From: Ruminococcaceae bacterium YAD3003
GTDB taxonomy: Bacteria > Bacillota > Clostridia > Saccharofermentanales > Saccharofermentanaceae
Assembly (NCBI GenBank): GCA_900107185.1
Contig: FNPA01000002.1
Span: forward strand, 186,001-250,000
DNA: 64,000 nucleotides
Reading direction: 5' to 3'
Shown piece by piece: positions 1 to 64,000 of the stretch (the first letter of the stretch is position 1; each line of letters begins with the position of its first letter). The position numbers were made by a program, and so were the translations under genes. The notes under the pieces are model-generated. The model was given only the letters and a program-made list of their open reading frames with translations, did no database searches and was not told the origin of the DNA.

Positions 1-720
1 GAATATCCTGAGGGCAGCATAAAGATTAAGAAATGCAAAAGCGGAGTGTATTACTATCGCTCAGATATGCCGGAACGTGACAGGATTATTCCCAAGAATG
101 ATATAAATCTGGTGAAACAGCTTGCTCAGAAGAATTATCTGGAGGCGGTATTGAAGACTTCATCGTCAGAAGCAGCATTTCTAAATCAGGTTATCGAGAA
201 TTATCCGGATTTAACTTCCGAAGAGGTCTATTCCCATCTTTCCGACGATCGAAAGCAACTCGTCCGGCCAATACTGCTCCCTGACGACCAATACATCGCG
301 GAATGGCAGTCAAAGCCTTATAAAACCAAACCTTTCAGAAATGACGACCCGGTATACATAACGATGAGAGGGGAGCGGGTCAGATCAAAATCTGAAATGA
401 TCATCGCGGACAGGCTCTACGCAAACAACATTCCTTACAGGTACGAGTGTCCGTTAATAATAAACGGAATCCTGATTCACCCCGACTTTACGATCCTGAG
501 AATCCCTGACAGGAAGGAGCTCTATCTGGAACATTGTGGTAGAATCGGCGATGAAGATTATTCGGATGACTTTGTTGAAAGAATAAATCTTTACTCTGAT
601 AACGGCATCGTAGTTGGTGACAGGCTGTTTCTTACCTTTGAGACAGTAAATAAGCCGTTAGACGTCAGGACTATAGACAGGCTGATAAGTGGTGTTTTCA
701 CCCAAGAACCACTGCTTTAG
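1..720 (+). CDS. Nuclease-like hypothetical protein, 5' end outside window
   Basis: The reading frame is open from base 1, so the gene very probably starts upstream; an in-frame GTG at 46 is only the first possible start seen here. I infer a PD-(D/E)XK-like nuclease fold from a conserved C-terminal block: RSKSE, then YECPL, then HPDF, then YLEHCGR, followed by GDRLFLTFE. The pattern resembles hypothetical proteins common in Clostridia whose function is unknown. No RNA polymerase, helicase or methylase partner lies next to it in the window. A frameshifted relic of a related gene lies at 23859-24145. Family and nuclease role are inferred; the partial ORF itself is clear. Confidence 0.75.
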   Translation, partial: EYPEGSIKIKKCKSGVYYYRSDMPERDRIIPKNDINLVKQLAQKNYLEAVLKTSSSEAAFLNQVIENYPDLTSEEVYSHLSDDRKQLVRPILLPDDQYIAEWQSKPYKTKPFRNDDPVYITMRGERVRSKSEMIIADRLYANNIPYRYECPLIINGILIHPDFTILRIPDRKELYLEHCGRIGDEDYSDDFVERINLYSDNGIVVGDRLFLTFETVNKPLDVRTIDRLISGVFTQEPLL

Positions 721-749
721 TCTGTTAAAGCAATCGAATTCCCTTTTTA

Positions 750-778
750 TTGTATTAAAATAACAAATGCGTTATTAT
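750..778 (+). promoter_or_regulatory. Sigma-A-type promoter for the 806-6457 genes
   Basis: TTGTAT at 750-755 and TATTAT at 773-778 are separated by exactly 17 bases. It sits just after the stop of the first gene and 28 bases before the TTG start at 806. Predicted only from the motif. Confidence 0.55.
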
Positions 779-805
779 GTATGAGTATGTTTGGAGGTAA
801 TAAGC

Positions 806-1039
806 TTGAGACACGATAATAGCGTAAGACGTCCCAGTCTTGCAAATTCAAAGATTAATACTGATAAATCGGCGTCACTTTCTATTGGTGATTCACTCAG
901 AAAGGCTAAGACTAATCTTATCTTCTCCAGATTGCTTGTCGGCATTCTTCTTATAATGGCCGTTACAGTGATATTCATTGCAATCTATATGGGGTATGCG
1001 GCACCGATTTGGGACTATCTGACCAGAGTTGTTTCATAA
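806..1039 (+). CDS. Small single-pass membrane protein, 77 aa
   Basis: Function not recognised. I choose the TTG at 806 because GGAGG at 793-797 lies 8 bases upstream; an in-frame TTG at 791 overlaps that ribosome binding site. The first half is polar and basic (RHDNSVRRPS at the start), the second half holds one hydrophobic segment (LLVGILLIMAVTVIFIAIY), and a short tail ends in DYLTRVVS. Topology is probably N-in with the tail outside. It is the first gene after a good promoter and is followed by yerC and secA, so it is probably co-transcribed with them. Proximity to secA is suggestive only; it does not look like SecE or SecG. Confidence 0.6.
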   Translation: MRHDNSVRRPSLANSKINTDKSASLSIGDSLRKAKTNLIFSRLLVGILLIMAVTVIFIAIYMGYAAPIWDYLTRVVS

Positions 1040-1090
1040 GAACAGGTGAGATAGGAACCTTAAGTGGAATAGCAGTAATCAGGTGACAAA

Positions 1091-1525
1091 ATGGACGACA
1101 TTAAGGACAATCATTTTACTGATAGCGAACTGGAGGAATTAACAGATCTTTACAATGCAATGCTGACCATGAAGGACAGCGCTGAGATGCATAAGTTTTT
1201 TGTGGATCTCTGCTCGGTTAACGAATTGCATTCTCTGCTCCACCGTTGGCAGATAGTAAGAAGGATCGAACAGGGCAAGAGTTACGAGGAGATCATTAAA
1301 GAAATTTCTCCCAAAGAAGTAACTGACGAAGACAAATCTAAGTCTGAGAAGAAATCAACAGGCAGAGCCCGCGGTAAGGCGAGATCATCTACGAAGGTCA
1401 GTTCGACGACCATTTCGAGAGTTAAGAAGTGTCTCGTAAATCCCGAAGGCGGATACAGAACGGCTCTGAACAGGTTGGATGAGACTTCCAAAGACGACAA
1501 CAAAGATAATAAAACGCAAGAATAA
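1091..1525 (+). CDS. yerC: TrpR-family regulator of the YerC/YecD type, with an insertion in the HTH
   Basis: DNA-binding protein of the TrpR-like YerC/YecD family. The N-terminal part (LYNAMLTMKDSAEMHKFFVD, then LHRWQIVRRIEQGKSYEEI) and the C-terminal part (TTISRVKKCL, then GGYRTAL) match the family closely. Between them, at about residues 74-104, lies a basic, charged stretch rich in K, S, R and E that ordinary YerC proteins of about 100 residues lack; it splits the two helices of the helix-turn-helix. The protein is 144 aa. ATG at 1091 follows AGGTGAC at 1081-1087. It lies between the small membrane protein and secA, probably in one operon. The regulated genes are unknown. Confidence 0.85.
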   Translation: MDDIKDNHFTDSELEELTDLYNAMLTMKDSAEMHKFFVDLCSVNELHSLLHRWQIVRRIEQGKSYEEIIKEISPKEVTDEDKSKSEKKSTGRARGKARSSTKVSSTTISRVKKCLVNPEGGYRTALNRLDETSKDDNKDNKTQE

Positions 1526-1543
1526 ACAAAGGTAAGGAACAAA

Positions 1544-4342
1544 ATGGGTTTAATTGAAAGCATTTTCGGCACACACAGCGATCACGAACTTAAGAGGATC
1601 AATCCTCTCGTAGACAAGGTTTTCTCCTACGAAGAGGCATATTCCAAGTTATCTGACAGTGAGTTGGCAGGTAAGACTGATGAGTTCAAGAAGAGATTGG
1701 AAGACGGCGAATCACTCGATTCATTGCTTCCTGAAGCATTTGCAACAGTAAGAGAAGCTGCCTGGAGAGTTTTGGGCATGAAGCCTTACAGAGTTCAGGT
1801 AATCGGCGGAATCATTCTCCATCAGGGAAGAATCGCAGAGATGAAGACAGGTGAAGGTAAGACTCTCGTTGCTACAATGCCGGTTTACTTAAATGCACTC
1901 ACAGGCAAGGGCGTTCACGTCGTAACAGTAAACGACTACCTCGCAAAGCGTGACTCCGAGTGGATGGGTAAGGTTTATAAGTTCCTGAAGCTGAGCGTAG
2001 GTCTCATCATTCACGACATCCCGCTCAAGGAACGCCAGAAGATGTACGCTTGTGACATCGTATACGGAACAAACAACGAGTTCGGTTTCGACTACTTGAG
2101 AGATAACATGGTTGTTTCCAAAGACCAGATCATGCAGAGAGAACTCAACTACGCTATCGTCGACGAGGTCGACTCAATCCTCATCGATGAGGCGAGAACA
2201 CCTCTCATCATTTCAGGTAGAGGAACAGAGTCCTCCGACCTCTACAAGAAGGCAGATAACCTCGTTAAGACATTGAAGCCTTACACAGTTGTTGAAACAG
2301 ATGACAAGGTTGATATGGATGAGCTCGTTGGTGACGCAGATTACGTTATCGACGAGAAGGCAAAGACATCAGTTCTTACAGCAAACGGTATCGCAAAGGC
2401 CGAGAAGTTCTTCAATATCGAGAACCTCTCAGATCCTGAGAACTTTGACCTTCAGCACTATATCAACAATGCTCTTAAGGCTAACGGTAACTTCAAGAAA
2501 GACCAGCAGTACATCGTTCAGGACGGCGAAGTCATCATCGTAGACGACTTTACAGGAAGACTTATGCCGGGCAGACGTTTCAGCGACGGTGTTCACCAGG
2601 CTATCGAAGCGAAAGAGAACGTTAAGGTCGCTAATGAGAACAAGACACTCGCTACGATTACTTTCCAGAATTTCTTCCGTATGTACACTAAACTCTCCGG
2701 AATGACAGGTACAGCTTATACAGAGGAAGGCGAGTTCAGACAGATCTATAACCTCGACGTTATCCAGATTCCTACGAACAGACCTGTTCAGAGAATAGAC
2801 GAGTACGATGCAGTATTTAAGACTGAGAACGGTAAGTATGCTGCAATCCTTAAGACAGTTAAGGAAGCTAACGATAAGGGACAGCCGGTTCTTGTTGGTA
2901 CAGTTAACGTTGATAAGTCCGAGCTCCTGTCCAGAATCTTCTCTAAATACGGCATCAAGCACAACGTATTGAACGCTAAGAACCACTTGCGCGAGGCTGA
3001 GATCGTTGCTCAGGCAGGACGTAAGGGTGCTGTTACGATCGCTACAAACATGGCGGGCCGTGGTACCGATATTATCCTCGGCGGTAATGCTGAATACATG
3101 GCACTCCAGGAGATGAGAAGACTCGGTTATACAGAAGACCTCATCGCTGCATCAACAGCTCACAACGAGACTGATGATGAGCTCATTCTCGAGGCCAGAC
3201 AGAGATTCACTAGTCTCGAAAGTAAGTTCAAGGAAGAACTCGCTCCTGAGGCTGAAGAAGTCAGAAAACTCGGCGGTCTTTACATCGTAGGTACAGAGCG
3301 TCACGAATCAAGACGTATCGATAACCAGCTCAAGGGACGTGCAGGACGTCAGGGTGACCCCGGAAGATCCAAATTCTTCCTCTCACTCGAAGATGACCTC
3401 CTCAGAATTTTCGGCGGTGACAGAGTAACCATGATCTATGACAGCCTCGGTATCGAAGACGATATGGAGCTCCAGGTCAAGTCACTTACTAAGGTTATCG
3501 ACAGCTCACAGAAGAAACTCGAAGCAATGCATTTCTCAGCACGTAAGAGCGTTCTCGAATACGACGACGTTAACAACGTTCAGAGAACGATCACATACGA
3601 TCAGAGAAGACAGGTTATCTTCGGTGAAGACGTACACGGTATCTATCTCCAGATGATCGACCGTGTTGCTTCCAGAGTTTGTAACCAGTTCGCTCTTGAC
3701 GGTGTAATCACTACAACTGAGAGATATTCACTCGGTAAGCTCCTCGAAGAGATTTTCGGACCCCTCGAGTCAGTCCAGCTCGTTCAGGATGTTGATAAGG
3801 ACATCCCTGAGTGCGATGAGCTCGCTGCACAGATTGCTGAAGAGGCTAAGGAAGTTGTTGCTAAGAAGGAAGAAGAAGTTTCTACTGAAGTATTCCGTGA
3901 AGCAGAGCGTCAGATCCTCCTCAGAACAGTTGACCTCAAGTGGATGGATCACATCGATGCTTTGGATCAGCTCTCCCAGGCTATCAGAATGAGAAGCGTT
4001 GGTCAGCACGACCCTGTTGTTGAGTACAAGCTCGAAGGTTCAGCAATGTTCGAAGAGATGAACGAGAACATCCAGAACGATGCAGTTAAGTTCATCATGA
4101 GAGCTAACTTCACACCTGAGACTCACATCGAAGCAAAGCAGACAGTTAGAGAAATGTCTGAGAACCACGCAAAGGCTGCTCCGGTTACAGTTAAGTCAGC
4201 TTCAAAGCCGATTGAAGGTACTGCCGGAAACACTAAGACACAGACACCTGTAAAGCGTGATTCATCAAAGGTCGGAAGAAACGATCCGTGCCCTTGCGGT
4301 TCAGGTAAGAAGTACAAAGATTGTTGTGGTAAGGCTAAGTAA
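1544..4342 (+). CDS. secA: Preprotein translocase ATPase SecA
   Basis: Motor of the Sec pathway: couples ATP hydrolysis to pushing unfolded secretory proteins through SecYEG at the membrane. The Walker A region is MKTGEGKT at about residues 100-107; DEAD-type motif II follows as VDEVDSILIDEARTPLIISG; the second helicase domain has TNMAGRGTDI and GRAGRQGDPG. The C-terminus carries the SecB/zinc-binding tail with CPCGSGKKYKDCC. At 932 aa it is longer than the B. subtilis enzyme, mostly through the region after the wing domain and a linker rich in K, T and P before the zinc tail. AAAGGTAAGG precedes ATG 1544. Its stop codon overlaps the start of the next gene by one base. Confidence 0.98.
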   Translation: MGLIESIFGTHSDHELKRINPLVDKVFSYEEAYSKLSDSELAGKTDEFKKRLEDGESLDSLLPEAFATVREAAWRVLGMKPYRVQVIGGIILHQGRIAEMKTGEGKTLVATMPVYLNALTGKGVHVVTVNDYLAKRDSEWMGKVYKFLKLSVGLIIHDIPLKERQKMYACDIVYGTNNEFGFDYLRDNMVVSKDQIMQRELNYAIVDEVDSILIDEARTPLIISGRGTESSDLYKKADNLVKTLKPYTVVETDDKVDMDELVGDADYVIDEKAKTSVLTANGIAKAEKFFNIENLSDPENFDLQHYINNALKANGNFKKDQQYIVQDGEVIIVDDFTGRLMPGRRFSDGVHQAIEAKENVKVANENKTLATITFQNFFRMYTKLSGMTGTAYTEEGEFRQIYNLDVIQIPTNRPVQRIDEYDAVFKTENGKYAAILKTVKEANDKGQPVLVGTVNVDKSELLSRIFSKYGIKHNVLNAKNHLREAEIVAQAGRKGAVTIATNMAGRGTDIILGGNAEYMALQEMRRLGYTEDLIAASTAHNETDDELILEARQRFTSLESKFKEELAPEAEEVRKLGGLYIVGTERHESRRIDNQLKGRAGRQGDPGRSKFFLSLEDDLLRIFGGDRVTMIYDSLGIEDDMELQVKSLTKVIDSSQKKLEAMHFSARKSVLEYDDVNNVQRTITYDQRRQVIFGEDVHGIYLQMIDRVASRVCNQFALDGVITTTERYSLGKLLEEIFGPLESVQLVQDVDKDIPECDELAAQIAEEAKEVVAKKEEEVSTEVFREAERQILLRTVDLKWMDHIDALDQLSQAIRMRSVGQHDPVVEYKLEGSAMFEEMNENIQNDAVKFIMRANFTPETHIEAKQTVREMSENHAKAAPVTVKSASKPIEGTAGNTKTQTPVKRDSSKVGRNDPCPCGSGKKYKDCCGKAK

Positions 4343-5187
4343 TGATTACTGATACAAAAGAATTCGTTAAACGTGTTGACGACGCTGCTGACTTTTTAAG
4401 GACTGCAGTTGCCGGCAACACGTTGCCGTCTATATGCATAGTTTTAGGTTCAGGCTTAGGCCCCCTGGCATCAATGGTTGATGTCATCAAGGAGATAAGC
4501 TATAAGGACATTCCAGGTTTCCCTGTTTCAACGGCTCCGGGACATAAGGGTTCTCTTATTTTCGGAACGCTCGAAGGTAAGAATGTTTTCCTTATGAACG
4601 GCCGTTTCCACTATTACGAAGGTTATCCGATGGAGACCGTTACTTTCTATGTGAGAGTAATGGGAAGACTTGGAGTTAAGGCGCTCCTTTTAACAAACGC
4701 TTCAGGCGGAATCAACCTCGACATGAAGGTTCCTGAACTCGTTGCAATTACTGATCACCTCTCGTTTAATGCAGAGCCTGTTTTAAGAGGCCCCAACATC
4801 GAAGAATTCGGAACGAGATTCCCTGACCAGTGCCACGTTTACGATCCTGAATTAACAGACACGCTCGTCAATTGCGCACGCGATCTGAAGATAAGGATCA
4901 GCCGTGGTGTATATGCATATTCAAAGGGTCCCCAGTATGAGACTCCCGCAGAGATCAGAGCCTTGAGAATCCTTGGAGCTGACTGCGTCGGAATGTCCAC
5001 TGTACCTGAAGCAATTGCTGCATCCCACATGGGTATAAGAGTTGCTGCAATGTCCTGCATTACCAATATGGCTGCAGGTATCACAGGCCAGGCTCTCTCA
5101 GAGCAGGAAGTCCTTGATAATGCTGCGTTGGCTTCAGAAAACAGCTGCGCTTTGGTCAAAGAATTCGTTAAGAGAATAAATCTGTAA
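4342..5187 (+). CDS. punA: Purine nucleoside phosphorylase
   Basis: Phosphorolysis of purine (deoxy)nucleosides to free base and (deoxy)ribose 1-phosphate; cytoplasmic purine salvage. Family features of the trimeric PNP type: VLGSGLGPL near the N-terminus (phosphate site), LTNASGGIN, YETPAEIR and GMSTVPE, then SCITNMAAG near the end. Length 281 aa is normal for the family. The ATG overlaps the secA stop as TAATG, so translation is probably coupled. With ahcY just downstream, the pair can process the adenosine made from S-adenosylhomocysteine, although trimeric PNPs generally prefer guanosine and inosine. Confidence 0.93.
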   Translation: MITDTKEFVKRVDDAADFLRTAVAGNTLPSICIVLGSGLGPLASMVDVIKEISYKDIPGFPVSTAPGHKGSLIFGTLEGKNVFLMNGRFHYYEGYPMETVTFYVRVMGRLGVKALLLTNASGGINLDMKVPELVAITDHLSFNAEPVLRGPNIEEFGTRFPDQCHVYDPELTDTLVNCARDLKIRISRGVYAYSKGPQYETPAEIRALRILGADCVGMSTVPEAIAASHMGIRVAAMSCITNMAAGITGQALSEQEVLDNAALASENSCALVKEFVKRINL

Positions 5188-5197
5188 AGGTACAACT

Positions 5198-6457
5198 ATG
5201 AGCAAATTCAACTACGAAGTAAGAGACATCAATCTCGCGAAAACCGGTCTTGAGAAGATCGAGTGGGCATACCGCAATATGCCGGTATTAAGAGCGATTG
5301 AGGCCGAACTCATTGAGAAGCAGCCTTTTAAGGGTCTTAAGATCTCCGTATCTGTTCATGTTGAAGCAAAGACAGCATGCCTTGCCAGAGCACTCGCAAG
5401 AGGCGGCGCTGAGGTAGCATTAACAGGCTGTAATCCGTTATCCACACAAGATGACGTAGCTGCAGGTCTTGCTTCACTTGATATCATGAACGTCTATGCT
5501 GTTCACGGTGACGACGAAGAGCATTACTGGAACAGATTAAGAAGCGCTCTTGCATTTAAGCCTGACATCGTTATCGACGACGGCGGTGATTTCGCGCTGC
5601 TCCTTCACTCAGAGATGCAGGATCTTGCTGCAAGTCTTAAGGGCGGATGTGAAGAGACAACAACAGGCGTTCACAGACTCGAGATCCTTAAGGGCGAGAA
5701 CAAGCTCCTTTATCCTGTAATTGCAGTTAACGATGCCAGATGTAAGCATCTTTTCGATAACAGATTCGGTACAGGCCAATCCGTATGGACTGCAATTATG
5801 GCAACAACAAACCTCGTAGTAGCAGGTAAGACTGTTGTAGTTGCAGGTTACGGTATGTGCGGCAGAGGAGTTGCCATGAGAGCAAAGGGCCTCGGCGCTA
5901 AGGTTATCGTTACTGAGATCGATCCCGTTAAGGCATGCGAAGCCATCATGGAAGGCTACCAGGTCATGACCATGGATGAGGCAGCTCCTTTGGGCGACTT
6001 CTTTGTTACAGTAACAGGCTGCAAGGATGTCATCGTAGGAAGACATTTCGAGATGATGAAAGATGGCGCAGTATGCTGCAACGCAGGACATTTCGACTGC
6101 GAAGTAAGCGTAGCTGAATTAAAGGATATTTGTGTTGAGAGCACAGAACTCAGAAATAACATCATCGGCTATAAGCTCAATAACGGTAAGACGGTTTGCG
6201 TTATAGCTGAAGGCAGACTCGTTAACCTCGCATCAGGCGACGGCCATCCGGTCGAGATCATGGACATGAGTTTTGCTCTGCAGGCACAGTCAGCAATGTA
6301 CATTGCTAATAACCCCGACAGACTCCCTGTTGACGTATATCAGACACCTGAAGTAATCGACAACAGAGTAGCTGAGATCCTTTTGAATACTAAGGGAATC
6401 TCAATTGACAAACTCACACCTGAGCAGGAGAAGTACATCAGTTCCTGGGATCTGTAA
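5198..6457 (+). CDS. ahcY: S-adenosylhomocysteine hydrolase
   Basis: Splits S-adenosyl-L-homocysteine to adenosine and homocysteine, removing the inhibitory product of methyltransferases. The NAD-binding Rossmann motif GYGMCGRGVAMRAKG lies at about residues 217-231, and CNAGHFDCEV and VNLASGDGHP are typical family blocks. At 419 aa it is the short bacterial/archaeal form without the extra helix insert, and it ends KYISSWDL instead of the usual Y-R-Y tail. RBS AAAGG lies 8 bases before ATG 5198. It is the last gene of the secA run: a strong terminator follows at 6482. Confidence 0.95.
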   Translation: MSKFNYEVRDINLAKTGLEKIEWAYRNMPVLRAIEAELIEKQPFKGLKISVSVHVEAKTACLARALARGGAEVALTGCNPLSTQDDVAAGLASLDIMNVYAVHGDDEEHYWNRLRSALAFKPDIVIDDGGDFALLLHSEMQDLAASLKGGCEETTTGVHRLEILKGENKLLYPVIAVNDARCKHLFDNRFGTGQSVWTAIMATTNLVVAGKTVVVAGYGMCGRGVAMRAKGLGAKVIVTEIDPVKACEAIMEGYQVMTMDEAAPLGDFFVTVTGCKDVIVGRHFEMMKDGAVCCNAGHFDCEVSVAELKDICVESTELRNNIIGYKLNNGKTVCVIAEGRLVNLASGDGHPVEIMDMSFALQAQSAMYIANNPDRLPVDVYQTPEVIDNRVAEILLNTKGISIDKLTPEQEKYISSWDL

Positions 6458-6481
6458 GTAGTTTTAGTTTTTGTAATTACG

Positions 6482-6526
6482 CACCCACTAAACGCTATTT
6501 TTTGGCAGTTTAGTGGGTGTTTTTAT
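6482..6526 (+). terminator. Rho-independent terminator after ahcY
   Basis: Inverted repeat CACCCACTAAAC / GTTTAGTGGGTG (6482-6493 and 6508-6519) followed by a T-run. It is the first unit of the tandem hairpin array described separately. Confidence 0.85.
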
Positions 6527-6786
6527 TTCCAGTGGTATTAGGGACTGCCCACTAAACTGAAGATTTTTTATGTTTAGTGGGTGTTTTTATTTCCGGTGGT
6601 ATTAGGGTTTGCCCACTAAACTGAAGATTTTTTATGTTTAGTGGGTAATTTCTGTTTGCTTACCTCTCGAAAGCACCCACCAATTCACGTTATCGAGCGT
6701 TTTAGTGGGCATATACACATATATATCCCTAATCATTGCCGACAAATTTACCCACTGACAAGCAGTTTTTCGCGATTTAGTAGGCA
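6482..6786. repeat. Tandem array of five terminator-like hairpins
   Basis: The 410-bp gap between ahcY and def holds five inverted repeats built on CCCACTAAAC...GTTTAGTGGG. Units 1-3 (arms starting at 6482, 6548 and 6612) are near identical; units 2 and 3 are spaced exactly 64 bp, and the segment TTTTTATTTCC(A/G)GTGGTATTAGGG separates copies. Units 4 (about 6675-6710) and 5 (about 6749-6786) are diverged in the arms and loops. This is duplication of a terminator cassette with decay at the def end; no gene is seen in the gap. Confidence 0.85.
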
Positions 6787-6806
6787 ATCTGCAAGAGCGC
6801 TAAAAC

Positions 6807-6834
6807 TTGTTTAGTTTTTTATATTATTTATAAT
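6807..6834 (+). promoter_or_regulatory. Promoter for def operon
   Basis: TTGTTT at 6807-6812 and TATAAT at 6829-6834 with a 16-base spacer, 33 bases before the def start. Motif-based prediction. Confidence 0.55.
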
Positions 6835-6867
6835 ATATGAGGAGAAATTTTTGATTGGAGGCCTGAT

Positions 6868-7350
6868 ATGGCTTTAAGAAATCTGGTTTTAGAGGGAGAT
6901 CCGCTTCTTCGTAAGAAGTCGAGGCCCGTTGATGAGATCACACCCAGGATTATCAAACTCCTGGATGACATGGCAGATACTATGTATTTTGAGAACAGAG
7001 GTGTCGGCATTGCTGCTCCCCAGGTCGGTGTATTAAGAAGAGTATTCATCGTTGATGTCGGTGATGAGCACGGTAAGGTTGAGTTCATCAATCCTGAGAT
7101 CCTTGAGACATCAGGCTCACAGACAGATAACGAAGGATGCCTCTCCGTTCCCGGTAAGACATGCCCCGTTGAGAGAGCTAATTACGTTAAGGCTAAGGCA
7201 TTGGACCGTGACGGTAACGAGTTCATTGTTGAAGGCGAAGGCCTCTTTGCCAGATGCGTTCTCCATGAATACGATCACCTGGACGGCATTCTTTTCATTG
7301 ATAAGTCTGCTGACGGTAAGGTCTACGATATCGAGAGTGAGGAAGACTGA
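6868..7350 (+). CDS. def: Peptide deformylase
   Basis: Metalloenzyme that removes the N-formyl group from new proteins. All three family motifs are present: [10 protein letters not shown] (motif 1), EGCLSVPG (motif 2, metal-binding Cys) and [11 protein letters not shown] (motif 3, HExxH type with two metal-binding His). 160 aa, normal length. GGAGG at 6857-6861 precedes ATG 6868. It opens a long housekeeping operon and is followed three bases later by fmt, the enzyme that adds the formyl group to initiator tRNA. Confidence 0.97.
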
Positions 7351-7353
7351 TAA

Positions 7354-8313
7354 GTGGACAGGCGTGATCTTAAAGTAATATTCATGGGAACGCCTGAATT
7401 TGCAGGCACTAATCTTAAGGCTCTCATCGATGCTGGATATAGCATTGTCCTGGTACTTTGCCAGCCTGACAAGCCCGTTGGAAGGAAACATATCCTTACT
7501 GCGCCTCCTGTTAAGGTAATCGCGCAGGAGAACGGTATTGAGGTATATCAGCCTGATACTTTGAAGACTGATGAGGCCCTCTCTAGAGTTCAATCTTACG
7601 ATGCAGATCTCATTGTTACTGCTGCATACGGTAAGATCCTTCCCAAAGCTATCCTCGATCTCCCCAAATACGGATGCATCAACTGCCACGGCAGCCTTCT
7701 TCCTGCGAGAAGAGGATCAGCTCCCGTACAGCGTGCGATCCTTGAAGGAGATAAAGTAACGGGAATCACTTTCATGAAGATGGATGTCGGCATGGATACA
7801 GGTGACATCATTGATAAGATCGAAGTTGAGATCGATCCCAATGAGCACACAGAATCACTCATGAATAAACTCGCTGAAGCGAGCGCTGCTAAGCTCCCTG
7901 AGATAATCGACAAGTGGGTAGCAGGCGAACTCACAACAACAAAGCAGGATGATTCACTTGCAACAGCATGCCCGCCTATAAGACCTGAAGAAGGCGAGTT
8001 TACATGGGACCAGGATGCAACTGCGATTCATAACAGAGTTAGAGCATTAAGTGCCTGGCCGGGTGCCTTTGTAATGAAGGACGTAAACAAATTGAAGATA
8101 CTTGATTCAGTAGTATTAGAAGATGAATCGATCATTCCGGACGAACTTAAAAATGTTGAACCCGGAATAGTTGTAAAAGCAAAAGGCGAGAATCTTATCG
8201 TTAAGTGCGGCAGAGGTTTTCTGAAGGTAATGGAACTGCAGGTACCGGGTGGCAAGAGACTTATGTCCAGAGACTGCGCTCACAATTTTACTGTCGGAAA
8301 ACCGATAATATAG
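7354..8313 (+). CDS. fmt: Methionyl-tRNA formyltransferase
   Basis: Transfers a formyl group from 10-formyltetrahydrofolate to Met-tRNAfMet. N-terminal catalytic domain shows VIFMGTPEFA, the folate-site motif NCHGSLLPARRGSAPVQRAI and MDVGMDTGDI; the C-terminal OB-like domain runs from about residue 205. 319 aa, normal. The start is a GTG at 7354, three bases after the def stop, and the def tail GAGTGAGGAAG supplies the ribosome binding site. Confidence 0.96.
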   Translation: MDRRDLKVIFMGTPEFAGTNLKALIDAGYSIVLVLCQPDKPVGRKHILTAPPVKVIAQENGIEVYQPDTLKTDEALSRVQSYDADLIVTAAYGKILPKAILDLPKYGCINCHGSLLPARRGSAPVQRAILEGDKVTGITFMKMDVGMDTGDIIDKIEVEIDPNEHTESLMNKLAEASAAKLPEIIDKWVAGELTTTKQDDSLATACPPIRPEEGEFTWDQDATAIHNRVRALSAWPGAFVMKDVNKLKILDSVVLEDESIIPDELKNVEPGIVVKAKGENLIVKCGRGFLKVMELQVPGGKRLMSRDCAHNFTVGKPII

Positions 8314-8323
8314 GATCAGCTTC

Positions 8324-9745
8324 ATGTCAGTCGATATCGAGTACAAGAAAAAAGAGCTGCAAAAGTTGATTGCCGGGAATAATGAGCGGGAATTGTGCTT
8401 TCTCATGCTCTACTGGGTTTATGAGAAGGATGCTTATTCCAATCTCGTGATAAAGAAGGCAGATAAGATCGCCGCATCAGAAGGTAAGAAGATCGACTTC
8501 GCGCGCGCGATGCTCTACGGTACTCTGACATATACATTTACTATCGATTTCCTTATCAGACACGTTACGAAGGAAGAAGTCGAACAGATGGATCCTGTTG
8601 CCAGAACTGCTGTCAGAATGGCGGTTTGGCAGATCCAATTCGGTAATAATATTCCTTCCTATGCAGCTGTTGATTCCGCTGTTGAGATTACAAAAAAGTA
8701 CAATCACAAAGCTTCAGGCTATGTAAATGCAGTACTTCGCAAGTTTGCTGACGCGCCTAAAGAAAAAAGAGATCTGGAACAGTTTAAGCCTGGTATCCGT
8801 GTAGCGTTAAAACCTGAGATCTATGGCATCTTCAAAAAAGATTTCGGTAAGCAGGAAGCTTTCGAGATTGGTAAGGCATTGTTGGAACCTGCGCACATCA
8901 CAGTAAGATTCGACGCGCATAAGGTTGATCAGAAGACATTGATCGCGGAACTTACGAAGGAAGGAATTACTGCGATTCCAGGCAGCTTTATTCCTGACTG
9001 TGTTGAAATCACAGGCGGACTTAACGGCCTCGAGAATACGGAAGCGTTTAATAAGTACGGTATGTTCGTTCAGGGTCAGGGCGCTATGCTCGCATCTTAC
9101 GTGGCTCACCCCAGAGTAGCAGATAAGATCCTCGACTGTTGTTCAGCTCCGGGCGGTAAGTCTACTCACATGGCACAGATGTGCAGAGACGATCTCAGTA
9201 TCGTTGCGGTCGATATTAATGAATCAAGACTTCAGCTCGTCAGGGATAACTGCGAGAGATTAGGTCTTACATCAATAGAGACGGTCTGCGCAGATGCCTC
9301 GAAAATAAATAAGGATGACAAAGATTCCAAGAAGTCTTATGACATAGTTCTTTGCGACGTTCCGTGCAGCGGTTTGGGACTTTTGGGCAGGAAGCCGGAT
9401 ATCAGGGAGAAGTTTACTTATGATGAGTTAGACGAACTCCTTCCTCTGCAGTATTCGATCCTCGACCACGCGTCGAAAATGGTCCGTCCCGGCGGAACGC
9501 TCATTTACTGCACATGCACACTTAACTCAGATGAGAACGAGAACCAGGTTAAATTGTTCTTAAGTGAACATAAAAGATTCCACACGGTTCCGATTGATAA
9601 ATATCTCCCTAAGGGAATCTATATGGATGAAAAGAGACAGGATAATGCCGCAAACGGCATGATAACGCTCCTGCCCCATAAAGATAAATGCGAAGGTTTC
9701 TTCATCTGCAGGATGGAGAGAGACAGAAAGGAAGAAGAATCTTGA
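8324..9745 (+). CDS. rsmB: 16S rRNA m5C967 methyltransferase RsmB
   Basis: SAM-dependent methylation of C967 in 16S rRNA. An N-terminal NusB-like RNA-binding domain (about residues 8-150, with AVDSAVEITKKYNHKASGYVNAVL-type pattern) precedes a Rossmann methyltransferase domain with DCCSAPGGKSTHMA (SAM site), DVPCSGLG (catalytic region) and the second catalytic Cys in YCTCTLN. 473 aa. The C-terminal lysine- and glutamate-rich tail overlaps the start of rlmN. Confidence 0.95.
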   Translation: MSVDIEYKKKELQKLIAGNNERELCFLMLYWVYEKDAYSNLVIKKADKIAASEGKKIDFARAMLYGTLTYTFTIDFLIRHVTKEEVEQMDPVARTAVRMAVWQIQFGNNIPSYAAVDSAVEITKKYNHKASGYVNAVLRKFADAPKEKRDLEQFKPGIRVALKPEIYGIFKKDFGKQEAFEIGKALLEPAHITVRFDAHKVDQKTLIAELTKEGITAIPGSFIPDCVEITGGLNGLENTEAFNKYGMFVQGQGAMLASYVAHPRVADKILDCCSAPGGKSTHMAQMCRDDLSIVAVDINESRLQLVRDNCERLGLTSIETVCADASKINKDDKDSKKSYDIVLCDVPCSGLGLLGRKPDIREKFTYDELDELLPLQYSILDHASKMVRPGGTLIYCTCTLNSDENENQVKLFLSEHKRFHTVPIDKYLPKGIYMDEKRQDNAANGMITLLPHKDKCEGFFICRMERDRKEEES

Positions 9746-10779
9746 AAGATAAGTTCTGTCTGGATTTAGATATTAACGACCTTACCAATTGGTGCAACGA
9801 AAGGGGCATCCCTAAATACCGTGCATCACAGATATACGGATGGCTCTCATCTGGCGCTGTTACGACTGATGAGATGACTAACGTGCCAAAAAATATCAGG
9901 GCGATGTTAGAAGAAGATTTTATTTTCGGAGGGTTCGAATTAAGAGAACACCTCGTATCGAAATTGGACGGAACAGAGAAGTTCGTTTATGCGCTCTACG
10001 ACGGCAACATCATTGAGACAGTTGCTATGCGCTATAAGCCCGGAATCTCAGTATGCGTTTCATCCCAGGCAGGATGCCGTATGGGATGCACATTCTGCGC
10101 ATCGGCAAAGATCGATTTCGGCAGATCGCTCACTGCAGGAGAGATCCTCGCGCAGATCGCCGTAACACAGAAACTTATCGGCGAGAGGATCAGAAGCGTA
10201 GTAATTATGGGCATTGGTGAGCCTTTCGATAATTACGATAACGTTTTGAAGTTTATTAAACTCGCCAACGATCCTGACGGTTTGGGCCTTGGCGCAAGAC
10301 ACATAACGCTCTCAACCTGCGGACTGGTTCCGAAGATCGAAGAATTCACCAGGGAGGCGCTCCAGGTAAATCTTTCTATCTCGCTTCATGCTCCTAACGA
10401 TGAACTTCGTAAGCAGCTCATGCCCATCGCGAAAGCATATTCCATCGATAAGCTCATGAAGGCATGCAAAGACTATACCGAAGCTACAAAGAGAAGAATT
10501 ACTTTCGAATACAGCCTTTTTGCGGGTGTTAACGATACTCCTGAATGTGCGAGGGAATTGGTAAAGCTTTTAAAGGGAGGCCTTTATCACGTAAATCTCA
10601 TCTCTGCAAATAAGGTTCCCGGAACATTCTACCAGTCTGCTTCACCTGAGAAGGTTAAGCAGTTCAGGGATATCCTTACATCAGGCGGAATCAACGCGAC
10701 AATAAGACGAGAGATGGGCAGTGACATTATGGCTGCCTGCGGACAGCTCAGAAGAGGAACGATAGAGGGTTCAAAATGA
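9742..10779 (+). CDS. rlmN: Dual-specificity 23S rRNA/tRNA m2A methyltransferase RlmN
   Basis: Radical-SAM enzyme that methylates C2 of A2503 in 23S rRNA and A37 of some tRNAs. The iron-sulfur motif is CRMGCTFCASAK (CxxxCxxC) and the following GEILAQI and GIGEPFDNYDNVL blocks are typical. The frame stays open upstream to an ATG at 9688, but I choose TTG 9742: it overlaps the rsmB stop (TTGA) and has AGGAAG about 8 bases upstream, giving a normal 345-aa protein whose N-terminus aligns with the family. The last residues overlap prpC. Confidence 0.93.
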   Translation: MKDKFCLDLDINDLTNWCNERGIPKYRASQIYGWLSSGAVTTDEMTNVPKNIRAMLEEDFIFGGFELREHLVSKLDGTEKFVYALYDGNIIETVAMRYKPGISVCVSSQAGCRMGCTFCASAKIDFGRSLTAGEILAQIAVTQKLIGERIRSVVIMGIGEPFDNYDNVLKFIKLANDPDGLGLGARHITLSTCGLVPKIEEFTREALQVNLSISLHAPNDELRKQLMPIAKAYSIDKLMKACKDYTEATKRRITFEYSLFAGVNDTPECARELVKLLKGGLYHVNLISANKVPGTFYQSASPEKVKQFRDILTSGGINATIRREMGSDIMAACGQLRRGTIEGSK

Positions 10780-11522
10780 CGGCATGCGGATTGTCAGACA
10801 AGGGTCCTGTAAGAGAGACCAACGAAGATAATTTCGGCTATGAACAGGTCGGAGGTTATCTGTGCATGGCAGTAGCTGACGGTGTCGGCGGTGAAGCGTG
10901 CGGTGAGATCGCAAGTAAGCTCGCGGTAGATGCTGTTATGGAAGTATTCAAAGACTCTCTGGCATTCGTTAAGGAAAGAGATGCTTTGCCGTCTTATCTG
11001 ACAACAGTGTTTAACAAGGCAAACATGAGGATCCTTAGAAACTGTCTTGAGAACAGGGAGCGCCTCGGCATGTGCACGACACTTACTGTCGCGCTTCTTA
11101 AGGGAACTCAGTTAACTATCGCGCACATAGGTGATACGAGAGCTTATATGCTCCACGGCAATGAGCTCATTAAGCTCACAGAAGACCACAATGAGTCTGC
11201 AAGACTCGTTAAAAAGGGACTCATCACCGAGAGCGAAGCAAAGCACCATCCCGGCAGGAACAGACTGTTCAAGGTGCTCGGAGAGAATCAGTATCTAAAT
11301 CCTGATATTTACAGTTATAATATAAGTTACGGTGACTTAGTCTTTTTGTGCTCGGACGGACTCTATTCATTTATGTCTGACGAACAGTTTAAGGCTTGCT
11401 GCCGTGAACGCGGTGACATCAGGAGCATCTGTTATAAACTTATCAATCAGGCTCTTGAGGGTAACAGCACGGATAACATAACAGTTACAATCGGCAGGGC
11501 AGAGCCCGCCACTGAATTATAG
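10776..11522 (+). CDS. prpC: PP2C-type serine/threonine phosphatase PrpC/Stp
   Basis: Metal-dependent protein phosphatase that reverses phosphorylation by the neighbouring PrkC kinase. Motifs: RETNEDNFGY (first metal-binding Asp region), VADGVGGEACGEIAS, AHIGDTRAYM, LTEDHNES, LVFLCSDGLY and DNITVTIGR. 248 aa, normal. ATG 10776 overlaps the rlmN stop by four bases (ATGA). The order rlmN-prpC-prkC-rsgA-rpe-thiN is the common Firmicutes arrangement. Confidence 0.95.
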   Translation: MTACGLSDKGPVRETNEDNFGYEQVGGYLCMAVADGVGGEACGEIASKLAVDAVMEVFKDSLAFVKERDALPSYLTTVFNKANMRILRNCLENRERLGMCTTLTVALLKGTQLTIAHIGDTRAYMLHGNELIKLTEDHNESARLVKKGLITESEAKHHPGRNRLFKVLGENQYLNPDIYSYNISYGDLVFLCSDGLYSFMSDEQFKACCRERGDIRSICYKLINQALEGNSTDNITVTIGRAEPATEL

Positions 11523-11530
11523 GGGGAAAT

Positions 11531-13621
11531 ATGGCAAATCAGGTTCACGGCCCGGAGGGCATGATATTTGCGAATAAGTACAGAATCGTCAAGCTGATCG
11601 GCTCAGGCGGTATGGCTAACGTATATCTCGGAATCGACATGAACACCGGCGTTAACGTTGCTATCAAGATCTTGAAGCCTGAGTTCTCGTCAGATGAAGA
11701 ATTCATCAGAAGGTTCGACGCTGAGGCTAAATCAGTTGCTTCATTGAACCACGCCAATATCGTTAAGGTATTCGGCGTAGGCCATGAAGGTAATTTCAGA
11801 TTCATAGTCCAGGAATATATCGAAGGCATCACAGTTAAGGACCTCATCAACCAGAACGGTCACCTCGACTGGAAAAATGCCGTACCGATCGTTATCCAGA
11901 TCGGTCTCGCTCTTGATTATGCTCACCAGAACGGTATCGTTCACAGAGATATCAAGCCTCAGAATATCCTTATCTCACGTGACCGTGTTGCGAAGATCAC
12001 AGACTTCGGTATCGCACGTGCAGCTTCTACAACAACAATCACCATGACAGGCGTTCAGATGGGTTCTGTTCATTATTTCTCACCCGAACAGGCCAGAGGC
12101 GGTAACGTAGGACCCCAGTCAGATGTTTATTCTTTGGGTGTTACACTCTTTGAGATGGTAACGGGAAGACTTCCTTTCGATGGTGATTCGAACGTTGCTA
12201 TCGCTGTAAAGCACCTCCAGGAGACACCTCCGGTTCCTTCATCTCTTATGCAGGGCATCCCGAAAGGTCTCGATTCCATCATCGCGAAATGTATGCAGAA
12301 GAGCCCTGAGAGACGTTATCAGACAATGCGTCAGCTCGTTACGGAATTAGACTCATTGCTCGTTGATCCTAACGGCGTTTACGGCGTTATCTCCAACGTT
12401 CCCGAGAAGACAACAAATTCAGATACAAATATCTCTTTCAGACAGGATCCTGAATATGAGAAGATCTCTGAGATCGAGAAGAGCGCAGAATCCAGACGTA
12501 TCTCACGTTTCAGAGATAACGTATTGCTCGCGCTTATCGTTGTCGTAATCATCGGTGTCCTGATCGGTATCGGAATACTGGTCGTCAGGGCGGTCGGTAA
12601 TGCGACGCAGATCGAGGAAAATACCGATTACGAAGTAGAGAACTACATAGGACTCACGGCCGACGAAGTTATTAAGAAACTCGAAGCGGCACAGGTCAAT
12701 TATTCAGTTAAATATGAGATCACAGATGCTTACGAAGCAGGCATCGTTATCGACCAGAGCATCGCACAGGGCGTGGTTATTTCTGCTAACAGCAAGTTAA
12801 CTAACCTCGTAATTACGGTATCTTCGGCAGATGAGACCGTCGTATTGCAGGACTATGCAAATGTTGATTACCAGAACTGCTTCACGTCGTTAAAGAACCT
12901 GGGTCTTGTTCCTGTATTGAGACCTGAGCCTTCAGATACTGTAGGACCCGGACTCGTTATCAGAACAGAACCTGAAGCAGGTACACAGCTCTTAAGAGGT
13001 GAGACAGTAGTAATCATCTATGCTATTGAGCCTACATCTTCTATCGTTCCTGACGTTGTCGGTAACACAGTAGCTGATGCAGCAGCAAAGCTCGAAGAGA
13101 ATAACCTCAATTATACAGTCGAAGGTTCACCTGAAGTTCTCGCACTCCCTGCAAACCAGCAGGTAATCATCCTTACGAACCCTGTAGCAGGTACAACTGT
13201 TGCACGTAAGTCCACAGTTAAGCTCTACGTAGGTACTCGTGAGGATTACCAGAACGGCGGTACACCTACGCCTACACCTCCGCAGGCAATCGTTACAGTT
13301 AATGTCAGCGGCAGCGGTACTGTAACAGGCAGCGGAACTTACGAACTCAACACTCAGGTAACGCTTACTGCAACACCTGCATCCGGATTCGTATTCGAAT
13401 GCTGGCTCGACCAGTATGGCAACACTCTCGCTATATCTAATACTTATACATTTACCGTTAAGGAGAGCACATCGTTTACGGCAGTATTCGCACCTCTTCC
13501 TTCGGCAACACCTATGCCGACCAACACACCTACACCTGTTCCTACGGATACTCCGGTGCCGACTCCTTCAGAGCCAACGAAGCCGAATCCCGATCAGGGC
13601 GGCGGTCCGGATTCCGTATAA
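11531..13621 (+). CDS. prkC: PASTA serine/threonine kinase PrkC with extra InlB-repeat-like outer domain
   Basis: Membrane kinase that senses peptidoglycan fragments or lipid II and phosphorylates translation and cell-wall proteins. Cytoplasmic kinase domain: glycine loop IGSGGMANVYLG (about residues 23-34), HRDIKPQNIL, ITDFGIARA. One transmembrane helix at about 331-352. Outside: three PASTA repeats (about 370-432, 435-500, 502-572). After these comes an unusual segment at about 586-654 resembling divergent InlB B-repeats (VTLTATPASGFVFECWLD, then TFTVKESTSFTAVF), then a tail rich in T and P. 696 aa. RBS AGGGGGAA precedes ATG 11531. Confidence 0.95.
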   Translation: MANQVHGPEGMIFANKYRIVKLIGSGGMANVYLGIDMNTGVNVAIKILKPEFSSDEEFIRRFDAEAKSVASLNHANIVKVFGVGHEGNFRFIVQEYIEGITVKDLINQNGHLDWKNAVPIVIQIGLALDYAHQNGIVHRDIKPQNILISRDRVAKITDFGIARAASTTTITMTGVQMGSVHYFSPEQARGGNVGPQSDVYSLGVTLFEMVTGRLPFDGDSNVAIAVKHLQETPPVPSSLMQGIPKGLDSIIAKCMQKSPERRYQTMRQLVTELDSLLVDPNGVYGVISNVPEKTTNSDTNISFRQDPEYEKISEIEKSAESRRISRFRDNVLLALIVVVIIGVLIGIGILVVRAVGNATQIEENTDYEVENYIGLTADEVIKKLEAAQVNYSVKYEITDAYEAGIVIDQSIAQGVVISANSKLTNLVITVSSADETVVLQDYANVDYQNCFTSLKNLGLVPVLRPEPSDTVGPGLVIRTEPEAGTQLLRGETVVIIYAIEPTSSIVPDVVGNTVADAAAKLEENNLNYTVEGSPEVLALPANQQVIILTNPVAGTTVARKSTVKLYVGTREDYQNGGTPTPTPPQAIVTVNVSGSGTVTGSGTYELNTQVTLTATPASGFVFECWLDQYGNTLAISNTYTFTVKESTSFTAVFAPLPSATPMPTNTPTPVPTDTPVPTPSEPTKPNPDQGGGPDSV

Positions 13622-13633
13622 CGGAAGGTGAAA

Positions 13634-14560
13634 ATGGCTGAGGATCAGAGTTTTCGAGGAGTAATAACGAAAGGTGTAGGCGGTGTCTACACCGTTCGTT
13701 TCTGCAAAGAAGGTGAGATTACATCTGCCCAGTGTGCCGCACGGGGCGCATTCAGATTAAAGGGAATCAAACCTGCGATCGGAGATAAGGTCCACATTAT
13801 TCCTTCGGGCGACCCTGATGTCGAATATGTAATAGATGATATCGAAGAGCGTAAGAGCTTTATTGCCAGGCCCCCTGTAGCAAACCTGTCAGTTATGCTG
13901 CTGACATTCTCTGTTACAAATCCTGCTCCGGACCTGACGCTTCTTGATAAGATGCTGCTCATCTGTTCAATGAACAACATCAAGCCTGTCATTATCTTTA
14001 CCAAGGGCGACCTCGATGTGGATGACAGCGAGCGGCTTTGTTCAATTTATACTAAGGCAGGTTATGAAGTTCTCGTTTCTTCACCCCAAAAAAGTCTTAC
14101 TGAAAAAGATCTTATGGATATAATAGGGAATGGCATTGCGGCCTTCGCAGGACCGTCGGGTGTCGGCAAGAGTACTCTGTGCAATTCCTTACTGGGATTT
14201 GACATCATGGAGACCGGCGAAGTCAGTGCAAAGATAAGACGCGGAAGACATACGACAAGGCACGTTGAGCTTCACGAGTTTTACGACGGATTTATCTGTG
14301 ATACACCTGGATTTACGTCTCTGTCTTTAGAAGACCAGGGTGTCGATTACAGGGAAGTCTTATATGGATTTCCTGAGATAAATGCCTTTGCCACAGGATG
14401 CAGGTTCGACGACTGTTCACACCGCAAAGAGGATGGATGCGTTGTCAGGGCGGCATTGGAAGAAGGTAAGATCGATAAGGGCCGTTTCGAAAGGTATGTT
14501 AACTTCTACACGGAGTTATACGATAACAGGAACAATTATAAGAGCAGGAGAAGACAATGA
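13634..14560 (+). CDS. rsgA: Ribosome small-subunit GTPase RsgA
   Basis: Circularly permuted GTPase that checks late 30S assembly. An N-terminal OB domain is followed by G4-like FTKGDLD, the P-loop GPSGVGKSTLCN, KIRRGRHTT (switch I), DTPGF, and a zinc finger CRFDDCSHRKEDGC near the end. A GTG at 13628 is in frame, but ATG 13634 fits better with GGAAGG at 13623-13628. The resulting protein is 308 aa. The stop overlaps the rpe start by four bases. Confidence 0.94.
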   Translation: MAEDQSFRGVITKGVGGVYTVRFCKEGEITSAQCAARGAFRLKGIKPAIGDKVHIIPSGDPDVEYVIDDIEERKSFIARPPVANLSVMLLTFSVTNPAPDLTLLDKMLLICSMNNIKPVIIFTKGDLDVDDSERLCSIYTKAGYEVLVSSPQKSLTEKDLMDIIGNGIAAFAGPSGVGKSTLCNSLLGFDIMETGEVSAKIRRGRHTTRHVELHEFYDGFICDTPGFTSLSLEDQGVDYREVLYGFPEINAFATGCRFDDCSHRKEDGCVVRAALEEGKIDKGRFERYVNFYTELYDNRNNYKSRRRQ

Positions 14561-15216
14561 GTGATAATGCACTGATAGCACCTTCCATATTGGCAGCTGA
14601 CTTCGGCTATCTTATGAGAGATATAAAGAAGATCGAGAATAATGCCGATTATCTTCATATCGATGTTATGGACGGACATTATGTAAATAACATTTCGTTC
14701 GGTATTCCTGTTATAGAATCTATCCGTAAATACACAGACATGAAGTTCTATACACACCTCATGATCACCAACCCTGAAAAGTACATCAAGGTTTTTGCCG
14801 ATGCAGGTTCAGATAACATCACATTTCATCTGGAGTGCACCGAAGATCCTGACAAACTCATTAATGAGATCAGATCTTATGGTAAGGGCGTTGGTATTGC
14901 TGTTCACCCTGATACACCTGTTGAGAAGGTTTTCCCTTATATCGGTAAGGTTGACATTGTCCTCATTATGACCGTTTATCCGGGATTCGGCGGACAGGGT
15001 TATCTTAAGTCTTCAGGTGACAGGATCAGGAGCCTTCGTAAGGCAATAGATGAAAAGGGCGCTGATACCATCATTTCAGTTGATGGCGGCGTAACCGAGA
15101 AAACAATAAAGGAGATCTACGATGCCGGTGCCAGGTTGTTCGTTGCAGGAAGCAGTGTATTCCATGCTGAAGACCCTTCTAAGGCCGTAGATGATTTGAA
15201 AAAATGCTGTATGTAA
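14557..15216 (+). CDS. rpe: Ribulose-phosphate 3-epimerase
   Basis: Interconverts ribulose 5-phosphate and xylulose 5-phosphate in the pentose phosphate pathway. TIM-barrel signatures: IAPSILAADFG, YLHIDVMDGHYV (metal and catalytic Asp), MTVYPGFGGQGY and SVDGGVTEKT, ending FVAGSSVF. 219 aa, normal. ATG overlaps the rsgA stop (ATGA) and the end overlaps thiN by 13 bases, so translation is tightly coupled. Confidence 0.96.
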   Translation: MSDNALIAPSILAADFGYLMRDIKKIENNADYLHIDVMDGHYVNNISFGIPVIESIRKYTDMKFYTHLMITNPEKYIKVFADAGSDNITFHLECTEDPDKLINEIRSYGKGVGIAVHPDTPVEKVFPYIGKVDIVLIMTVYPGFGGQGYLKSSGDRIRSLRKAIDEKGADTIISVDGGVTEKTIKEIYDAGARLFVAGSSVFHAEDPSKAVDDLKKCCM

Positions 15217-15872
15217 TCGTTACCGGAGGTCCGATCGCTGATCAGGCTTCCGCTCTTATTAAATCTTTAGCAGAGAATTCAGAAGATTCAGTAATCATCG
15301 GCTGCGACAGCGGTGTTGATTACCTCGCGAAATTCAACATCATTCCCGACATGGTAGTCGGTGACATGGATTCCATCACGTCCAACGGATTGGAATTCAT
15401 TAAGAATAACAACATCTTCGTTGAAAAATATCCTGTCGAAAAAGACTGGACCGACTCAGAGATCGCTCTCGGCAAGACTGATAAGGATGATGTTATCCTC
15501 GTATGTCCCGTATCAGGAAGATTAGACCACGTGATTGCAAACCTCCAGCTCGTTTTAAAGCTCAAGTCTGAAGGTAAAGATATTGCTGTTACTGACGGTA
15601 TTACCTGTGTATATCCTTTGTTCGGAAAAGATAAGGTCGAAGTTGATGTTACTCCTTATTCAGGAAACACTGCAGTTTCTCTTATCCCGTGGAATTTCAA
15701 TGAGCCTGTTACAGGCGTTACGACCAAGGGCCTTTACTATGCTCTTAAAGATGCTGACTTAGGCGCAGGTTCAACATTCTCTTTTTCCAATAAACCCAGG
15801 AAGAATGCCGATAAGATATCAGTATCCATTAAGTCAGGAATGCTCCTCGTGACAGTAACAAATGCAATTTAA
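15204..15872 (+). CDS. thiN: Thiamine pyrophosphokinase
   Basis: Transfers pyrophosphate from ATP to thiamine to make the cofactor thiamine diphosphate. N-terminal catalytic domain shows GCDSGVDYLAKFNIIPDMVVG followed by DMDSI, then KDWTDSEIAL and SGRLDHVIANL; the C-terminal B1-binding domain ends with MLLVTVTNAI. 222 aa. It closes the operon, followed by a terminator at 15946. The gene overlaps rpe by 13 bases. Confidence 0.92.
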   Translation: MLYVIVTGGPIADQASALIKSLAENSEDSVIIGCDSGVDYLAKFNIIPDMVVGDMDSITSNGLEFIKNNNIFVEKYPVEKDWTDSEIALGKTDKDDVILVCPVSGRLDHVIANLQLVLKLKSEGKDIAVTDGITCVYPLFGKDKVEVDVTPYSGNTAVSLIPWNFNEPVTGVTTKGLYYALKDADLGAGSTFSFSNKPRKNADKISVSIKSGMLLVTVTNAI

Positions 15873-15945
15873 GGGGCCTAAATTGAGACTTTTGGGTAAT
15901 TGAATGAGACCGTAATCCTTTATAGACTTATAGTGCAAATAAGTG

Positions 15946-15977
15946 AACGCGACTGAAAGATTTCAGCCGCGTTTTTT
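15946..15977 (+). terminator. Rho-independent terminator after thiN
   Basis: AACGCG / CGCGTT arms with an inner CTGAAA / TTTCAG stem, followed by six T. The rest of the 137-bp gap to the next gene shows nothing else I recognise. Confidence 0.85.
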
Positions 15978-16009
15978 GTTGCAAATCTTTATTCACGGAG
16001 GAAGAAATA

Positions 16010-16969
16010 ATGTTGGATTACGAGAGTTTCAAGAAGAAGGTATTAAAGGAGTTTTTGCTCTACATGCCTGAAGAGTATTCGGATTGTGAGCTGGAGATCA
16101 AGAGGATTCCGAAGGTTAACCATTGTCTTACGGGCGTCATCATTAAGCCCAAGGAGCTGAAGGGCGATTTTTGCAGTCCCACATTCTATATGGAGAGAAT
16201 GTACGACCAGTATAAGGAATGCGGTTCTTTTGAAAAGGTCATGACAAACCAGGCTATCTATCTGGAAGAATCCTTGAAGTATATTCCGGAAGATGCTTAT
16301 AATCTCGATTTTGCAACGATGAAGGATAAGATCGTATTTCAGGTCGTCAACACAAAGCACAATAAGGAAATGATCGCTCTATGTCCTCACAGGGATTTCA
16401 TGGATCTCACAGTTGTTTACAGAGTCGTTCTTAATGTGGACGACGAAGGCGTTTCAGGTTTCCTCATTACTCATGACATCGCTAAGATCGACAACCTGTC
16501 CGAGAATCTTTTGTTTAAGCTCGCTTTGGAGAATACAAGGAGAATGTTCCCCTTTAAGAGCGAGAGGATCGAACATACCATGAGCCGCATGATGCGCAAA
16601 TGGGGAGCGTGCGATGAAGAGATTGAGGATTCTTTTCCGGATATCGACGATGTTCCGGATTGCGAGAGAGTTTATGTGATCAGTAATGAGTATGAGTTCT
16701 TTGGCGCGAACGCTCTTTTATATACCGATGTTATCGGTAAAGTAGCTGAGAAGATAGGAACTGATTGTTATGTATTGCCGTCTTCAGTACACGACCTCGT
16801 TGTTTTATCTACTGATATTTTCAGTGAGAGTTCAAGACTCATGGAACTCGTTAAGCAGACTAATAACGAGCACGTAAGAGTAGCAGACAGATTATCTGAC
16901 AGCATTTATCTCTACAGCATTGTAGACGGCTCGCTTAACCAGGTTAATCCCGAGGAGGAAGCATCGTGA
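16010..16969 (+). CDS. DUF5688 family protein
   Basis: Recognised as the DUF5688 family found mainly in Clostridia; function unknown. Typical pattern: a start YESFKKKVLKEF, a central FYMERMYDQYKECGSFEKV, IVFQVVNTKHNKEM, and a C-terminal half with VYVISNEYEFFGANALLY and YVLPSSVHDLVVLS. 319 aa, acidic, no signal peptide or membrane segment, so cytoplasmic. GGAGGAAG precedes the ATG. Its stop overlaps the GTG of the surface-protein gene by four bases, which suggests joint expression with it. Confidence 0.85.
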   Translation: MLDYESFKKKVLKEFLLYMPEEYSDCELEIKRIPKVNHCLTGVIIKPKELKGDFCSPTFYMERMYDQYKECGSFEKVMTNQAIYLEESLKYIPEDAYNLDFATMKDKIVFQVVNTKHNKEMIALCPHRDFMDLTVVYRVVLNVDDEGVSGFLITHDIAKIDNLSENLLFKLALENTRRMFPFKSERIEHTMSRMMRKWGACDEEIEDSFPDIDDVPDCERVYVISNEYEFFGANALLYTDVIGKVAEKIGTDCYVLPSSVHDLVVLSTDIFSESSRLMELVKQTNNEHVRVADRLSDSIYLYSIVDGSLNQVNPEEEAS

Positions 16970-19900
16970 TTACATTAAAACATAGTAAGCTCTCTGCGAG
17001 ATTGATCGCAGGGCTCATGGCGGCAACTGTTGCGATCTGCACGTTGCCGCTTTTTATTAACCCGGTAAAGACAGAAGCAGCAGTATTAAGTTCAAATGCT
17101 CTGGTATCTGAAGAAGATACCAGATATGTCGGTTATCAGTGGGAGAGGTCGTTTAGGTATGAGATCCTTTATGCCTGCCAACTGATGGACGGCGTCAGAT
17201 ATCAGTGGGGCGGGAGCGGCTCAAATGGAATAGACTGCGCTGGTTCAGTCAGTATGGCATACAGTTATGCATTGGGAACTCTCTGGATCGACGGAACATA
17301 TGGTGAATACGGTAATAAGACTGTTGCTTATCATGGAGGCGGAGCTCCTGATGCATACGGATTCTACTGGCCCGGTTATGCAGGCATCAAGACGACATTT
17401 ACCAATGAACTTCTTGCGTACCGTGGTATATATCCTGAAGAGAATTACTTTGGTGAATTTGAAACCAACGGAGTAAGCGGTATTCAGAATGATGAGTGGG
17501 CAAACATAATCAAGTCTTACGGAATCAAACCCGGTGACATGATCTTATGGTGGAATGATACCAACGACAGCATCAATCCACAGCACATCACTATCTATGC
17601 AGGAATCGAGAACGGCGTTCCAATGCATTGGACAGCGAGTTCTTCTAACGGATACTTCTGCAAAAAGCCATTGGCAGACAGTTCTTCTGAAGCAGGCAAA
17701 GGAAGTTTTACCGGATTCATGGGATTAAGAGCCACGGGTCTATACGAAGAGCCTTATGTAGGTTTCTATCTTGATAAAAGAGATCCGTCAGGAATCAACT
17801 ATACCGGTTCGGTATTCTCCGTATATAGTGACAGTTCATTAAGTAACAAGATAGGTGAATTACGGGATGACGATTACGATGGCATATACACTGACTACGA
17901 AGACTACACAGGCAGGAGCCATGAGAGCAACAGATACAGATTAACAAGAACGAGTAATATCGGTCCCACTTACGAAGATGCTATCTATATAAAGGAGACA
18001 ACGGCTCCTACAGGAGTGATCCTTCCTGACGGAACAGCAATGAGTCTTGCTGATTCAAACGGTAATGTTCCTGATGTATATAGTTTCATCGATAACAATA
18101 CATATGAAATAGAGATATACATGACCGATACCGACGGCACATATGGATATATGGAATATTCCGTTACATCGGGTGGAACATATCTCTATTCAACAGCTGT
18201 TGACAGATATTCATATCTGGAAGGATCTAACGTTATCGTTGTTACCAATATGGAAACTACTGATTCAACATGCGGCAGAGGAAAAGGAGCAGGTCTTTTT
18301 ACTGATGCGAGCAGCATTTCATTAGAGAAAGTAACTTCCACAGGTGTTGACGTATCTTCAACCGTTTTCACACTAAAAGAAGGACAAAAGCATGTCGCAG
18401 TATATAAGTGCGTAAACGGAAACTGGAACTGGTATGACATCAATAACAGACAGTGGAGCAGCAGATCGTTCCCGATTAAGTATGGAACTGAGTATAAGGT
18501 TACAGAGACATTCTCTAATGAAGGTTCGTTTAAGTGTGTAGATGGCAGTACCATCGGATACGAAGTAACAAACAATTCTGGCTGGACTAAGGTTGGAGAG
18601 AATACTTATGAATATACCTTTACTACCGGTTCAGCGTTCTCGAAAGATACATACGATTTTACAGTCGAGAATAACAGGGAAACAGGAAGGTTCCAGGTAG
18701 TAAAGTCAGTTGCAGATGCAGACGATTCATGTGAAGGTTTTGAATTCGAACTGTGGAATGAAACGAAGACCCAGCTCCTTGCAACTGGCACGTCTTCAAG
18801 TGACGGTAATGTTTATTGGAATACAGGCAGCGGAATCCATTTAGCATCTTTTGATGTTCCTGTCGGTAATTATGTTCTCGCAGAGAAGATTCCGTCCAAG
18901 TACTATGGGAACTCGGTTAATGAGTATACATACATTATCCCGTCAGGATTTACCGACGGCATGGATGGCAAATGGTATAAGGATATAACGATCGAAATGT
19001 CTCCTCTGACTGAGAGCATTACTAATGACAGAACAGAGAGTTCAATAAAGATCGTTAAAGCATCTGAAGATGACGTCATTGAGAATGTTGAATTCGAGAT
19101 CTACTACGGCGGTAAGAATACTGAGCCTGTATGGCAGGATGGTGTTATAAATAACGGCTTTACTGATTCAGAAGGCGTTTTAAATTTCGAAAACCTTCCG
19201 GAAGGCTGGTACAGGGTAGATGAAGTAACTGATCCCTGTTACAGCGTGAGCTGGGATGACGGTTCAGAAGGCCGTTCAAGAATCGTTCATATCACTGAAT
19301 CAGAAGACAATACCGTTTTGGAAGTATCTTGCTATAACAAGGTTGATATAGTTCCTGAGATACATACTGAACTGATAGATAACAACTCTTCACATAACAT
19401 AGCCTGCGGTTCTGAAGTAGAGATAACTGACTATGTGTATTTCGATAACTTAACTGCCGGATACGAATACACGGTAACAGGTTGTTTGGTTAATAAGAAT
19501 AGCGGTGATGTCCTGACCGATGAAGCTGGTAATGAGTACACGGTAAGTGTTGATTTCTTTGCTGACGATTCTATTGGAGATGTAACTGTAGATGACAGAG
19601 GAATTGTAGTAGTATCAGGCGTTATCGAAGTTCCGTTTGAGATAGACAGCGCGTATTTGTTTGAGAATGTTTTTGGCGAAGGTGAAGATTCGCTCGCCAT
19701 CGTATGTTTTGAGAAGATGGAGTTCAGGAACATTACCATAGCCGAACATAATAATCTGGATGATGAATCACAGACAGTGTTTGTAACTCCGAAAATAAGA
19801 ACGACCGCAAGTGATGGGGAGACGGGTACAGGAGTGCTCGCATATTCCGAGGTAGTAAGTATAGACGATAAGGTCAGCTTCAGCGGCCTTGCTGCAGGCG

Positions 19901-20685
19901 AGTCGTATGTTGTTACAGGAACCTTGATGGATAAGGCGACAGGGGAAGTTTACGTTGATTCGGAGGGCAACACTTATGTTGTTGAGAAATCTTTTGTCGG
20001 TTCAGCAAATGGTTATGTAATTGTTCATTTTGAAGATGTTCTGGTTCCTGAAGATCAGATCGAATTAGTAGTATTTGAGAGATTAAAAGTTGAGGGAAGT
20101 GACAAAGATATAGCTGTGCATGAAGATCTGGAAGATAAGGACCAGACGTTAATGAGGCCTTCGTGCAGAACACTTGCTACAACAGTAAGAGGAGATAAGG
20201 CTTTTCTTAAGAATTCAGTTGTTACGATGGTTGACCATGTTTACTACGAGAACCTGGAAGTCGGAGAAACATACTATGCAATGGCATCTGTATCTTTAAG
20301 TGACGGGACAGAGATAACTAATAAAGGCATACCGGTTACATCGATTCAGGAATTTGTGCCTGAGGAAGAAAACGGGGTCGTGGATGTAACGATCAAGTTC
20401 GATTCAAAGGGTTTGGATGTCGGTGACAGGATTGTTGTATTCGAGAATATTTACGATAAGTCTACTAATGAGGAAGTTGCTTCAGGGTTACAGCCGGAAG
20501 ATATACAGGTTTTATCTCACGAAGATCTGAATAATCTCGACCAGAGTCTTACGGTAACAAATATCCCTAGTACAGGTGAGATCATGGACAGAGCGAGAAT
20601 TGCTACGGCTGTAAGTTTAATTGTTGCAGGCATAGCAGTTATTGCAGTAGTAATTGAGGTAAGAAGGAAAAAGGTAAGAAGATAA
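16966..20685 (+). CDS. Large sortase-type surface protein: NlpC-like domain, SpaA-like and VaFE repeats
   Basis: Predicted secreted, wall-anchored protein of 1239 aa. A signal peptide covers about residues 1-38 (LIAGLMAATVAICTLPLF core, cleavage near TEA-A). An NlpC/P60-like domain follows at about 65-260 with candidate catalytic C91 (GIDCAGS) and H207 (PQHITIYAG). Several SpaA/Cna-B-like beta domains fill about 265-795 (for example EITYY-type and ENLPEGWYRVDEV). Three VaFE-type repeats span about 797-1195. The end has IPSTG at 1200-1204, a hydrophobic helix and RRKKVRR: a sortase signal with I in place of L. GTG 16966 has GGAGG 13 bases upstream and overlaps the DUF5688 stop. No sortase gene is in the window. 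Confidence 0.88.
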   Translation: MITLKHSKLSARLIAGLMAATVAICTLPLFINPVKTEAAVLSSNALVSEEDTRYVGYQWERSFRYEILYACQLMDGVRYQWGGSGSNGIDCAGSVSMAYSYALGTLWIDGTYGEYGNKTVAYHGGGAPDAYGFYWPGYAGIKTTFTNELLAYRGIYPEENYFGEFETNGVSGIQNDEWANIIKSYGIKPGDMILWWNDTNDSINPQHITIYAGIENGVPMHWTASSSNGYFCKKPLADSSSEAGKGSFTGFMGLRATGLYEEPYVGFYLDKRDPSGINYTGSVFSVYSDSSLSNKIGELRDDDYDGIYTDYEDYTGRSHESNRYRLTRTSNIGPTYEDAIYIKETTAPTGVILPDGTAMSLADSNGNVPDVYSFIDNNTYEIEIYMTDTDGTYGYMEYSVTSGGTYLYSTAVDRYSYLEGSNVIVVTNMETTDSTCGRGKGAGLFTDASSISLEKVTSTGVDVSSTVFTLKEGQKHVAVYKCVNGNWNWYDINNRQWSSRSFPIKYGTEYKVTETFSNEGSFKCVDGSTIGYEVTNNSGWTKVGENTYEYTFTTGSAFSKDTYDFTVENNRETGRFQVVKSVADADDSCEGFEFELWNETKTQLLATGTSSSDGNVYWNTGSGIHLASFDVPVGNYVLAEKIPSKYYGNSVNEYTYIIPSGFTDGMDGKWYKDITIEMSPLTESITNDRTESSIKIVKASEDDVIENVEFEIYYGGKNTEPVWQDGVINNGFTDSEGVLNFENLPEGWYRVDEVTDPCYSVSWDDGSEGRSRIVHITESEDNTVLEVSCYNKVDIVPEIHTELIDNNSSHNIACGSEVEITDYVYFDNLTAGYEYTVTGCLVNKNSGDVLTDEAGNEYTVSVDFFADDSIGDVTVDDRGIVVVSGVIEVPFEIDSAYLFENVFGEGEDSLAIVCFEKMEFRNITIAEHNNLDDESQTVFVTPKIRTTASDGETGTGVLAYSEVVSIDDKVSFSGLAAGESYVVTGTLMDKATGEVYVDSEGNTYVVEKSFVGSANGYVIVHFEDVLVPEDQIELVVFERLKVEGSDKDIAVHEDLEDKDQTLMRPSCRTLATTVRGDKAFLKNSVVTMVDHVYYENLEVGETYYAMASVSLSDGTEITNKGIPVTSIQEFVPEEENGVVDVTIKFDSKGLDVGDRIVVFENIYDKSTNEEVASGLQPEDIQVLSHEDLNNLDQSLTVTNIPSTGEIMDRARIATAVSLIVAGIAVIAVVIEVRRKKVRR

Positions 20686-20689
20686 AAAA

Positions 20690-20715
20690 CAGGGTGAGAA
20701 ATAATTCTCACCCTG
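20690..20715. terminator. Bidirectional terminator between convergent genes
   Basis: An 11-bp stem, CAGGGTGAGAA / TTCTCACCCTG, with loop ATAA. The strongest U-run (from AAAAAA at 20684-20689) serves the minus-strand aminotransferase; the plus strand has a weaker TTTAAATTT. Confidence 0.8.
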
Positions 20716-20739
20716 TGTAGTTTAAATTTAAAGTTGTTA

Positions 20740-21930
20740 TCAGAGTTCAGTTCTGTGTGATAAACCGAGCTCTTCTGCGATTGCGAAGAATGCTTTTCTT
20801 GAGTTTCTGATCGATGTTTCAGATACGCAGAAAGCAAGACGGCAGTAACCGGGACGAGCAAAACTGGAACCCTTAACCAAAAGGAGATTATGCTTAGCGC
20901 AGATTGCCGTGAACTCTTCGTCAGTAAGACCTGATGGTGTATTCATGAAGATGTAGAGCGCTCCGTTAGGCTTAACTGCATCGAAACCTGCATCAACGAT
21001 ATTGGAATAGAGAAGGTTTCTTCTGTTCTCGTAGTTGTCGACATCAACCTTGGCATAGATTGATTTCTCAATGACCTTCTGCCAGATGGCAGGAGCGTTT
21101 ACGCTGCCCAATGTTCTGTTAGAAAGCACGATAGCTCCTGTGAGTTCTGCGAAATCTTCACACTTAGGTGATACGAGAGTATAACCGATTCTCTCACCAG
21201 GGAGTGACAAAGACTTACTCCATGAGAAGCAGATAATGAGGTTATCAATATACTTAAGAGCGCAGGGAACAGTTGCTCCATCGTAAGCGAGATCGATATA
21301 AGGCTCATCGCTGATTACATAGATAGTGTGATCCTGCTTCTTGAGCATATCGTTGAGTTCTGTTAAGAGCTCTGCCGGATATACAACACCGGAAGGATTG
21401 TTAGGTGAGTTGACTATGATGGCCTTTGTCTTGGAAGTGATAGCCTTCTCAATATCAGAAATAACAGGCATGAACTTATCGTCTGTCTGGACAATTACTA
21501 CCTTACCGTTATGGTTAGCAACATAGCCGTTGTATTCCATGAAATAAGGAGCAAGAAGGATTACTTCATCCTCTGGATCAAGGATCGAATGGAGAACATC
21601 GTTCATCGCAGAGGCAGCACCAACGGTCATGCAGACTGCATCAGGACCGATCTCCATGCCTGCTTCCTTACCGCGCTTTTCAGCAACTATTGTTCTTGTA
21701 GAAGGATATCCTGCGTTAGGCATATATCCATGCATACCGGGAGTAGGGTTTTCAGCTAAATCTTTAAGGGCATCGAATACTTCCTTAGGAGGCTCTAAGT
21801 CAGGGTTGCCGATAGAGAAGTCAAAAACGTTATCAGCACCATAGATAGCCTTAAGTCTTCCGCCTTCTTCGAACATTTTGCGGATCTCGGAACCGCCCTG
21901 AAGAGCAGTGATCATTTTCTTAGAAATCAT
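20740..21930 (-). CDS. Class I PLP-dependent aminotransferase
   Basis: Fold-type I aminotransferase, probably acting on aspartate or another amino acid with 2-oxoglutarate. Features: DFSIGNPDLEPP near the N-terminus, NSPNNPSG, SDEPYIDLAYD (cofactor-binding Asp and Tyr) and the PLP lysine in SWSKSLSLPGERIGY. 396 aa. On the minus strand GAGGTATTACT precedes the ATG. It is flanked by a shared terminator on one side and a 259-bp gap with a long palindrome on the other. The exact substrate cannot be told from sequence. Confidence 0.88.
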   Translation of the reverse strand: MISKKMITALQGGSEIRKMFEEGGRLKAIYGADNVFDFSIGNPDLEPPKEVFDALKDLAENPTPGMHGYMPNAGYPSTRTIVAEKRGKEAGMEIGPDAVCMTVGAASAMNDVLHSILDPEDEVILLAPYFMEYNGYVANHNGKVVIVQTDDKFMPVISDIEKAITSKTKAIIVNSPNNPSGVVYPAELLTELNDMLKKQDHTIYVISDEPYIDLAYDGATVPCALKYIDNLIICFSWSKSLSLPGERIGYTLVSPKCEDFAELTGAIVLSNRTLGSVNAPAIWQKVIEKSIYAKVDVDNYENRRNLLYSNIVDAGFDAVKPNGALYIFMNTPSGLTDEEFTAICAKHNLLLVKGSSFARPGYCRLAFCVSETSIRNSRKAFFAIAEELGLSHRTEL

Positions 21931-22025
21931 AGTAATACCTCTATTAATAGAAATTAGAACTAATATAGCACAAATTGTTTGAATGGGTATTACGGTTCTG
22001 CTCCTTCCGCGCTACCGCTTGGAGT

Positions 22026-22072
22026 GCCAGCCGTGATCCGAGGGGGCGTTACCCCTCGGATACACGGTTGGC
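22026..22072. repeat. Long GC-rich palindrome in an AT-rich gap
   Basis: Arms 22026-22045 and 22052-22072 pair over 20 positions with one G-U wobble and one bulged A; loop GCGTTA. The core is ATCCGAGGGG / CCCCTCGGAT. It lies between two divergent genes, where a terminator would make little sense, although a T-run starts 8 bases later. The rest of the gap 21931-22189 shows no gene. Confidence 0.8.
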
Positions 22073-22155
22073 TAAGTTGCTTTTTTTGCTTGGGTGATTG
22101 TCGTTTTTCTTATGATACAATGGTTTTTGTTAAATCAGTTATTTTAATTTGGCTT

Positions 22156-22173
22156 GAAAGAATACTAACATCA
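22156..22173. repeat. 18-bp direct repeat, left copy
   Basis: GAAAGAATACTAACATCA, identical to 23825-23842. The two copies bracket the GtrII-like gene. Confidence 0.9.
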
Positions 22174-22189
22174 ACTTTTTGGAGGGAAA

Positions 22190-23743
22190 ATGAGAAAGCT
22201 TAATGTTTTTTTTGATAAAACAAGCATATATAGTTTTGTTGCGTCAGTGGTTGTTATGATTTTGACTCATGGTTTTTGCTTTATGAATCTTATGTACTCT
22301 CATGATTCGCTTTATTTCTATGAAACTGACGGATATTACAAGGTCAGTTATGGAAGGTGGTTATATCCCTTCTTGGTACACGGAAGGCTAATTGCTACCC
22401 CTTGGCTTATGGGAGTGTTGAGCATTTTTTTTGTATCGATGGCGGTGGTGTTAGTTGTTAAGCTTTTTGATTTTAATAAAATTCAAGGGATTTGTGTAGC
22501 AATTTTGTTTGGCTCAAATGTAACTTTAACTACTTTGTTTTGCTCATATATAATTGATGCAGACGCAGATTGTTTAGGATTATTTTTTGCATGTTTTGCA
22601 GTATTTGCATTTAGAAAATTTCCAAAGATAATCAATATTATCGTACCGATTATTTTCTTGACGTTATGTCTAGCGTTATATCAAGCATATATATGTGTGG
22701 CGGCAGGATTGTATATTGCATTGCTAATTCAGGAGTCAAGTAAAAGCAACTCGTGGAAGGATATATTATCCGTAGTTTTATTTGGAGTAAAGGAATTGCT
22801 CACATTAGCATTGGGAATAGTGTTATACGTTCCTCTCATGTATGCAGCATCAAAGCATTATGATATTGAACTATCAACAGGTTTTAATGGAGCAGGAAAT
22901 TTAAGTTCTTTAAAAGCAGCGGATGTGATAGATAGTATCCCCAATGCATACGAATACTTCAGAGATACATTCTTTAATATTACTGAGTATAATACTCTTA
23001 CTATTGTGATAGTAAACTGGGTTGTTGTCGTCCTTTTAGTTGTATCTGTCGTAATGTACATCATTAAGAAAAGAAAGTTTTTAGGTTCGTTGATTATTGT
23101 TTTACCAGCTGTTTTAATTATGCCTTTAGCATTAAATGCTATATATATAGTTTCTTTTGGATTTATCCATCAATTGATGATTTTTTCATTCTGTATAGCA
23201 TATCTATTGCCTTTGATTCTTATAAATATTCAAGATGCAAATATTATTGAAAATGAGCATTGGAAAAAGTGGGGAGAATATATAAAAAAAGGAATATGCG
23301 TTGTCACTGTTTTTGCTGTGATAGTTATCGGTTTTAATAATATAGTTTATGCTAATGGTGCATATGTATATAAAAAGCTCGTTTATGATAATACGCAGCT
23401 TCATGCCCAAACAATATGGAAGGATATAAATAGTTTAGAGGGCTATGTTGAGGGGGAAACACAGGTCGTTTTTATGGGGCAGTTTTCTTTGTCAAAAGCT
23501 GCATACGATAGTTCTGTTGCATCAAGATATGAAGGGGTATTGATTGGCACTTGCAATTCGTCGATTACTTACGATGGAACAGAAACGGCTTTCTATTATG
23601 GTATTTTGGGTAGAAGTCCTAATATTGCATGTAATGATACAACAATTTTAGAGGATGAGGAATATATTAATATGCCTGTTTATCCGTCAAATGGCTATTG
23701 TAGAATGATAGGTGATAGAGTGGTGGTAAAATTAAGTAACTAG
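22190..23743 (+). CDS. GtrII-like multi-pass membrane glucosyltransferase
   Basis: Resembles the GtrII glucosyltransferase family, which adds a sugar from a polyprenyl-phosphate donor to a surface glycan. 517 aa with about ten hydrophobic segments and a conserved N-terminal outside loop: SHDSLYFYETDGYYKVSYGR, then WLYPFL. The next loop has the acidic DADADCLG. A soluble C-terminal part of about 120 residues follows the last helix. GGAGGG lies 5 bases upstream of ATG. The DNA is clearly richer in A and T than the aminotransferase before it, and 18-bp direct repeats flank the gene, both signs of transfer. No GtrA flippase or GtrB glycosyltransferase gene adjoins it. Confidence 0.75.
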   Translation: MRKLNVFFDKTSIYSFVASVVVMILTHGFCFMNLMYSHDSLYFYETDGYYKVSYGRWLYPFLVHGRLIATPWLMGVLSIFFVSMAVVLVVKLFDFNKIQGICVAILFGSNVTLTTLFCSYIIDADADCLGLFFACFAVFAFRKFPKIINIIVPIIFLTLCLALYQAYICVAAGLYIALLIQESSKSNSWKDILSVVLFGVKELLTLALGIVLYVPLMYAASKHYDIELSTGFNGAGNLSSLKAADVIDSIPNAYEYFRDTFFNITEYNTLTIVIVNWVVVVLLVVSVVMYIIKKRKFLGSLIIVLPAVLIMPLALNAIYIVSFGFIHQLMIFSFCIAYLLPLILINIQDANIIENEHWKKWGEYIKKGICVVTVFAVIVIGFNNIVYANGAYVYKKLVYDNTQLHAQTIWKDINSLEGYVEGETQVVFMGQFSLSKAAYDSSVASRYEGVLIGTCNSSITYDGTETAFYYGILGRSPNIACNDTTILEDEEYINMPVYPSNGYCRMIGDRVVVKLSN

Positions 23744-23764
23744 TAATACTATAATATTTGCTTG

Positions 23765-23803
23765 AAAGCACTTTGGATGTGAAAGTCTAAGGTGCTTTTT
23801 TAG
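23765..23803 (+). terminator. Terminator after the GtrII-like gene
   Basis: AAAGCAC / GTGCTTT stem with further pairing inside, followed by six T. Confidence 0.8.
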
Positions 23804-23824
23804 TTATAAGCAATACATCATGCA

Positions 23825-23842
23825 GAAAGAATACTAACATCA
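23825..23842. repeat. 18-bp direct repeat, right copy
   Basis: Exact copy of 22156-22173, 1669 bases downstream, just before a gene relic. Confidence 0.9.
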
Positions 23843-23858
23843 TAAATAGCTGATTGGT

Positions 23859-24145
23859 TGTTTGTTAATGAAATACCATATATATGAATTCCCGATAAGA
23901 GTAGGAGATGAGCTTTCCATCCGAATTTCAGCATGATGAGAATCAGTGACAGAAAGATGTTAAATCTGGAACACTGTGGGAGAATGGATGATCCCGGTTA
24001 TATAGACGATATGATCGACAGGAGCAGAAAGTATGCTCTTGAAGGGATTATACAAGGAGACAGGCTGTTCTACACATTTGAAAGTTCATCTAAACCATTA
24101 GATGTACGAGTGATAGATAAGATGATCGATGAATTGTTCAGATGA
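23859..24145 (+). pseudogene. Frameshifted, truncated relic of the 1-720 nuclease-like family
   Basis: An ORF of 70 codons from ATG 23933 matches the C-terminus of the gene at 1-720: RISDRKMLNLEHCGRMDD against RIPDRKELYLEHCGRIGD, and GDRLFYTFESSSKPLDVR against GDRLFLTFETVNKPLDVR. Upstream, another frame from about 23859 reads KYHIYEFPI, matching YRYECPLI, then must shift at about 23914-23919 to continue as HPNFSMMRISDRK (compare HPDFTILRIPDRK). So this is the last third of a paralogue with a frameshift and no N-terminal two thirds. It could still yield a small 70-aa peptide, but no good ribosome binding site precedes 23933. Confidence 0.85.
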
Positions 24146-25804
24146 TCAGGCTTCGTCGGTGTCGGTAGTTGTTTCGATCTCGTACAGAGGGCTCTTCAAT
24201 CTGTTGACGAAGAATCTCTCGGACAACGGCTTGTCGTAAATAAAGGACTGGAAGAGATTACAGCCGCAGAGGACGAGGTCATCTGCCTGCTTCTGAGTCT
24301 CAACACCTTCACAGATAACTTTGTAGCCTAAGATTCCGGCGAGATTGATCATTTCATTTGCAATGATACGGCCCTTTGGATCATCAGGGTCGAAACGTTT
24401 TGAATCGATCTTTACGTAGCTTGCTTCCATATCGTGGAGCAGCGTGAGGGTAGACTGACCTGTGCTGAATTTATCGAGTGTGACGATAAGGCCTGCTTCT
24501 GTAAGTTTGTGTGTAACGTCTTTAAGAAGCGGCATTCTCTGTGTAAAGTCAGGCTCAGAGAATTCAATGCCGATAAGGTTATGGTCAATACCGTATTTGT
24601 CGATGATCTTGATGATATCTTCAGCGATAGAAGAATTGATAAGATTACGTCCTGAGAAATTGACCGTAATAGGAACAACTTCAATGCCCTGTGACTGCCA
24701 GGATTTAATATTGCGGCATACATTCTCGAGAACGAAGAAGTCGATCTTAGTAACAATACCTGAATCGGTAGCGAGAGTGATAAAGTCCTGAGGCGCGATG
24801 ATCTTGCCGTTTAACGGCCAGCGTGCCAAAGCTTCTGCTGCATGGAGACACGGCTGATCACCAAGAGATACAACAGGCTGATAGTAAATAAGGAACTTGT
24901 TCTCGTTAAGAGCTTTGGACAAGGTCTCAGTATCGTTGTTGTTTTTCTCGTTAATCTCTTCGGTGTAGTACACAACATCGATATTATGCTGCTTTGAATA
25001 ACTGAATGCCTGTGAGCATTCACCCATTACCTGATCTGCAAAACGGTGATTAGGGCGGATCTTTGTGATTCCTGCTCTGCAGCTGAAGATATGCTCGAAT
25101 TTGTCGCCGTTATAAGAAATTGTAACGGGAACGGCTCTGATAAAGTTCTCGAGTTCGGGCATACGATGGTTCTGAAGGAAAGCAACGAAATAGTCACCTC
25201 CTAAGTGAACAGCAAACTCGCCCTTTTCTTTGTCTGGTAATGCGCTGAGCTTCTGACCAAAGGACTTGATAGCGCTGCCTGTTATCTGAGATCCGAAATA
25301 TCTTGTGAGCTGGGTAACATGCTTGATGTTTATATAAGCAACTGAATACTTGGTTGCTTTGCCGTTTGAGAACAACTCTTCAAATTTAGAGAAGAGATAG
25401 TTATTGTTCGGCATGTTGAAATCGAGATCGTTGTTATAAAGGAAAGCATACTGTGTGCTCAAACGCTTAACTGCAATGAGACCGGAAACGCTGTTTTTAA
25501 ACAGCATCATCAATTCCTTTTGTTCCACGGTCTGTTGGGGCGGGAAAGGCTTATATGTAAACCTTACGATAGTTACTACTGCATCTTCGCTGCCCAATGT
25601 AACTTCGAAATACTCAGTGCCGACAGTATCGGTAACATAGTCTACATTCTTGGAAACGGGTTTGTTGTTTACATAAACAGTATCGTCAATTTTGGCGATA
25701 GAAAGATAATCCGCATACTTAGTGAACTTATCGTTGAACTTGCAATCGATACATTCATCCAGCGTTTCAAAAAAGCCTAATATGTCCGGAGTCCCTGAAC
25801 TCAT
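24146..25804 (-). CDS. Degenerate GGDEF-EAL protein
   Basis: A two-domain protein of the cyclic-di-GMP type. An N-terminal region of about 130 residues of unknown fold is followed by a GGDEF-like domain with GGDYF in place of GGDEF at about residue 200, and an EAL domain starting with EALARW near 322. Metal-site motifs are partly changed: NFSGRNL for NLSxxQ, EFSEP for ELTES, and DKFSTG at about 443 where active enzymes have DDFGTG; EGVET is kept. It is therefore more likely a binding or regulatory protein than an active cyclase or phosphodiesterase. No membrane segment; cytoplasmic. AAAGG lies 8 bases before the ATG on the minus strand. Confidence 0.88.
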   Translation of the reverse strand: MSSGTPDILGFFETLDECIDCKFNDKFTKYADYLSIAKIDDTVYVNNKPVSKNVDYVTDTVGTEYFEVTLGSEDAVVTIVRFTYKPFPPQQTVEQKELMMLFKNSVSGLIAVKRLSTQYAFLYNNDLDFNMPNNNYLFSKFEELFSNGKATKYSVAYINIKHVTQLTRYFGSQITGSAIKSFGQKLSALPDKEKGEFAVHLGGDYFVAFLQNHRMPELENFIRAVPVTISYNGDKFEHIFSCRAGITKIRPNHRFADQVMGECSQAFSYSKQHNIDVVYYTEEINEKNNNDTETLSKALNENKFLIYYQPVVSLGDQPCLHAAEALARWPLNGKIIAPQDFITLATDSGIVTKIDFFVLENVCRNIKSWQSQGIEVVPITVNFSGRNLINSSIAEDIIKIIDKYGIDHNLIGIEFSEPDFTQRMPLLKDVTHKLTEAGLIVTLDKFSTGQSTLTLLHDMEASYVKIDSKRFDPDDPKGRIIANEMINLAGILGYKVICEGVETQKQADDLVLCGCNLFQSFIYDKPLSERFFVNRLKSPLYEIETTTDTDEA

Positions 25805-25924
25805 TACACAAACCTTTGCAGTGAAGTAATTTCAATTTTAAGACACTAAAGAGTTAAAAACAATAAAAATTGGAATATAACAGGCTTTCTTGTTAAATAT
25901 CAAAAATAAATTAGAGGAGGATTA

Positions 25925-26296
25925 ATGACAAACAGAAAAACGCTTAAACAATTTATCGGCGACAGTGGGGAAGAAGCATCGGTAAAAATGTTGGAATCAG
26001 AAGGCTACAAAATTCTTAGACGCAACTATGCAATTCATAACGTTGGGGAGATCGACATAATTGCTGAGAAAGACGGTGAAATACATATCTGTGAAGTAAG
26101 GACTAGGTTAAACATTGGACCATATCCGGATTCAACTGAATCTGTAACCAGATCAAAAAGAAATAAGGTTGTGAGGACAGCTGAATTCTTCGTTGCAGAA
26201 AACAATCTTTACGATAAGAACCTTGTCTTTGAAGTCGTAAGAGTAACACATGACAAACAAGGAAACATAAGGAGGATTGATTGTGTACCATTTTAA
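25925..26296 (+). CDS. yraN: YraN family (UPF0102) nuclease-like protein
   Basis: Matches the YraN/UPF0102 family with an endonuclease-like fold: GDSGEEASVKMLESEGYKIL, then RNYAIHNVGEIDIIAE with ICEVRTR, equivalent to GEIDLIA and VEVKTR, the putative active-site residues. 123 aa, usual length. The second motif has R where most have K. AGAGGAGG precedes ATG 25925. It stands apart from the usual rnhB/rplS surroundings and next to a toxin-antitoxin pair. Confidence 0.88.
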   Translation: MTNRKTLKQFIGDSGEEASVKMLESEGYKILRRNYAIHNVGEIDIIAEKDGEIHICEVRTRLNIGPYPDSTESVTRSKRNKVVRTAEFFVAENNLYDKNLVFEVVRVTHDKQGNIRRIDCVPF

Positions 26297-26309
26297 GAAA
26301 GAAAAGATG

Positions 26310-26338
26310 TTGATAGTTGAATATAATTATCTTATAAT
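26310..26338 (+). promoter_or_regulatory. Promoter for brnT-brnA
   Basis: TTGATA at 26310-26315 and TATAAT at 26333-26338 with 17 bases between. BrnA-type antitoxins bind their own promoter in known systems; the AT-rich dyads here (ATAATTAT) could be such sites, which is inference. Confidence 0.6.
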
Positions 26339-26361
26339 TATAAAATCAGAGGGATATAATT

Positions 26362-26652
26362 ATGACCTTTGAGTGGGATGAGAATAAGAATGCTATCAAC
26401 ATAAGGAAGCATGGCGTAAGTTTTAATGAAGCAGTTTCAGCGTTTTATGACGATTATGCCGTTCTGTTTGATGATCCTGATCATTCTGCGGATGAAGAAC
26501 GTTTCCTTTTGATTGGGTTTAGCAATTCTTCAAAATTGATAATTGTCAGTCATTGTTATAAAGAAAGAGAAGATGTGATTCGAATTATATCTGCGAGAAA
26601 GGCAACGAACAAGGAAACGACATTTTATGTTTTGTGTGGAGGCGAAATATGA
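26362..26652 (+). CDS. brnT: BrnT family toxin
   Basis: Ribonuclease toxin of the type II BrnT/BrnA system, which slows translation under stress. Family signature: FEWDENKNAINIRKHGVSFNE at the start, then an E-rich middle (DEERFLLIGFS) and REDVIRIISARKATNKE. 96 aa, the usual size. A ribosome binding site AGAGGGAT precedes the ATG. The 3' end overlaps the antitoxin start by four bases. Confidence 0.92.
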   Translation: MTFEWDENKNAINIRKHGVSFNEAVSAFYDDYAVLFDDPDHSADEERFLLIGFSNSSKLIIVSHCYKEREDVIRIISARKATNKETTFYVLCGGEI

Positions 26653-26873
26653 GATCCAACTACGATATCGACAAGCTTAATCCAAGAAAGAATCCATATA
26701 CAGATAAGTTGAAGCGACAGGTAACTATTAATCTGAAGACAACTACTGTTGAATATTTTAAAAAGCTGGCAGAAGAGACGGGAATACCGTATCAAACACT
26801 TATTGATCTTTATCTCGATGACTGTGTTCAAAAAGGACTTAAGCCGGATATCACTTGGAATAAAGTTGTTTGA
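26649..26873 (+). CDS. brnA: BrnA-like antitoxin, ribbon-helix-helix
   Basis: Partner antitoxin of BrnT. ATG 26649 overlaps the toxin stop (ATGA) and has GGAGG at 26639-26643 inside the toxin's last codons; an ATG at 26634 would precede that site. The 74-aa product has a basic N-terminus (NPRKNPYTDKLKRQ), a beta strand VTINLKTTTVEYF and helices KLAEETGIPYQTLIDLYLDD typical of CopG/BrnA proteins. It neutralises the toxin and probably represses the operon. Confidence 0.87.
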   Translation: MRSNYDIDKLNPRKNPYTDKLKRQVTINLKTTTVEYFKKLAEETGIPYQTLIDLYLDDCVQKGLKPDITWNKVV

Positions 26874-26913
26874 TCTGCAAATTCCTAAATCTGATTCTTG
26901 ATTTCAACTATTA

Positions 26914-26940
26914 ATAACCACGGCTGTTAAGCGTGGTTAT
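26914..26940 (+). terminator. Hairpin after brnA
   Basis: A perfect 9-bp stem, ATAACCACG / CGTGGTTAT, loop of nine bases. No T-run follows, so it is a weak or factor-dependent terminator, or an mRNA 3'-end stabiliser. Confidence 0.5.
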
Positions 26941-27010
26941 GCAAAGTGCCGAAAAATCTTGGAAATGCATTTTTGATAAAAAGAAATGCCATTTTAGCAA
27001 GTTTTATTTA

Positions 27011-27038
27011 TTGCTTTAATTAGTTAATAGACTATAAT
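27011..27038 (+). promoter_or_regulatory. Promoter for aspartate aminotransferase and purB
   Basis: TTGCTT at 27011-27016 and TATAAT at 27033-27038, spacer 16. A small GC-rich hairpin, GAGGGG-ACT-CCCCTC (27051-27065), falls in the predicted 5' untranslated region. Confidence 0.5.
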
Positions 27039-27122
27039 TGTTGAGGTTTTGAGGGGACTCCCCTCGGTGGAAAATGCAAGTTTCAGATTTCAAAATTTCA
27101 TTTTAAGGAAGGTTTGCCGATC

Positions 27123-28412
27123 ATGAAGGGTTACCGTGAGTTGACAAAAGAAGAGCTCATCAAAGAAAGAGCAGAACTGAATGAACGTTATGAGAAGTGC
27201 AAGGCGCTTAATCTTACACTCGACATGACCCGCGGAAAGCCTTCACCGGTTCAGCTTGATCTGTCTAACGATATCTATGACACACTCAAGGACGGATTCA
27301 AGACAGCTAAGAACGAAGATACAAGAAACTATGGTATCGCTCCCGGTATCGAAGAGATCAGAGCTATCTTTGCTGATATCCTTGGAACTGATAAAGATAA
27401 CCTGTTTATGGGTAATTCTTCTTCATTGAACCAGATGTATGACGCCATGATGCGTTCAATGGTATTCGGTGAAGTTGATTCTCCTAAGCCCTGGGCACAG
27501 GTAGAGGGTAGAAAGTGGCTTTGCCCTGCACCCGGATATGACAGACACTTCAGAGTTACAGAGACACTGGGATTTGAGCTTATCGCTGTTCCCATGAATG
27601 AAGACGGTCCTGATATGAACGTTGTTGAAGAACTCGTTAAGGATGAAAAGGTAAAGGGTATCTGGTGTGTTCCTTGCTACAGCAATCCTGACGGAATTGT
27701 TTATTCCGAAGAAGTTTGCGAGAGACTCGCTAAGATGGAGACAGCTGCTTCTGATTTCAGAATCTACTGGGATAACGCTTATGTTGTTCACCATCTCTAC
27801 GAAGACAGAAATACATGGGGTAAGCTCCCTGATATGCTCTCACTCTGCGAGAGTTACGGACATGCAAACAGAGTATATGAGTTTGCATCTTCATCCAAGA
27901 TTACTTTTGCGGGCGGCGGTATTTCCTGCTTTGCTACAAATAAGGACAACCTGACATGGGCAAAGAAGTTCCTCAATACTCAGGCTATCTGCACAAATAA
28001 GGTAAACCAGCTCGCACATTCAAGATTCCTTCCTGATAAGGAAGCTGTTTATGCTCACATGATGAAGCACGCTGCAATCCTTCGTCCGAAGTTCGAAGCA
28101 TGCTTCAATGTTCTTGATGAAGAGCTCGGATTCGATAAGACCCTTTGGAAGTGGACAACACCTAACGGCGGATACTTCGTTTCTTTCTATGCTTTCCCCG
28201 GAACAGCTACAAAGATCGTATCTATGTGTAAGGAAGCAGGTGTTGCGCTTACACCTGCAGGCGCAAGTTATCCTTATGGTAAGGATCCTGCTGATTCAAA
28301 CATCAGACTCGCTCCTTCATTCCCGGTAGTTGAAGATATTGAGAAGGCCGTCAGAATCCTTGCGATCTGTGCTAAAATCACAGCAGTGGATAAATTGTTG
28401 GAGGATCTTTAA
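27123..28412 (+). CDS. Aspartate aminotransferase of the divergent (MocR-like/PF12897) type
   Basis: PLP enzyme related to the unusual aspartate aminotransferases of Corynebacterium and many Clostridia. Signatures: LDMTRGKPSPVQLDLS near the N-terminus, NYGIAPGIEEIR, APGYDRHF, CVPCYSNPDG, IYWDNAYVVHHL and the PLP lysine in FASSSKITFAGGG. 429 aa from ATG 27123, chosen because AAGGAAGG ends 10 bases upstream; the in-frame TTG at 27114 overlaps that site. It is followed two bases later by purB, whose first step consumes aspartate-derived adducts, so pairing makes metabolic sense. Confidence 0.9.
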   Translation: MKGYRELTKEELIKERAELNERYEKCKALNLTLDMTRGKPSPVQLDLSNDIYDTLKDGFKTAKNEDTRNYGIAPGIEEIRAIFADILGTDKDNLFMGNSSSLNQMYDAMMRSMVFGEVDSPKPWAQVEGRKWLCPAPGYDRHFRVTETLGFELIAVPMNEDGPDMNVVEELVKDEKVKGIWCVPCYSNPDGIVYSEEVCERLAKMETAASDFRIYWDNAYVVHHLYEDRNTWGKLPDMLSLCESYGHANRVYEFASSSKITFAGGGISCFATNKDNLTWAKKFLNTQAICTNKVNQLAHSRFLPDKEAVYAHMMKHAAILRPKFEACFNVLDEELGFDKTLWKWTTPNGGYFVSFYAFPGTATKIVSMCKEAGVALTPAGASYPYGKDPADSNIRLAPSFPVVEDIEKAVRILAICAKITAVDKLLEDL

Positions 28413-28413
28413 A

Positions 28414-29853
28414 ATGAAAGACAGTTACGAGAGCCCGTTAAACTCCCGCTACGCAAGTAAGGAGATGCAGTACATTTTCTCGCCTGATAAGAAGTTCCGT
28501 ACATGGAGACTTCTTTGGATCGCTCTTGCAGAGGCTGAGAAGGAATTAGGTCTTAACATCACTGATGATCAGATCGCAGATCTCAAAGCTCATAAGGATG
28601 ATATCGATTATGAGGATGCGGCAGCAGAGGAGAAGATCCGCCGTCACGATGTAATGGCTCATGTCCATTCATACGGTAAACAGGTTAAGGGTTCCGGCGC
28701 TGATGCCATCATCCACCTCGGTGCCACTTCATGCTATGTTGGTGATAATACAGACATCATCATCATGAGAGAAGCATTAGAGCTCATTAAGAAGAGACTC
28801 GTTGTTGTTATCGCTAAGCTCGCTGATTTTGCTGATGAATACAAGGCTATGCCTACTTTGGGTTTCACGCATTTCCAGCCTGCACAGCTCGTTACAGTAG
28901 GTAAGAGAGCAACTCTCTGGCTCCAGGATCTCGTATTCGACCTTGAGACAGTTGAGAATGCAATCGCTTCGTTAAAACTCCTCGGATGCAAGGGTACAAC
29001 AGGTACTCAGGCTTCTTTCTATGATCTCTTCGATGGAGACCACGCTAAGTGTGTTGAACTCGATAAGAAGATCTGCGAGAAGATGGGATTCGAACAGTCC
29101 TACTATGTATCAGGTCAGACATATTCCAGAAAGGTCGATTATACAGTTCTCTCTGCTCTTGCAGCTATCGCTCAGAGTGCTCACAAGTTCTCTAACGATA
29201 TCAGACTTCTCCAGCACTTAAAGGAGATCGAAGAGCCTTTTGAGAAGAACCAGATCGGATCTTCTGCTATGGCATATAAGAGAAACCCGATGAGATCAGA
29301 GAGAATCGCATCTCTCTCAAGATATGTAATTGCAGACGTTCTTAATCCTGCAATGACATCTTCTGAGCAGTGGTTTGAGAGAACATTGGATGACTCTGCA
29401 AATAAGAGAATCTCTGTACCTGAGGCATTCCTTGCAGTTGATGCAATTCTCGGTATTTATACAAACGTTGTTTCCGGTCTTGTTGTATATCCTAAGATGA
29501 TCGAGAAGCATATCCTTGATGAGCTTCCGTTCATGATGACGGAAAATATCATGATGGAAGCAACAAAGAAGGGCGGAAACCGTCAGGAACTCCACGAAGA
29601 GATCCGTCAGCTCTCTATGCAGGCCGGTTCAGTTGTTAAGAATGAAGGTAAGCCCAATGATCTCCTCGAGAGAATTGCTGCTGATCCTAAGTTCGGCATG
29701 ACAATGGATGAACTAATTAAACTAAGAGATCCTAAGCTCTATATCGGCAGATGTCCTGAGCAGGTCGATACATTCCTCTCAGAGTGTGTAAGACCTCTGA
29801 TCGAAGCTCATAAGGATGATCTTGCGGTAAGCGAAGTAGAACTCAAAGTATGA
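28414..29853 (+). CDS. purB: Adenylosuccinate lyase
   Basis: Cleaves adenylosuccinate to AMP and SAICAR to AICAR, releasing fumarate, in purine synthesis. Starts PLNSRYASKEMQYIF; HDVMAHVHSYG, IHLGATSCYVGDN and the fumarase-family signature SSAMAYKRNPMRSE are all present. 479 aa. ATG 28414 has GGAGG at 28400-28404; the frame stays open upstream, overlapping the aminotransferase, but that extension is not needed. A terminator follows at 29882. Confidence 0.96.
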   Translation: MKDSYESPLNSRYASKEMQYIFSPDKKFRTWRLLWIALAEAEKELGLNITDDQIADLKAHKDDIDYEDAAAEEKIRRHDVMAHVHSYGKQVKGSGADAIIHLGATSCYVGDNTDIIIMREALELIKKRLVVVIAKLADFADEYKAMPTLGFTHFQPAQLVTVGKRATLWLQDLVFDLETVENAIASLKLLGCKGTTGTQASFYDLFDGDHAKCVELDKKICEKMGFEQSYYVSGQTYSRKVDYTVLSALAAIAQSAHKFSNDIRLLQHLKEIEEPFEKNQIGSSAMAYKRNPMRSERIASLSRYVIADVLNPAMTSSEQWFERTLDDSANKRISVPEAFLAVDAILGIYTNVVSGLVVYPKMIEKHILDELPFMMTENIMMEATKKGGNRQELHEEIRQLSMQAGSVVKNEGKPNDLLERIAADPKFGMTMDELIKLRDPKLYIGRCPEQVDTFLSECVRPLIEAHKDDLAVSEVELKV

Positions 29854-29881
29854 TTTGAGATTCAATAAATCAAGAAAATTT

Positions 29882-29925
29882 AGCGGGATATCCTAAACGG
29901 AGAGTTTGGCATATCCCGCTTTTTA
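29882..29925 (+). terminator. Terminator after purB
   Basis: AGCGGGATAT / ATATCCCGCT arms with an inner AAAC / GTTT pair, followed by five T. The right arm overlaps the predicted promoter of the next transcript. Confidence 0.85.
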
Positions 29926-29934
29926 TATTAAAAT
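29906..29934 (+). promoter_or_regulatory. Promoter for the structured region and cysS
   Basis: TTGGCA at 29906-29911 and TAAAAT at 29929-29934 with a 17-base spacer; a start near 29941 would follow. The -35 box lies within the purB terminator hairpin. Confidence 0.5.
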
Positions 29935-29940
29935 ATAAGC

Positions 29941-30284
29941 AACTCGAGCATGGTGGCCTCTAAATTGGACCTACATGACGTAATAAGGAGCTTGGGCCTG
30001 TCTTTTTGATGTAAAGCCTTGTAAGTTGGACTATTGAGATCTGACACCTGAGCACCGCCCTGGATTTCCGGGTGTCAATCAGAGTCCACTTTGTTTCGGG
30101 GGTTTAAGGAGAGAATATGGGTAATATCGTTGATGCAAGCAGTTTAGCATCTTTTGGCCCGGTCGCCAGCATGGCGGCTGGTTCTATTTTTGTGTTCCAC
30201 GCATTCATTAACTTAAGATCCTGTCGATGTTGAATCTTGAAGCTGTACGAATGAAAAAGATTTAACATTAAGGAGAATAGAATA
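29941..30284 (+). ncRNA. Structured leader or independent RNA upstream of cysS, family unknown
   Basis: About 340 bases without a normal-sized gene. Long nested pairing is visible: TGGACT (30022-30027) with AGTCCA (30083-30088), and TGACACC (30041-30047) with GGTGTCA (30071-30077), forming a stem with internal loops. Further on are GATGC / GCATC and CCAGC / GCTGG hairpins (about 30131-30182). Base composition is higher in GC than usual gaps here. I checked by eye for T-box (no GGTGG-ACCGCG box), SRP RNA (no GGTCAGG or GGAAGCAGC), RNase P and tmRNA signatures and found none. It could be a 6S-, raiA- or other leader-type RNA; not assigned. Confidence 0.45.
30117..30233 (+). CDS. Possible 38-aa peptide in the cysS leader
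   Basis: AAGGAGAG lies 4 bases before ATG 30117, a good ribosome binding site. The peptide starts MGNIVDASSLASFGPV, has a weakly hydrophobic middle and ends RSCRC, with two cysteines just before the stop. A leader peptide with cysteine codons at the end ahead of the cysteinyl-tRNA synthetase gene would fit attenuation by charged tRNA-Cys, but the same bases also form RNA hairpins, so it may not be translated. Confidence 0.35.
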   Translation: MGNIVDASSLASFGPVASMAAGSIFVFHAFINLRSCRC

Positions 30285-31694
30285 ATGAAACTTTACAATA
30301 CACTCACAAGAACAAAAGAAGAATTTAAGACCATAGAACCCGGCAAGGTTAAGATGTATGCTTGCGGTCCTACGGTTTATAACTATTTCCACCTCGGTAA
30401 TGCCAGACCGTTCGTTACTTTTGATACTCTTGCCAGATATCTTGAATATTCAGGTTATGACGTAACGTTCGTACAGAACTTTACTGATATCGATGACAAG
30501 ATGATCAAGCGTGCAAACGAAGAAGGCATCACTGTTGAAGAACTCGCTGACAGATTCATCAAGGAATACTATGTTGATGCAGACGGTCTTAACATCAAGA
30601 GACAGTCATTCCAGCCAAGAGCAACACATTCAATGAAGGCCATCATCGGTCTCATTAAGGCTATGGAAGAGAAGGGCTTCACATACATCATCGAAGGTGA
30701 CGGTGTTTACTATGATGTATCCAAGAAGGCTGATTACGGTAAGCTCTCACATTACAATCTCGATGAACTCGCAGCAGGCGGCGGTGAGCGTAAGGCATCT
30801 TACGAAGGTAAGAAGAATCCCGGTGACTTTGCCTTATGGAAGTTTAAGAAAGAGGGAGAACCTTCATGGGGTTCACCTTGGGGCGAAGGAAGACCGGGTT
30901 GGCATATTGAGTGCTCTGCCATGATCAAGCAGTATCTTGGGGATACTATCGATATTCACGGCGGCGGACAGGATCTTATCTTCCCGCACCATGAGAATGA
31001 GATCGCCCAGAGTGAAGCTGCAAACGGATGCACATTCTGCAACTATTGGGTGCACAATGCTTTCGTTAATATCGATGGCGAAAAGATGAGTAAGTCATTG
31101 GGGAACTTCTTTACTATCAGAGATATCGTTAAGAAGTATCCTTATAACGTAGTCAGATTCTTTATCCTGTTGGGCCACTACAGAAGCCCCATCAATTTCT
31201 CTGATGAACTCCTGGCAGCTGCCCAGACGAGCCTCGGAAGAATCTCCAACTGCGTAAGAAATGCAGACTTCGTGCTTAATAGCGGCAACCTTACAGGTGA
31301 TGCTGAAGCAGATAAGGTTCTTAACGATGCTATAGCAACAGCTACTGACAGCTTCAAGGCTCACATGGACGATGACCTCAACAGCGCAGATGCTATTACT
31401 GATATCTTCAATCTTGTACGTCAGACAAATGCGAGTGCCCAGGAAGGTAAGATCTCAAAGGAATCACTTCAGGCTGCAAGAGACAAGATCGTTGAGCTCA
31501 CAGGTGTTCTGGGTATTCTTTTGGATCTCGAAGATGAGATCCCTGAAGAAATCACAGAACTTGCTAACAAGAGAGCAGAAGCTAAGAAGGCTAAAGATTA
31601 CGCTGAAGCTGACAGGATCAGAGATGAGATCCAGTCTAAGGGTTATACCGTTAAGGATGTACCCGGCGGATTTAAGATCGAGAAGGCAAACTGA
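30285..31694 (+). CDS. cysS: Cysteinyl-tRNA synthetase
   Basis: Class I synthetase that charges tRNA-Cys. Zinc-binding Cys and HIGH-type motif appear as YACGPTVYNYFHLGNARP, the second zinc site as WHIECSAM, and the KMSKS loop as GEKMSKSLGNF. 469 aa, normal. AAGGAG precedes ATG 30285. It opens a short run with mrnC and rlmB, an arrangement common in Firmicutes; the stop overlaps the mrnC ATG by one base. Confidence 0.97.
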   Translation: MKLYNTLTRTKEEFKTIEPGKVKMYACGPTVYNYFHLGNARPFVTFDTLARYLEYSGYDVTFVQNFTDIDDKMIKRANEEGITVEELADRFIKEYYVDADGLNIKRQSFQPRATHSMKAIIGLIKAMEEKGFTYIIEGDGVYYDVSKKADYGKLSHYNLDELAAGGGERKASYEGKKNPGDFALWKFKKEGEPSWGSPWGEGRPGWHIECSAMIKQYLGDTIDIHGGGQDLIFPHHENEIAQSEAANGCTFCNYWVHNAFVNIDGEKMSKSLGNFFTIRDIVKKYPYNVVRFFILLGHYRSPINFSDELLAAAQTSLGRISNCVRNADFVLNSGNLTGDAEADKVLNDAIATATDSFKAHMDDDLNSADAITDIFNLVRQTNASAQEGKISKESLQAARDKIVELTGVLGILLDLEDEIPEEITELANKRAEAKKAKDYAEADRIRDEIQSKGYTVKDVPGGFKIEKAN

Positions 31695-32116
31695 TGATCA
31701 AACCTTTTATTGCTCAGGATCTTCGTGAAGTATCGCCACTTGTTCTGGCCTATATCGGAGACTCGGTTTACGAGGTATATGCCAGATGTAAGTCTGCTTC
31801 ATTAGGAGCCGGAAGCAATAACAAGATGCATAACAATACGGTGCATTATGTGTCAGCAGAGGCGCAGGCGAACAGCATAAGGATTCTTGCTGATGAATTA
31901 ACAGAGATCGAATCTGATTATTTCAGAAGAGGTAAGAATTCTAATCCTCATGCTGTTTCAAAGAATGCAAACCATGCTGACTACATGTATGCAACTGGAT
32001 TTGAGGCACTCATCGGATATCTCTTCCTTAATAACGAAGAGTCAAGAATGGAATATCTGATTTATAAGAGCTTTGATATTTGCGACGGAGTTATTCCGAA
32101 GCATGATGAGGAATAA
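31694..32116 (+). CDS. mrnC: Mini-ribonuclease III
   Basis: Small RNase III-like enzyme without a double-stranded-RNA-binding domain that matures 23S rRNA ends. The catalytic motif is LAYIGDSVYEVYAR near residue 16, then HYVSAEAQA and the second acidic site near the C-terminus (GYLFLNNEESRMEYL). 140 aa, usual size. Its ATG overlaps the cysS stop (TGATG). Confidence 0.93.
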   Translation: MIKPFIAQDLREVSPLVLAYIGDSVYEVYARCKSASLGAGSNNKMHNNTVHYVSAEAQANSIRILADELTEIESDYFRRGKNSNPHAVSKNANHADYMYATGFEALIGYLFLNNEESRMEYLIYKSFDICDGVIPKHDEE

Positions 32117-32121
32117 CAAAA

Positions 32122-32997
32122 GTGGATAAAGGCAAAAAACGTTTTAACAACGATAAGAAACCGTACAGACCTGCAAAAGACAGATCTTTTGATAAGCGTG
32201 ACCGCGAGCAGAAGGATGTTGCTCCCGAAGATATGGGCGGATCCTCAGATAAGATCGAAGGCAGAAATGCCGTAACAGAAGCTCTCGCAGCAGGCAGAGA
32301 TTTTAATAAGATCTGGCTCTTAAAACCTGAAGGCGATAAGACACTGGATCACGGTCTTATCCGTATCCTCGATGAAGCTAATAAGCGCGGCATAGTTGTT
32401 ACCAGAGCTCCTAGACAAGTCCTTGACAAGATGAGTCATACTCATAACCATCAGGGTGTAATTGCCTCAGTTGCGCCTCATGCATATGCTGATCTTGATG
32501 AGATAATTGCTAAGTGCAGGGAAGAGGGAAGACCCGCGTTACTCGTAGCATTGGATGAGATAAAGGATGCCTATAATCTGGGTTCAATTCTCAGAATATC
32601 TGATTGTTGCGGCGTTGATGGAATTATCATTCCTGAGAGAAGGTCTGTTACACTTGATTCTATGGTTGCCAAGGCTTCTGCCGGTGCTATTGAGTACGTT
32701 CCTGTTGCAAGAGTTACAAATCTTGCTCAGACACTCACAAGACTTAAGGAGAAAGAAAACTTCTGGGTCTGTGGAACGGATATGAATGCTGATTACGAAT
32801 ACCACGATGCCGATTATTCGGGAAATCTGGTTGTAGTAATCGGAAGTGAAGGTGACGGAATGAGAGACGGAGTCAGAAAGTGTTGTGACTTCACGGTATC
32901 TATTCCGATGTCAGGTCACGTTAACAGCTTAAATGCTGCAGTTGCTGCCGGTGTTGTTCTTTTTGAAGCACAGGCTAAGAGAAGAAGAGAGGAATAA
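32122..32997 (+). CDS. rlmB: TrmH-family rRNA 2'-O-methyltransferase (RlmB-like)
   Basis: SPOUT-fold methyltransferase for a ribose in 23S rRNA. A basic N-terminal extension of about 45 residues precedes the substrate-binding domain (KIEGRNAVTEAL). The knotted SAM domain has DAYNLGSILRISDCCGVDGI, VIGSEGDGM and SIPMSGHVNSLNAAVAAG, the three SPOUT motifs. GTG 32122 is the start, with GAGGAA 9 bases upstream at the mrnC end. 291 aa. Confidence 0.93.
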   Translation: MDKGKKRFNNDKKPYRPAKDRSFDKRDREQKDVAPEDMGGSSDKIEGRNAVTEALAAGRDFNKIWLLKPEGDKTLDHGLIRILDEANKRGIVVTRAPRQVLDKMSHTHNHQGVIASVAPHAYADLDEIIAKCREEGRPALLVALDEIKDAYNLGSILRISDCCGVDGIIIPERRSVTLDSMVAKASAGAIEYVPVARVTNLAQTLTRLKEKENFWVCGTDMNADYEYHDADYSGNLVVVIGSEGDGMRDGVRKCCDFTVSIPMSGHVNSLNAAVAAGVVLFEAQAKRRREE

Positions 32998-32999
32998 AG

Positions 33000-34307
33000 T
33001 TGAAGAAGCTTAATAACAGCAGAGTCCTGAACTTAAAGGGTTTTATGGCAAAAGCCCTTGCTGTTATTATGTGCGTTTCAATTCTTACTGCTCTTGTTGC
33101 CACATCAACTGGTTGTAACTTCATCAATAACATTACCGATGGCCTTAATGTAAATAACAATCTCTCTGAGGCTGAACTCGCAAGACTTGTTGTTAACGCT
33201 ATCATCAGCGATAAGAATGTCGGTGACAGCTATGAGAAGATCCCGAAGTCACAGCTGGACGGACTGTCTTACTCGATGTTCTCTGAGTATTGTTCTATCT
33301 TAAGAAAGCATTCACAGCTCCATGGCAATGTTGACTCGTTCAGGATTCTTAATGACGTTGAGAAGTACAAGTATTTAGATTCGATCCTGTCTGACTCTGA
33401 AACGGATATTCAATCCCTTGATTCTTATGGTGAGTTGGATGTCGTTGAGATCTGTTATGCAGAAGACAAGGCACCTGGTGTAGCACCTGTCAGATTTGTT
33501 ATCTCAAATAAGAATGGTAAATATGTAATGCCCAGTGCTTACATTACCGATTCGATGCTCGCTTATTCTTACATTACTCACTATTTTGACTTGATCGATG
33601 AAGGAAATACGGATGGCCTCGAAGCAATTATCAAGACTACTTATTCATCTGACATCTACATGAAATCAGTAATCGATGCAAAGGCTGAATATATCGTTGA
33701 CTATTACAGGCTGAAGGTTAAGTCCAATTCAGAAGATTACGAGCTAAAACTCTTTTCTCCTACGCATATTGTTTATAAGATTCCGGAGGTCTTTGATGAG
33801 AACGGTTCTGCTATCGGTTCAAAAACAGTAGAACTCTTTAAGCAAAAAGATGGTTCATTCAGATTGGAAGACAGAGTTCCTGTTATTCTTCCGGAGATCA
33901 GAATATTCATGAATGGTGAGAGTAAGTTAAGACTTGGTTCTACTTACACCCCCGGTGAGCTTTATGACCTGATTGGTAAGCCTATTGTTGCTGCGTATAC
34001 GAAGGATTCTGTATTGCTGACTTATAACGGAATGACACTCACTATTGAAGCTGATGTCGCAAATGGAAATCAGTGGACTTCAGGCAGGCTTTGTGCTGTT
34101 TCACTTCGAAAGGATGATGTATTCACTCTGAATGATAATCTGTATGTCGGAATGAATATATCTGAACTCCTGTTGATATATCCGATGTTCGATGAGTGTG
34201 AATATACAGGCTCATTTACTAACGGTGACGGAGAGTTTATTTTAGACTTCGAATTTGATGACTACGGTAATGCTGTCCGCATCAGACTGGGTGAAGTAAA
34301 GGGTTAA
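33000..34307 (+). CDS. Predicted lipoprotein of unknown function
   Basis: Not recognised. TTG 33000, with GAAGAGAGGAA upstream in the rlmB end. The 435-aa product starts with a basic stretch, then a hydrophobic helix (AKALAVIMCVSILTALVA) and TSTGCNF, a plausible lipobox, so it is probably a lipid-anchored outer-surface protein. The mature part is acidic and mixed alpha/beta; the last 140 residues contain LRLGSTYTPGELYDLIG and VGMNISELLLIYP, which look like a repeated SmpA/BamE-like or copper-amine-oxidase-like fold, only a guess. It follows rlmB by two bases and may be in its operon. Confidence 0.7.
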   Translation: MKKLNNSRVLNLKGFMAKALAVIMCVSILTALVATSTGCNFINNITDGLNVNNNLSEAELARLVVNAIISDKNVGDSYEKIPKSQLDGLSYSMFSEYCSILRKHSQLHGNVDSFRILNDVEKYKYLDSILSDSETDIQSLDSYGELDVVEICYAEDKAPGVAPVRFVISNKNGKYVMPSAYITDSMLAYSYITHYFDLIDEGNTDGLEAIIKTTYSSDIYMKSVIDAKAEYIVDYYRLKVKSNSEDYELKLFSPTHIVYKIPEVFDENGSAIGSKTVELFKQKDGSFRLEDRVPVILPEIRIFMNGESKLRLGSTYTPGELYDLIGKPIVAAYTKDSVLLTYNGMTLTIEADVANGNQWTSGRLCAVSLRKDDVFTLNDNLYVGMNISELLLIYPMFDECEYTGSFTNGDGEFILDFEFDDYGNAVRIRLGEVKG

Positions 34308-35051
34308 TTAACCTTCAATGCATTTGAGTCTTAATGCATTAAGTTCTGATTCAGTAAGACCGTTTGAACAAAGAAATTTGCCGGCATCGCCGTTCCACTT
34401 GGTATCCATATAAGATAAAAAGGTTTCCATGTTATGGGCATCCGACTTAAGAGCATGTCTCAAATCAGCAGGCATCTTCTGAATGAAGGGCTCCAGGAAA
34501 TCCTTTAAGTAATCGTAAGAGACCTTGTAGTTATTAACGATATCTTCATGCGAAGCTCCGCTGATGAGGTAGAGGAGCGCCGCAACCACACCGGTTCTGT
34601 CTTTGCCGTGAGCGCAGTGGAACAGCGCCAGTCCTTCAGCGTTAAGAAGAACACGCATTATCTTTACGAGACTATCTGCCATCTCTTCAGCGATAATGAC
34701 ATAGTAGTCACCCAAAGTATGAGTGCGGATGTATTCCATGGTCGCATCTTCAGTAAGATTGGGGTTACCGTTGAACAAAGGAATGTTATGAAAATCTGTA
34801 TCAGGATCGTTCTGGAACGGATTGCCTGTTTCCTCGAGTTCGGCAGGAGCACGAAGGTCGATAACCGTCTTAACCCCGTATGCTTTAACTTCCTGAAACT
34901 GAGCTTCGTTAAGCCATTCAGGGGATCCGCTCCTCAAAAATATGCCTTTCCTAAATGTTTTACCGTCAGCCAAAGGCATACCGCCTAATTCTCTGCAGTT
35001 GATAAGAGCTAGTTCTGTTACCAGTTGTGTATCAGGGTTATATGTGTTCAT
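34308..35051 (-). CDS. Tyrosine-protein phosphatase (Y_phosphatase3 type)
   Basis: Cys-based phosphatase: P-loop HCAHGKDRTGVVAALL near residue 150 (HCxxGKDRTG), with NCRELGG near the start, typical of the PF13350 group. Members act on phosphotyrosine, phosphoserine or phosphoinositides. The open frame extends to a TTG at 35129, but a predicted promoter sits inside that stretch, so I choose ATG 35051, giving 247 aa with a normal N-terminus. No kinase or capsule gene adjoins it on this strand. Confidence 0.87.
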   Translation of the reverse strand: MNTYNPDTQLVTELALINCRELGGMPLADGKTFRKGIFLRSGSPEWLNEAQFQEVKAYGVKTVIDLRAPAELEETGNPFQNDPDTDFHNIPLFNGNPNLTEDATMEYIRTHTLGDYYVIIAEEMADSLVKIMRVLLNAEGLALFHCAHGKDRTGVVAALLYLISGASHEDIVNNYKVSYDYLKDFLEPFIQKMPADLRHALKSDAHNMETFLSYMDTKWNGDAGKFLCSNGLTESELNALRLKCIEG

Positions 35052-35086
35052 TCCTATTCCGCCAATCCCATTAAAATAACGCGTGT

Positions 35087-35116
35087 ATTCTAACAAACAA
35101 GAACTGGCCAAAACAA
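35087..35116 (-). promoter_or_regulatory. Promoter for the tyrosine phosphatase
   Basis: On the minus strand TTGTTT (35111-35116) and TAGAAT (35087-35092) with an 18-base spacer. It lies back to back with the tRNA-Arg promoter. Confidence 0.45.
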
Positions 35117-35118
35117 GA

Positions 35119-35147
35119 TTGACAATCAAGGCACCAAGTAATATTAT
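35119..35147 (+). promoter_or_regulatory. Promoter for tRNA-Arg
   Basis: TTGACA at 35119-35124 and TATTAT at 35142-35147, spacer exactly 17, about 30 bases before the tRNA. Confidence 0.75.
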
Positions 35148-35178
35148 TATTAGGCTATTGGGAAACCAATGCTTATAC

Positions 35179-35255
<77 letters not shown>

Positions 35256-35261
35256 GATACG

Positions 35262-35291
35262 AAGCTGTTGCATGCGTGCGGCAGCTTTTTT
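35262..35291 (+). terminator. Terminator after tRNA-Arg
   Basis: AAGCTGTTGC / GCGGCAGCTT stem (two G-U pairs), six-base loop, then six T. It lies only 8 bases before the ribosome binding site of the next gene, which may depend on read-through. Confidence 0.8.
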
Positions 35292-35314
35292 ATTACCAAA
35301 GGAGGGTTTCTGAC

Positions 35315-35839
35315 ATGTGTAAGGTTCTTGTTGTAGTTGATATGCAAAAAGATTTTATAGACGGAGCACTGGGATTTGATGGTGCTGATAAGATCATTCC
35401 TGCTATTGCCCAGAGAATAACTGAGTACGAAGAAGCAGGACATCCTGTTCTCTATACGCTTGATACCCACTTCGAGAATTACATGGAAACACAAGAAGGA
35501 AAGAACCTTCCTGTTCCTCACTGCATTAAGGGCAGCGAAGGTTATAAGCTCTGTGATGAGCTGAGCCCTCTGCTCGAAGGTAAGAAAGTATTCAGAAAGC
35601 TTACATTCGGCAGCCTTGAGCTTGGTGATTATCTCCAGGAGAGAGCAGATCAGATCAATTCTGTTGAGATCTGCGGCCTCGTTTCAAATATCTGTGTTCT
35701 CTCAAATGCAGTTATTGTTAAGGCAGCTGTACCTGAAGCTGAGGTAATCGTCGATTCAAAGCTTACGGCTTCTTTTGATCCTAAGCTCCACCAGGCAACC
35801 CTGGATGTCTTAAAGGGAATACAAGTTACCGTATTATAA
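35315..35839 (+). CDS. Cysteine hydrolase (isochorismatase/nicotinamidase-like)
   Basis: Amidase-like hydrolase of the isochorismatase superfamily. Catalytic triad pattern: D in VVDMQKDFIDG, K within the middle block (KVFRKLTFGS) and Cys in GLVSNICVLSNA; DTHFENY provides the metal-side residues. 174 aa from ATG 35315, which follows GGAGGG. A longer reading upstream would run into tRNA-Arg and is rejected. Nicotinamidase is plausible from the layout of motifs but not certain. Confidence 0.85.
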   Translation: MCKVLVVVDMQKDFIDGALGFDGADKIIPAIAQRITEYEEAGHPVLYTLDTHFENYMETQEGKNLPVPHCIKGSEGYKLCDELSPLLEGKKVFRKLTFGSLELGDYLQERADQINSVEICGLVSNICVLSNAVIVKAAVPEAEVIVDSKLTASFDPKLHQATLDVLKGIQVTVL

Positions 35840-35841
35840 TA

Positions 35842-35871
35842 TTGCAATTATTCTATTCGCTGTGATACAAT
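35842..35871 (+). promoter_or_regulatory. Promoter for tig
   Basis: TTGCAA at 35842-35847 and TACAAT at 35866-35871, spacer 18, followed by a leader of about 40 bases. Confidence 0.55.
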
Positions 35872-35919
35872 TCATACTCGGCTATTTATGTTAATTAATT
35901 ATAATTTGGAGGATATAAC

Positions 35920-37248
35920 ATGGCATCCACAATTGAGAAGAAAGAACATTCTCAGGTAGTAATCACTCTTGAGGCAAACAAGGAAGAGTGGAACGAAGCG
36001 CTTAAGAAGTCTTATGGCAAGAACAAGAACCGCTTCCAGGTACCCGGTTTCCGTAAGGGTAAGGTTCCTTATCAGCTCGTTTGCCAGTATTACGGAGAGG
36101 GCGTTCTTTATGAGGACGCTATGAACGAGATCGCTAACGCTCAGTATCCTGAGGCAGTTAAGGAGCACGATCTTAAGGTTGTTTCCAGACCTGAGATGGA
36201 TGTAACAGACATCAACGAAGACGGTATCAAGTACACAATCACAGTATACGTTAAGCCTGAGTTCGAACTCGGTCAGTACGAAGGCGTTGAAGTTCCTTTT
36301 AAGGACTTCGAAGTAACTGACGAGGATGTTGATGCTGAGATCGAGCGTATGAGAAAGAGAAACGCTTCTCTCGAGGAAGTTACAGACCGTCCTGCTCAGG
36401 AAGGCGATACAGTAACAATCGACTATGAAGGATTTAAGGATGGCGTTGCTTTTGAAGGCGGCAAGGGCGAGGGTTATAACCTCAAGCTCGGTTCCAAGTC
36501 TTTCATCCCCGGATTCGAGGAGCAGGTTGCCGGTCACAACGTTGGTGAGGAATTCACAATCGAAGTTAAGTTCCCTGAAGAATATCACGCAGAAGACCTC
36601 AAGGGTGCTGATGCTACATTCAATGTAAAGATTCACGCAATCAAGGCTGAGAATCTTCCTGAGTTGGACGATGAGTTCGCTAAGGACGTTTCAGAGTTCG
36701 ATACACTTGATGAGCTCAAGGCTGATGTAAGAGCTAAGCAGCAGGAGAGAGCAGATAAGGACAATAAGGCCGGATTCGAGAACGAGACAGTTCGTGTCGT
36801 ATGCGACAACTGCGAGATCGATATTCCTCAGTCCATGATCGACAACGAAGTTGAGCAGATGGCTGACGATCAGGCAGCTCGTATGTCTAACCAGGGTATC
36901 GCTCTTGATATGTATCTCCAGTATGTTGGCCAGAGTATGGATGACTTCAAGAAGTCTCTTGAGCCTATGGCTAGAGTAAGAGTTAAGTCTTCACTCGTAA
37001 TCGAGAAGATCACAGAGAAGATCGATCCTGAAGTTACAGCTGAAGAGTATGAGGAAGAACTCAAGACAATCGCTAACAACTACAAGATCGATATTGAGGA
37101 AGTTAAGAAGTCTATCGGTGAGGATTCTGCATTCATTAAGGATTCCATCAAGGCTAGAAAGACTGTTGAGTATCTTGCATCAAAGGCAGTTAAGGTTGAG
37201 CCTAAGCCTGCTGAAGAAGCTAAGGAAGATGCAAAGACTGAAGAGTAA
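35920..37248 (+). CDS. tig: Trigger factor
   Basis: Ribosome-bound chaperone and prolyl isomerase that meets nascent chains at the exit tunnel. The ribosome-binding signature is present as FRKGKVPYQLV near residue 44, followed by an FKBP-type domain at about 150-245 (GDTVTIDYEGFKDG, then FIPGFEEQVAGHNVGEE), and a helical C-terminal cradle. The tail is very acidic and rich in E, A and K. 442 aa. GGAGG precedes ATG 35920. Usually followed by clpP-clpX, but here a terminator and an unrelated gene follow. Confidence 0.96.
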   Translation: MASTIEKKEHSQVVITLEANKEEWNEALKKSYGKNKNRFQVPGFRKGKVPYQLVCQYYGEGVLYEDAMNEIANAQYPEAVKEHDLKVVSRPEMDVTDINEDGIKYTITVYVKPEFELGQYEGVEVPFKDFEVTDEDVDAEIERMRKRNASLEEVTDRPAQEGDTVTIDYEGFKDGVAFEGGKGEGYNLKLGSKSFIPGFEEQVAGHNVGEEFTIEVKFPEEYHAEDLKGADATFNVKIHAIKAENLPELDDEFAKDVSEFDTLDELKADVRAKQQERADKDNKAGFENETVRVVCDNCEIDIPQSMIDNEVEQMADDQAARMSNQGIALDMYLQYVGQSMDDFKKSLEPMARVRVKSSLVIEKITEKIDPEVTAEEYEEELKTIANNYKIDIEEVKKSIGEDSAFIKDSIKARKTVEYLASKAVKVEPKPAEEAKEDAKTEE

Positions 37249-37270
37249 TTCCTAATTACAATTAAATATT

Positions 37271-37297
37271 AATAGGCTGTACGATGTACAGCCTATT
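37271..37297. terminator. Bidirectional terminator after tig
   Basis: A 12-bp perfect stem, AATAGGCTGTAC / GTACAGCCTATT, with loop GAT; AT-rich on both sides, between convergent genes. Confidence 0.75.
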
Positions 37298-37326
37298 AAT
37301 TTGAAATAATATATTCAGATTAATAT

Positions 37327-38418
37327 CTAGATATTTCTTATTTTATAATAATAATTTGATGCCGCTTTAAAGATCACACTGAAAATTGAATAAAGAATTA
37401 TTCCTAATGTAAAAATAACAAGTACATATAACCCTATATACAAAATTAACATACCATAATTTTTATAGTATATAAGTTCTATCCAATTAACTTTAAAAAA
37501 CCATTGCCATGAATATGAATTATCATGAAGTAAATATACTATAAATGTTGATGAGCCAATAAAGTTAATAATATTAGAATTCTTAATTGTTATTCTGCTA
37601 AACAATTCAAAAAGAGCTACTCCGATTATTACACAAGGTATGGAATAAACACTATATCCGTTAATTACAAGATTATAAGAAATTTGCTTATTGAAAATTG
37701 CATTGTTAATATTACCTTGTGAATATAAATAATAAGAACCACTCATCATTAAAACTACTATGACAATAGTGAGAACCAGAAGTACAGATTTGATTTTCTT
37801 GAGTGGATTATATAATCGAATATAACCACCTAACATGAAAATAAAAACACCAGTTACGATTACATCAGGTATTGTTTTGTTAATAGCGCTTCGTATGTAA
37901 CTAAAACTTATAATCGAAAACAAAATCAATAATAGAGTTGCGTGTTTTTTGCGATCGATTTTTGGGGATAATATATTATTAAATATATATGCCATTATTA
38001 TTATTGATAAATAATAACCCGCAAACCACCACCCATCGTTAAATGATCTTATGCTAACGGTTGAACGGATAAGTTCGTGATGAATATGTATATAAGAAAT
38101 AAACATTAGGATAAATACGATAAAAATCATTTCAGAAGCAATTTTAACAATTTGCTTTGAAATATTAATCTGACGATTGATCATAAAATATCCGCTTAGC
38201 AATATAAATAAATTATTTCCAATAGTTCCTAATGAACATGCTAAATCTGTTATAACTAATCTTCTATAAACAGAAAAGTTAGTAAACAAAGCTGCGGAAT
38301 CATATTGAGTTGGGTTTACTAATTGCTCATTTATACAATGAGCAAATATATGACAAACAACAATAAGAACCATAGCAAAGATTCTCATTAATTCAAACTT
38401 TGAATCGCGTTTTGACAT
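37327..38418 (-). CDS. Acyltransferase 3 family membrane protein
   Basis: Multi-pass membrane O-acyltransferase of the OafA-like type that modifies surface sugars. Start KRDSKFELMRIFAMVLIVVCH, with the catalytic-type His in VVCHIFAH, about ten hydrophobic segments, and a conserved WFFKVNW late loop. I choose ATG 38418 (MSKRDS); GAGAGG lies 9 bases upstream, whereas the longer reading begins in front of that site. 363 aa. The DNA is strongly AT-rich compared with tig and argJ around it, which points to transfer. It may decorate the polysaccharide made by the locus 5 kb away. Confidence 0.85.
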   Translation of the reverse strand: MSKRDSKFELMRIFAMVLIVVCHIFAHCINEQLVNPTQYDSAALFTNFSVYRRLVITDLACSLGTIGNNLFILLSGYFMINRQINISKQIVKIASEMIFIVFILMFISYIHIHHELIRSTVSIRSFNDGWWFAGYYLSIIIMAYIFNNILSPKIDRKKHATLLLILFSIISFSYIRSAINKTIPDVIVTGVFIFMLGGYIRLYNPLKKIKSVLLVLTIVIVVLMMSGSYYLYSQGNINNAIFNKQISYNLVINGYSVYSIPCVIIGVALFELFSRITIKNSNIINFIGSSTFIVYLLHDNSYSWQWFFKVNWIELIYYKNYGMLILYIGLYVLVIFTLGIILYSIFSVIFKAASNYYYKIRNI

Positions 38419-38445
38419 ACAAATGACCTCTCTCAAAAAATGCAA

Positions 38446-39699
38446 TTACGTTCTGTAGCTTCCGTTAATCTTTACGTAATCGTATGAGAAGTCGCATGTG
38501 AACATTCTGTCGTAAGCGTCGCCCTCATAAAGAGTGATATCGACCTTAAGGTCATGTTCAGCTAACAGTCTGGAAGCTTCTTCCTCATCGAAATTAACTG
38601 CAGCTCCATCCTTGTACATAAGAAGACCGGAGAGTCTGATATCGACCTTCTCAGGATCAAACATCGCACCAGAATATCCGACAGCTGTAAGGATACGGCC
38701 GATATTTGCATCTTCACCGAAGAAAGCTGTCTTGCAAAGAGGAGATCTCGCTACAGAAGTTACGATAAGCTTAGCGTCTTTCTCATCCTTTGCTCCGTGA
38801 ACTTCAATCTCAACAAACTTGGTTGCGCCTTCGCCATCAGCAGCGAGCATTCTTGCAATGTCTTCAGCGAGCTTACAAAGAGCATCTTCTACGATCTGAT
38901 AGTCTTCTGTGCCTTCTGAGATCTCAACGCCTGAAGCACCGTTTGCAAATACTACAACCATATCGCAAACAGACGTATCACCATCAACGCTGACTCTGTT
39001 GAAAGTGTATTTAACAGCTTTCTGGAGCATTTTCTTTAATGAAGCAGATTCGATTCCACAGTCGGTTGTGAAGATGCCGATCATGGTAGCGAGGTTAGGG
39101 TGGATCATACCGGAACCTTTTGCCATACCGGAGATAGTAACTGTCTTACCATCAGTCAGTTCGATCTGAGCAGATACTTCCTTCGGTACTGTATCAGTAG
39201 TCATCATGGCAAACTCTGCGTTGTGAGCAGTTTCTTCTGAAGAAGAAAGACCATTAACCAACGAAGGAATAGCAGAAGTCATCTTATCAAGAGGAAGTCT
39301 TGAACCGATAACACCTGTTGAAGCTGTAAGGATCTCAGATGTCTCACAACCCAAAAGGGAAGCAGCAGTCTCTGCAACCTTGGTTGCATCCTCAACACCA
39401 ACCTTACCGACACCGGCATTAGCGACCTTACTGTTAACAATAATTCCGCGAGCCTTACCTGTATTCTCAATAATATTTAGAGATCTTACGAGTGAATGTC
39501 CCTTTACTAAGTTAGATGTATAAACACCTGCTACATTACAGAGTGTATCGGAATAAACCATACCGAGATCAAGATAAGATGACTTGGGGTCATTCTCATT
39601 AATGTTAGCGGGATCAGCACACTTCATTCCTGCTGATACACCGTTAGCCTTAAAGCCCTTGGGCATTGTGATATAAGATTTAGTTAATTCTTCTGCCAT
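38446..39699 (-). CDS. argJ: Glutamate N-acetyltransferase / amino-acid acetyltransferase
   Basis: Bifunctional ArgJ of arginine synthesis; the precursor cuts itself before the Thr in HPNLATMIGIFTTD, the strictly conserved site (about residue 190). DGDTSVCDMVVVFANG and VARSPLCKTAFFGEDANIGR are other family blocks. 417 aa from ATG 39699, which has GAGG upstream; an extension to 39738 has no ribosome binding site. Other arg genes are not in the window. Confidence 0.93.
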   Translation of the reverse strand: MAEELTKSYITMPKGFKANGVSAGMKCADPANINENDPKSSYLDLGMVYSDTLCNVAGVYTSNLVKGHSLVRSLNIIENTGKARGIIVNSKVANAGVGKVGVEDATKVAETAASLLGCETSEILTASTGVIGSRLPLDKMTSAIPSLVNGLSSSEETAHNAEFAMMTTDTVPKEVSAQIELTDGKTVTISGMAKGSGMIHPNLATMIGIFTTDCGIESASLKKMLQKAVKYTFNRVSVDGDTSVCDMVVVFANGASGVEISEGTEDYQIVEDALCKLAEDIARMLAADGEGATKFVEIEVHGAKDEKDAKLIVTSVARSPLCKTAFFGEDANIGRILTAVGYSGAMFDPEKVDIRLSGLLMYKDGAAVNFDEEEASRLLAEHDLKVDITLYEGDAYDRMFTCDFSYDYVKINGSYRT

Positions 39700-39758
39700 A
39701 TAAAACCTCGAAAAAATAGAATGTGTATAAATATGCATAATCTTGTATATTTCTGCAC

Positions 39759-39787
39759 ATAATACACTTGGCTCTTGATCAAGTCAA
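39759..39787 (-). promoter_or_regulatory. Promoter for argJ
   Basis: Minus strand TTGACT (39782-39787) and TATTAT (39759-39764), spacer 17. It is divergent to the tRNA promoter. I did not see a convincing ArgR box pair. Confidence 0.65.
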
Positions 39788-39850
39788 CACGAATTATATA
39801 TTAGTAACTAACAAAATAATACTTTAATATGTGTGTATGAAATAAAGTGC

Positions 39851-39879
39851 TTGACTTGAAAACACCTTAACTTTATAAT
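39851..39879 (+). promoter_or_regulatory. Promoter for the tRNA-His/Gln/Lys cluster
   Basis: TTGACT at 39851-39856 and TATAAT at 39874-39879, spacer 17, about 20 bases before the first tRNA. Confidence 0.8.
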
Positions 39880-39900
39880 TTCAAGGCAATTGGCTGTCAT

Positions 39901-39978
39901 GGTGGGATTAGTTCAGTTGGTTAGAGCGCTAGTTTGTGGCACTAGATATCATGGGTTCGAATCCCATATCCCACCCCA
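39901..39978 (+). tRNA. tRNA-His (GTG)
   Basis: Acceptor GTGGGAT / ATCCCAC with the extra 5' G at -1 opposite C73, a hallmark of tRNA-His; loop TTTGTGG, anticodon GTG; CCA encoded. Confidence 0.96.
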
Positions 39979-40003
39979 ATTTTATCAAATTGCCTCTTAT
40001 CAC

Positions 40004-40077
40004 TGGGGTGTAGCCAAGGGGTAAGGCACGGGTCTTTGACTCCCGCATCGTAGGTTCAAATCCTGCCACCCCAGCCA
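40004..40077 (+). tRNA. tRNA-Gln (TTG)
   Basis: Acceptor TGGGGTG / CACCCCA, discriminator G, CCA encoded. Anticodon loop CTTTGAC, anticodon TTG. T-arm GGTTCAAATCC. Confidence 0.96.
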
Positions 40078-40080
40078 AAT

Positions 40081-40156
40081 GGTTCACTAGCTCAGCCGGT
40101 AGAGCACTTGACTTTTAATCAAGGGGTCTGGAGTTCGAACCTCCAGTGAGCCACCA
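40081..40156 (+). tRNA. tRNA-Lys (TTT)
   Basis: Acceptor GGTTCAC / GTGAGCC (one G-U), discriminator A, CCA encoded. Anticodon loop CTTTTAA between CTTGA and TCAAG, anticodon TTT. Confidence 0.96.
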
Positions 40157-40171
40157 AATTGCAAATAAACA

Positions 40172-40198
40172 ACTCTCACATATGTGGGAGTTTTTTTA
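40172..40198 (+). terminator. Terminator after the tRNA cluster
   Basis: ACTCTCACA / TGTGGGAGT hairpin, then seven T. The remaining gap to 40403 has no gene I recognise. Confidence 0.85.
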
Positions 40199-40403
40199 TT
40201 CCTAAGTTATGTGGTCGAGTTACTAAGAATGCGCATATAACCCCTAAAACATAAAATATATTTCAGTTTTAAATTACAATATCGTGACAAAACGGCCATC
40301 TGCCCGATTTTTGCTTGATTTTTTGGTTATTTCAGACACCTGAGATGGTAAAATTACATTAAATATGCACAGAGGTATTCTGCGCACATATAAGAGGTAG
40401 ATA

Positions 40404-41669
40404 TTGAACATTAGGGTATTTAAAATTTTATCAGCATGTTTGGCTGCAGGAATTGCAGTCGGTTCATTAAGCATGCATAAGTGCGGATCTGAGAAGAAGA
40501 TTGAGCTTCAGAGTCCTTCCTTGTTAGGACCTGATGCTGTTCAGTTCGAAGGTATCTATGGTGCTGCGCTTGATATTGATGATACCGGCATGGTTCCTAT
40601 GAGCTATAACAATGCTAACTTCAATATTGACAGATTCACTATAGTAGCTGATACATCTTATACTGATATCGCATCGGAGTATGGTAAGAATCCCGGAGAT
40701 CCTGTCACATACGATGGTGGTACTTATTGGATCGTAAGAGATACTGTTCTCATTTCTGCAAAGAACGATAATGCTGATCAGGATGAAGAATCCAATAGTG
40801 AAGATGAAGTAATCTATCTTAGTCTTTCAGATACAGTAACCCGAATCTCTTATACGAGTGAATGGTCATTAGTTAAGCTCGCTGACGGCAGACAGGGTTA
40901 TCTGAAGAGTTCTTATCTGTCTGATGAAGAGGTTACTCCTGTTCCGACAGCTACACCGGAACCTGAACCCGAGCCTGAAACACACGTTGACTATGTTGAG
41001 CCTGATACAGGTTCTTCGACTTCTTATACACCTGAGCCTGATTACAGTTCTTCAGGTAACGATTACGAAGAATATGACCGTGACATGATGGTATATGCCG
41101 GCTGTGCTCTTAACACGAGATCAGGCCCAGGTATCTCATATTCATTGCTCTCTACACTGTCATTCGGAACACCGATCTATGTTATTGCTGAGACAGATAA
41201 CGGTTGGTATAAGTCCTATGACGGTTACTATGTAAAGGCTAGTCTTACACTCGATTACGAGCCTGCTCCGACACCGACACCTGAGCCTTACTATTACGAT
41301 GATGGCGGTGATTCAGACTTCGCTGCATATATTAAGAGTTTTATCGGTTGTAGCTATGTCTATGGTGGTGCTTCACCTGATGGTTTTGATTGTTCCGGAT
41401 TCGTTATGTATTGCTATCAGACATATTACAATATCTATCTGCCTCATGGTGCTACGAGCCAGTCTTACAGAGGATATGAAGTCGATCCGAGCGATATTCA
41501 GGTAGGTGATATTATCTGCTTTGACCGAAATTGGGATGGTACGATGGAACACTCTGCGCTCTATGTTGGTAATGACACATATGTACATGCGCAGAACTCA
41601 GCTACGGGCGTAGTAGCATCGACGTTCTCGTCGGCATCCGGAGTTGCGACTATCAGAAGAGTTCTGTAA
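40404..41669 (+). CDS. Secreted SH3 / NlpC-P60 cell-wall hydrolase
   Basis: Predicted peptidoglycan endopeptidase. A signal peptide covers about residues 1-30 (ILSACLAAGIAVGSL), then an N-terminal region of about 170 residues with a weak first SH3-like unit ending in GRQGYLKSSYL, an acidic Pro/Thr/Glu linker, a clear SH3b domain (LNTRSGPGISYSLLSTL), a second linker, and the NlpC/P60 domain with catalytic DCSGF, the His of EHSALYVG and YVHAQN. 421 aa. TTG 40404 follows AAGAGGTAG. A terminator at 41676 closes it. Confidence 0.92.
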   Translation: MNIRVFKILSACLAAGIAVGSLSMHKCGSEKKIELQSPSLLGPDAVQFEGIYGAALDIDDTGMVPMSYNNANFNIDRFTIVADTSYTDIASEYGKNPGDPVTYDGGTYWIVRDTVLISAKNDNADQDEESNSEDEVIYLSLSDTVTRISYTSEWSLVKLADGRQGYLKSSYLSDEEVTPVPTATPEPEPEPETHVDYVEPDTGSSTSYTPEPDYSSSGNDYEEYDRDMMVYAGCALNTRSGPGISYSLLSTLSFGTPIYVIAETDNGWYKSYDGYYVKASLTLDYEPAPTPTPEPYYYDDGGDSDFAAYIKSFIGCSYVYGGASPDGFDCSGFVMYCYQTYYNIYLPHGATSQSYRGYEVDPSDIQVGDIICFDRNWDGTMEHSALYVGNDTYVHAQNSATGVVASTFSSASGVATIRRVL

Positions 41670-41675
41670 CAAAAA

Positions 41676-41701
41676 ACAAGGCATCCAATCGGATGCCTTG
41701 T
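41676..41701. terminator. Bidirectional terminator
   Basis: An 11-bp perfect stem, ACAAGGCATCC / GGATGCCTTGT, with loop AATC; A-run before and T-rich after, serving the NlpC gene and the convergent dipeptidase. Confidence 0.9.
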
Positions 41702-41723
41702 TTCTTATTTAGACTATTTCCTT

Positions 41724-43040
41724 TTATTTAGTCAGCCCCACAATTGCTTCCATCAGGACCTTTACATCTGTTTCAAAATCCTGAAGTGCTCTGCATTCAT
41801 TAGCCTGATGACACTGATCTTCCTGCCAGGGTGTCTGTATCCCGAATGCAATAGTGTTAGGCATATGACGGGCATATGTTCCACCGCCGATTGCTATCGG
41901 TTCAGTGAATTCAGATAAGTATTCAGGTTTGAATCCGGAATAAGAAGACATGTTGTTCTTCCAGATATCTGTAAGAAGCCCGATTTCAGGTAGATCTTTT
42001 GATTTGTATAGAGGATCCATCTTATTTGTAATTTCACATTTGAGGCCATATGCAGAAGCCTTTGAACCGATATAAGAGGCTATATCATCCATGCTGTAAG
42101 TAACAGGGCATCTGATATCTATAACCAGTGATTCACCTGTAGCATCACACTTCAAGATTGCCGGATTTGCTGTTACACGGCCTGATTCATCGCAAATTGA
42201 ACAGCCGGTATATTCAGCAGATGTAGAATTAACCAATTCAGAAGAAATGAATCTGAGAATAGGTGACGCTGAATAGTCAACTGATTCACTATCCAGTAAT
42301 CGGATCATCTCAAAGATTGCGTTAACACCCAGATCAGGCTTTGATGCATGAGCTGTTTTGCCTTTAACGGAATAATCCTTGCCATTAATCACACACGAAC
42401 TGCTGGCAGGAACCATATTGGCAGCAGAGCCTGCTGAAGCTGTAACAGCGGATGGTGAAGATGTAGAAATCTTAATGTTCATTATTCCTTTTTCTGCATA
42501 AATTACAGGAAATTCTGCGTCCGGAGTAATCGAGAATGAAGGAATATCACCTTTTTCTGCATATGTTTCTACACAAGAGCAGGTGCGTTCTTCGTCTGTC
42601 CCCAGGATCAATCGGATGCGTTTAGCAGGAACATATCCGCGATCCATAAGTCTCTTCATTGCAAAATAACTGGCAGCGGCTGGACCTTTGTCATCAACAA
42701 TACCGCGGCCGTATAAAACACAATCTTTTATTTCCAGCTCGAAAGGTGAAGTAGTCCAACCATCACCAGAAGGCACTACATCCAGATGACAAACTATACC
42801 GATCAAATCAGCATTTTCAGGTCCGAATTCGCACCAGCCGACACGGTTATCGATAATGCCTGTGCGCATTCCTGCTGAAGCAGCTTTGTCTAAAAAGAAC
42901 TTTAATGCTGTAAAGGGTTTAAGTCCATATGGAAGAATCCCATTTTCAGCAGATTCAACAGGGTTTCCACCGGTACTATCTATAGCGATTAAGTCCTTAA
43001 GAAATGAGAATTCTTCATTCGATAAAGCAGAATTGTTCAT
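41724..43040 (-). CDS. Sapep/PepV-type M20 dipeptidase
   Basis: Zinc dipeptidase of the M20 family. Metal and catalytic motifs: VCHLDVVPSGDGW (His and Asp), YGRGIVDDKGP (bridging Asp), LGTDEERT (Glu-Glu), and GGGTYARHMPN near the end (last His). The lid domain lies between about residues 180 and 300. 438 aa from ATG 43040, preceded by GGGAGG on the minus strand. It releases amino acids from dipeptides in the cytoplasm. Confidence 0.9.
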   Translation of the reverse strand: MNNSALSNEEFSFLKDLIAIDSTGGNPVESAENGILPYGLKPFTALKFFLDKAASAGMRTGIIDNRVGWCEFGPENADLIGIVCHLDVVPSGDGWTTSPFELEIKDCVLYGRGIVDDKGPAAASYFAMKRLMDRGYVPAKRIRLILGTDEERTCSCVETYAEKGDIPSFSITPDAEFPVIYAEKGIMNIKISTSSPSAVTASAGSAANMVPASSSCVINGKDYSVKGKTAHASKPDLGVNAIFEMIRLLDSESVDYSASPILRFISSELVNSTSAEYTGCSICDESGRVTANPAILKCDATGESLVIDIRCPVTYSMDDIASYIGSKASAYGLKCEITNKMDPLYKSKDLPEIGLLTDIWKNNMSSYSGFKPEYLSEFTEPIAIGGGTYARHMPNTIAFGIQTPWQEDQCHQANECRALQDFETDVKVLMEAIVGLTK

Positions 43041-43185
43041 ATTAAGCCTCCCAAGCAATAGGAAATCATGAAAATCTTATCACAATTAGTGTTAACATAC
43101 ATTAAGACTGATTGTGTTTGACAGTTTGCCCATATGCCGCATTATCTATGTAAAAGGTATGGGCATATCGCGGTAGCCTTGTTAT

Positions 43186-43214
43186 TTGTATAAAAAAGAC
43201 AAGAAGTTTATAAT
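43186..43214 (+). promoter_or_regulatory. Promoter for the first polysaccharide gene group
   Basis: TTGTAT at 43186-43191 and TATAAT at 43209-43214, spacer 17, 40 bases before the first gene. An inverted pair GCCCATA (43128-43134) / TATGGGC (43158-43164) lies just upstream and could be an operator; a second, weaker TTGACA at 43118 also precedes it. Confidence 0.55.
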
Positions 43215-43253
43215 TGTTACGTCTAATAATAATATTATATAGGAGCTTATCTG

Positions 43254-44729
43254 ATGGATCCGAGAAATAACGAACCTGAGATAAACATAAAAGACCTAGT
43301 CTTGGTCGTTCTGAAGAAGCTTGGAATCATGCTTATTGCAGGTGCGATTCTTGGCGGAGCTCTGTTCTCATATAAAGTAATTAAGCGTGTAAAGACGAAT
43401 GATATTCTTGATGTTTCTGTAAAGCTTAGTGACACCGAGACTGATGTTCAGTATGAGCTCCGTGTTCAGAATATCAACAGAGCCAGAGGTTATGTCGATA
43501 TGATTTCTAATCTCAGCAAACAGATCGACCATCAGAGAACATATATAGCTGAATCTCTTTATATGCAGATAGATGCTGAGAACGTATATCAGGCTACAGC
43601 ACAAATTACACTCACATTGGATAATAGCGATGTAAATGGTATAGATACTGCTTTGTTTGGTGCATATGACCGTGATATTAAGGCAGGTAATTACTTAGAT
43701 GATTATGCTAAGCAGATAGGCACAAAACCGGACTATATCAAAGAGTTGATTTCATTCAGCAGCACTGCTGCCAATAACACAATAATCAGTATTGATTCGG
43801 ATGTTGATAGAGTTGGTTCCATGTATGTCAACGTTTTTGGACCTTCCCGAGATTTTTGTGATGACGTTATGGATCTTGTTATTAATGAGATAAATTCTGT
43901 TTATGATGATTTAAATGGTTCAGTAGCAAAGCACACTATTGCGCTTGTCGGTGTTCAGCAATTTCAAAAAATTGATAACGCTATCAGAGATGGTCAGATC
44001 AGTCATACCAATACTATAAACACTTTGCAGAATCAGATTGCCTCTTGTAATGATCAACTCGATAAGGTTGCAAAGGAGTTAGGTGTTTCCAGTAAGGAAG
44101 ATATATTGAGTTATTTTGAAACTCATGAGGAAGTAAAGGTTAATGCTGAGAATTTACCGGCAGGTACTTCTGAAAAATATATTAGCCGTTGGTCAATGAT
44201 CAAACCGGGCATTAAATATGGAGCGGTTGGATTTGTCGGCGGAGCTTTTGTTGTTGCTGCTTTAGTAGTTCTTAACTACATTTTCAGCCGCAGAATTAAG
44301 ACACAGGCACAGTTCTTTGGTTTATTCACCATGGTTAAAAAGATTGGTGTTATGAAACCTTTAGGTAAGAAATCCAAGTACGTTTCTTTTATTGAGGTAA
44401 AAGCTGAAGATGATTCAAAGCTTAGCTCTGATAATGTAAAGAAGCTCATCAGTGCCAATTATTCTAATCTTACAAAAAATTGCGGTAAGGTATTGATCAC
44501 AGGTACAGGTGATAAGAAAGCAATGGAAGAGGCTTATAAGTCACTTAAGCTAAAAGGTGATTTTAAGCCGGATATGTTTAATAATCCTGAAGTTCTTGCA
44601 TCAGTTCCTGAATATGACGGAATCGTTCTTATGGAGCAGCGTAAGGTGTCATTAATTAGAGATGTTGAAAATGAGATTAATCTTATTTCAAATGGTGGCA
44701 CACCTATTATCGGAGCAATAATCATCTAA
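43254..44729 (+). CDS. Wzz-like polysaccharide chain-length protein
   Basis: Resembles the Wzz/CapA co-polymerase family that sets glycan chain length with Wzy. An N-terminal helix (LGIMLIAGAILGGALFSY) and a second helix near residue 330 (GAVGFVGGAFVVAALVVLNY) bracket an outer, partly coiled-coil domain. The cytoplasmic tail of about 145 residues resembles a shrunken nucleotide-binding domain (KVLITGTGDKKAMEEAYK) but without a Walker A box, so it is not a working tyrosine kinase. 491 aa. AGGAG precedes ATG 43254. No separate kinase gene is next to it. Confidence 0.78.
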   Translation: MDPRNNEPEINIKDLVLVVLKKLGIMLIAGAILGGALFSYKVIKRVKTNDILDVSVKLSDTETDVQYELRVQNINRARGYVDMISNLSKQIDHQRTYIAESLYMQIDAENVYQATAQITLTLDNSDVNGIDTALFGAYDRDIKAGNYLDDYAKQIGTKPDYIKELISFSSTAANNTIISIDSDVDRVGSMYVNVFGPSRDFCDDVMDLVINEINSVYDDLNGSVAKHTIALVGVQQFQKIDNAIRDGQISHTNTINTLQNQIASCNDQLDKVAKELGVSSKEDILSYFETHEEVKVNAENLPAGTSEKYISRWSMIKPGIKYGAVGFVGGAFVVAALVVLNYIFSRRIKTQAQFFGLFTMVKKIGVMKPLGKKSKYVSFIEVKAEDDSKLSSDNVKKLISANYSNLTKNCGKVLITGTGDKKAMEEAYKSLKLKGDFKPDMFNNPEVLASVPEYDGIVLMEQRKVSLIRDVENEINLISNGGTPIIGAIII

Positions 44730-44754
44730 TTTTTACAAGGCAAGGTTCAATCAA

Positions 44755-46686
44755 TTGACAGATAATTCTAAGTTAAAACCATATAAGAGCAAGCATTGGG
44801 TGTATAGAGCACTTGTTCTTGCTATTCTTGATTTTATTTTGATGGCGCTTAGCTTTATTGCGGCACTTCTTATCAGATTTGATTTTAAGTTTTCGGTTAT
44901 CGATCAGGAATATGTTGATCAGGCTTTACTAGTTGTTCCTATCTGCGCTGTGCTAATTATCGTACTGCTATTTATCTTCAAGATGTATAACAGTATTTGG
45001 CGCTTTGTTTCATTTACTGAATTTGAGCGAATAGTTAAGGCTTGGGTTTGCTTTACAATTATCGTTTTTGTTGCTTCAGTAATTGATGAGAAGATTACTG
45101 GTATTAGAAGACTCCCAATTGCAGTTTGGGTAATGGCAGTAGTGTTTGGTTTTGTATCCACTACTGCATTGAGGTTCGGATTCAGATTTATCAATTTCTT
45201 CAATAGGGATAAATCTGTTACCAAAGACTGTTCAAATATTATGATCATCGGTGCGGGTGCATGCGGTAAGGATGCGATTCATGAGATCGTTATGAGCCGA
45301 CATGTTAATGCACGAGTGTGTTGTGCTATCGACGATAACCCGGTAAAGATTGGTCGCGAAATCGATGGTGTTCCTATTGTAGGTAATCGTGAAGATATAC
45401 CTAAAATAGCTGAAGAATATAAGATTGACGAGATTATTTTTGCTATACCTGATGCCAAGGGTGTTGACCGTAAAGAAATATTGGATATCTGTTCAACTAC
45501 TGGCTGTAAGGTGCGGGTAATACCCGGTATTTACCAGATGATCGATGGTTCTGTAACCGTCAGCAACATCAGAAATGTAGAGATCATCGACCTTTTGGGC
45601 AGAGACCCTGTTAAGGCGAATGTAGAGCGTATCAGAGAATATATTACTGATAAGGTTGTAATGGTTACTGGCGGTGGTGGCTCTATTGGTTCGGAGTTGT
45701 GCAGGCAGATAGCCATGGCAAAACCAAAACTGCTTATCATATTCGATATATATGAGAATAATGCATTCTGGATTGAACGTGAATTGCGTGCTAAGTATGG
45801 CGACAGTCTTAACTTGATAGCGCTTATCGGATCTGTCAGAAATACAAATAGAGTAAACTCTGTTCTTGATAAATATCGGCCGGATATTATCTTCCATGCT
45901 GCAGCACATAAACATGTACCGTTAATGGAAGGATCGCCCAACGAAGCTATTAAGAATAACTGTGGCGGTACTTATAAGATGGCTCAGGCAGCCATTAAGT
46001 ATGGTGTTAAACGTTTTGTTTTGATCTCGACAGATAAGGCTGTAAATCCGACTAATGTCATGGGTGCTTCTAAACGAATATGTGAGATGGTTATCCAAAT
46101 GATGGATAGAAAAGCCCAGGCAATGTATGACCGTGGTGAGATTAAGGTCAGGACCACATTCTCAGCTGTCAGATTTGGTAATGTTTTGGGTTCAAACGGC
46201 TCTGTTCTTAAGATATTTGAGAAACAGATAGCTGCTGGAGGACCGGTTACGGTAACTGATAAGAATATTATCAGGTATTTCATGACGATACCTGAAGCGG
46301 TAGTTCTTGTAATGGAATCTGGTGCCTATGCCCAAGGCGGAGAAATCTTCGTTCTTAATATGGGTGATCCTGTCAAGATCGATGATGTTGCAAGACGTAT
46401 GATCAAACTCTCAGGTTTTACACCTGATGTCGATATTAAGATTGAATATACCGGACTTAGACCAGGTGAAAAACTATACGAAGAACGCCTGATGGATGAA
46501 GAGGGATTAAGAGAGACAGAAGAGAACAAGGATATCTCTATTGCCCGTCCTATTCCTATGGATGATGAAGAGTTTGTTGCTCAACTTGATGAACTGCTTG
46601 AGGCAGCAAAAGCTGAAACTGCTGGCATTAAGCAGCTGGTTGCTAAGATTGTAAAGACATATAGTCCTAAAAATGAGGAATTGTAA
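44755..46686 (+). CDS. Membrane nucleoside-diphosphate-sugar 4,6-dehydratase (CapD/PglF type)
   Basis: Polytopic enzyme that converts UDP-GlcNAc to a 4-keto-6-deoxy sugar. Four N-terminal helices, a first Rossmann region (IIGAGACGKDAIHEI), then the catalytic SDR domain with TGGGGSIGSELCRQ and STDKAVNPTNVMGASKR; RPGEKLYEERL is near the end. 643 aa, normal. TTG 44755 is the start with AAGGCAAGG upstream. The next gene encodes a DegT aminotransferase and the third a phosphoglycosyl transferase, the same trio that makes bacillosamine-type sugars. Confidence 0.92.
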   Translation: MTDNSKLKPYKSKHWVYRALVLAILDFILMALSFIAALLIRFDFKFSVIDQEYVDQALLVVPICAVLIIVLLFIFKMYNSIWRFVSFTEFERIVKAWVCFTIIVFVASVIDEKITGIRRLPIAVWVMAVVFGFVSTTALRFGFRFINFFNRDKSVTKDCSNIMIIGAGACGKDAIHEIVMSRHVNARVCCAIDDNPVKIGREIDGVPIVGNREDIPKIAEEYKIDEIIFAIPDAKGVDRKEILDICSTTGCKVRVIPGIYQMIDGSVTVSNIRNVEIIDLLGRDPVKANVERIREYITDKVVMVTGGGGSIGSELCRQIAMAKPKLLIIFDIYENNAFWIERELRAKYGDSLNLIALIGSVRNTNRVNSVLDKYRPDIIFHAAAHKHVPLMEGSPNEAIKNNCGGTYKMAQAAIKYGVKRFVLISTDKAVNPTNVMGASKRICEMVIQMMDRKAQAMYDRGEIKVRTTFSAVRFGNVLGSNGSVLKIFEKQIAAGGPVTVTDKNIIRYFMTIPEAVVLVMESGAYAQGGEIFVLNMGDPVKIDDVARRMIKLSGFTPDVDIKIEYTGLRPGEKLYEERLMDEEGLRETEENKDISIARPIPMDDEEFVAQLDELLEAAKAETAGIKQLVAKIVKTYSPKNEEL

Positions 46687-47945
46687 TGGAAGATCTAAAT
46701 ATTTCTCCGAGAAAAATATCATTCTCACCACCGGATATTTCTGAGTTGGAGATAAACGAAGTGGCAGATTGTTTAAGATCCGGTTGGATTACTACCGGCC
46801 CTCGAACAAAAGAATTAGAGAAGCGTTTGGCAGAATACGTCGGTACTTCGAAGTGCGTTTGTCTGTCATCTGCGACTGCTTCTGAAGAGTTAAATCTCAG
46901 AATACTCGGAATAGGTGAGGGAGATGAAGTAATTGTTCCTGCTTATACTTATTCTGCTTCTGCAGCAGCAGCAATTCATGTAGGTGCTACTGTAGTTTTT
47001 GTTGATAGCCAGAAAGATAGTCCAGAGATGGATTATGATGCTATGGAAGCTGCTATTACTGAAAAGACCAAGGCTATTATTCCTGTTGATCTTGGTGGTG
47101 TAGTGTGCGATTATGACCGCATTTTTGAGGTCGTAGAACGCAAGCGTGATTTGTTTAACCCTTCGGGTAATAACGATTTAGGACAACGCATCCAGAAGGC
47201 ATTAGGACGTATTGCTGTTGTTGCTGACTGTGCTCATGCCTTGGGAAGTTCCTGGCATGGTAAGATGGCTGGTTCTATTGCTGATTTCACATCTTTCTCT
47301 TTCCATGCGGTTAAGAATTTTACTACTGCTGAAGGCGGCGCAAGTGTTTGGAGAGACATACCAGGTATAGATAACGATGAGATCTATAAGTGGTTCCAAC
47401 TTTACAGTCTACATGGTCAGAATAAGGATGCTTTGGCTAAGTCTCAATTAGGCAGCTGGGAATATGACATTATTGCACCTCTTTATAAGTGCAATATGAC
47501 TGATATCATGGCTTCTATCGGTTTAAGGCAACTTGACCGTTATCAGGATTTATTGCAAAGAAGAGAAGTAATTATTGATGAATATAACAGGATGTGTGAC
47601 AGTCTTGGACTTGAACATATTAGGCATTCAGGCGAAGATTACAAATCGTGCGGACACCTTTATATTGTAAGGATCCCGGGTATTAGTGATGAGCAGAGAA
47701 GAGATGTAATTGTAAAGATGGCTGAACAGGGTATCTCCTGTAATGTCCACTATAAGCCTCTTCCTATGATGACTGCATATAAATCTTGTGATCATGTAAA
47801 AGACGGCGGTGTAGATATAAAGGATTTTCCTAATGCTTATCATCTCTACGAGAATGAGATAACACTGCCGTTGCATACACTACTCTCTGATGAAGATGTT
47901 AAATATATCGTCTATTGGTTTACCAAGATAGTTCAGGGTCTCTAA
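46686..47945 (+). CDS. DegT/DnrJ/EryC1-type sugar aminotransferase
   Basis: PLP enzyme that aminates the keto-sugar made by the previous gene. Motifs: LRSGWITTGPRTKELEK, CLSSATASEELNL, DCAHALGSSW and the PLP lysine region SFHAVKNFTTAEGG. 419 aa with an insertion of about 25 residues near 145-170 (ERKRDLFNPSGNNDLGQRIQ). Its ATG overlaps the stop of the dehydratase (TAATG). It acts in the cytoplasm, probably giving a 4-amino-4,6-dideoxy sugar; no acetyltransferase follows. Confidence 0.92.
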   Translation: MEDLNISPRKISFSPPDISELEINEVADCLRSGWITTGPRTKELEKRLAEYVGTSKCVCLSSATASEELNLRILGIGEGDEVIVPAYTYSASAAAAIHVGATVVFVDSQKDSPEMDYDAMEAAITEKTKAIIPVDLGGVVCDYDRIFEVVERKRDLFNPSGNNDLGQRIQKALGRIAVVADCAHALGSSWHGKMAGSIADFTSFSFHAVKNFTTAEGGASVWRDIPGIDNDEIYKWFQLYSLHGQNKDALAKSQLGSWEYDIIAPLYKCNMTDIMASIGLRQLDRYQDLLQRREVIIDEYNRMCDSLGLEHIRHSGEDYKSCGHLYIVRIPGISDEQRRDVIVKMAEQGISCNVHYKPLPMMTAYKSCDHVKDGGVDIKDFPNAYHLYENEITLPLHTLLSDEDVKYIVYWFTKIVQGL

Positions 47946-47946
47946 G

Positions 47947-48672
47947 ATGCCGGATGAAAAAAAGAGGTTAAATCCCACAAGATGGTATGTTTTACCTAAA
48001 TGGGAGCAGCTTCCTGATGAACTTAAATCAGAAGCTGTGAGACCTTACTATGAAGCTTTGTCTAAGCATAAAGCAGGCTTATTCTTTAAGCGTGTTTTTG
48101 ATGTGTGTGCAGCTCTAGATCTTATTGTCCTTTTAGGAATTCCTATGTTGATCATAGCGATTATGATCAAGTGTGATTCAAAAGGACCTGTATTCTTCAG
48201 ACAAGAAAGAGTTACTACTTATGGTGCGAAGTTCAGAATTCATAAATTCAGAACTATGGTTAATAATGCCGACAAAATTGGAAGTGCAGTAACTGTAGAA
48301 AATGATAACAGAATAACTAAGATCGGTTCAAAACTCAGGAATCACAGGCTTGATGAGTTCCCTCAGTTATTTGATGTCTTAGCTGGAACTATGAGTTTTG
48401 TCGGAACCAGACCTGAAGTAGTCAAATATGTAGACAAGTATACTGATGAGATGAATGCAACTTTACTCCTTCCTGCGGGTATTACATCACTTGCCAGTAT
48501 TGAATATAAGGACGAAGCTGAACTCCTTGAGAATGCTGAAAATGCAGATGAAGTCTATATAAATGATGTCCTTCCAGCCAAAATGGAGATCAATCTCAAA
48601 TCAGTTAAAGAATTTGGCTTTTTCAAGGATATTTGCGTGCTATTTAAGACTATAGCAGCTGTTTTCTCCTAA
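47947..48672 (+). CDS. Small phosphoglycosyl transferase (PglC/WcaJ-core type)
   Basis: Loads the first sugar phosphate on undecaprenyl phosphate. One membrane segment (CAALDLIVLLGIPMLIIAIMI) precedes the conserved core: FFRQERVTTYGAKFRIHKFR (K-R, catalytic region), LRNHRLDEFPQLFDVLAGTM (D-E pair) and SFVGTRPE. 241 aa. It starts one base after the DegT stop. It ends the first part of the locus; a second initiating transferase lies 780 bases on. Confidence 0.9.
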   Translation: MPDEKKRLNPTRWYVLPKWEQLPDELKSEAVRPYYEALSKHKAGLFFKRVFDVCAALDLIVLLGIPMLIIAIMIKCDSKGPVFFRQERVTTYGAKFRIHKFRTMVNNADKIGSAVTVENDNRITKIGSKLRNHRLDEFPQLFDVLAGTMSFVGTRPEVVKYVDKYTDEMNATLLLPAGITSLASIEYKDEAELLENAENADEVYINDVLPAKMEINLKSVKEFGFFKDICVLFKTIAAVFS

Positions 48673-48763
48673 ATCGCAAATTTGTTTTACATCCAACTAT
48701 CACTTTAACCAAATCACCTCAATATTGCCCTATATATATTATTTATAATATTTTAGGGAATAA

Positions 48764-48772
48764 TGATAAAAT
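48764..48772 (+). promoter_or_regulatory. Extended -10 promoter for loaP
   Basis: TGATAAAAT has the extended -10 shape (TGnTAnnnT). Transcription would start about at the A of the loaP ATG at 48779. The gap 48673-48778 is otherwise very AT-rich; a TATAAT at 48744-48749 is an alternative. Confidence 0.4.
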
Positions 48773-48778
48773 ATCGTT

Positions 48779-49303
48779 ATGTGGTACGTTGTACAAGTGC
48801 GCACTGGCGACGAGTTGAAAATCGCAGACAGATTGCATCTCGAAGTCAAAACTGACGATGAGGATATCTTCGTTCCTTTATTTGAACGAAGAAAATGTAT
48901 CAGGGGTGAATGGACAAAGGTTACGACTCCGTTATTTCCGGGATATGTTTTCTTCCAAACAAATGATGTTGAAGATATGTACGGGCGTCTTAAGAAAATA
49001 GATGCTTTTACAAGAGTCCTCAAGACTGGAGATTGTTATACTCCTATTTCTTCGGAAGAAGAGAGGTTCATTGATACCTTAACCGGAGACGATCACATTG
49101 CGGAGCAATCTGTTGGTGTGATTGAGGGAGATAAGATCATCGTCATGCGTGGTCCGTTGTACGGTCTTGAAGGAAGTATTGTTAAGGTCAACCGACATAA
49201 ACGTATTGCAATAATCAGGGCTGAATTTATGGGTGGTCCACGAGATATTAAGGTAGGTCTTGAGATTATAGACAAGAGACCTGCTGAAATAAAAGATCAG
49301 TAA
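48779..49303 (+). CDS. loaP: LoaP-type NusG paralogue, processive antiterminator
   Basis: NusG-like protein: N-terminal NGN domain starts WYVVQVRTGDELKIADRL and contains PLFPGYVFF, the RNA-polymerase-binding core; a C-terminal KOW domain has VMRGPLYGLEGSIVKVNRHKR. 174 aa. LoaP proteins are encoded next to long polysaccharide or antibiotic operons and stop premature termination there. This one stands at the head of a roughly 14-kb run. No Shine-Dalgarno sequence lies within 15 bases of the ATG. It is not the housekeeping NusG, which would sit with secE and ribosomal protein genes. Confidence 0.9.
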   Translation: MWYVVQVRTGDELKIADRLHLEVKTDDEDIFVPLFERRKCIRGEWTKVTTPLFPGYVFFQTNDVEDMYGRLKKIDAFTRVLKTGDCYTPISSEEERFIDTLTGDDHIAEQSVGVIEGDKIIVMRGPLYGLEGSIVKVNRHKRIAIIRAEFMGGPRDIKVGLEIIDKRPAEIKDQ

Positions 49304-49315
49304 ACTATTTCTTCC

Positions 49316-49410
49316 GTAATCGTCGCCGCCGTGCGCGTTGCAGAACTTTAGTTGTCAGAGCTGCCTTAACATGGGGAGTTATTCTCCATAGCGTAGCTTG
49401 CTCTGATTAC
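49316..49410 (+). promoter_or_regulatory. Structured leader RNA, candidate LoaP target
   Basis: The 147-bp gap after loaP folds into nested pairs: GTAATC (49316-49321) with GATTAC (49405-49410), CAGAGC (49356-49361) with GCTCTG (49400-49405), and an inner hairpin ATGGGGA / TCTCCAT (49371-49377, 49383-49389; one G-U) with loop GTTAT. LoaP is known to need an RNA hairpin in the leader of its operon; this is the obvious candidate. Confidence 0.55.
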
Positions 49411-49450
49411 AACAAAGAATACGGGAGAACTAATAAAAGAGGTAAACAAC

Positions 49451-50893
49451 GTGTATAAAAGAAATGCGCAGGGATGGTCAAAGCACTTGGATTTTATGGT
49501 GCTTGATATTATTGTCCTTCAGCTAGCATACATTATTGCGTATTTCATTCGTAATCGTGACTGGGTTTATTCTGTTCATGAGTATAGAACTCTTGGTCTG
49601 GTTTTATTTATTGCTGATGTACTAGTTATTGTTTTGAATAATTCTCTTCACGATGTAATAAAAAGAGGATATCTCAGAGAAGCTTTTGAACATGTTAAAC
49701 ATAGTGTTCTCGTGCTTGCTGTAGTTCTGGCCTATTTCTTTTCTTCTCAATTGGGCGATTTTTATTCTAGATTAGTATTAGGCTATACGTTTGTTTTGTA
49801 TGTTTTTGTCGGATATGGTGTAAGAGTTCTTTGGAAGACTATTCTTAGACATACAAGTTTCAGAAGAGAACGAAACAATATGTTAGTTGTTGCTTCTTTA
49901 GATTCTGCAGAAACAATACTTACTAGACTTTTAAGTGATAAGCAAGCCGGATATCAGATCGTTGGTTTGGTATTGGTTGAGACAACTAATCTTCAAAGTG
50001 TAAATGGTGTTCCTGTTGTAACTGATATTAAGAATGCTGCTCAGTATATTGCTAAGGAATGGGTAGATTCTGTTTATGTTGATGCTCCTGTAAATGATAA
50101 GAAAGTACTTAAGCTTATGGATGCTTGCGCAACGATGGCTGTTCCTACTCATTATCATGTTCCTTACATGAGCCGTAATAAGGTTAAGAGATTTTCTGAG
50201 AAGATTGGTGGAACGACAGTACTTACAACAGCAATCAATTATGCTACACCTGTTCAGATTTTGATAAAGAGAGTGTTTGATGTCTTTGCCGGAATTGCAG
50301 GAAGTATAATAGCTTTGCTCATTATGGCTATTGTTGGACCTATCATTAAGATCCAGTCTCCTGGCCCTATCCTCTTCAAGCAGGAACGTATCGGTAAAAA
50401 CGGTAAACACATCTATATTTATAAGATTCGTTCAATGAGAATGGATGCTGAAGAATTAAAGCAGCAACTTATGAAGGAAAACCGTGTTAAAGACGGAATG
50501 ATGTTCAAGATGGATTTTGATCCTAGAATTATTGGTAACAAGATTCTTCCTGATGGAACTAAGAAAACTGGTATTGGTGAGTTCATCAGAAAGACCAGCC
50601 TTGATGAGTTTCCTCAGTTCTTTAACGTTCTTATGGGAGAGATGTCCACAGTTGGAACCAGACCTCCTACAATTGATGAATTTGAAAAATATCACTTTCA
50701 CCACAGAGCAAGAATGGCTGTTAAACCTGGAATTACCGGTATGTGGCAGGTAAGTGGTAGAAGTGAGATTACAGATTTTGAAGAAGTTGTAAGACTTGAT
50801 ACTGAGTATATTTCAAACTGGAGCCTTGGTCTGGATTTAAAGATATTGATTAAAACAATAGGAGTTTTGTTCTCGCATAAGGGTGCGATGTAA
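49451..50893 (+). CDS. Large polyprenyl phosphoglycosyl transferase (WbaP/CpsE type)
   Basis: Second initiating transferase. Four N-terminal membrane segments, a CoA-binding-like middle domain (about residues 140-265), then the catalytic core: KRVFDVFAGIAGS, LFKQERIGKNGKHIYIYKIR, IRKTSLDEFPQFFNVL and VGTRPPT, ending KPGITGMWQVSGRSEI. 480 aa. GTG 49451 follows AGAGGTAA. It starts the exported glycan unit on undecaprenyl phosphate and is the first gene under LoaP control. Confidence 0.92.
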   Translation: MYKRNAQGWSKHLDFMVLDIIVLQLAYIIAYFIRNRDWVYSVHEYRTLGLVLFIADVLVIVLNNSLHDVIKRGYLREAFEHVKHSVLVLAVVLAYFFSSQLGDFYSRLVLGYTFVLYVFVGYGVRVLWKTILRHTSFRRERNNMLVVASLDSAETILTRLLSDKQAGYQIVGLVLVETTNLQSVNGVPVVTDIKNAAQYIAKEWVDSVYVDAPVNDKKVLKLMDACATMAVPTHYHVPYMSRNKVKRFSEKIGGTTVLTTAINYATPVQILIKRVFDVFAGIAGSIIALLIMAIVGPIIKIQSPGPILFKQERIGKNGKHIYIYKIRSMRMDAEELKQQLMKENRVKDGMMFKMDFDPRIIGNKILPDGTKKTGIGEFIRKTSLDEFPQFFNVLMGEMSTVGTRPPTIDEFEKYHFHHRARMAVKPGITGMWQVSGRSEITDFEEVVRLDTEYISNWSLGLDLKILIKTIGVLFSHKGAM

Positions 50894-50923
50894 TGTATAT
50901 GTTTTTGGAAGAGTTATTAGGTT

Positions 50924-52159
50924 ATGACTAATAGTAAAACTGAAATTCAACATGTTTTTATTATAGGTTCGAAATCTATCGGTCAGTATGGTGGTTATGA
51001 GACGTTTGTTGACAGATTGATTGGCGAACATGAGAACAATGAATCGATTAAGTATCACATTGCTTGTAAGGCTAATGGCGATGGATATATGGATGAATCA
51101 AAACTTAATGGAATCACTGTAACTAAGAATTTTCCTGATGGTTCTGTTTCTGAATTTACATATAAAAATGCACATATTTTTAAAATTAAATGTCCTAAGA
51201 TCGGTCCTGCTGTGGCGATTTACTATGATCGAGCTGCATTGAAGTACTCCATTGAGTATTGCAAGTCTAATGGTATAGAAAATCCCATCTTTTACGTTTT
51301 GACTTGCCGAATTGGACTTTTTATTGCTGGTCTGGTTAAAAAAATCAAGAAGATTGGCGGAAAGTATTATCTTAATCCGGATGGGCATGAGTGGAAACGT
51401 GCGAAGTGGTCTGGACCCGTCAGACGTTATTGGAAATGGTCTGAAAAGAAAATGGTAGGTCTTGCTGATTTGGTTATTTGCGACTCTATCAATATAGAAA
51501 AATATATAAAAGAGCAATATGGTCATCCGAATACTACTTTTATTGCCTATGGAGCAGATATTGAGAAGTCATCTATGTCAGATGATGATCCTGTATTTAA
51601 ATCATGGCTTGAAGAAAAAGGTCTTAGATCCAATGATTATTATCTTGTAGTTGGAAGATTTGTTCCTGAAAATAACTATGAGACGATGATTCGCGAATTT
51701 ATGAATAGTAATAGTAAGAAGGATTTTGCAATTATTACTAATATGAATGACAAACTTAAGGCTTATTTGGAGTCAACACTTCATTTTTCTTCAGATCCAA
51801 GAATCAAGTTTGTTGGTACGGTATATAACAAAGATTTGCTTAAAAAAATACGTGAGAACGCATATGGATATTTTCATGGACATGAAGTTGGTGGAACTAA
51901 TCCAAGCCTTTTAGAAGCATTAGGTAGTACTGAACTTAATCTTTTATTGGATGTTGGTTTTAATAGAGAAGTAGGTGAAGATGCTGCACTTTATTGGACA
52001 AAGGAAGAAGGCAGTTTGAGCAAATTGATTGATGAAGCTGATCTTTTAGATTATGAAACAAGAAGTGTTTATGGAAAAAAAGCAAAAGAAAGAATTATGA
52101 ATGCATATAGTTGGAAGTTTATTGGTGATGAGTATAAACGAGTGTTAATAGAATCATGA
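50924..52159 (+). CDS. DUF1972-type rhamnosyltransferase-like glycosyltransferase
   Basis: GT4-fold glycosyltransferase with an N-terminal DUF1972 domain (IIGSKSIGQYGGYETFVDRL), the group that includes Cps2T/WchF, which usually adds rhamnose as the second sugar. Donor-site region: GRFVPENNYETMIREF and GHEVGGTNPSLLEAL. 411 aa, cytoplasmic face. The rfb genes at the end of the run provide dTDP-rhamnose, which fits. The A+T-rich part of the cluster begins here. The stop overlaps the next start by four bases. Confidence 0.88.
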   Translation: MTNSKTEIQHVFIIGSKSIGQYGGYETFVDRLIGEHENNESIKYHIACKANGDGYMDESKLNGITVTKNFPDGSVSEFTYKNAHIFKIKCPKIGPAVAIYYDRAALKYSIEYCKSNGIENPIFYVLTCRIGLFIAGLVKKIKKIGGKYYLNPDGHEWKRAKWSGPVRRYWKWSEKKMVGLADLVICDSINIEKYIKEQYGHPNTTFIAYGADIEKSSMSDDDPVFKSWLEEKGLRSNDYYLVVGRFVPENNYETMIREFMNSNSKKDFAIITNMNDKLKAYLESTLHFSSDPRIKFVGTVYNKDLLKKIRENAYGYFHGHEVGGTNPSLLEALGSTELNLLLDVGFNREVGEDAALYWTKEEGSLSKLIDEADLLDYETRSVYGKKAKERIMNAYSWKFIGDEYKRVLIES

Positions 52160-53337
52160 AAATATTGGCTATTCACAATTTCCATAGATCTGGTTCAGCT
52201 AGTGGTGATGATCAGGTTTTTAAATCTGAAACTGCTTTGCTTGAAGCTCATGGCAACGATATAATTCGTTACACTGTTTCTAATGATGATTTTGACAATT
52301 CAGGTGTTTTTGGAAAAATCGGATCTGTTTTTGGAATGCTTTGGTCAAATAAAAACTACAAAGCCGTTCTTCGTATTATTAGAGAACAGAAACCGGATGT
52401 GGTACATGTTCATACCTTTTTCCCGCTTTTGTCTCCTTCAATTCTATACGCCGCGAAGAAATGTAATGTTCCAGTTGTCGCTACTTTGCATGATACACGT
52501 TTTGTTTGTCCTTGTGCTACATCATTAAGAGGAAACGAGCTTTGTAATGAGTGTGGCGATGGGCACTATTTGCGCATGTGCAAATATGGATGTTTTAAGG
52601 GTTCAAAATTACAGAGTTTTATTGTTGCTTGTATTTTTAAATATCATAGGAAAAGACGTAGTTTTTATAATCAAATCGATAAATATATCTGCCTTAATGA
52701 TAACCAGATTAAACTCCTTGAAAATATAGGGTTTGATCGCACTAAAATTGTTAAGAAATATAATTTTGTTTCTGATGTTGATGCTAATATTTCTAATATT
52801 GATATTGAAGGTCTTCCTGAAAGATATGTCGTTTATTATGGCCGTATTGGTGAGGAAAAAGGCATCAGATTTCTTATGAATGCCTGGGATGAGGTGAATA
52901 TTCCTCTTGTAGTAATGGGTGGAGGACCTCTTGAAGATGACTTTAAACAGTGGAGCGATAGTAACTCTAGTGTCTTTTTTTTGGGATATACAGAACATAG
53001 TAAGTGTTTGAGTATTGTAAGAGGTTCTGATTTTGTTGTGTTTCCGTCTATATGGTATGAAGGCTGTTCGATGGTAGAGATTGAGACTATGTCTTTAGGC
53101 AAATCTATTATTGCAACTGATTTGGGTTTTTCTGAAGAAGCTATTATTGATAATTATAATGGAAAAAAGTTTTCGTTGGGTGATAAAAAAGGTTTTATAG
53201 ATTGTGTTAATTTTCTATGGAACAATCATAGTTTATTAAATGAAATGGGAATTAATGCCCGTTGTGAGTACGAAAAAAAATACGCTCCTGAAGAAAACTA
53301 TAATGAGTTAATAACTATATACAACGAGTTATTATGA
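52156..53337 (+). CDS. Family 4 glycosyltransferase
   Basis: GT-B enzyme of the GT4 family. N-terminal fold starts ILAIHNFHRSGSASGDDQVF, with PDVVHVHTFFPLLSPSIL; a cysteine-rich insert CNECGDGHYLRMCKYGC near residue 130 is seen in many relatives; the donor domain has YYGRIGEEKGIRFL and PSIWYEGCSMVEIETMSLG (E-x7-E). 393 aa. Overlaps the previous gene by ATGA. Substrate unknown. Confidence 0.9.
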   Translation: MKILAIHNFHRSGSASGDDQVFKSETALLEAHGNDIIRYTVSNDDFDNSGVFGKIGSVFGMLWSNKNYKAVLRIIREQKPDVVHVHTFFPLLSPSILYAAKKCNVPVVATLHDTRFVCPCATSLRGNELCNECGDGHYLRMCKYGCFKGSKLQSFIVACIFKYHRKRRSFYNQIDKYICLNDNQIKLLENIGFDRTKIVKKYNFVSDVDANISNIDIEGLPERYVVYYGRIGEEKGIRFLMNAWDEVNIPLVVMGGGPLEDDFKQWSDSNSSVFFLGYTEHSKCLSIVRGSDFVVFPSIWYEGCSMVEIETMSLGKSIIATDLGFSEEAIIDNYNGKKFSLGDKKGFIDCVNFLWNNHSLLNEMGINARCEYEKKYAPEENYNELITIYNELL

Positions 53338-53353
53338 TTAGAAAGGTTTACTG

Positions 53354-54310
53354 ATGATATATATAGAAATGTATGGGCGTTTAGGCAATCAATTTTTTAG
53401 ATATGCTGTAGCAAGATCGCTGCAATTAGACTTCTATCCAAATGAAAAGTTGATTATAAATTTTAATCAAGTTAATGAATCTGGTGTTAATGATTCCACG
53501 TTTCGTGATTATCTGCAAGATTATAATGTAGTTCCTTATGAAACATATAATAAAAAGGGAAAGGTAATGTGGAATGAAACTTCTCCAATTCAGAAGTTAA
53601 CCGCCGCGGCTTATTATTCTGGTTTAAAAAAATATACTCCTGCTGATATGAAGGAAGAGTATGTTTATGAGAAAAAATGGGCAAACAGATTGAATAAATA
53701 TGGATTATATTGGTTTAGAGATGGCTACTTTGATTTAGGTAAGAGTAATTGTTTAAATAAAATAGTTTCTGGTAATTTTGAAGCTCCAGGATATTTTGAT
53801 AAGTATAAAGATATACTAAAAGAGGAGTTTACACCTAAATATCCAAGAATAGAGAAGAATGCTAACTTATATGAAAAAATAGAGAAGAATGAGTCAGTTT
53901 GCGTATCTATTCGAAGAGGTGATTTTGAAACTAATACTGAGTTTAAGAAGATCCACAGTATTTGTAATCGAGATTATTTTTTAGAAGCAATAGAAAGGAT
54001 AAATGCTATTCTTGTTTCACGTGGTAAAAAGCCTGTATATATACTTTTTAGTGATGATATTGAATGGGCAAAGAATAATGTAATTACTGGTTATGAAACG
54101 TATTTTGAGGATGGTACGGATCCTGTTTGGGAGAAATTGAGAATGATGAGCCTGTGTAAACACTTTATTCTTTCTAATAGTACTTTTAGTTGGTGGTCAC
54201 AATATTTATCAGCCTCTATCAACAAAATTGTTGTATCACCTTCCAGACAATATAACAATAATTTTAAATCTCCTCTTATTGATGAAAATTGGGTTTTAAT
54301 TAAACGATAA
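53354..54310 (+). CDS. GT11-like alpha-1,2-fucosyltransferase
   Basis: Matches the GT11 family: MYGRLGNQFFRYAVARSLQ at the N-terminus, VSIRRGDFETN (the HxRRGDY donor motif, with S in place of H) near residue 182, YILFSDDIEWAK, and SNSTFSWWSQYLS. 318 aa, cytoplasmic. It probably adds fucose or a related 6-deoxy sugar in alpha-1,2 linkage. No GDP-fucose synthesis genes are in the window, so the donor must come from elsewhere. A GAAAGG site lies 8 bases before ATG 53354. Confidence 0.87.
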   Translation: MIYIEMYGRLGNQFFRYAVARSLQLDFYPNEKLIINFNQVNESGVNDSTFRDYLQDYNVVPYETYNKKGKVMWNETSPIQKLTAAAYYSGLKKYTPADMKEEYVYEKKWANRLNKYGLYWFRDGYFDLGKSNCLNKIVSGNFEAPGYFDKYKDILKEEFTPKYPRIEKNANLYEKIEKNESVCVSIRRGDFETNTEFKKIHSICNRDYFLEAIERINAILVSRGKKPVYILFSDDIEWAKNNVITGYETYFEDGTDPVWEKLRMMSLCKHFILSNSTFSWWSQYLSASINKIVVSPSRQYNNNFKSPLIDENWVLIKR

Positions 54311-54333
54311 TATCTTTTAGTTTGGTGTTTTAA

Positions 54334-55299
54334 ATGTGTTTTTTATCTGTCATAATTCCGGTTTATAATGTTGAAGAATACTTGGCACGCTGTATAAATA
54401 GTCTTATTAACCAAGAATATTTTGATAGAATTGAACTCCTTTTAATTGATGATGGTTCGAATGATTCAAGTGGGTCAATTTGTGATTCTTATAGTGGTAA
54501 ATACGAAAACATTAAAACTATTCATAAAGATAACGGCGGTTTATCTGATGCAAGAAATGTTGGAATAGGTATAGCTAAAGGTAAGTATTTAGCCTTTTTA
54601 GATTCTGATGATTATGTTTCTGATACATTTGTGGCTGATATGATTAATATATCTACGAATAATCAGGCTGACATAATTAGTTTTGGTTATATATATAAAC
54701 TTGAATCGAATGAATTAAAACTTAAGGGTGATAAAAAAATACAAGTAAAATCTCAATCAGAGATGATTGAAGATTTGATTAAAAACAAAATTGGTAATCA
54801 GATATGCTTTAATATCTATTTGTCATCATTGTTTAATGATGTTTCTTTTCCGTTAAATAGAGCTTATGAAGACATTGCAACCTTTTATAAACTCATTTTA
54901 AAATCTAGAGATTTTGTTACTGTTAATTATTCATATTATATCTACGATATTACTAATGAAAACTCGATAACTAAGCGACCATCACTAAAAAAAATGCAAG
55001 ATATGCTTACTTCTACTAATGAGCAATTTCATGCATTAAAGAGCTTTTTGGGATCTCAGAATTCGTTATTAACGTATTTAAAATATAATCTAATTGATAA
55101 GTATATTTATATATTTTTAAAAGTATATCGAGAAATCGGATGTAATGATGAAACAAAGCCTTTTTTAATTAATCTTGAAAAAGATATTGCCAATTTAATG
55201 CCCATATTTTTATTTAATTACGGCAATTATAGTATTAAGCGATATCTTTATTATGTTTTTTATCATAGAAGAATTAAAAATAATCTATTGAGTTCTTAA
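54334..55299 (+). CDS. Family 2 glycosyltransferase
   Basis: GT-A enzyme: IIPVYNVEEYLARCINSL, LIDDGSNDSSG, DNGGLSDARNVGI and the DxD-type FLDSDDYVS. 321 aa; the last 120 residues are divergent, basic and hydrophobic. Starts ATG 54334 with a poor ribosome binding site. Sugar specificity unknown. Confidence 0.88.
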   Translation: MCFLSVIIPVYNVEEYLARCINSLINQEYFDRIELLLIDDGSNDSSGSICDSYSGKYENIKTIHKDNGGLSDARNVGIGIAKGKYLAFLDSDDYVSDTFVADMINISTNNQADIISFGYIYKLESNELKLKGDKKIQVKSQSEMIEDLIKNKIGNQICFNIYLSSLFNDVSFPLNRAYEDIATFYKLILKSRDFVTVNYSYYIYDITNENSITKRPSLKKMQDMLTSTNEQFHALKSFLGSQNSLLTYLKYNLIDKYIYIFLKVYREIGCNDETKPFLINLEKDIANLMPIFLFNYGNYSIKRYLYYVFYHRRIKNNLLSS

Positions 55300-55340
55300 T
55301 TAATTATGAAAGAATTCGTTGTTAACAATTCATTAATCAT

Positions 55341-56654
55341 ATGGTATTAGCAATTAGAAAATCAAAGAGTCATATAATAAAGTTATTAGTTTTATTTCAA
55401 CTGTATTATGTTTGTTTTGTACAGTTGCTAATTGATCATGGTTTCCCAAGGTCATTAACTCTAGTTTGTGATTTTATTAATTGTCTGCTTTTTTTCTGTT
55501 TAATTGCTTATTATGGAAAAACGATTAGGATTATTAGATCGTTAAAGCCATATTATGTTTTATTTTCTTTGTTTTTCTTTATGGGTACTTTATCTGCGTT
55601 ATTATATGGTTTTAATATTGTCTTATGGTTGTGGTCATTTAGAAATTTTGGAAGGTTTTTATTGTTTTTTACATCTTGTTTAGTTTTTTTGGAATCTAAA
55701 GATTATGAACTATTAAGAAGATCGTTTTATGTAATTGGTCATATTTGCTTTTTACTATGCTTATATCAATTCTTTGTTTTAAAGTTAAGAGGCGATTATA
55801 TAGGAGGTGTTTTTGGTACTAATCATGGTGTGGCGAATACTTGGATTAATGTTTTTATTATTGTTCTTTTTACTTTTTCAATAACCGATTGGTTTAGCTC
55901 GGGAAAGGGAGGACTAAAGTTTTTAATTGTAGTTTTAGAAAGTGCAGTTATTGCTGTAGTGGGAGAGTTAAAATTCTTATTCCTTGAGATTATTATTATA
56001 ATTCTATTATGTTTCATTCTATTCATTAAAACTTACAAACGATTTTATAAATCTCTTTTTGTTTCTTTTCTTGGTATCATTGTTCTTTGTATTACTATTC
56101 CTGTATTGTATAAAATGTTTCCTATGTTTAGAAATTTCTTTACATTTGATACATTGGTTAAAACAGCTACAGAAAGTTATACTGGGAACGGAGATTTAGG
56201 TAGACTTACAGCTATTCATGATATCTCTGAAAATATATTTGATAGAGATTTGTTTAAAATACTATTTGGTATTGGCCTAGGTAATGGCGAGTATTCCGGT
56301 CAACAAACATTTTTACAGAGTGAGTTCTACATAAAGTATCAATATACCAATTACAATTGGTTTACTGATGCTATTATTATGGTTCAAAATGGACTTTTGG
56401 GGGTGTTTTTATATCTTTTTGGTCTATTATATCTTTTGAGTATCCAGATTCGTTACTTAAATAATTCAAAAAATATAGACAATAGTGTCTATTCAAGTTT
56501 TATATTGATAGTATTGTGTTTTTTCTTGTTTTTCTATAATTTATCGTTAAATTGCGAGATAGCTTATTTGATGTATGCTTTTGTATCTTTTGGTATTTCA
56601 CAATGTGTTCTAAAACGCAAGTTTGATACAGATAAAGGTGTTCTTACGGAGTAA
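55341..56654 (+). CDS. wzy: Wzy-like O-antigen/capsule polymerase
   Basis: Very hydrophobic 437-aa protein with about eleven membrane segments and one larger outer loop (about residues 290-345, with FGIGLGNGEYSGQ and FYIKYQYTNYNWFTDAI), the layout of Wzy polymerases and O-antigen ligases. The short sequence identity typical of Wzy means the call rests on topology and context. The ATG at 55341 has no clear Shine-Dalgarno; a 14-codon ORF (55306-55350) ends across the start and could couple translation. Confidence 0.78.
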   Translation: MVLAIRKSKSHIIKLLVLFQLYYVCFVQLLIDHGFPRSLTLVCDFINCLLFFCLIAYYGKTIRIIRSLKPYYVLFSLFFFMGTLSALLYGFNIVLWLWSFRNFGRFLLFFTSCLVFLESKDYELLRRSFYVIGHICFLLCLYQFFVLKLRGDYIGGVFGTNHGVANTWINVFIIVLFTFSITDWFSSGKGGLKFLIVVLESAVIAVVGELKFLFLEIIIIILLCFILFIKTYKRFYKSLFVSFLGIIVLCITIPVLYKMFPMFRNFFTFDTLVKTATESYTGNGDLGRLTAIHDISENIFDRDLFKILFGIGLGNGEYSGQQTFLQSEFYIKYQYTNYNWFTDAIIMVQNGLLGVFLYLFGLLYLLSIQIRYLNNSKNIDNSVYSSFILIVLCFFLFFYNLSLNCEIAYLMYAFVSFGISQCVLKRKFDTDKGVLTE

Positions 56655-56658
56655 ATAT

Positions 56659-57615
56659 ATGATTTCAATAATTATTCCTGCTTATAATTCTGAACTTTAT
56701 ATAGCACAATGCATAGAAAGCATTCTGCATCAAACTTTTTCAGATTTTGAAGTTATAATAATTGATGATGGTTCTACTGATAGGACTTCGAGTATATCTC
56801 GGGAGTATAGTTTAAATGATTCTAGAATTAAAATAATAACAATTGAAAACTCAGGTGTTTCTAATGCTCGGAATATTGGTCTTCGAATAGCTGCCGGTGA
56901 TTTTATTACATTTGTAGATTCAGATGATGTTGTATCACCTATATATTTAGAAGTTCTTTACGATCTGATTAAAGATAATAGTATTTCAATTTGCAAGTTA
57001 GTGGATTTTAGTAATGGGGAAAATCCTGAATTTTCTATTAGTAATAATTCTGTTTTTATTGAGAGCGCATCTGATTTTGATTTCACTGACGATTATTCAC
57101 ACTCGACTGCTACTGCTGTTTTATTTAGCAAAGATTGTGTTAGTGGTATTAATTTTTGTAGTGATTTGTATGTAGCTGAAGATTCTTTGTTTTTTTTTCA
57201 AGCTTTGTTGAAAGCGAAAGGGATAATTGTTTCTAATTCATGTTTATATGGATACAGAAGACAATGTAGTTCTGTAACTGGTAGTAAGAAATATGGTGAT
57301 AAAGAATTTACTGAAATTGATGCATGGAATTTAATTTGCAAATTGGCTGACGATAAAAACAATAATTCTGCTCTTGCTGTTTCAAGTCATATTGTTCTAG
57401 GTTTTAATGCTTATAAAGGCCTAAAGTATCTTCGTCATAGAGATTTTGAAAACTATTATAGATGGAACACTTGTATTAGTGTTATGAAAAAACAATGTCC
57501 TTATGTTAAAAAATCAAAGTTAAGTAAATTTAAAGTATTGCGCTACTGTTTTACGTCGCGCTTTCCTGCTGTTGGTGTTGGTATATATAATTTTGCGAAT
57601 AGATTGAGGGGATGA
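56659..57615 (+). CDS. Family 2 glycosyltransferase
   Basis: GT-A enzyme: IIIPAYNSELYIAQCIESIL, IDDGSTDRTSS, NSGVSNARNIGLR and VDSDDVVS. 318 aa from ATG 56659, which follows ACGGAG by 7 bases; a longer frame from 56623 overlaps wzy and lacks a site. The gene is directly followed by the pyruvyl transferase with a four-base overlap. Confidence 0.88.
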   Translation: MISIIIPAYNSELYIAQCIESILHQTFSDFEVIIIDDGSTDRTSSISREYSLNDSRIKIITIENSGVSNARNIGLRIAAGDFITFVDSDDVVSPIYLEVLYDLIKDNSISICKLVDFSNGENPEFSISNNSVFIESASDFDFTDDYSHSTATAVLFSKDCVSGINFCSDLYVAEDSLFFFQALLKAKGIIVSNSCLYGYRRQCSSVTGSKKYGDKEFTEIDAWNLICKLADDKNNNSALAVSSHIVLGFNAYKGLKYLRHRDFENYYRWNTCISVMKKQCPYVKKSKLSKFKVLRYCFTSRFPAVGVGIYNFANRLRG

Positions 57616-58706
57616 ATATTATGAATAAACGAGTTGGTATTATTACCTTTCATTGTTCATTTAATTACGGATCTGTATTACAGGCGTATGCTTTGCAAGA
57701 ATTTATTGCTAGTTTAGGTTATAAGTCTAAAATAATTAATTATATCGACAAAGCAGATTTTGAACAGTATAGATTGTTTCGTACAAATAGTTATAAAAAT
57801 AATCCTAAGATTGTTTTAGCTGATATTGTGTTTTTCCTACAACACAGACGTAGAAAGGTTTCTTTTGAGAGTTTTCAGAAGAATCATTTTAGGTTAACTG
57901 AAACCTTTCGTTCTGAGTGTGATTTATCTAAATTAAATAGTGTTTTTGATATTTTTGTTTGTGGTGGTGATCAAATCTGGAATTTAAATTGTACGAACGG
58001 AATAAATGGACCGTATTTCCTTTCTTTTGTTAATGAATCTAAAAAGCTAATTAGTTATGCGCCTAGCATGGCTAGTGACTCTTTTGATTCTCATTATGAT
58101 AATGATCTGAGAAAACTATTGATGAGATTTAATTCAATATCAGTGAGAGAAAGAGATTCCGTAGCATATGTTGAGCGATTAATATCCAAAAAGGTTACTT
58201 GTGCTATAGATCCTACATTTCTTATGGAACGCTCTTTCTATGAATCGTTAATTGTGAATCCGAATGAACATAAGCATTACGTTTTTGCTTATATGATCGC
58301 AGACGATGAAAGATTAATAGATTATTTAATGTCTTTAGCTGAAAGTGGTGTTAAAGTGTATTTCTTAAGTTTACATTGTTATAGCTCTTTAAAAGTAAAG
58401 AATTTATATGGTATATCTCCCGAAAAGTTTTTAGGATATATTAAGTACGCTGACTATGTAGTAACAAATTCTTTTCACGCTACTATTTTTTCCATTATTT
58501 TTGAAAAGCGATTTTTAGTATTTAATAAAGGAGCATCGTCTTCTAGAATTAGCAATTTGTTAGATACACTAAATTTAAATGAAAGAACAGATTTATCTTG
58601 TATTAATAATTCAATTGATTATAACCAGGTAAATTCTGTGCTAGAAAAATGGAAATATGAATCAAAAGAATATCTCATTAAAGCGTTAGGACATGAACAT
58701 GAGTAA
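57612..58706 (+). CDS. Polysaccharide pyruvyl transferase family protein
   Basis: Adds a pyruvate ketal to a sugar from phosphoenolpyruvate in related enzymes. Family blocks: GIITFHCSFNYGSVLQAYAL, VCGGDQIWNLNC, SYAPSMASDSF, ISVRERDSV, CAIDPTFLM and VTNSFHATIFSI. 364 aa. ATG 57612 overlaps the previous stop (ATGA) with GAGGGG upstream; an in-frame ATG at 57621 is also possible. It would give the glycan a negative charge. Confidence 0.87.
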   Translation: MNIMNKRVGIITFHCSFNYGSVLQAYALQEFIASLGYKSKIINYIDKADFEQYRLFRTNSYKNNPKIVLADIVFFLQHRRRKVSFESFQKNHFRLTETFRSECDLSKLNSVFDIFVCGGDQIWNLNCTNGINGPYFLSFVNESKKLISYAPSMASDSFDSHYDNDLRKLLMRFNSISVRERDSVAYVERLISKKVTCAIDPTFLMERSFYESLIVNPNEHKHYVFAYMIADDERLIDYLMSLAESGVKVYFLSLHCYSSLKVKNLYGISPEKFLGYIKYADYVVTNSFHATIFSIIFEKRFLVFNKGASSSRISNLLDTLNLNERTDLSCINNSIDYNQVNSVLEKWKYESKEYLIKALGHEHE

Positions 58707-60132
58707 TAAATCTGATGTTAGAGGAAAGTATTTAGTAAAGAATACTGCAATTTTTGCTTTGGGGAATATTGCCACTAAATTCATAACTTTTTTTTTGGTC
58801 CCGTTGTATACCAATGCTTTGTCTAAACCAGAGTACGGAATCGTTGATCTTGTTAGTACTATAAGTATTGTTTTGGCACCTATTTTAATATTGAATATTA
58901 ATGAAGCAGTAATGCGTTTTTCTCTAGATAAAAATGCCGATTATGAACGAATTATGAGCATTGGTTTATCTGCTCTTGTAGGTGGAATTCTCATAGGTAT
59001 TGCTGTCATTCCAATTTCCTCATTGTTTAACAGCATATCATCATTGGGGCTATTAATTTATTTATATACTATTTCGCTTGGCTCAAGCCAGTTGTTTCTA
59101 TCTTATTTGCGTGGTAGAGAGAAATTGATTTTGTATTCTATTGGCAATTTTTTAAACACCCTACTTATAGCAATCTTTAATATTCTGTTTTTGCTATATT
59201 TCAAACTTGGTGTAAAGGGGTATATATATGCGTTTATTCTTTCATACACTATTACAGCTATATATGCTTTTATTGCAGCTAATATTAGTAGAGTTATTAT
59301 CAAATTTAAGTTTGATATTATGCTTGCTAAACAGATGGTTAAGTATTCAGTTGTATTGATTCCGAATACCTTTATGTGGTGGATTATGAATTCATCTGAC
59401 AGGGTAATGGTTACTTACTATTTAGGGGCTGCGGCCAATGGTGTTTATGCAATTTCAAATAAACTCCCATCTTTGATTTCTTTGTTTGCAAGTGTTTTTA
59501 GTCAGGCTTGGAGTTATTCTGCTGTGCGTGAAGACGGTTCTGTAGATGAGAGTGAATACAGTAATAGTGTTTTTAAAATGTTTATTTCTGTTGTTATGCT
59601 TTGCGGAATAGGACTGCTTACTGTAATTAAAGTTTTTCTATATTATTATGTTGCAGAATCATTTTTTGAAGCTTGGAAATACACGCCATTTTTGATTATC
59701 GGTTGTGTTTATTTGGCATTAGCAACATTTATGTCTACTAGTTATACGGTACATAAAGATAGTTTTGGTTTCCTTTTTTCTGCTGCTTTTGGGGCCTCAT
59801 TAAATGTTGTTTTAAACTTTATGCTTATTTTAACTGTCGGAATTCAAGGAGCAGCAATTGCAACTTGTATAAGTTATATTGCTGTGTTTTTATTTAGGCT
59901 TTTTCATACTAGAAAGTATTTATATTATAATGTGAATATAAAAGAATTCTATTTTGGTACTATAATGATGATTATTACAACAATTCTTATGTTTGTTGAT
60001 AATATATACGGTTTCTTATTTCAATTTTTGATTTTAGCGATTTCTCTGATTTTTTACTATAAATCATGGATGCCTCTTATTTCGAAATTCTATATGTTAA
60101 TCAAAGGAAAAATGCAAAATGGAGCAAAATAA
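58693..60132 (+). CDS. wzx: Wzx-type polysaccharide flippase
   Basis: MOP-superfamily exporter that flips undecaprenyl-linked repeat units. 479 aa with about 12-14 membrane helices; N-terminal LVKNTAIFALGNIATKFITF and LVPLYTNALSKPEYGIVDL are typical. It overlaps the end of the pyruvyl transferase gene by 14 bases and the next gene by 14 bases. With Wzy and the Wzz-like protein it completes a Wzx/Wzy-dependent pathway. Confidence 0.92.
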   Translation: MNMSNKSDVRGKYLVKNTAIFALGNIATKFITFFLVPLYTNALSKPEYGIVDLVSTISIVLAPILILNINEAVMRFSLDKNADYERIMSIGLSALVGGILIGIAVIPISSLFNSISSLGLLIYLYTISLGSSQLFLSYLRGREKLILYSIGNFLNTLLIAIFNILFLLYFKLGVKGYIYAFILSYTITAIYAFIAANISRVIIKFKFDIMLAKQMVKYSVVLIPNTFMWWIMNSSDRVMVTYYLGAAANGVYAISNKLPSLISLFASVFSQAWSYSAVREDGSVDESEYSNSVFKMFISVVMLCGIGLLTVIKVFLYYYVAESFFEAWKYTPFLIIGCVYLALATFMSTSYTVHKDSFGFLFSAAFGASLNVVLNFMLILTVGIQGAAIATCISYIAVFLFRLFHTRKYLYYNVNIKEFYFGTIMMIITTILMFVDNIYGFLFQFLILAISLIFYYKSWMPLISKFYMLIKGKMQNGAK

Positions 60133-61099
60133 TAAAGTGTCAATTATTGTGCCTGTCTATAATGTTGAGAATTATATCTATGAATGTGTTAATTCATTAA
60201 TGCATCAGGATTATAATAATATAGAGATTATTCTTGTTGATGATGGATCACCGGATAAAAGTGGTGAAATATTAGATAGACTTAAACTTTTAGATGAACG
60301 AATTATAGTTGTTCACAAGTTGAATGAAGGAGTTTCTTCTGCTAGAAATGCTGGCCTAAAAATAGCTAGCGGTGATTATTTAATGTTTGTTGATGGCGAT
60401 GATTGGGTTGATCCTAATTATGTTTCATATTTTCTATCTCTTGTTAAGAATAATAAATGCATGATTGGTATTAATAGAAATAATTATTATGTGAATAATA
60501 GTAAATCATCTGATGATATAAGTATTGTAACTGCTGAGAAAGCTATTGAGTGGATCTATTCAGGAGACATTTTCGTTGCTGTATGGAACAAAATTTATAG
60601 TAGTAAATTGGTTAAAAACAATAATATATTTTTTAATCAGGATATATGGTTTGGTGAAGGTATGTTATTTAACATTGAGTGTCTTCAATTTGTTGACTCA
60701 GTTGTTGTTGGCGAAAAAACTGTATATCATCAGGTTTACAACGTTAATAGTGCTATGAGAAAATTTAATTTAGATAGTTACTTGTGTGGGATTCGATCTT
60801 TAGATATCCAACGAGGAATCTGGAAGAAAAGAACGAATGATATTGAGAGAGAGTGGTTGTTTCATAGGTTTATGTATAACAGATATATAATCGTTGGACT
60901 TGTCGAGACAAATACTTTAAAAGAACATGCTTCAATTTATAAAGAGTGTGTACGAAATATTAGAAAGAATATGACATTAGTAGTAAAGAGAGAGAAGTCC
61001 TTTAAACACAAAATTGGTTGGATTTGTTTTTGTATATTTCCAAGACTCATGGCCAAAAGAGAAATTAGAATAAAAATGAGGTTTGTTGGAGAAACATAA
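60119..61099 (+). CDS. Family 2 glycosyltransferase
   Basis: GT-A enzyme: IIVPVYNVENYIYECVNSL, LVDDGSPDKSGEIL, NEGVSSARNAGLK and FVDGDDWVD. 326 aa. It is the third GT2 enzyme and the fifth glycosyltransferase after the initiating transferase if the GT11 gene is counted among them with the two GT4 genes, six in all. It is the last clearly A+T-rich gene; its stop overlaps rfbD by one base. Confidence 0.88.
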   Translation: MEQNNKVSIIVPVYNVENYIYECVNSLMHQDYNNIEIILVDDGSPDKSGEILDRLKLLDERIIVVHKLNEGVSSARNAGLKIASGDYLMFVDGDDWVDPNYVSYFLSLVKNNKCMIGINRNNYYVNNSKSSDDISIVTAEKAIEWIYSGDIFVAVWNKIYSSKLVKNNNIFFNQDIWFGEGMLFNIECLQFVDSVVVGEKTVYHQVYNVNSAMRKFNLDSYLCGIRSLDIQRGIWKKRTNDIEREWLFHRFMYNRYIIVGLVETNTLKEHASIYKECVRNIRKNMTLVVKREKSFKHKIGWICFCIFPRLMAKREIRIKMRFVGET

Positions 61100-62013
61100 T
61101 GAAATTATTTGTTACCGGTGTTTGCGGCCAATTAGGTCATGATGTAGTAAATAATGCTATTGCCAGAGGTTATGAAGCTGTAGGTTCTGATATTCAACCT
61201 ATATATTCAGGTATTGCCGATGGCAGTGCTGTAACTTCAGCTCCTTATGTTCAACTTGATATCACAGACAGAGATGCTGTTCTTTCTGCAATAGAAGAGA
61301 TCAGACCAGATGCAATAATTCATTGTGCTGCATGGACAGCTGTAGATGCTGCAGAGGAAGAAGAAAATAAGGCTAAGGTTCATTCTATTAATGTAGATGG
61401 AACTAAGAATATTGCTGATGCTGCTAAGTCAGTTGACGCTAAGATGCTTTATCTCTCTACTGATTATGTTTTTGATGGTAAAGGCGACAGACCTTGGGAA
61501 CCGGATGACAAGTGCTATGCACCTCTTAATGTTTATGGTCAGAGTAAACTTGACGGTGAATTAGCAGTATCTGGAACTCTTGATAAGTTCTTTATTGTAA
61601 GAATAGCTTGGGTATTTGGTCTTAATGGTAAGAACTTCATTAAGACAATGATCAATGTAGGGAAGACTCATGATACTGTAAGAGTAGTTAATGATCAGAT
61701 AGGAACCCCAACGTACACATTGGATCTTTCCAGACTTTTGGTTGATATGGTAGCAACTGATAAGTATGGTTACTATCATGCTACAAACGAAGGTGGTTAT
61801 ATTTCATGGTATGATTTCTGTGTTGAGTTCTATAAGCAATATGGACTTGATACTAAGGTAATCCCGGTTACTACTACGGAATACGGATTGTCAAAGGCAG
61901 CAAGACCTGAAAATAGCAGATTAGATAAGAGTAAGCTTGTAGAAGCTGGGTTTACACCGTTGCCTGACTGGAAAGATGCAGTAAGTAGATATTTGGCGGA
62001 GGCAGAACTGTAA
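61099..62013 (+). CDS. rfbD: dTDP-4-dehydrorhamnose reductase
   Basis: Last step of dTDP-L-rhamnose synthesis. SDR features: FVTGVCGQLGHDVVN (NAD(P)H loop), HCAAWTAVDAAEEE, LSTDYVFDG and YGQSKLDGE (the Y-x3-K pair). 304 aa. ATG 61099 overlaps the glycosyltransferase stop (TAATG). Base use returns to the more even style of the housekeeping genes. Confidence 0.95.
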   Translation: MKLFVTGVCGQLGHDVVNNAIARGYEAVGSDIQPIYSGIADGSAVTSAPYVQLDITDRDAVLSAIEEIRPDAIIHCAAWTAVDAAEEEENKAKVHSINVDGTKNIADAAKSVDAKMLYLSTDYVFDGKGDRPWEPDDKCYAPLNVYGQSKLDGELAVSGTLDKFFIVRIAWVFGLNGKNFIKTMINVGKTHDTVRVVNDQIGTPTYTLDLSRLLVDMVATDKYGYYHATNEGGYISWYDFCVEFYKQYGLDTKVIPVTTTEYGLSKAARPENSRLDKSKLVEAGFTPLPDWKDAVSRYLAEAEL

Positions 62014-62579
62014 TGGCTTTTATTTTTGAGAAGACTAAGATACCAGGAGTTGTAATTATTCAGCCTCAAGTATTCGGCGATAGCCGCGGATACTTTATGG
62101 AAACATTTAAGAAGACTGATTATGCGGCTGCAGGTATTGATAAAGAATTTGTTCAGGATAATGAGAGTTCGAGTACAAAAGGTGTTTTAAGAGGACTTCA
62201 TTTCCAGAAGAACCATACACAGGGTAAACTCGTTAGAGTAACACGTGGTGAAGTTTTTGACGTTGCTGTTGATGTGAGACCTGGTTCAGAGACTTATGGT
62301 CAATGGGAAGGTGTAATTCTCAGTTCTGAGAAAAAGAACATGTTCTACATTCCTGAAGGCTTTGCACATGGGTTCTTAGTGCTTTCCGATACTGCTGAAT
62401 TTGTATATAAGTGTACTGATGTTTACGATCCTTCTTCTGAAGGCGGTATACCGTGGAATGATCAAACAGTTGCGGTTGACTGGCCTAAACTCGATGTACC
62501 ATATAAAACAAGTGAGAAAGATGAAAAGCATGAATCTTTTGCTACCCAGGATTTCTCTTGGGCTGCTAAGTGGCTTTAA
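62013..62579 (+). CDS. rfbC: dTDP-4-dehydrorhamnose 3,5-epimerase
   Basis: Cupin-fold epimerase. Family motifs: PQVFGDSRGYFMETFKK, QDNESSSTKGVLRGLHFQK with the catalytic His of GLHFQ, DVAVDVRPGSETYGQW and IPEGFAHGFLVLSD. 188 aa, normal. One-base overlap with rfbD. Confidence 0.96.
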   Translation: MAFIFEKTKIPGVVIIQPQVFGDSRGYFMETFKKTDYAAAGIDKEFVQDNESSSTKGVLRGLHFQKNHTQGKLVRVTRGEVFDVAVDVRPGSETYGQWEGVILSSEKKNMFYIPEGFAHGFLVLSDTAEFVYKCTDVYDPSSEGGIPWNDQTVAVDWPKLDVPYKTSEKDEKHESFATQDFSWAAKWL

Positions 62580-62591
62580 AGGAGGCTATTA

Positions 62592-63479
62592 ATGAAGGGA
62601 ATTGTATTAGCTGGTGGATCTGGAACACGTCTCTATCCATTGACCAAAGTAACATCTAAACAGTTACTTCCTATTTATGATAAGCCGATGATTTATTATC
62701 CTTTGTCAACTTTGATGTTGGCTGGAATTAGAGATATTCTCATCATTTCAACACCTGATGACACTCCAAGGTTCGAAGCGCTTCTTGGTGATGGTAGTCA
62801 GTTCGGTATTAAACTGTCTTATAAGGTTCAGCCCAGTCCTGATGGACTTGCTCAGGCTTTTATTCTTGGTGAAGAATTCCTTAATGGTGAAGCCGGTGCA
62901 ATGGTCCTTGGAGATAACATTTTCTATGGAATGGGCTTCAGAAAGATACTCAAGGCAGCTGTAGAGAATGCTGAAATCAATGGCAGAGCTACTGTATTTG
63001 GATATTATGTACCTGATCCTGAAAGATTTGGTGTAGTCGAGTTTGATGAAGACGGACATGTTCTATCAATTGAGGAAAAGCCTCAGAATCCTAAGAGCAA
63101 TTATGCAGTAACTGGTTTGTATTTCTATCCTGCTGGTGTAAGCGATAAAGCAAATCAGGTAAAGCCTTCTGCCCGTGGTGAGTTAGAGATTACGACACTT
63201 AATGAGATGTACTTAAGTGAGGGTATTCTTGATGTTCAGCGTTTGAGTCGTGGCTTTGCTTGGCTGGATACCGGAACTATGCACAGTTTGCTGCAAGCTG
63301 CCGAGTTCGTAGAGATGGTTCAGAGTAGGCAGGGTGTTACAATTAGTGCACCTGAAGAAATAGCATATATTAATGGGTTTATTGATAAAGATACGTTGTT
63401 AGAGAGTGCTAAAGCATATGGCAAGAGCCCGTATGGTGAGCATCTTAAAGCTGTAGCGGAAGGAAAAGTGAGGTATTAA
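62592..63479 (+). CDS. rfbA: Glucose-1-phosphate thymidylyltransferase
   Basis: First step of dTDP-rhamnose synthesis: joins dTTP and glucose 1-phosphate. Signature [22 protein letters not shown] at residues 3-24 and LGDNIFYG, then [19 protein letters not shown]. 295 aa. AAAGGAGG precedes ATG 62592. rfbB, the dTDP-glucose 4,6-dehydratase, is missing between or after these genes within the window; a terminator follows directly. Confidence 0.97.
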
Positions 63480-63491
63480 CCTCACTTTTTT
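63464..63491 (+). terminator. Terminator at the end of the polysaccharide operon
   Basis: AAAAGTGAGG / CCTCACTTTT stem; its left arm contains the last codons of rfbA and its loop the stop codon, then a T-run. Confidence 0.88.
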
Positions 63492-63578
63492 ATATTGTTG
63501 CTTGTTTGAATGTAATGATTATTTGATATAATTCTTATGATAGTTTATATATTCATATAACTTTTCGGAGCGTCCATT

Positions 63579-64000
63579 ATGAAATTTAAATTCCCTAAGT
63601 TTTTATTAACTCTTATTGTTACATTTTCTATTCTAATTAGTAGTTCAGTTCATGTTAGAGCATGGAGTGGTATTAGTTTGGAAGTTAATTATGTAGCGAA
63701 CGTAGTTAATGTTTATTATTACGGTGAGCCTCTTTATGCATTTGTTTGTTCTACGGGTAGTGCTACCCCCAGAAGTGGAACTTATTATACTCAGGCCAAA
63801 TGGAGATGGAGAGGGCTTTTTGGGGGTGTGTATGGTCAATACGCTACTGCCATAACTGGTAATATTTTGTTTCATTCTGTTCCTTATACTGAAACTTATG
63901 AATGGGCACTTGAATGGTGGGAATACGATAAATTAGGAACATCTGCATCTATGGGGTGTGTTAGACTCCAAGTTTGTGATGCTCAATGGATTTATGATAA
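63579..64000 (+). CDS. Secreted L,D-transpeptidase (YkuD), 3' end outside window
   Basis: Open frame from ATG 63579 to the last base with no stop, at least 140 codons. GGAG lies 8 bases before the ATG. A signal peptide is clear: a basic start (KFKFPKF), then LLTLIVTFSILISSS, cleavage near VRA-W. The mature part has the YkuD pattern: FHSVPY (His of the active site) and SASMGCVRLQ (S-x-G-C-[IV]-R with the catalytic Cys). Such enzymes make 3-3 cross-links or attach proteins to peptidoglycan. It has its own gap after the polysaccharide terminator, so it is a separate unit. Confidence 0.85.
   Translation, partial: MKFKFPKFLLTLIVTFSILISSSVHVRAWSGISLEVNYVANVVNVYYYGEPLYAFVCSTGSATPRSGTYYTQAKWRWRGLFGGVYGQYATAITGNILFHSVPYTETYEWALEWWEYDKLGTSASMGCVRLQVCDAQWIYD

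Follow-up and report, generated by a model that had tools for sequence, protein, structure and literature searches.

A Divergent 6S RNA and a Putative Cysteine-Sensing Leader Derived from cysE Upstream of cysS

Overview

The region upstream of cysS, the gene for cysteinyl-tRNA synthetase, was analysed in a 64,000 nt stretch of DNA (hereafter the window: Ruminococcaceae bacterium YAD3003, contig FNPA01000002.1, positions 186,001 to 250,000). The leader of this gene is best read as a cysteine-sensing translational attenuator made from a truncated cysE (serine acetyltransferase) gene and placed behind a divergent 6S RNA, a reading that is given a probability of about 0.6-0.65 for loci of the window's type and that fails in some lineages. 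It was put together from computed features, namely the identity of the 6S RNA, the CysE origin of the leader ORF, its kept frame, its enrichment in Cys, the hairpins, which partly covary, and the modelled effect of ribosome stalling. A preliminary description of this DNA had recognised a Cys-ending ORF ahead of cysS, and this is indeed a conserved feature of the kind expected of a cysteine sensor. The same description took the region as one single structured RNA, in place of which a 6S RNA and a separate leader ORF behind it are now distinguished; it also missed the derivation of the ORF from cysE, the probable internal terminator, and the predicted role of the Cys codons themselves as the anti-Shine-Dalgarno arm. 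The parts of the locus are as follows.

29906-29934, + strand: promoter-like site TTGGCA-17-TAAAAT in the terminator region after purB; would serve the 6S transcript
29941-30111, + strand: divergent 6S RNA (almost certain), 171 nt; model R1, covariation and order-level synteny
30106-30111, + strand: Shine-Dalgarno sequence AAGGAG of the leader ORF, seen in the sequence
30117-30233, + strand: leader ORF of 38 codons, very probable remnant of the CysE N-terminus, ending Ser-Cys-Arg-Cys-stop; CysE profile (7.9 bits) and homologues
30159-30191, + strand: hairpin with T-run resembling an intrinsic terminator, within the codons of the ORF, -16.1 kcal/mol
30219-30238, + strand: predicted anti-Shine-Dalgarno arm, codons TCC TGT CGA TGT TGA and the next bases; UCCU at 30219-30222 and GAUGUUGAAUCUU at 30226-30238
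30257-30275, + strand: opposing arm AAGAUUUAACAUU (30257-30269), then the cysS Shine-Dalgarno sequence AAGGAG (30270-30275), by predicted pairing
30285-31694, + strand: cysS, cysteinyl-tRNA synthetase, the proposed regulated gene; ORF, TIGR00435 544 bits (cut-off 340)

The promoter-like site in the purB terminator region, the 38-codon ORF with its Shine-Dalgarno sequence and SCRC ending, and the existence of hairpins further downstream in the leader had all been described before and were found as stated. The upstream neighbor purB is named by TIGR00928, and the 51 nt gap between the leader ORF and cysS contains the Shine-Dalgarno sequence of the latter. The 5' end of the covariance-model match, at 29941, lies 7 nt 3' of the promoter-like site, and in relatives a comparable -10 box is seen there by eye, the promoter pattern not being rare per se (2 found, 1.7 expected).

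The 6S RNA

Comparison with relatives identifies the RNA at 29941-30111 almost certainly as a 6S RNA. The Rfam model of this family, RF00013, does not reach its gathering score at the locus (14.4 bits versus 46.4; E 1.2 in a permissive scan), and such a trace would be worthless if taken alone. The matches above the Rfam cut-off in the window are four tRNAs, located elsewhere. T-box, raiA, SRP or another Rfam RNA was ruled out by the Rfam scans, in which none was found at cut-off when 29850-30350 was searched with all 4227 families; the absence of a T-box, noted from the outset, extends to the permissive scan. Of the two known RNAs that had been suggested, 6S stands, by virtue of the genus model, covariation and synteny described below, and raiA falls, having no match at E ≤ 10.

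On its own, the leader has an unremarkable folding energy (z -1.28 in full, -0.26 over its first 185 nt); single-sequence energies were dropped as evidence, so the case for structure rests on comparison. A DNA search of 59 genomes recovered the RNA, whole or in part, from 25, the window's own included, all belonging to one genus, a few of these matches being shorter than 30 bases. Named relatives carry the labels Saccharofermentans, Ruminococcaceae, Oscillospiraceae, Clostridiales or Clostridia, and many come from rumen or gut samples. Six of the 25 genomes (G006, G011, G015, G022, G024 and G031) have a full-length RF00013 match at the same spot, below the cut-off; the genus members listed scored 28-44 bits with the full model, and three genus loci that were rescanned gave 39.0-43.7 bits. 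With iterated nhmmer, a homologue of the RNA was found 5' of cysS in all 81 genus loci. These loci derive from a search of 85 genomes, in 81 of which cysS was found; 83 cysS places were listed and 81 fetched, two contig-end pieces of G093 being omitted and G004 contributing two loci.

An alignment (A3) of 32 out of 36 chosen loci, from which one locus cut by a contig end and three near-copies had been dropped, yields a single rod of 39 pairs, in 18 of which both sides changed with the pair kept (13.9 in shuffles). In this fold 95.6% of the cells are paired, and both sides changed in 113 cells versus 33 in shuffles; sliding the partner by 1-3 columns reduces pairing to 33-53%. The stem TGGACT/AGTCCA, TGACACC/GGTGTCA named in the preliminary description does occur in the sequence, but it is not conserved (67.4% of cells paired, no change on both sides) and was rejected as the functional fold, so that the covariation sought among relatives was found in a different, rod-like structure. 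The rod is unbranched, with a closing stem, an internal bubble and a terminal stem supported by covariation, as in 6S RNA, and the internal bubble presumably corresponds to the 6S central bubble.

The model built from this alignment (R1) scores 139 bits on the window, which is itself a training row. It also matches, with E between 6e-10 and 2e-19, all 30 fetched order-level loci that RF00013 places above its cut-off, these being the best-scoring, fetched share of the loci above cut-off, which occur in 46 of 148 and in 14 of 59 genomes. In the window's genome, RF00013 finds nothing at E ≤ 10 and R1 a single match, the 29941-30111 RNA. At the order level, 29 of the 30 loci carry either cysS or cysE followed by cysS on the strand of 6S, as judged within 1.1-1.5 kb after it; the exception, L032, has neither arrangement within that distance on the 3' side. 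Homology to accepted 6S RNAs is thus indicated by a joint model and by a shared neighborhood. The RNA shares with 6S RNA (ssrS, RF00013) the unbranched rod, the internal bubble and the covarying helices, one model covering both; it differs in its 14.4 bits with the Rfam model and in its position 5' of cysE-cysS, while 6S of lactic acid bacteria adjoins rarA/uspA according to PMC8414754.

Origin of the Leader ORF

The 38-codon ORF very probably represents the N-terminal remnant of cysE, as judged from its position and its homologues. Between 6S and cysS, the 81 genus loci contain a complete cysE (26 loci), a short ORF (39 loci) or neither (16 loci); five short ORFs missed by the search pattern were added by eye (L048, L051, L067, L073 and L074). 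The cysE family, TIGR01172, exceeds its cut-off in 26 of the 85 genomes, and also at L046. The window's genome has no cysE above this cut-off; two weaker, serine-acetyltransferase-like relatives lie elsewhere in it (G000:C8:62110-62595 and G000:C10:1783-2157).

When a profile built from the 26 complete genus CysE proteins was used with permissive alignment settings, all 45 short ORFs (39 from the genus and six from a second group) aligned to the CysE N-terminus; measured against 900 shuffled decoys, whose top score was 5.6 bits, 37 lay above, one tied and seven fell below. The window ORF reaches a modest 7.9 bits over profile positions 1-33; the similarity to the CysE N-terminus occurs at the very locus where other genomes have the gene. 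The ORF has no Pfam or NCBIfam match, and the catalytic hexapeptide domain is absent from it; one complete relative CysE carries Hexapep. L073 is an intermediate form, ending in QIRCQVS after a stretch that resembles the C-terminal helix of CysE (by eye).

The second group (L175, L178, L179, L182, L185 and L187), whose CysS proteins are 65-68% identical and which probably belongs to another genus, combines the N-terminus with a mid-CysE 'IGANA' stretch and a tail, e.g., RCCAVCTC; these six short ORFs were chosen for their tail. On a tree built from 78 CysS rows, 10 changes are required for the short state, at least seven of them forced by well-supported branches, which would correspond to several truncations, or to fewer truncations and regain by transfer. 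Six locus labels were set by hand before the tree was made, three of them being changed (L137, L177 and L184), and L146, L192 and L196 were left out for a short or cut CysS.

A Probable Terminator in the cysE Codons

An intrinsic terminator probably lies inside the codons of cysE or of its remnant, where a hairpin with a T-run behind it is formed by the stretch encoding Asp-Pro-Ala-Ala-Arg-x-Val-x-Gly-Val-x-Phe-Leu and by related stretches. With an energy of -8 kcal/mol or lower, this hairpin is present in 39/39 short and 23/26 complete genus loci, a level reached by 10% and 14% of dinucleotide shuffles, respectively, and the loci that beat all 40 of their own shuffles number 35 of the 39 short ones, the window included, and 18 of the 26 complete ones. 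None of 40 shuffles is as low as the -16.1 kcal/mol of the window. The hairpin is also found in all six loci of the second group and in all eight of its complete relatives, the complete genes having poorer T-runs. In an alignment (A2) of 38 loci with ungapped matching codons, which excludes clade A and with it the window, three pairs at third codon positions are kept in 33/38 (null 19.5), 29/38 (null 17.1) and 33/38 loci (null 29.1); the covariation score of the helix is above all 500 shuffles, but its both-side-changed pairs are not in excess (3 versus 2.3), and these nulls for pairing and covariation ignore relatedness.

Such a terminator would end the 6S RNA and limit read-through into cysS, and its location inside the codons would help to explain why the cysE remnant stayed. 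The same observations can be turned against a sensor. The ORF might be nothing else than a decaying cysE remnant, kept for the 6S terminator and sensing nothing, with the Cys codons as a by-product of pairing with the Shine-Dalgarno sequence. The near-universal hairpin with its covariation at wobble positions speaks for this view, as do the 16 of 81 loci that manage without a readable remnant and one locus (L184) at which cysE is seen decaying out of frame. The behavior of the reading frame and of the tail, described in the next section, makes it a rather unlikely account.

The Cysteine Tail

The ORF frame is open in 45/45 loci, which were picked for having the ORF, and the other frames contain stops in 42/45 (+1) and 45/45 loci (+2); in ten loci the clade A frame is read from the later of two neighboring start codons. 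This frame is held open while parts of the peptide drift. The window's type (21 loci) has an overall pN/pS of 0.64, with 1.1 across columns 11-20 and 0.35 across columns 31-40; clade B has 0.58 overall and no neutral block. For the second group the overall value is 0.60, with 1.1-1.35 across columns 11-40, 0.04 for the IGANA block and 0.34-0.36 for the tail.

Cys accounts for 118 of 540 codons when the last 12 codons are taken, versus 24 of 1529 in the remaining codons, and 300 shuffles of the tail bases give a mean of 23.6 Cys and a maximum of 40. The ORF therefore has what is expected of a leader peptide, a conserved short frame rich in the relevant codons. The enrichment extends to tails that do not pair with the Shine-Dalgarno sequence (the RCCAVCTC tail of the second group and a Cys cluster in clade B), which argues against the by-product explanation, as does the retention at the 3' end of the hexamer CGATGT (Arg-Cys), found 51-73 nt 5' of cysS in 34/39 short loci and in 7/26 complete ones and absent from the 3' end of five of the 39 short ORFs. 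Seven complete cysE genes encode Arg-Cys terminally or nearly so, yet show no clear Shine-Dalgarno hairpin. At five loci (L079, L080, L083, L086 and L100), likewise with no clear hairpin, the complete CysE ends exactly in Arg-Cys (CGATGTTGA) and stops 52-59 nt ahead of cysS, while the remaining 21 complete genes end at most 33 nt before cysS or overlap it. A +1 frameshift at CGA was considered and dropped, as the downstream frames are not visibly conserved (by eye).

The Predicted Hairpin over the cysS Shine-Dalgarno Sequence

In the window, UCCU and GAUGUUGAAUCUU, contained in TCC TGT CGA TGT TGA ATC TT, are predicted to pair with the AGGA of the Shine-Dalgarno sequence and with AAGAUUUAACAUU, respectively. 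Over the 21 loci of this type, pairing at the nine inner positions is retained in 91.5% of cells, and both sides changed in 11 cells versus 5.7 in shuffles, but the number of pairs with such changes (3 versus 2.0) is not beyond the shuffles (108/500). Four loci show a register shift, by which the seven bases UCCUGUC pair with the Shine-Dalgarno side. The arms prefer their cognate partners weakly (-17.3 versus -15.9 kcal/mol, 21 loci); the cognate arm is not the best in most loci, and for the window 18 of 20 others are as good or better.

The modelled cost of opening the Shine-Dalgarno sequence, as a mean of the 21 loci, is 7.0 kcal/mol in the free transcript and 7.7 kcal/mol with a ribosome 10 codons upstream, and it falls to 2.3-2.4 kcal/mol with the ribosome on either Cys codon and to 2.3 kcal/mol at the stop codon. 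The corresponding values for the window are 5.9 and 6.8 kcal/mol, then 3.7 and 3.6 kcal/mol for the two Cys codons and 3.6 kcal/mol at the stop. With a longer modelled transcript, Cys codons beat other codons at opening the Shine-Dalgarno sequence in 21/21 loci, but the best Cys codon lowers the cost by at least 2 kcal/mol in only 13 of them and not at all in three (L056, L062 and L063); the window changes from 6.7 kcal/mol when free to 2.5 kcal/mol with the ribosome on Cys.

A structure that a ribosome could switch, as a leader attenuator needs, is thus predicted for the window and for the average locus of its type; it is missing in the second group and the outcome is mixed elsewhere. In clade B, codons for Phe-Pro-Cys pair with the Shine-Dalgarno sequence and hide it; ribosome positions close to this Cys expose it, but the Cys cluster behind does not; one Cys codon opens it in 8/9 loci, and Cys codons on average beat the others in 2/9. 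The six loci of the second group have no sequestration and no stall effect, the free cost being 2.1 kcal/mol, and among the odd loci the stall effect reaches 2 kcal/mol in 4/9. A uniform sequestration for all short loci was accordingly rejected, being absent in the second group and doubtful at several single loci. Because clade B and the second group differ in this way, the mechanism is argued for the window's type only.

The mean accessibility of the Shine-Dalgarno sequence is 0.24 in short loci, 0.55 in loci with a complete cysE, 0.45 in the rest and 0.54 for 12 window genes. Compared with their own shuffles, only 11 of the 39 short loci rank among the lowest 3 of 60, and the window is not low (26 of 60 at or below).

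Proposed Mechanism and Alternatives

The scheme for the window's type takes transcription of the locus, translation of the ORF, a sufficient efficiency of termination and a response to cysteine as presumed steps. The 6S gene at 29941-30111 would head a former cysE-cysS transcription unit, in which cysE has been cut to its first codons plus a short tail ending in Cys codons. RNA polymerase would make the 6S RNA, most transcripts would stop at the terminator in the leader codons, and the remaining ones would read through into cysS. With ample charged tRNA-Cys, ribosomes would finish the leader and leave, so that the Ser-Cys-Arg-Cys-stop codons could pair with the cysS Shine-Dalgarno sequence and cysS expression would be low. 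With charged tRNA-Cys scarce, a ribosome would wait on a Cys codon in the arm, the hairpin would not form and cysS would be translated. This off state requires fast release, because a ribosome at the stop codon opens the Shine-Dalgarno sequence as well as one at Cys.

The last point also lends itself to translational coupling or reinitiation, in which finishing ribosomes would reopen the hairpin and start cysS regardless of cysteine, and leaders that raise downstream translation are discussed in PMC4833913. Coupling is nevertheless considered improbable, since it gives no reason for Cys-rich tails to recur ahead of cysS in two groups. Last, an arrest peptide or slow-codon device answering to the rare CGA codon instead of cysteine shortage would agree with the share of CGA among Arg codons (49/79 in the tails versus 37/737 in 44 long window ORFs) and with the retention of CGA-TGT even where no clear hairpin is predicted, but it is highly improbable, as the part of the peptide before the tail drifts, in contrast to known arrest peptides.

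It is slightly more likely than not that cysE of the Saccharofermentans group turned more than once into a cysteine-sensing leader for cysS, its operon partner: the body would have been deleted, and the start, the 6S-ending terminator and the Cys tail kept. The sensing role of the tail may predate the loss of the enzyme, because five complete cysE genes end in Arg-Cys-stop 52-59 nt before cysS.

Relation to Known Systems

In erm-type translational attenuators, a stalled leader ribosome frees a sequestered Shine-Dalgarno sequence. The signal in the window would be the lack of an amino acid and not a drug as in those systems (cf. PMC5118997). Leaders with Cys codons are also known. In Rhodobacterales, PMC8632094 describes uORFC-8-2, a short ORF with Cys codons before cysS for which ribosome-mediated attenuation was proposed; its Cys codons are in tandem, usually at positions 14-15, and are followed by a U-run consistent with a terminator. 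The window's leader resembles it in being a short ORF with Cys codons before cysS. It differs from uORFC-8-2 in that the Cys codons end the ORF and pair with the Shine-Dalgarno sequence, and in its derivation from cysE and location behind 6S; the order of parts is reversed, as the terminator (30159-30191) precedes the Cys codons (30222-30230). For actinobacterial cys operons, PMC1262725 reports leader peptides with Cys runs and states that no conserved terminator hairpin was found, and these leaders concern other genes in another phylum. In other Firmicutes, a cysteine T-box stands 5' of cysS or cysES (PMC2940859); the genes and the presumed signal, uncharged tRNA-Cys, are the same, whereas the window has no T-box match and its sensor would be the ribosome.

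A search of the open literature (closed journals lay outside it) returned no CysE-derived leader, no 6S beside cysE-cysS and no 6S of this group. Related cysS leaders have been published, but none found there is CysE-derived or adjacent to 6S; therefore, leader control of cysS is known elsewhere, and it is the cysE origin, the order of the parts and the 6S setting that look new.

The assignment fills in a missed 6S RNA for a large, mostly uncultured group of gut and rumen bacteria, and the rule that 6S precedes cysE-cysS offers a way to find further 6S RNAs. The locus is in addition a concrete case of a possible origin of leader peptides, by erosion of the first gene of an operon. Short, fast-drifting peptides of this kind should rarely reveal where they came from; at this one locus, cysE survives in complete, partly deleted and minimal form. 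If confirmed, ribosome-based sensing would replace the T-box that is usual before cysS or cysES in other Firmicutes, and it would be coupled to the 6S transcript.

Other Observations

Some single loci deserve mention. G024 has two 6S-like loci (C20:219-384, and L090 on C11), one of them at a contig end, which may reflect a duplicate or a mixture, and G004 has two different 6S-cysS loci (C84 and C61) with 6% contamination, so it is probably a mixture of two species. L184 has an apparently decaying cysE, with an internal deletion and a broken frame, within about 290 nt before cysS, and its relatives have a complete cysE. Two acetyltransferase matches contain one in-frame TGA each (G031:C193:15776-16270 and G099:C205:8257-8751). 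The second-group tail follows RCC(A/R)(V/A)C(T/M)CVS without Shine-Dalgarno sequestration, and it is preceded by a strongly conserved FLFRIGANA block (pN/pS 0.04). Finally, L091, L093 and L099 have no readable cysE remnant and show GC-rich terminator-like hairpins between 6S and cysS (by eye), as if every arrangement needed a terminator.
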